From positions 1-14,624 of the forward strand of contig CANPYU010000013.1 of NCBI GenBank assembly GCA_947588665.1: a stretch of 14,624 bases of DNA, written 5' to 3'. The stretch is from an uncultured Bacilli bacterium (GTDB lineage Bacteria > Bacillota_I > Bacilli_A > RF39 > UBA660). The position numbers and the translations under genes are program-made. Below are positions 1-14,624 of this stretch, piece by piece. Numbering within the stretch: the first letter of the stretch is position 1; every line of letters begins with the position of its first letter. The notes under the pieces are model-generated. The model had not been told where the DNA came from. It did not search any database and saw only the letters and a program-made list of their open reading frames with translations.

Positions 1-554
1 TTTCCAAATTTTACCCAGTTATTACTCACTGTTCCTCTATACACATAGCTTTTTCCATAATCATCTACCGTATCATATACTCCATTTTGGGCCATATTAT
101 TATTTTGGCTACCACTACTATAACATATACCTCCAGCTGATCTACCACAACTTGGACCTGTAACAGTACTTATTTGTGTTCCTGTTGATTGAGCTATAAT
201 GGCTTTATTAAGAAATTGTGGTTTTTTAAACCATACATAACATTTATCATTTACGTTTAGATTGGTAAATACAAAGTTATTATCTATGTTGGTTAATACA
301 TTTGTTATTTTTTCTTCTCCACGCATGCAATAGCTTTTTTCTGTGTCTAGTTCGTATTCTTCTGATGAGGGCATTCGATCTATTTTAGTTTCATTTTCAC
401 CATCTATTATATACATGGAGAGAGTATTGTTTTCATTTTCAGTTATATTTTCATTTTCTAATAATATTCTTTCTTTTGGTTTATTTTGCGATATACTTAA
501 TGTTGTTATTAATAAAAATGTAGGAATTAATGTTATTAGTGCTTTCTTTTTCAT
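1..554 (-). CDS. Secreted surface protein, 5' part only (cut by window edge)
   Basis: The reading frame is open from an ATG at 554-552 to the left edge, giving 184 codons without a stop; the 3' end lies outside the window. The SD AGGTG at 564-560, five bases upstream, supports the start. Residues 1-22 form a signal peptide (MKKK, then a hydrophobic stretch) without an obvious lipobox Cys, so the product is probably exported. A low-complexity Asn/Glu region follows, then several Cys residues, and near the end of the visible part the motif DDYGKSYVYRGTVSNNWVKF. I know this last motif from large secreted proteins of uncultured gut Firmicutes, where it usually leads into a WR-I-R-ING segment; that recollection is not verified here. 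Function unknown. It is transcribed divergently from the XRE regulator, from a near-consensus promoter overlapped by repeated half-sites, so it is probably the repressor's target. Confidence 0.75.
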   Translation of the reverse strand, partial: MKKKALITLIPTFLLITTLSISQNKPKERILLENENITENENNTLSMYIIDGENETKIDRMPSSEEYELDTEKSYCMRGEEKITNVLTNIDNNFVFTNLNVNDKCYVWFKKPQFLNKAIIAQSTGTQISTVTGPSCGRSAGGICYSSGSQNNNMAQNGVYDTVDDYGKSYVYRGTVSNNWVKFG

Positions 555-570
555 TTTTTCACCTATCTTT

Positions 571-648
571 TATACATGACATATGATGTATACAATTATA
601 ATTATACATTATTTTTGATGTATGTCAATACATAAAGATTAATGTATG
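571..648. promoter_or_regulatory. Cluster of ATGTAT/ATACAT half-sites, candidate XRE operator
   Basis: Half-sites alternate in orientation: TATACAT 571-577, ATGTATA 586-592, TATACAT 603-609, ATGTATG 618-624, ATACAT 628-633, ATGTATG 642-648. Sites 586-592 and 603-609 form a 7-bp inverted repeat, and 618-623 with 628-633 a perfect 6-bp one with a 4-base spacer. They cover the space between the divergent XRE gene and the secreted-protein gene, including the latter's promoter. This is the layout expected of an autoregulating repressor. The binding protein is inferred from position only. Confidence 0.5.
601..628 (-). promoter_or_regulatory. Sigma-A promoter of the secreted-protein gene
   Basis: Reading the minus strand, TTGACA (628-623) and TATAAT (606-601) are separated by 16 bases. 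Both hexamers match the consensus fully. Transcription would start near 594, giving a leader of about 40 bases. ATGTAT half-sites overlap both hexamers. Confidence 0.75.
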
Positions 649-671
649 AGAGAATTAGACTGGTGATAAAC

Positions 672-902
672 ATGAATGTTGATAGATTAAGAGAAATAAG
701 GGAAGATAGGGATTTAAAACAGGAAGATATTGCGAAAATTCTTAAAACTACTCAACAATATTATAGTGATTATGAATTAGGAATTAGGGTTATTCCTTTA
801 GAAAGAATTTCAATATTAGCAGATTATTATGGAACTTCTATTGATTATTTAGTAGGTAAGACTGATGAAAGGAAACCTTATCCTAAAAGTGTTTTAAAAT
901 AA
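672..902 (+). CDS. XRE-family (HTH_3) transcriptional regulator, 76 aa
   Basis: A small DNA-binding protein consisting almost only of a Cro/C1-type helix-turn-helix (about residues 4-62). The typical pattern is visible: LREIREDRDLKQEDIAKIL, then the recognition-helix region QQYYSDYELG, then IPLERISILADYY and a terminal DYLVGKTD. I start it at the ATG at 672 because GGTGA lies five bases upstream (662-666); an in-frame ATG at 642 would add ten residues not typical of the family, lacks an SD and falls inside the half-site cluster. It has no ligand or protease domain, so it is probably a simple repressor of itself and of the divergent secreted-protein gene. It could also be a phage- or conjugative-element-type regulator, but no other mobile-element genes are visible. 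Confidence 0.85.
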   Translation: MNVDRLREIREDRDLKQEDIAKILKTTQQYYSDYELGIRVIPLERISILADYYGTSIDYLVGKTDERKPYPKSVLK

Positions 903-917
903 AAAGTTAATAACTTT
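894..917 (-). terminator. Weak intrinsic terminator after the ATPase gene
   Basis: On the minus strand AAAGT-TATTA-ACTTT (917-903) is followed by TTATTTT. The stem is short and purely A/T-rich apart from one G-C pair, so this is only a candidate. It lies between the convergent ends of the XRE and ATPase genes. Confidence 0.3.
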
Positions 918-921
918 CATG

Positions 922-2232
922 TTAATAATCTAATAAAGTAAACAAGGCATATATAGGAATAGATTTGATATTATCTTTGACACCAAAGTTTTTAGTTGAT
1001 AATCTAATGCTATATTTAGGATTATATTTTTCATTATATATTTTTAAACTTTTACTTTGAGTGTTGGTGCTTGCTTTAACTTCAATTGGGATTATACCAT
1101 CATTATTATAAATTAGAAAATCTATTTCAGCGCTGTTTTTGCTATTCCAAAAGTAAAGTGGTTTGTTATATGCTCGCAGTTCACTTGCAATGAAGTTTTC
1201 AGCAATAATTCCTTTATACATAAAGTTTGTATCTAGTAATATATCATTATATTTAATGTTCAATAATTTACTTAGTAATCCTACATCATTTAAATATAAT
1301 TTGAAAGTATTTTCCTCAATAAATGGAGTTAAAGGGATTTCAGGTTTAGTAATTAAATCAGATTTATAAATTAAATTGGAGGCTAGTAACCATTCTAAAG
1401 AGGATTGATATTCTCTTTTTCCGTGATTTGATTTTACTTCGGTAATTTTGCTGTATTGGAATTTATTATGATTATTAGCTAATTGTTTAGGTATTGAGCG
1501 ATATAGTTCTTCTATTTTTACGGCTTCTTTTTTATTGTAGATATATTTGTTCATATCAGCTAGATATGAGAAAATAATTTCTTCTATAGTTTCTCCTTTA
1601 TAGTTTAAAATATCATAGTTTATATTTTTTAGTTCTTTAATAGCTTCTGGCATACCACCTGTACATAAATATAATCTATATAATTTTAAAATTTTATCAT
1701 GTATTATAAGTGGTGTTCCTGTTTTGGCATGTTTTTTAATTTCTAATAGCCAATTTTCATGATCTGTAGCAATTAAAAATTCTTCAAAAGATAGAGGATA
1801 CATATATTTAATTTTTACTTTACCAACAGGAAATGAGGAATTAAATCTTTTTAGTTTAACACCTAGAAGAGATCCGGCACATATTATGATAAATTTGGTA
1901 GAATGTTCTTGAAAAAATTTTAAAGCTGATATTAATTCTTCACTTTCTTGAATTTCATCGAAGAATAAGATAGTTTCTTCAATATTACTTTTTATATCTA
2001 ATCTTAAAAGCATTTGTTCATATATTTCTTGAAGGGGAAGATCTTGTTTGAATAAGGAAATAATATCTTTGTGTTCTAAAAGGTTTATATAAACATAGTG
2101 TTTAAATTCATTTTGACAAAATTCATTTATTATGTAAGTTTTTCCAATTTGTCTTGAACCAATAATCATGAGAGGTGTTTCTATGTTGTTATTTTTCCAA
2201 TTTAATAATTCTTGATATATTTTTCTTTTCAT
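922..2232 (-). CDS. AAA ATPase with C-terminal DUF4143 nuclease-like domain, 436 aa
   Basis: A member of the AAA_14/DUF4143 group of P-loop ATPases, common orphan genes whose cellular role is not established. Walker A is GSRQIGKT at residues 25-32, Walker B is ILFFDEIQE with D92-E93, and a sensor-like IIICAGSLLG follows. The C-terminal domain ends in AEIDFLI...IPIEVKAS (E369, D371, E384, K386), which resembles a PD-(D/E)xK nuclease core. I start at the ATG at 2232: the earlier in-frame GTG (2241-2239) lies inside the SD AGGTGA (2243-2238), which sits five bases from this ATG. A promoter lies just upstream, so it is transcribed independently of gpmI. Full family length, no truncation. The neighbouring 33-bp repeats and the lack of functional links suggest a horizontally moved accessory gene. 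Activity on DNA is an inference from the motif. Confidence 0.85.
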   Translation of the reverse strand: MKRKIYQELLNWKNNNIETPLMIIGSRQIGKTYIINEFCQNEFKHYVYINLLEHKDIISLFKQDLPLQEIYEQMLLRLDIKSNIEETILFFDEIQESEELISALKFFQEHSTKFIIICAGSLLGVKLKRFNSSFPVGKVKIKYMYPLSFEEFLIATDHENWLLEIKKHAKTGTPLIIHDKILKLYRLYLCTGGMPEAIKELKNINYDILNYKGETIEEIIFSYLADMNKYIYNKKEAVKIEELYRSIPKQLANNHNKFQYSKITEVKSNHGKREYQSSLEWLLASNLIYKSDLITKPEIPLTPFIEENTFKLYLNDVGLLSKLLNIKYNDILLDTNFMYKGIIAENFIASELRAYNKPLYFWNSKNSAEIDFLIYNNDGIIPIEVKASTNTQSKSLKIYNEKYNPKYSIRLSTKNFGVKDNIKSIPIYALFTLLDY

Positions 2233-2249
2233 ATAAATCACCTATATTA

Positions 2250-2278
2250 AAGATACCATATTTTAGGATAATAGTCAA
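2250..2278 (-). promoter_or_regulatory. Sigma-A promoter of the ATPase gene
   Basis: On the minus strand TTGACT (2278-2273) and TATCTT (2255-2250) are 17 bases apart, with an extended TGG just before the -10. The -35 abuts the first 33-bp repeat. Confidence 0.55.
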
Positions 2279-2279
2279 T

Positions 2280-2372
2280 TAATTTGGATGAAAACGATAG
2301 GACTTTTTTGCTAAAAATGGATGAAAATGGCACCACTTTTTTATCAAAAATGGATGAAAACGATAGGACTTT
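2280..2372. repeat. Three imperfect 33-bp tandem repeats
   Basis: Units start at 2280, 2313 and 2346. Each has GGATGAAAA followed by a variable hexamer and then ACTTT. Units 1 and 3 share GGATGAAAACGATAGGACTT, whereas unit 2 has TGGCACC in the variable part. The third unit runs into the stop codon of gpmI (2373-2371). They fill the gap between gpmI and the ATPase promoter. Multiple short direct repeats of this size are known as transposase-binding sites in the ends of IS21-type elements, but no transposase is present, so a relic end is only a hypothesis; a protein-binding array is the other option. Confidence 0.75.
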
Positions 2373-3864
2373 AGATTATTAGACTTGGAGTATCGGCCAT
2401 TTCTTCAGGTAGGGCTATATCCATATATTCGAGAATGGTTGGGGCAACATTAGTTAAGTCGCCACTTTTTTTTAAGTTAATAGTATTATCTGTTATAATA
2501 AAGGGGACTTTACTTGTGGTATGGGTTGTAACGGGGTTGTTTGATTCATCTAGCATAATATCAGCATTGCCATGATCAGCAAGGATAAACATAGTGTAGA
2601 AATTGTCTTTAGCTACTTCATAAAGTCTTTCTAGGCAAATATCTACAGTAGTTACGGCTTTCATGGTAGCTTCAAGATTTCCTGTATGGCCAACCATATC
2701 CGGATTAGCGAAATTCATGAAGATAAAGTCAGTATCTTTTTCCATTGCGGTGATAGCTTTTTTAGTTATTTCTGTAGCGCTCATTTCTGGTTTTAAATCA
2801 TATGTTTCTACTTTAGGTGATGGTATTAATATTTTATCACATTTATCGATTTTACCATTATACATACCATCAAAGAAATATGTTACATGAGCGTATTTTT
2901 CAGTTTCGGCAATTCTACTTTGAGTTAGGCCTAAGGTACTTAAATATCTTCCTAAAGAGTTGGTTACATTTATATCTTCTAAAAAATTAATGGTATTTAT
3001 ATCTTTATCAAGAGGAAAGAAAGAATAGACTTTAGAATTACTAAAGTTATATGTAGGAAAAGCATCTATTTCAGAATTAAGGGCTTTTATTATTTGTTTT
3101 CCACGATCACTGCGATAGTTCATCCAAAGAATTAAATCACCATCTTTAATGGTATTTTCAGGATGAATAATTAGGGGATATAAAAATTCGTCAGTCATAT
3201 TTTTTTTGTATAAATTTAAAATTCCATCGGTAGCAGTTTTGGCAGATATACCAATACCTTTTGTTAATAAATCATAATATACTTTCGTCCGGTCATAATT
3301 GTTATCTCTATCCATGGCATAATACCTGCCACATAGGGATGTAATATCGACGTTTTGATCATCTTTAATTTTATTTTCTAAATCACTTATGAAATTTATA
3401 CCGGCATTTACTTTAGTGTCTCTTCCATCTGTGATGAGATGAAAATGGATTTTTTTAGCATTATGTTCTTTTAATAAGTCATACATACTTAAAAAATGTT
3501 CTAGGTTAGAATGAACTTTACCGTCACTATAAAGACCTATAATATGGACAGTTTTTTCTTGGGCTTCAGTTAAAAATTCTTTAAATTTAGTATTGTTAGT
3601 ATTTGCTTCTTTTAGAAATTCAGTAATACGAGGACCATGTTGCATTATTTTGCGACCAGCGCCAATAGTCATGTGCCCAATTTCACTGTTACCAAATTCT
3701 CCAGCATTAAGCCCAACATATTCTTCTGATGCATAAAGAGTAGTATGAGGAAAATTATTCCAAAGTCTATCAAAGTTTTTGGTATCTGCCATTTTAATAG
3801 CATTACCATATTCTTCTTCTCGATAACCAAAACCATCTAATATTACTGTTAATATTTTACGCAT
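2371..3864 (-). CDS. gpmI: 2,3-bisphosphoglycerate-independent phosphoglycerate mutase, 497 aa
   Basis: Interconverts 3- and 2-phosphoglycerate in the cytoplasm through a phosphoserine intermediate, with two Mn2+ ions. It belongs to the alkaline phosphatase superfamily. Visible signatures: the first metal ligand in VILDGFG (D10), the catalytic serine in GEFGNSEIGHMTIGAGR (S60), HLITDGRDT and GRYYAMDRD in the phosphotransferase insertion, WMNYRSDRGKQI for substrate binding, and the metal-binding NPDMVGHTG, ADHGNAD and TTHTTSKVPF near the C-terminus. Length is close to the usual 505-515. The SD AGGTGA (3874-3869) sits four bases before the ATG. It lies downstream of spo0A rather than directly after tpiA, has its own promoter, and follows a terminator. 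The stop codon lies inside the last of the 33-bp repeats. All catalytic residues I looked for are present. Confidence 0.97.
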   Translation of the reverse strand: MRKILTVILDGFGYREEEYGNAIKMADTKNFDRLWNNFPHTTLYASEEYVGLNAGEFGNSEIGHMTIGAGRKIMQHGPRITEFLKEANTNNTKFKEFLTEAQEKTVHIIGLYSDGKVHSNLEHFLSMYDLLKEHNAKKIHFHLITDGRDTKVNAGINFISDLENKIKDDQNVDITSLCGRYYAMDRDNNYDRTKVYYDLLTKGIGISAKTATDGILNLYKKNMTDEFLYPLIIHPENTIKDGDLILWMNYRSDRGKQIIKALNSEIDAFPTYNFSNSKVYSFFPLDKDINTINFLEDINVTNSLGRYLSTLGLTQSRIAETEKYAHVTYFFDGMYNGKIDKCDKILIPSPKVETYDLKPEMSATEITKKAITAMEKDTDFIFMNFANPDMVGHTGNLEATMKAVTTVDICLERLYEVAKDNFYTMFILADHGNADIMLDESNNPVTTHTTSKVPFIITDNTINLKKSGDLTNVAPTILEYMDIALPEEMADTPSLII

Positions 3865-3885
3865 TTAATCACCTTTTCTATTAAA

Positions 3886-3914
3886 ATAATATCATAAATT
3901 TTAATAAATTACAA
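3886..3914 (-). promoter_or_regulatory. Candidate sigma-A promoter of gpmI
   Basis: On the minus strand TTGTAA (3914-3909) and TATTAT (3891-3886) are 17 bases apart. The site falls between the spo0A terminator and the gpmI SD, so gpmI would be transcribed alone. Confidence 0.5.
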
Positions 3915-3924
3915 ATTATTACAT

Positions 3925-3946
3925 GAAAAAAAGGCTTAAGCCTTTT
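3925..3946 (-). terminator. Intrinsic terminator of spo0A
   Basis: On the minus strand the perfect palindrome AAAAGGCTTAAGCCTTTT (3946-3929) extends into a run of seven or more T down to 3926. The stem begins inside the spo0A stop codon. It separates spo0A from gpmI. Confidence 0.8.
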
Positions 3947-4718
3947 AAATATGTAATAATTTACGATCAAAACGAAGTCTATCGGCGATAGTTGCAATAA
4001 ATTCCGAGTTAGTTGGTTTTGCTCGATCGAAAGCAACTGAATTGCCAAATATTTCTTCCATTAATTCATAGTCTCCTCGATTCCAACTAACTTCAATTGC
4101 ATGTCTAATTGCTCGTTCTACCCGAGAGGCAGTAGTGGAAAATTTTAGAGCAACTTCCGGATATATTTCTTTTGTGATTCCACTGTAAGCGTCACTATTT
4201 TTATAGAATAAGAAGACACTTTCTCTTATATAGGTATAACCTTTAATATGACTTGGAATGCCTAATTGATGCAATAATTTACTAATTGCTACATGAATTT
4301 CACGGTCTTTTTCGTTTAATTCCACAGTTTTTATTAGATCATGGTTAGTTAATTCTAAGATTCTAGTTTCTAGAGCTAACATGCTAAAAGGTTTTAGCAT
4401 ATAGTAACTAACACCATAATTATTAGTCATATTAATAGTGTACTCTTTTTTGTAACTTGTTATAATTATGACTTTTTTCTTGATGTTTTCTTCTTTCATT
4501 TTTTGTAAAATGGTTATACCATCAACTCCTGGTAAAATTAAATCCATTATGATGATATCAAAATCATTTTTACATTTAAGTATGTAATCTAAAGCATCAT
4601 TACCATTTTCGATTGTATTTACAACTTTGATTACTGCGTGACTACTAAATTGTTCTTTTATTTTAGCTGTTACATTTTCATTGTTGTCAACAACTAAAAT
4701 TCTTGCTATGTTTTCCAT
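3945..4718 (-). CDS. spo0A: Spo0A, master response regulator of sporulation, 257 aa
   Basis: DNA-binding response regulator that, once phosphorylated, starts endospore formation. Receiver domain, residues 1-120: ILVVDNNE at the acidic pocket, phosphoacceptor D59 in IIMDLILPGVDG, T87 in IIITSYKK and K109 in MLKPFS. A short linker leads to the Spo0A effector domain (about 140-257), with GIPSHIKGYTYIRE, the highly conserved recognition segment TTASRVERAIRHAIEVSW (195-212) and AKPTNSEFIATIADRLR. The SD AAGGAG (4730-4725) is six bases before the ATG. One oddity: the second acidic residue of the usual DD pair is Asn (N12), a position that normally helps bind Mg2+. The gene sits between tpiA and gpmI with its own terminator, promoter and upstream 0A-like boxes, so autoregulation is likely. 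Length matches B. subtilis Spo0A (267 aa) with a shorter linker. Confidence 0.97.
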   Translation of the reverse strand: MENIARILVVDNNENVTAKIKEQFSSHAVIKVVNTIENGNDALDYILKCKNDFDIIIMDLILPGVDGITILQKMKEENIKKKVIIITSYKKEYTINMTNNYGVSYYMLKPFSMLALETRILELTNHDLIKTVELNEKDREIHVAISKLLHQLGIPSHIKGYTYIRESVFLFYKNSDAYSGITKEIYPEVALKFSTTASRVERAIRHAIEVSWNRGDYELMEEIFGNSVAFDRAKPTNSEFIATIADRLRFDRKLLHI

Positions 4719-4763
4719 TTTTTTCTCCTTACATTTAGTTACTTATTTACTACACGCATGATT

Positions 4764-4792
4764 ATTGTATCACATATATAGAAATGTATCAA
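4764..4792 (-). promoter_or_regulatory. Sigma-A promoter of spo0A with extended -10
   Basis: On the minus strand TTGATA (4792-4787) and TACAAT (4769-4764) are 17 bases apart and TGA precedes the -10. The start site would be near 4757, leaving a leader of about 40 bases before spo0A. Confidence 0.65.
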
Positions 4793-4800
4793 GTAAATGT

Positions 4801-4849
4801 TTTGACAACTTTTGTCTAATCGTGTAAATATGTGACGAATTATGTCGAA
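4801..4849. promoter_or_regulatory. Cluster of four 0A-box-like sites upstream of spo0A
   Basis: Compared with the known Spo0A box (TTTGTCRAA, core TGNCGAA): GTTGTCAAA on minus at 4809-4801 (8 of 9), TTTGTCTAA at 4811-4819 (8 of 9), TGTGACGAA at 4831-4839 (exact TGNCGAA core) and TATGTCGAA at 4841-4849 (exact core). Starts are 10, 20 and 10 bp apart, so they fall on about the same helix face. They lie just upstream of the -35 of spo0A, as expected for autoactivation or repression. Confidence 0.5.
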
Positions 4850-4877
4850 AAAAAAGAACTATTTGTTTGGAATAGTC
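4848..4877 (-). terminator. Intrinsic terminator of the pgk-tpiA operon
   Basis: On the minus strand ACTATT (4876-4871) pairs with AATAGT (4863-4858) around a seven-base loop, followed by TCTTTTTTTT. The tpiA stop codon lies in the second arm. The stem is A/T-rich, so termination may be partial. The T tract overlaps the last 0A-like box. Confidence 0.6.
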
Positions 4878-5590
4878 ATTTTTTTGATAATTGACTCTAA
4901 ATTAGCAGGATTAAGACCAGAGGTACTAATAATAAATCCATCTAACTCGTTTATGTTAGTAAATTCATTTATATTTTCTGGAGTGATATTACCACCAAAA
5001 ACGATTGTTATTTTGTGATGATAATAGGTAAATATTAAATTTTTAATAAAGTTAATAGTTTCAATAATTTTAGAAATATTATAAGAAGTATTAGTTCCTA
5101 TTAAATAAGTTGGTTCATAAGCAATAATAATATTAGGATAATATATAGGGTTTATATTATTAAATACTTGAAAAATAGTTTTACTTAAAGTTTGATATTC
5201 TACTTTGCGTTCTAATTCTTCTTTGGTTTCACCTAAACATAATATTACTTTTAAGTCATTTTCTAAAGCATTTTTGGTTTTAGAAATTATTTCTGTTATA
5301 GTTTCTTTGTAATACTTTATGCGTTCAAAGTGACCTATTATTGTGTATTTAATATCTAAACTTTTAAGTTGGTTGATAGTTATGTTACTTGTGATATTTT
5401 CTAAATTATGTAAAGTTATATCTTGAGTTCCTAGTAAAATATTTTCCCCTTTAAACATAGAAAGATAAATAAGACTAGGAGCTAAAATAAAATTTATATT
5501 ATTAAAATTTAAGTGTTTTAAGAAATCTTTATAAAGAAGCATGTCATAATATGTCTTTTGGGCTTTTAAATTACAAATCAAGTATTTCAA
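4859..5590 (-). CDS. tpiA: Triosephosphate isomerase, divergent, 243 aa (TTG start)
   Basis: Interconverts dihydroxyacetone phosphate and glyceraldehyde 3-phosphate. The TIM-barrel catalytic set is present: N7 and K9 in LICNLK (usual GNWK), H87 in IIGHFER (usual IIGHSERR), catalytic E159 in IAYEPTYLIGT, FGGNI at the phosphate site (usual YGGS) and DGFIISTSGL near the end. Divergence is high: Ser after His is Phe (F88), and the Trp of the flexible loop is gone. I place the start at the TTG at 5590. This gives MKYLICNLK, aligned with the family N-terminus, with the SD AGGAAG (5602-5597) six bases away. The in-frame GTG at 5605 would place this SD inside the gene. The first 20 bases overlap the end of pgk, so the two are probably translationally coupled. 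Confidence 0.9.
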   Translation of the reverse strand: MKYLICNLKAQKTYYDMLLYKDFLKHLNFNNINFILAPSLIYLSMFKGENILLGTQDITLHNLENITSNITINQLKSLDIKYTIIGHFERIKYYKETITEIISKTKNALENDLKVILCLGETKEELERKVEYQTLSKTIFQVFNNINPIYYPNIIIAYEPTYLIGTNTSYNISKIIETINFIKNLIFTYYHHKITIVFGGNITPENINEFTNINELDGFIISTSGLNPANLESIIKKMTIPNK

Positions 5591-6779
5591 TGTTATCTTC
5601 CTCACTTATTGCTTCTATTCCGGGAAGAGTATTTTTGGCTATATATATAAGGGTTGCGCCTCCACCACTAGAAACATTTTTAAAAGTATCTTTAAAGCCT
5701 AAATTATTCATGGAAGAAATAGTATCACCGCCACCAATAATAACATCGCCGGACGTATTTTTTAAAGCGTTAAATATTTCAATTGTCCCATTTTTATAAG
5801 CATCTTCTTCATATACCCCCATTGTTCCATTAATAAAAATAGTGGCACTTTCATTTATAATAGAACTATATTTTGTGGTTGTTTTAGAGCCAATATCTTT
5901 AATTATATCATTATCTTCTATTTTGTTGATATTTTTTAGAGTAGGTGTTTCATTATAGGTTGTTTTTACTATAGCATCGAGGGGAAAAGCAAATTTTTCT
6001 TTGTATGTTAACATTAAAGTTTTTAATTCTGCAATTATATTATTATCCGTTGTTTTTAAAGATGCACCTACATTTAAGCCTAAACTAGCTAAAAAGGAAT
6101 TAGCTAAACCTCCACTTAATAATAAATGATCACATTTGGGAAGAAGACTTTTGATGATTTCTAGTTTGTCATCAACTTTTGCGCCTCCCATAATGACTGT
6201 AAAGGGTTTTTTAGGATCTTTAAGGTATTTATCTAACATGTTTAATTCTTCTTCTACTAAAAATCCCAGACAATTAGGTAAATATTTAGAAATACCAACA
6301 ACACTAGTATGATTGCGATGCAAAGAGGCAAAAGCATCAAGAACAAATACTTCTCCAAGACTTGCAAGTTTTTTTGCTGTTTCTTCATTTAAAGTAGATT
6401 CTAGTTTATTGGGAACATCTAAAAAACGAGTGTTTTCAAGTAATAGAATTTCTTTAGATTTTAAATTTAAAGCTATATTTTTCGTTTCTTCCGATAATGG
6501 ATCTTCAGCAAATTTTATTTCAGTATTGAGTAAATTACTTAAAGTGTTTTTAACGGGTAAAAGAGAATTATTTTTCTTGTCTTCTTCAGTTTTTACTCGG
6601 CCTAAATGACTCATAATAATTATTTTACAATCATTTTCAATTAGATAGTTAATGGTTTTTAAACTTTTGATTATTTTAGTGTCATCTAGGATATTTCCAC
6701 CTTTAATTGGAACATTTAAATCACATCTAAGTAATACTCGTTTATTTTTTATAAACATATTTTTTAATGTTTGTTTCAT
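5571..6779 (-). CDS. pgk: Phosphoglycerate kinase, 402 aa
   Basis: Transfers phosphate from 1,3-bisphosphoglycerate to ADP in glycolysis. Signatures in order: VLLRCDLNVPIKGG (substrate binding, D20 and N22), IIIMSHLGR, HRNHTSVVG (usual HRAHAS), FTVIMGGAKVDDKLEII, LLSGGLANSFL, IFINGTMGVYEE (usual WNGPMG), GDVIIGGGDTIS and SSGGGATLIYIAKNTLPGIE at the end. Length is typical. I start at the ATG at 6779, which has GAGGG ending five bases upstream; the in-frame ATG at 6791 has no SD and would put this SD inside the gene. It is the first gene of a two-gene operon with tpiA, whose start overlaps its end by 20 bases. Oddity: Pro in the WNGPMG motif is Thr, and Trp is Ile, in a nucleotide-site loop. 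The enzyme otherwise looks intact. Confidence 0.96.
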   Translation of the reverse strand: MKQTLKNMFIKNKRVLLRCDLNVPIKGGNILDDTKIIKSLKTINYLIENDCKIIIMSHLGRVKTEEDKKNNSLLPVKNTLSNLLNTEIKFAEDPLSEETKNIALNLKSKEILLLENTRFLDVPNKLESTLNEETAKKLASLGEVFVLDAFASLHRNHTSVVGISKYLPNCLGFLVEEELNMLDKYLKDPKKPFTVIMGGAKVDDKLEIIKSLLPKCDHLLLSGGLANSFLASLGLNVGASLKTTDNNIIAELKTLMLTYKEKFAFPLDAIVKTTYNETPTLKNINKIEDNDIIKDIGSKTTTKYSSIINESATIFINGTMGVYEEDAYKNGTIEIFNALKNTSGDVIIGGGDTISSMNNLGFKDTFKNVSSGGGATLIYIAKNTLPGIEAISEEDNIEILDL

Positions 6780-6802
6780 TATATCCCTCATATTCTATTT
6801 AT

Positions 6803-6831
6803 ATTATAACTTATTTAGACAATATTTGATA
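6803..6831 (-). promoter_or_regulatory. Candidate promoter of pgk-tpiA
   Basis: A perfect TATAAT reads on the minus strand at 6808-6803; 17 bases upstream the best -35 is a poor TATCAA (6831-6826). The leader would be under 20 bases. The region is shared with the divergent spoIID promoter. Confidence 0.45.
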
Positions 6832-6854
6832 GTAAAAGTAGTTAATTTTTGAAT

Positions 6855-6883
6855 AAATATTTTTTGGGGTCACTTCATATTAT
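6855..6883 (+). promoter_or_regulatory. Sigma-E-like promoter of spoIID
   Basis: AAATATT (6855-6861) matches the sigma-E -35 (KMATATT) at six of seven places. After 14 bases, CATATTAT (6876-6883) matches the -10 (CATACAHT) at six of eight. Transcription would start about 13 bases before the spoIID ATG. spoIID is a sigma-E gene in B. subtilis. Confidence 0.5.
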
Positions 6884-6902
6884 TAGAGTAATAGGAGGCA
6901 CT

Positions 6903-7862
6903 ATGAATAGACTTTTTTTACTAATAATAGGTTTATTAATTCCGATAACGATTGTTACTTCACCAAAAGATGAGGAAGTAATGGCTGAAGTGACATTAGA
7001 AAATTATAATCTAGAATGGCAAATAAATGATCTTAAAGATGATGCTAAAGAAAATAAGGAATATCAAGTTTTAATTAGTAATAATAAAGATAGAAGTAAT
7101 GCTTTTTATATTGATTTAGAAGATTATATAGTTGGAGTAGTTGCTGGGGAAATGCCTGCTTCTTTTAATATGGAAGCTTTAAGGGCTCAGGCAGTTGCGG
7201 CAAGAACTTATGCAATGTATAAAATGCAAAATATAAAAGATTATGTGCTCGCTACAAGTGTTAGTGATCAGGTTTATTTAAGTAGTGAAGCTATGAAAAA
7301 TAAATGGGGTAATGATTATAATTATTATTATAATCGAGTAAAAGAAGCTGTAGATAGTACTAAGGGAGAAGTACTAACATATAATGATGAGCTTATTATT
7401 GCTTATTATTTTGCTATATCTAATGGATATACTGATGATGGTAAAACAGTTTTTAATGATGATAAAGCCTATCTTATGAGTGTTGATTCTTCTTGGGATA
7501 AAAATTATAAAGCTTATTATTCTGAGGCAGTAATGTCTAAAAATACTTTTTGTTCATGTTTAAATATTAGCTGTAATACTATTAATATTAGTAATATTGT
7601 AAGAAGTGATAGCCATTATGTGAGACAAATTACAATTAATGGTAAGACTTTTACTGGTTTACAAGTATTTAATAAATTGAGTCTTAAATCAACGGATTTT
7701 GAAATTGAAGTTAATGGTAACAATGTAAAAGTTAAAACTTATGGTTTTGGCCATAGTGTAGGTATGAGTCAATATGGAGCAGAGGGTATGGCAAGTGCTG
7801 GTTATTCTTATCAAGATATTTTAAAACATTATTATCAAAATACAGAAATAAATAAAATTTAA
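6903..7862 (+). CDS. spoIID: SpoIID, engulfment peptidoglycan hydrolase, 319 aa
   Basis: Membrane-anchored lytic transglycosylase of the mother cell. With SpoIIM and SpoIIP (not in this window) it remodels peptidoglycan so the mother cell membrane can move around the forespore. An N-terminal hydrophobic segment (about 3-19) serves as anchor. The SpoIID/LytB domain shows IDLEDYIVGVVAGEMPASF (E83 is the likely catalytic Glu), ALRAQAVAARTYAMY, a central segment with two Cys, and the C-terminal signature GHSVGMSQYGAEGMA followed by YQDILKHYYQNTEI. The start at 6903 has a perfect AGGAGG (6893-6898); an upstream in-frame ATG at 6849 would place this SD inside the gene. Length is slightly below the B. 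subtilis protein (343 aa). It is followed after 51 bases by spoIIQ, a frequent pairing in Firmicutes. Confidence 0.95.
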   Translation: MNRLFLLIIGLLIPITIVTSPKDEEVMAEVTLENYNLEWQINDLKDDAKENKEYQVLISNNKDRSNAFYIDLEDYIVGVVAGEMPASFNMEALRAQAVAARTYAMYKMQNIKDYVLATSVSDQVYLSSEAMKNKWGNDYNYYYNRVKEAVDSTKGEVLTYNDELIIAYYFAISNGYTDDGKTVFNDDKAYLMSVDSSWDKNYKAYYSEAVMSKNTFCSCLNISCNTINISNIVRSDSHYVRQITINGKTFTGLQVFNKLSLKSTDFEIEVNGNNVKVKTYGFGHSVGMSQYGAEGMASAGYSYQDILKHYYQNTEINKI

Positions 7863-7891
7863 GTATAAATTTTTTAAAGTTGCTCACTTTA
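7863..7891 (+). promoter_or_regulatory. Sigma-F-like promoter of spoIIQ
   Basis: GTATA (7863-7867), just after the spoIID stop, matches the forespore -35 (GYATA). After 14 bases, GCTCACTTTA (7882-7891) fits the -10 GGNNANAHTR at all but two of its fixed positions. A start near 7897 would leave a leader of about 17 bases containing only the SD. spoIIQ is a sigma-F gene in B. subtilis. The match is imperfect. Confidence 0.4.
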
Positions 7892-7911
7892 ATAGTAAGA
7901 AAGGTGAGTAA
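7880..7911 (+). promoter_or_regulatory. Hairpin that would hide the spoIIQ ribosome-binding site
   Basis: TTGCTCACTTT (7880-7890) can pair with AAAGGTGAGTAA (7900-7911): eight pairs with one G-U, a bulged G, then three A-U pairs. The second arm contains the SD AAGGTGA (7901-7907). An overlapping alternative hairpin, TTAAAGT/ACTTTAA (7874-7880 with 7886-7892), would free the SD. Only RNA that begins upstream of 7880 can form either. Confidence 0.4.
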
Positions 7912-7913
7912 TA

Positions 7914-8546
7914 ATGAAACAAAGAAAGCTTCGAGGATATGTTTTACCAGCTGTATATGTAATTATTTTAATGCTAGTGTTTGGGGCTGTTAGTTTAGTT
8001 AGTACTTTAATGAAGAATAATCCTAGTTATCTTTATTCAATTGGAATACTTAATAATAATACAGTGCCTGTTGTTGATGTAGATGGAGGAATCTCTAATG
8101 TTATAATTAAACCTTATAAAGGAGATAATGTAGAAGTTGCAACTAGTTTTTATGATGTTAAAGCGGACGCGAGTAGTCAGGAAAAATCACTAATATATTA
8201 TCAAAATACTTATATGAAAAATACAGGAGTTTTATATTCAAGTAATGATAAATTTGATATTGTAATGGTATTAGATGGAAAAATTTTGAATATTAAAGAT
8301 GATAATATTTTAGGTAAAGTAGTTGAGGTTCAATATAATACAGATTTAAGATTAGTTTATTATAGTTTGGATGAAATAGACGTTAAAGTGGGAGATAGTC
8401 TTTTACAGGGAGAAATAATTGGCAAAAGTGGAACTAATAGTATAAGTGATAATAAATATAATTTATTATTTGAAGTCTATTATAAAGGTACATTAATTAA
8501 TCCAGAGCAATTTTATAAAATGGATGTTAGTGATTTTAATAAATAA
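7914..8546 (+). CDS. spoIIQ: SpoIIQ-like forespore channel protein, degenerate M23 domain, 210 aa
   Basis: Forespore membrane protein whose extracytoplasmic M23/LytM domain binds SpoIIIAH across the septum, forming the channel between forespore and mother cell. A short basic N-terminus and one membrane helix (about 10-32) are followed by a LytM-like domain (about 100-200): VMVLDGKILNIKDDNILG, VYYSLDEIDVKVGDSLLQGE, IIGKSG and LLFEVYYKGTLINP. The zinc ligands of active M23 peptidases are missing: HxxxD reads NTGVL (103-107) and HLH reads NLL (183-185). It is therefore structural rather than enzymatic, as in Bacillus and unlike several clostridia that keep the ligands. The SD AAGGTGA (7901-7907) is six bases before the ATG. 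Shorter than B. subtilis SpoIIQ (283 aa). It follows spoIID; the spoIIID usually found next is absent. Confidence 0.88.
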   Translation: MKQRKLRGYVLPAVYVIILMLVFGAVSLVSTLMKNNPSYLYSIGILNNNTVPVVDVDGGISNVIIKPYKGDNVEVATSFYDVKADASSQEKSLIYYQNTYMKNTGVLYSSNDKFDIVMVLDGKILNIKDDNILGKVVEVQYNTDLRLVYYSLDEIDVKVGDSLLQGEIIGKSGTNSISDNKYNLLFEVYYKGTLINPEQFYKMDVSDFNK

Positions 8547-8575
8547 CCTCTTATATTTTTAAGGGGTTTATTATT
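8545..8575 (+). terminator. Intrinsic terminator of spoIID-spoIIQ
   Basis: AACCTCTTA (8545-8553) pairs with TAAGGGGTT (8560-8568) with one G-U pair and a six-base loop, followed by the U-rich TATTATT. The stem starts in the spoIIQ stop codon. Confidence 0.65.
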
Positions 8576-8606
8576 ATGTTTAATTTAGAAAGAAGATTAT
8601 GATAAG

Positions 8607-9152
8607 ATGATAATTTATATTGTGGATAATAAAATTAATATAATATATAAAAATAAAATTATTAGTAAAGAGTTTGAAAGTGTACAAGATGGATATATTA
8701 TTCATAAAGATAAATTTATGAGTGAATTTTTAAATATTCAAAAAAAAGAAAAAATTAGAAGCAAATTATTGGGGGATAAAATAGATATTATTAAAGAATC
8801 TTTTTATACTGTAAGTGATATAACTTTTATAGAGAGTATATTCTTTGATTTAGGGTTTGTAAAAGTTAATTTTCGGGATATTAAAGATTTTTTTGATAGA
8901 GAAGCTACTTATATAGAAGTTAATAAAAATTATTTAGTTATTAATTTAGATAAAGGTTTATATTTGGATCTTAATTATTATAAGGATATACCAAAAATTA
9001 TAGAATATTTTAAAGAATTTATGTTTCGAGATATTATTTTTTTTGGGACAAATAAAATTATAGCTAATATTAGAATTAAAGGGTTTAATGTGTATTTTAT
9101 GGATGATAGTGTAACTTATATTACAGATTGTTTACTTAAAGTAAAAAAATAG
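8607..9152 (+). CDS. Unknown protein, possibly a shortened, degenerate MreB/Mbl actin, 181 aa
   Basis: No family is certain. By eye the order of motifs parallels MreB: an N-terminal beta pair (IYIVDNKINIIYKNKII, where MreB has DLGTANT), VQDGYIIHKDKFMSEFLN (MreB: MKDGVI...MLKYF), KIDIIKESFYTVSDITFIES with IFFDLGFVKVNF (MreB: VPSGITEVEKRA...AGAKEVYLI), and at the end IIFFGTNKIIANI...GFNVYFMDDSVTYIT (MreB: GGGALLRGL...GIPVYVADDPLTAVA). Glycines of the phosphate loops are missing and it is about half the usual 335 residues, so ATP binding is unlikely. Position supports the idea: in Bacillus, spoIIID and mbl follow the spoIID-spoIIQ region. Codon use matches its neighbours and the frame is intact, which argues against a decaying pseudogene. 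The start has only a weak purine-rich SD (AGAAAGAAGA, 8588-8597). Alternatives are an unrelated FtsA/PilM-like fold or a lineage-specific protein. Confidence 0.45.
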   Translation: MIIYIVDNKINIIYKNKIISKEFESVQDGYIIHKDKFMSEFLNIQKKEKIRSKLLGDKIDIIKESFYTVSDITFIESIFFDLGFVKVNFRDIKDFFDREATYIEVNKNYLVINLDKGLYLDLNYYKDIPKIIEYFKEFMFRDIIFFGTNKIIANIRIKGFNVYFMDDSVTYITDCLLKVKK

Positions 9153-9174
9153 TAAGTTAGACATCATTTTTTCT

Positions 9175-9203
9175 TTGACTTTATCACGAGTTTATATTAT
9201 AAT
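9175..9203 (+). promoter_or_regulatory. Sigma-A promoter of agrA-agrC
   Basis: TTGACT (9175-9180) and TATAAT (9198-9203) are exactly 17 bases apart, a near-consensus promoter that should not need an activator. Transcription would start near 9210. Confidence 0.75.
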
Positions 9204-9236
9204 TACTTTTGGTAAACTTATATGGAGTGGTAAAGG

Positions 9237-9941
9237 ATGATAAAGTTTATTTTAGTAGACGATGATAAAAATGAGTTAGAGCATATTAAAAGCTTACTAA
9301 ATGAAATTACAGATGATGATAAGGAGATTTGTTGCTTTTTAAAGGTTACTCCAGAATTAAAACAAGAAATACAAAATACAGATAATAGAAAAGTGTATGT
9401 ATTGGATATTGAGCTTGGTAATAGTAAAGTTAGTGGAATTAATATTGCAAAATTAATTAGAGCAGTTGATTGGGAAAGTGAAATTATTTTTATTACTAAT
9501 CATGATAAAATGTTTGAGTCTGTACATAGAAGTGTGTATGAAGTTTTTGATTTTATTGAAAAGTTTCATGATTTTGATAAAAGATTTAAAAAGGATGTAA
9601 AAGAAATATTAAATAGAAAGTTTGATAATAAGATGTTTGTTTATAAAGCAAATAATATAGATTTAACTTTGCATTATAAATATATTCTTTATATTTATAG
9701 AGAAAAAGAAGAAAGAAAACTAGTGATTGTAACAGATAATAATAAGTATAAAGTTAATATGTCGATTAAAGAGATAATACCTTTATTAGATGCAAGATTT
9801 AAGCAATGTCATAGGTCTTGTATTGTTAATACCGAAAGAGTTGAGGAGTTTAATTATAAAGATGGTTATTTTGTTTTAGATACTGGTGAAAAAGTTTTTA
9901 TGCTTTCAAAGAAGCATAGAAGTGAGGTTTTAAATGTTTGA
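9237..9941 (+). CDS. agrA: AgrA-type response regulator with LytTR DNA-binding domain, 234 aa
   Basis: Cytoplasmic response regulator of a peptide quorum-sensing system. Receiver domain (1-125): acidic FILVDDDKNE (D8, D9), phosphoacceptor D57 in VYVLDIELGN, IIFITNHD and the conserved Lys in FDFIEKFHDF. The LytTR domain (about 135-230) shows MFVYKANN, ILYIYREKEERKLVIVT, FKQCHRSCIVNTERVEEF and MLSKKHRSEV, the pattern of AgrA, ComE and PlnC. Such proteins bind pairs of 9-bp direct repeats about 21 bp apart; a matching pair lies upstream of agrB. The SD is GGAG (9224-9227). It overlaps agrC by eight bases, so the two are cotranscribed. Here the regulator precedes the kinase, the reverse of staphylococcal agrBDCA. 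The symbol is used in the sense of type, not strict orthology. Confidence 0.88.
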   Translation: MIKFILVDDDKNELEHIKSLLNEITDDDKEICCFLKVTPELKQEIQNTDNRKVYVLDIELGNSKVSGINIAKLIRAVDWESEIIFITNHDKMFESVHRSVYEVFDFIEKFHDFDKRFKKDVKEILNRKFDNKMFVYKANNIDLTLHYKYILYIYREKEERKLVIVTDNNKYKVNMSIKEIIPLLDARFKQCHRSCIVNTERVEEFNYKDGYFVLDTGEKVFMLSKKHRSEVLNV

Positions 9942-11208
9942 GTTTTTAGTGTGGTTTTTGGCTAGTATCGTTTCTATCTTTGGAGTATCTTATTTTTATT
10001 TTAAAGTAACAGGAGCAAAAAGTAAAATAAATAAAAAGATAATTTTAATTCTTTTGGTTGGAGCTTTATTTTATGCTTTAATAAAATATTATAATATATC
10101 TTATATAACTGTTATTTCATATTATTTTATAACACCGTTTTTATTTTATGCAATTAAACCATTGCCATTGAAAAAATTTATTTTATATTCGATTATAATT
10201 TGGCTTTATGGTATGATATTAGATTTGCTTTCAATGATAATTGTTGTAATAGTAACTACGCTTTTTGATTTTGATATTGCTAATCATTTTAATTTTGCTA
10301 CGATTCTTTTATCTATGTTTGTTTTTATAATGTTTGTATTTTTGGCTAATATTAAAAAAGTAAAACTTTTTACAGAGTATTTATATAAATCTTTTTTAAA
10401 ATTGAAATTTTCTAATTTTTCATTAGTTATATTGTCAGTTTTTATATTTTTTGTAGGAATGTTAATATTTATTAATATGAATCATTTACAAGTTGATTTA
10501 CTATTATTTTTGGTAATTATTTTAATGATTTTGATTTTTTTACTGTTGATATTATATAAAATGAATAATGATGAAATGAAAAAATATTTGAAAACTTTAA
10601 AAGAAAATAATGAATTTTATATTAAACTTGATGATGAAAATAGAACATTTAGACATAATTTAAATGCTAAACTTTTAAGTATAAAATCGGTATCTAATAA
10701 GAAAGCAATGGCTTTAATTGATGATTTGATTGGACAGTTTGAAAAGACTAAAAAGTTTACAAAAGGAATTAAAATTATTCCTTATGGACTAAATGGAATT
10801 ATTTATCAAAAGTTACATAATTATATGGATAAGTTAAATATTGATATTCAAAATAGAATTGATTATGATATTTTTGAATATTTAACTCCAAGAAGATATA
10901 ATGTTTTTGTTGAGAAAATGGTAGTAGCTTTAGATAATGCGATTGAGTCAGCTTTAAAAAGTGATAAAAAAATTATAAGTATAGATTTATATGATGAAGA
11001 TGGGAAAATTTTTATAGAAGTAAAAAATAGTTTTAATGAAAGTATTAATGTTGATGAGTTAGGTACTAAAAATTATTCAACTAAAGGTAAAAGACGTGGA
11101 ATAGGTTTATTTTCAATCATTAGAAGTAATGAAGCTAAAGTATCTTTTGAAATTGTTAATGATTTATTTATAACGAAGGTAATAACTAGAAAGAAAATAA
11201 CAGAATAA
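9934..11208 (+). CDS. agrC: AgrC-type membrane histidine kinase (HPK10), 424 aa
   Basis: Sensor kinase for the cyclic peptide made by AgrB and AgrD. The N-terminal half holds six or seven hydrophobic helices (about 2-23, 36-53, 57-74, 82-110, 120-138, 160-181, 188-210), the typical AgrC peptide-sensing module. The cytoplasmic part begins with a coiled region and the atypical H-box FRHNLNAKLLSI, with the phosphorylated His at 241. An N-box ALDNAIESAL (N335) and a G-box KRRGIGLFSI (G389, G391) of the ATPase domain follow. The combination of many helices, an RxFRHN H-box and a short ATPase domain is characteristic of HPK10 kinases paired with LytTR regulators. Its ATG overlaps the agrA stop by eight bases. 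It ends at a terminator shared with the convergent agrB-agrD operon. Confidence 0.9.
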   Translation: MFEFLVWFLASIVSIFGVSYFYFKVTGAKSKINKKIILILLVGALFYALIKYYNISYITVISYYFITPFLFYAIKPLPLKKFILYSIIIWLYGMILDLLSMIIVVIVTTLFDFDIANHFNFATILLSMFVFIMFVFLANIKKVKLFTEYLYKSFLKLKFSNFSLVILSVFIFFVGMLIFINMNHLQVDLLLFLVIILMILIFLLLILYKMNNDEMKKYLKTLKENNEFYIKLDDENRTFRHNLNAKLLSIKSVSNKKAMALIDDLIGQFEKTKKFTKGIKIIPYGLNGIIYQKLHNYMDKLNIDIQNRIDYDIFEYLTPRRYNVFVEKMVVALDNAIESALKSDKKIISIDLYDEDGKIFIEVKNSFNESINVDELGTKNYSTKGKRRGIGLFSIIRSNEAKVSFEIVNDLFITKVITRKKITE

Positions 11209-11239
11209 AAAAACTCCGGATAATCCGGGGCTTTTATTT
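11207..11239. terminator. Bidirectional terminator between agrC and agrD
   Basis: CTCCGGA-TAA-TCCGGGG (11214-11230) is a seven-pair hairpin with one G-U, rich in G-C. CTTTTATTT follows on the plus strand (11231-11239) and seven T follow on the minus strand (11213-11207). It can stop both convergent operons. A 22-bp near-palindrome (11244-11265) over the agrD stop may add stability to that mRNA's end. Confidence 0.85.
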
Positions 11240-11251
11240 GCTAAAGAATAA

Positions 11252-11359
11252 TTATAATAATTCTTCAGGACAAGTTGGTTCATCAAAAATGAATAAAATT
11301 GTAAATGCAGAAGTTGTAGCTTCAGCAGCACCACTTAGTATGTTTGCTAAAAATCCCAT
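11252..11359 (-). CDS. agrD: AgrD, signal peptide precursor, 35 aa
   Basis: Precursor of a cyclic autoinducing peptide. It has the three parts of AgrD proteins: a short amphipathic leader (MGFLANILSGAAEATT), a hydrophobic signal segment (SAFTILFIF, residues 17-25) and the acidic Pro-containing tail DEPTCPEELL (26-35), which matches the recognition tail DE-x-x-x-P-x-EL of known AgrD proteins. AgrB cuts between the signal segment and the tail and joins the new C-terminus to a side chain in the segment. The usual Cys or Ser five residues before the cut is Ile here. Candidate ring residues are S17 (nine-residue ring, as in enterococcal GBAP) or T20 (six-residue ring). The SD AAAGGAGGT (11374-11366) is perfect, and agrB ends 49 bases upstream. 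The only Cys (C30) lies in the tail. Confidence 0.88.
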   Translation of the reverse strand: MGFLANILSGAAEATTSAFTILFIFDEPTCPEELL

Positions 11360-11408
11360 AATTCTACCTCCTTTACTTCTTTTTTGTTTAAATCTATATA
11401 AATAAAAT

Positions 11409-12020
11409 TTAAACCACATTTGATTTTTTCTTATAATATTTATAATTATTAAACTGGGTCTTAGTTATTTTGTAAGTAATGGGGTTTATTAATATGCTTT
11501 GTATTAGTAAGGCATATAATAAAGCATTATTGATAGTAGTATTTTTATTTATGATGAATATTAGAAAATAAATTAGAACTACTATTATACTTACAATTTT
11601 GCACATTCTTCTTCTTTTTGGTTTTATTAAAGGCTTCTTTGGTGTATCGGCTGGTGCCCATAAAATCATAGATATTAAAGAAATTCCTAAGATGATATAA
11701 CCAATGTAGTTCGGAATAATAAAATTTTTAGTAAAATAAGGAATTACATTATAAATAAAAATTGTCATTATCCAACAGCTGATATTTGATTTAGCATGCA
11801 TTCCATAACTGCAGGTTCTGATACCTCCATAAAATAATAAGAATAGTAATATTTCATAGATAGTGTTTGTAATAATACTTATTATTATAACTACTGTTAG
11901 TTTAACAATTAAACTATATATTCCTGCTAATCCATAGCGTAATTTTAAAAGTTTTAAATCATCACATTCTTGATATTTACTAATAAAATTAATACTTGAA
12001 TTTATAAATTTTTCTTTCAT
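11409..12020 (-). CDS. agrB: AgrB, membrane peptidase that processes AgrD, 203 aa
   Basis: Integral membrane cysteine endopeptidase that removes the C-terminal tail of AgrD and forms the cyclic signal peptide. The catalytic segment GGIRTCSYGMHAKSNISC carries H75 and C82, equivalent to H77 and C84 of S. aureus AgrB. The family motif APADTPKKPL follows between later helices, with the basic loop KPKRRR after it. Four or more hydrophobic helices (about 38-52, 56-68, 82-95, 103-120, 141-158) flank it. Length is typical (about 190-210). The SD is AAAGGA (12034-12029), eight bases before the ATG. It is the first gene of the agrB-agrD operon, opposite in direction to agrA-agrC, with its own promoter preceded by 21-bp-spaced direct repeats. 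The membrane topology is estimated by eye. Confidence 0.93.
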   Translation of the reverse strand: MKEKFINSSINFISKYQECDDLKLLKLRYGLAGIYSLIVKLTVVIIISIITNTIYEILLFLLFYGGIRTCSYGMHAKSNISCWIMTIFIYNVIPYFTKNFIIPNYIGYIILGISLISMILWAPADTPKKPLIKPKRRRMCKIVSIIVVLIYFLIFIINKNTTINNALLYALLIQSILINPITYKITKTQFNNYKYYKKKSNVV

Positions 12021-12040
12021 TTAAATTATCCTTTACTACA

Positions 12041-12059
12041 AAATAAGTATAACTTATTT
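12041..12059. repeat. 19-bp perfect inverted repeat over the agrB -10
   Basis: AAATAAGT-ATA-ACTTATTT has perfect eight-base arms with a three-base centre. It covers the -10 of the agrB promoter (12051-12046). It may be an operator for a repressor; it could also be a chance A/T-rich palindrome. Confidence 0.5.
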
Positions 12060-12074
12060 AAAAATAAATTTAAA
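12046..12074 (-). promoter_or_regulatory. Promoter of agrB-agrD with a weak -35
   Basis: On the minus strand TTTAAA (12074-12069) and TATACT (12051-12046) are 17 bases apart. The poor -35 fits a promoter that needs an activator bound just upstream. Confidence 0.55.
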
Positions 12075-12081
12075 TTCCGTT

Positions 12082-12110
12082 TGCTTTAAGTAAATTATAT
12101 TGTGCTTTAA
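12082..12110 (-). promoter_or_regulatory. Pair of direct repeats, candidate AgrA (LytTR) binding site
   Basis: TTAAAGCA occurs on the minus strand at 12110-12103 and 12089-12082, exactly 21 bp apart. The nearer copy ends seven bases before the -35 of agrB. Spacing and placement are those of AgrA, ComE and PlnC sites; the sequence itself differs from the staphylococcal one, as expected for a distant regulator. Confidence 0.55.
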
Positions 12111-12134
12111 AATTCTTAAATGTTTTGGTATAAA
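12106..12134 (+). promoter_or_regulatory. Candidate promoter of the cold-shock gene
   Basis: TTTAAA (12106-12111), 17 bases, then TATAAA (12129-12134) preceded by an extended TGG. A start near 12141 would give a 190-base leader. The -35 overlaps the distal LytTR-like repeat, so AgrA binding might affect this gene too. Confidence 0.4.
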
Positions 12135-12140
12135 AGTATT

Positions 12141-12330
12141 TATAATTTTTGAAACGTAAAAATAATATTTTTAGACAAAGGGAATTTTAATTTTACGATA
12201 TATATGGTATCTTTGGGGTGGCTTAATAAGGAAGGGAAGTTTTGTTTGCAATTTTTGCCAAACGTTTTTTATTGAGTTGGGGGTTGCTTGTATGTTATTG
12301 TAATATTGAGGTAGAAAGGCGAGGTGTGAT
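12141..12330 (+). other. Long non-coding leader of the cold-shock gene
   Basis: There is no supported gene between agrB and csp (12021-12330). The stretch holds two divergent promoters, the direct repeats, the inverted repeat and this leader, which is less A/T-rich in its second half. GTTTG (12244-12248) pairs with CAAAC (12259-12263) and is followed by six T (12265-12270), a weak attenuator-like hairpin. Long structured leaders are typical of cold-shock genes, where RNA structure controls translation or stability. Confidence 0.4.
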
Positions 12331-12543
12331 ATGCAAGGTAAAGTTAAGTGGTTCAATAACGAAAAAGGTTACGGATTTATTGAATATGAAGATTTAGAGG
12401 ATATCTTTGTTCATTATTCGGCTATTGTTAAAGAAGGCTACAAAACTTTAAAAGAGGGAGCAATAGTGGATTTTAAGCTTATTGAGACTTCTAAAGGATT
12501 ACAAGCAGTTGATGTTTGTGAAAAAGAACTTACTACTATTTAA
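12331..12543 (+). CDS. csp: Cold-shock domain protein (CspA family), 70 aa
   Basis: Small RNA/DNA chaperone made of one cold-shock domain, which melts RNA structure and helps translation in the cold or in stationary phase. The N-terminus MQGKVKWFNNEKGYGFIEY contains RNP1 (KGYGFIEY), and RNP2 is DIFVHYSAI. EGYKTLKEGAIVDFKLIET and AVDV complete the five-stranded barrel. Compared with typical members, KGFGFI is KGYGFI, the DGxDVFVHF region is shortened to LEDIFVHY, and an extra acidic and basic tail follows. The SD GAGGTG (12321-12326) is four bases before the ATG. The long upstream leader suggests post-transcriptional control. A terminator follows its stop, so it is probably monocistronic. Confidence 0.95.
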   Translation: MQGKVKWFNNEKGYGFIEYEDLEDIFVHYSAIVKEGYKTLKEGAIVDFKLIETSKGLQAVDVCEKELTTI

Positions 12544-12562
12544 TTTAGTAGTTTGTTTTTTT
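12532..12562 (+). terminator. Intrinsic terminator of the cold-shock gene
   Basis: ACTACTA (12532-12538) pairs with TAGTAGT (12546-12552) around a seven-base loop that contains the stop codon, followed by TTGTTTTTTT. Confidence 0.75.
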
Positions 12563-12580
12563 CTTTATTCATGTTATAAT
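12553..12580 (+). promoter_or_regulatory. Promoter of hpf
   Basis: TATAAT (12575-12580) with an extended TGT is preceded after 16 bases by TTGTTT (12553-12558), which lies in the T tract of the csp terminator. The start would be near 12587, a few bases before the hpf SD. Confidence 0.6.
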
Positions 12581-12602
12581 TAACTAAAGGTTAGGTGATT
12601 TT

Positions 12603-13136
12603 ATGGAGCTCCAAATAAGAGGAGATAAAATAACTGTTACAAAAGCTATCAAAGATTATGTAACAGAAAAGATGGGAAGACTAGATAAATATTTTGATAC
12701 AGATAAGAAAATAACAGCTCAAGTTATTATTAGAGTAAAGAATAAAGAACAAAAGGTTGAAGTTACTGTTCCAACTAATAAATTTACATTAAGAGCAGAA
12801 GAAGCACATACAGATTTATATGCAGCGATTGATATAGTTGTTGATAAGCTTGAAAGACAAATTAGAAAAAACAAAACTAAATTAGATAAGAAGTATAAGA
12901 ATCTTGTGCAACTTGATATTAATACCAATTTTGAAGTTAAAGATGATGAAGAAGAGGAAACAAAGATTGTTAAACGAAAAACTATTGATACTAAACCAAT
13001 GGATGAAGAAGAAGCTATATTGCAAATGGATTTATTGAATCATGATTTCTTTGTTTTTAAAAATGTAGATGAAGAGTGCGTTTCAGTAATGTATAAGAGA
13101 CGTGATGGAAACTTCGGAATTATTAATGTTAAATAA
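12603..13136 (+). CDS. hpf: Long-form ribosome hibernation promoting factor, 177 aa
   Basis: Binds idle 70S ribosomes and pairs them into inactive 100S dimers in stationary phase, stress and during sporulation. The N-terminal S30AE domain (about 1-97) occupies the decoding site: MELQIRGDKITVTKAIKDYV, YFDTDKKITAQVIIRV, and the Lys-rich helix DKLERQIRKNKTKLDKKYK. A charged linker (about 105-122, DDEEEET) leads to the C-terminal dimerisation domain: KRKTIDTKPMDEEEAILQM, LLNHDFFVFKN and SVMYKRRDGNFGIINV. The presence of the second domain makes it the long form of Firmicutes. The SD AGGTGA (12592-12597) is five bases before the ATG. It is followed by a terminator and then by secA, a conserved order (hpf-secA-prfB in B. 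subtilis). Confidence 0.96.
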   Translation: MELQIRGDKITVTKAIKDYVTEKMGRLDKYFDTDKKITAQVIIRVKNKEQKVEVTVPTNKFTLRAEEAHTDLYAAIDIVVDKLERQIRKNKTKLDKKYKNLVQLDINTNFEVKDDEEEETKIVKRKTIDTKPMDEEEAILQMDLLNHDFFVFKNVDEECVSVMYKRRDGNFGIINVK

Positions 13137-13160
13137 GTGACTAGTAATAGTCATTTTTTT
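13135..13160 (+). terminator. Intrinsic terminator of hpf
   Basis: TGACTA-GTAA-TAGTCA (13138-13153) is a perfect six-pair stem with a tetraloop, extendable by A-U and G-U pairs, followed by seven T (13154-13160). It starts right after the hpf stop. Confidence 0.85.
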
Positions 13161-13188
13161 AGATGATGAGTAAAAAAGATAAAAGTAT

Positions 13189-13217
13189 TTGTACTCAAAT
13201 AAAAGTTATGATATAAT
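13189..13217 (+). promoter_or_regulatory. Promoter of secA
   Basis: TTGTAC (13189-13194), 17 bases, then TATAAT (13212-13217) with an extended TGA. Transcription would start near 13224, just before the SD AAGGTGA (13229-13235). Confidence 0.7.
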
Positions 13218-13240
13218 CTTTGTTATGGAAGGTGAATTAC

Positions 13241-14624
13241 ATGGGATTTTTACGTAAAATTTTTGATACCGAATATAAAGAATTAAAAAGATTTGAGCAT
13301 ATTGCTGATCAAGTTGTAGCGTTAGATGAGGAAATGAGTAAATTATCTGATGAAGAATTAAAAGCTAAAACTGATGAGTTTAAGGCTCGCCTTGATAAGG
13401 GAGATTCTTTAGATGATTTAATAGTGCCAGCTTTTGCTGTTGCAAGAGAAGCGGCTTTTCGGGTTATAGGAGAGAAACCTTATTATGTACAAATATTAGG
13501 GGGACTTGCTATACATTTTGGTAATATTGCTGAAATGAAGACTGGTGAAGGTAAAACTTTAACGGAGACTATGCCAACTTATTTAAATGCTTTAACAGGG
13601 CTTGGAGTGCATGTTGTAACGGCAAATGAATTCTTGGCAAAACGTGACTCAGAATGGATGGGTAATATTTATCGCTTTTTAGGTTTAACAGTAGGACTTA
13701 ATATGAGAGAAATGTCTCCAAAAGAAAAACAAGAAGCTTATAACTGTGATATTTTATATTCAACTAATAATGAAATTGGTTTTGATTATTTAAGAGATAA
13801 TATGGTAGTCCAAAAAGAAGGAAGAGTACAAAGACCGCTTAATTTTTGTATTGTAGATGAAGTGGATTCAATTTTAATAGATGAAGCTAGAACTCCACTT
13901 ATTATTTCTGGCGGTAGATTTAATTCTAATAATTTATATATTGATGCAGATAGAGCAGTTAAAAGACTTAAAGAAGAAGAGGATTATGTTGTTGATGCTA
14001 AAACTAAAAGTGTTTCTTTAACTGAAGAAGGTAGTAAAAAAATTGAAGGAATATTCAATTTAAAAAATTTATATGATTTAGATAATACAGCATTAGTTCA
14101 TCATTTAAATCAAGCACTTAAGGCTAATTATGGATTTAAAAAAGATGTTGATTATGTTGTTCAAGATGATGAAGTAATAATTGTTGATCAATTTACAGGA
14201 AGACTTATGCATGGTAGACAATTTAGTGAAGGATTGCATCAAGCAATTGAAGCTAAAGAAGGAGTAACAATTAATACGGAAACGAAAACGATGGCAACTA
14301 TTACATTCCAAAATTTATTTAGAATGTATAATAAGTTATCTGGTATGACTGGTACGGCTAAAACAGAAGAAGAAGAGTTTAGAAATATTTATAATATGTA
14401 TGTTATACAGATACCGACTAATAAACCTGTTATTAGAGAAGATTTGGCAGATCTTGTTTATGCGACAAGTAAAGCAAAATATAAGGCTATTGTTAATACG
14501 GTTAAAGAAATTAATTCTACAGGTAGACCAATTTTAATTGGTACGATAAGTGTTGAGGCAAATGAATATTTAAGTGGTTTACTTACTAAAGCAGGCCTTA
14601 AACATGAAGTATTGAATGCTAAAA
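13241..14624 (+). CDS. secA: SecA preprotein translocase ATPase, N-terminal 461 residues (cut by window edge)
   Basis: Motor that pushes unfolded preproteins through SecYEG. The frame is open from the ATG at 13241 to the right edge, about 55% of a normal SecA. Seen in order: the N-terminal helix [31 protein letters not shown], Walker A MKTGEGKT (K105, T106), [44 protein letters not shown], the DEAD-box [16 protein letters not shown], the preprotein-binding domain, [39 protein letters not shown] and [11 protein letters not shown] at the start of the second motor domain. SD AAGGTGA lies five bases upstream. The hpf-secA order points to the housekeeping SecA1. Small deviations exist: ALTGLG for the usual ALTGKG, and VTANEFL for VTVNDYL. 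An accessory SecA2 cannot be fully excluded without the C-terminus. Confidence 0.95.

Follow-up and report, generated by a model that had tools for sequence, protein, structure and literature searches.

A predicted agr-type signal closed by threonine in an uncultured Bacilli bacterium and its relatives

The stretch of DNA analyzed here, 14,624 nucleotides from an uncultured Bacilli bacterium and referred to below as the window, appears to carry a complete agr-type quorum-sensing locus, and the comparative data argue with considerable confidence that its signal is a six-residue lactone closed by Thr20 (T20) of the AgrD precursor, most likely released by a cut between F25 and D26. The gene family is ordinary and the chemistry is unusual: comparison with relatives strongly indicates a Thr-closed six-residue AIP. 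Five features were read from the sequence, namely, the genes, the invariant catalytic pair of AgrB, the limitation of one AgrD position to Thr, Cys, or Ser, the register of the AgrD tail, and a conserved promoter element. In the proposed mechanism, AgrB (Cys82/His75) would cut between F25 and D26 and form an acyl-enzyme with F25, and the T20 hydroxyl would attack this acyl-enzyme to give the ring [T20-I-L-F-I-F25], that is, [TILFIF], which would bear a short N-terminal tail. The signal would be exported and, once free, sensed by AgrC, and AgrA would then activate agrB by binding a conserved box upstream of the agrB −10, so that the system would be autoinducing.

The agrB gene (positions 11409 to 12020, minus strand) encodes a 203-amino-acid membrane cysteine peptidase/cyclase (PF04647, 3e-34) that has both the domain and the His/Cys pair by which AgrB is recognized. 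His75 and Cys82 were invariant in 133 of 133 aligned AgrB proteins and are seven residues apart, like H77 and C84 of Staphylococcus aureus AgrB. A search of the PDB returned no AgrB sequence match at E values up to 1, and no relative of AgrB was found in viral contigs. Behind agrB on the same strand, after a gap of 49 bases, lies agrD (11359 to 11252, minus strand, stop codon included), with the SD sequence AAAGGAGG 7 bases 5' of its ATG. Its product is the 35-residue signal precursor MGFLANILSGAAEATTSAFTILFIFDEPTCPEELL.

The window AgrD scored below the cutoffs of two family models, PF05931 (E value of 0.055; 14 bits against a cutoff of 22.7) and TIGR04223 (17.5 bits against a cutoff of 19). 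Its nearest relative, the AgrD of locus L001, is identical at 30 of 35 residues and exceeded the TIGR04223 cutoff at 25.2 bits. AgrD was directly behind agrB in 48 of 49 AgrB-related loci from named genome contigs, the one exception being L006, whose contig ends 80 bases after agrB. Because the L001 protein passes the cutoff and the gene is kept in this place, the window agrD is, on comparative grounds, a real gene; a pseudogene or a sequencing slip was rejected on the basis of the same retention. The sequence-only reading had described a 35-residue AgrD with a good SD behind agrB, no Cys or Ser five residues before the tail, and its only Cys within the tail. The position of the ORF, the AgrB match, and the relatives agree with the first point, and Ile21 at the fifth place and C30 in the tail DEPTCPEELL (D26 to L35) confirm the other two.

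To compare ring residues, each AgrD was anchored on its tail and positions were counted backwards from the tail start. By this count, Ile21 (codon ATT, 11297 to 11299, minus strand) is at −5 and T20, the proposed ring closer (codon ACA, 11300 to 11302, minus strand), is at −6, so that the window AgrD lacks the Cys or Ser closing a five-residue ring that is typical of the family. The placement of the cut is predicted by alignment and draws on S. aureus AgrD, in which, according to the accessible text of PMC10482373, E34 and L41 are required for processing by AgrB and Cys28 closes a five-residue ring. Since Cys28 closes a ring of that size, E34 and L41 are the second and ninth residues past the cut. 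All 132 aligned AgrD proteins of the present collection have Glu as the second tail residue, and at the ninth place Leu, Met, Ile, or Phe accounted for all 131; the window tail likewise has Glu and Leu at the two places needed in S. aureus. This register favors the cut before D26 that had been assumed at the outset, which is the best reading and would make the T20 ring six residues long. A six-residue ring, [CVLVTL], is listed for Clostridium acetobutylicum in the available part of PMC12312760.

A five-residue ring from T20 to I24, with the cut before F25 and F25 left on the tail, was also considered. In its favor, a nucleophile is found five residues before the tail in 19 AgrD proteins from other genomes of the phylum. 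However, the tail register (Glu second, Leu type ninth) places F25 before the cut, and position −1 varies like the ring, requiring 55 changes on the AgrB tree described below versus 9, 0, and 10 for the first three tail columns. Six-residue rings are also known, and we regard the five-residue ring as improbable. The 19 proteins (Cys in 10, Ser in 7, and Thr in 2 at −5) were those readable with a simple tail pattern among 35 AgrD hits (18 plus 17) in genomes placed outside the order of the L001 genome by their absence from the order sample; the remaining 16 hits, which misfit the pattern or were chance matches, were left uncounted.

The two Thr proteins among the 19 belong to a different family. 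That of L166 has VTWGGL before YQP, and that of L207 has VTWFGE before YEP. L166 has an AgrB (PF04647, 3.7e-13), and L207 has a 178-residue ORF in which the same His/Cys spacing as in AgrB was seen by eye. Thr signals apparently had a separate origin here.

Position −6 was assessed in several sets of relatives. The first set comprised the window and 48 loci, all found through AgrB and none through an AgrD profile. Of these 49, 38 have Thr at −6 and 11 have Cys, while −5 took nine residue types (I, F, V, A, L, Y, W, S, and C). Among the 120 matches listed of 463 to an AgrD profile, −6 was Thr in 107, Cys in 11, and Ser in 2, in a set that overlaps the fetched loci and is biased because it was retrieved with that profile. 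In the order of the L001 genome, an AgrD match was present in 217 and an AgrB match in 238 of 385 sampled genomes, and 110 loci (30 plus 80) were fetched from it through AgrD. Pooled with the first set and with 4 loci of a separate batch of 26, these gave 166 AgrD copies, with some genomes present twice, corresponding to 138 distinct core-plus-tail sequences. After correction of the anchor of L116, position −6 in the 138 was Cys in 86, Thr in 48, and Ser in 3; the remaining sequence, L156, has Cys at −7. Three contigs (L071, L130, and L141) held two AgrD matches each, possibly second signals.

Because a profile of Thr- and Cys-type AgrD might miss other AgrD types, 60 further loci were fetched by the position of agrB, of which 53 had enough DNA past the gene. 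AgrB was matched without AgrD in 22 genomes. Loci were fetched for the 12 of them whose AgrB position was listed, but in 7 cases the contig stops no more than 115 bases from agrB, which left 5 informative loci. The other 48 of the 53 were previously unfetched loci from genomes with an AgrD match. AgrD was present in all 53, including three (L223, L227, and L267) that the tail pattern script missed and that were read by eye. Position −6 was Cys in 44, Ser in 4, and Thr in 2, and the remaining three (L216, L217, and L233) have Cys at −7; L216 and L217 are two of the five informative loci that the AgrD profile had missed. Every AgrD of the 53 thus carries one of Cys, Ser, and Thr at −6 or −7. Since L156, L216, L217, and L233 all carry Cys at −7, the distance from nucleophile to tail is not absolute in this order.

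A ring-closing nucleophile would be expected to leave this pattern, a column restricted to Thr, Cys, and Ser amid hypervariable positions. The absence of Cys or Ser at −5 is, judged from the relatives, not peculiar to this genome; the sampled order places its ring residue at −6. The earlier proposal that a hydroxyl residue closes the ring, either S17 or T20, is likely to hold, and the relatives pick T20, whose column is limited to these three residues, save for the few Cys at −7, between hypervariable neighbors. Thr at −6 could instead be retained for its shape. Ser, its nearest chemical match, is scarce, being rarer than Thr among the distinct AgrD proteins (3 of 138) and present in 4 of 53 in the second AgrB-anchored set. 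In the AgrD proteins of L032 and L043, Thr at −6 is followed by Cys at −5, and either residue could be the closer; if it is Cys, the ring would have five residues and Thr would be idle.

A related reading is that the signal is linear or cyclized otherwise, for example through the tail Cys30, with Thr at −6 retained for fit in AgrB. C30 does occur in nearly all of the distinct Thr-type AgrD proteins (47 of 48). However, a tail Cys also occurs in 45 of 86 Cys-type proteins and is absent from one Thr-type protein (L144), and the restriction of one column of the hypervariable stretch to Thr, Cys, and Ser is the prediction for a nucleophile. We consider this reading very doubtful. As a ring partner, Cys30 was rejected, since it has no exclusive association with the ring residue.

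The S17 alternative, a nine-residue lactone (SAFTILFIF) like enterococcal GBAP, for which the accessible text of PMC12312760 gives a nine-residue ring as precedent, fared worse in the alignment. Ser or Thr does occupy −9 in most AgrD proteins (117 of 138 distinct sequences, counted before one anchor correction). In the first set, the residues at −9 were Ser in 23, Thr in 12, Asp in 11, Gln in 2, and Pro in 1 of 49. Sixteen of the 48 distinct Thr-type AgrD proteins have Asp, Gln, or Pro there, and a Ser nine residues before the cut is therefore not conserved as a closer; among the 120 proteins listed of 463 matched, the residue is Asp, Gln, or Glu in 42. Ser or Thr is also found there in 83 of 86 proteins with Cys at −6, and the column requires 23 changes on the AgrB tree versus 9 at −6. 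Its conservation would fit a leader-cleavage or recognition site better, and because Asp, Gln, or Pro stands in the S17 column of a third of the Thr-type proteins, a GBAP-like ring is extremely unlikely. The calculated [M+H]+ values of the candidate lactones are 735.4440 for TILFIF, 882.5124 for FTILFIF, 953.5495 for AFTILFIF, and 1040.5815 for SAFTILFIF; a ring through S17 would be equal in mass to SAF-[TILFIF].

The recurrent Ser or Thr at −9 also bears on a further variant, in which the T20 lactone forms first, the leader is removed immediately in front of T20, and an O-to-N acyl shift then yields a head-to-tail cyclized (homodetic) hexapeptide. The available part of PMC11297923 describes an S-to-N shift of exotail-free AIPs, an O-to-N shift of a synthetic lactone, and homodetic, exotail-free signals of Listeria and Ruminiclostridium. 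However, the residues at −9 hint at a leader cut further upstream than T20, and we judge the homodetic form to be rather unlikely as the product here.

The history of the T20 column was followed on a quick maximum likelihood tree of 133 different AgrB proteins, in which 34 of 130 inner branches were well supported and 43 were open; identical AgrB proteins and loci L071, L110, and L122, with no AgrB in reach, were omitted. Thr requires at least eight state changes on this tree, at least four of them forced by well-supported branches. One well-supported set of 66 rows contains 47 of the 48 Thr rows, 17 Cys rows, and 2 Ser rows; the remaining Thr row, L147, has a very long branch. Over 132 rows (L156, with Cys at −7, omitted), position −6 requires nine changes, none of which leads outside Thr, Cys, and Ser, compared with 55 to 84 changes for columns −5 to −1 and none for the second tail column. 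From its spread across the rest of the tree, we infer that Cys is the older state at −6, although change counts cannot separate gain from loss. The best reading of the comparison is that the window signal would be the Thr version of a Cys-closed signal.

Two AgrB positions were considered in connection with the Thr state. All 48 Thr rows have Gly, Ala, Ser, or Thr at position 69 and a small residue at position 65; so do 24 and 19, respectively, of the 82 Cys rows. These positions were picked after all columns had been viewed and have only two independent pairs on supported branches, and as a marker for Thr signals they are a lead, no more.

The remainder of the locus is that of a two-component agr system. 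agrA (9237 to 9941, plus strand) encodes a response regulator (LytTR, PF04397, 4.5e-14; PF00072, 3.2e-8), and agrC (9934 to 11208, plus strand), convergent with agrBD, encodes a sensor with a GHKL ATPase domain (PF14501, 3.9e-11). Of the 48 related loci with AgrD, 45 have a convergent agrC following it; the contigs of the other three (L012, L029, and L031) end first. Between agrC and agrD, a hairpin (11214 to 11230; CTCCGG/CCGGGG), with a run of A before it and a run of T after it, reads as a probable terminator for both strands.

Upstream of agrB, we propose an AgrA box with a first half, TTTTAAAGC (12104 to 12112, minus strand), and a second half, TTACTTAAAGCAAAC (12079 to 12093, minus strand), to which AgrA would bind. 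A −10 hexamer, TATACT (12046 to 12051, minus strand), was read from the sequences; no −35 hexamer was seen at the usual distance in this promoter. With up to three mismatches, TTACTTWAAGCAAAC was found upstream of agrB in 24 of 25 close loci, at a near-constant distance to TATACT and preceded by TTTTAAAAC; L007 has five mismatches. The 25 loci are the window and 24 of L001 to L027, with L006, L015, and L027 unused. Of 5,000 mononucleotide shuffles, 129 reached three mismatches or fewer, a comparison that is partly circular because the pattern was derived from the same sequences. agrA is preceded by a sigma-70-like promoter (TTGACT-17-TATAAT; 9175 to 9203, plus strand), similar in most relatives compared, and this arrangement would suggest constitutive agrAC and AgrA-driven agrBD. 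A strict box-plus-10 pattern occurred in 7 of 19 genomes, five times before agrB and twice in the end of the ORF upstream of agrA, and revealed no other AgrA target in the 19. A sequence before agrA that resembles the agrB box was rejected as a further box, since it falls within the 3' end of the ORF preceding agrA and probably reflects coding conservation.

Directly before agrA (6849 to 9152, plus strand) are genes for SpoIID (PF08486), an M23 peptidase that is perhaps SpoIIQ-like, and a 181-residue protein. The last ORF (8607 to 9152, plus strand) matches no Pfam or NCBIfam model; 22 of the 48 related loci have a relative of it in front of agrA, and all 22 are among the nearest 27. Spo0A is encoded at 4718 to 3945 (minus strand). 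The agr locus may be part of sporulation control. Elsewhere in the window, a short intergenic frame (2284 to 2382, plus strand) consists of repeated MDEN(D/G) units with TFL, a small DNA repeat.

With staphylococcal agr, this locus shares a His/Cys AgrB, an AgrD with leader, core, and charged tail, an AgrC kinase, and a LytTR AgrA. Staphylococci encode agrBDCA as one operon, whereas agrBD and agrAC are convergent here, and their five-residue rings are closed by Cys or Ser, in contrast to Thr at −6 and the proposed six-residue ring. Staphylococcal AIPs are thiolactones, except for the Ser lactone of S. intermedius/pseudintermedius, which shows that AgrB-type enzymes can make esters. The C. acetobutylicum system also has a six-residue ring and agrBD apart from agrCA (PMC12312760, available part), but its ring is closed by Cys. 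GBAP (FsrB/FsrD) is a lactone in an agr-like system, as is predicted here, but with Ser and a nine-residue ring. The agr2 signal of Clostridioides difficile, listed as NSA[SSWVA] in the same part of PMC12312760, also has a hydroxyl ring residue, but it is Ser in a five-residue ring.

In the AIP table of PMC12312760, as far as it was available, every ring starts with Cys or Ser, and the accessible text of PMC4916163 names Cys as the agr ring residue, replaced in some cases by Ser. Across the reviews consulted, agr signals are closed by Cys and only rarely by Ser. Ring closure other than by Cys or Ser was not found in the accessible portions of PMC4979651, PMC10885120, PMC5295018, PMC13220807, and PMC7301438. 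Neither a Thr-closed agr signal nor a precedent for Thr lactone formation in an AgrB system was found in the open-access literature; for the former, this is weak evidence, as most subscription papers lie outside it. As excerpted, PMC10482373 reports that S. aureus AgrB1 and AgrB2 were unable to process Ser-containing AgrD, and a secondary alcohol would thus be a demanding nucleophile.

We think it likely that Thr-closed lactones represent a third chemical class of AgrB-made signal. An uncultured gut order would have repeatedly swapped Cys, Ser, and Thr as the nucleophile of a six-residue ring while keeping its place fixed, a second family in the phylum (L166 and L207) would have done likewise in a five-residue ring, and AgrB would have evolved to catalyze attack by a secondary alcohol, perhaps aided by small residues at 65 and 69. 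Thr in place of Cys or Ser recurs among the uncultured relatives of this gut bacterium. The order offers a natural series for how AgrB selects its nucleophile; for example, L010 and L017 have Cys-type AgrB proteins that share 63% and 60% identity, respectively, with the Thr-type AgrB of the window. Because a Thr lactone has no thioester, methods based on thiolactone trapping would miss it. Concrete signal structures can now be predicted for bacteria known here from metagenome assemblies only, and a Thr lactone, if true, would widen the chemistry of an important family of signaling enzymes.
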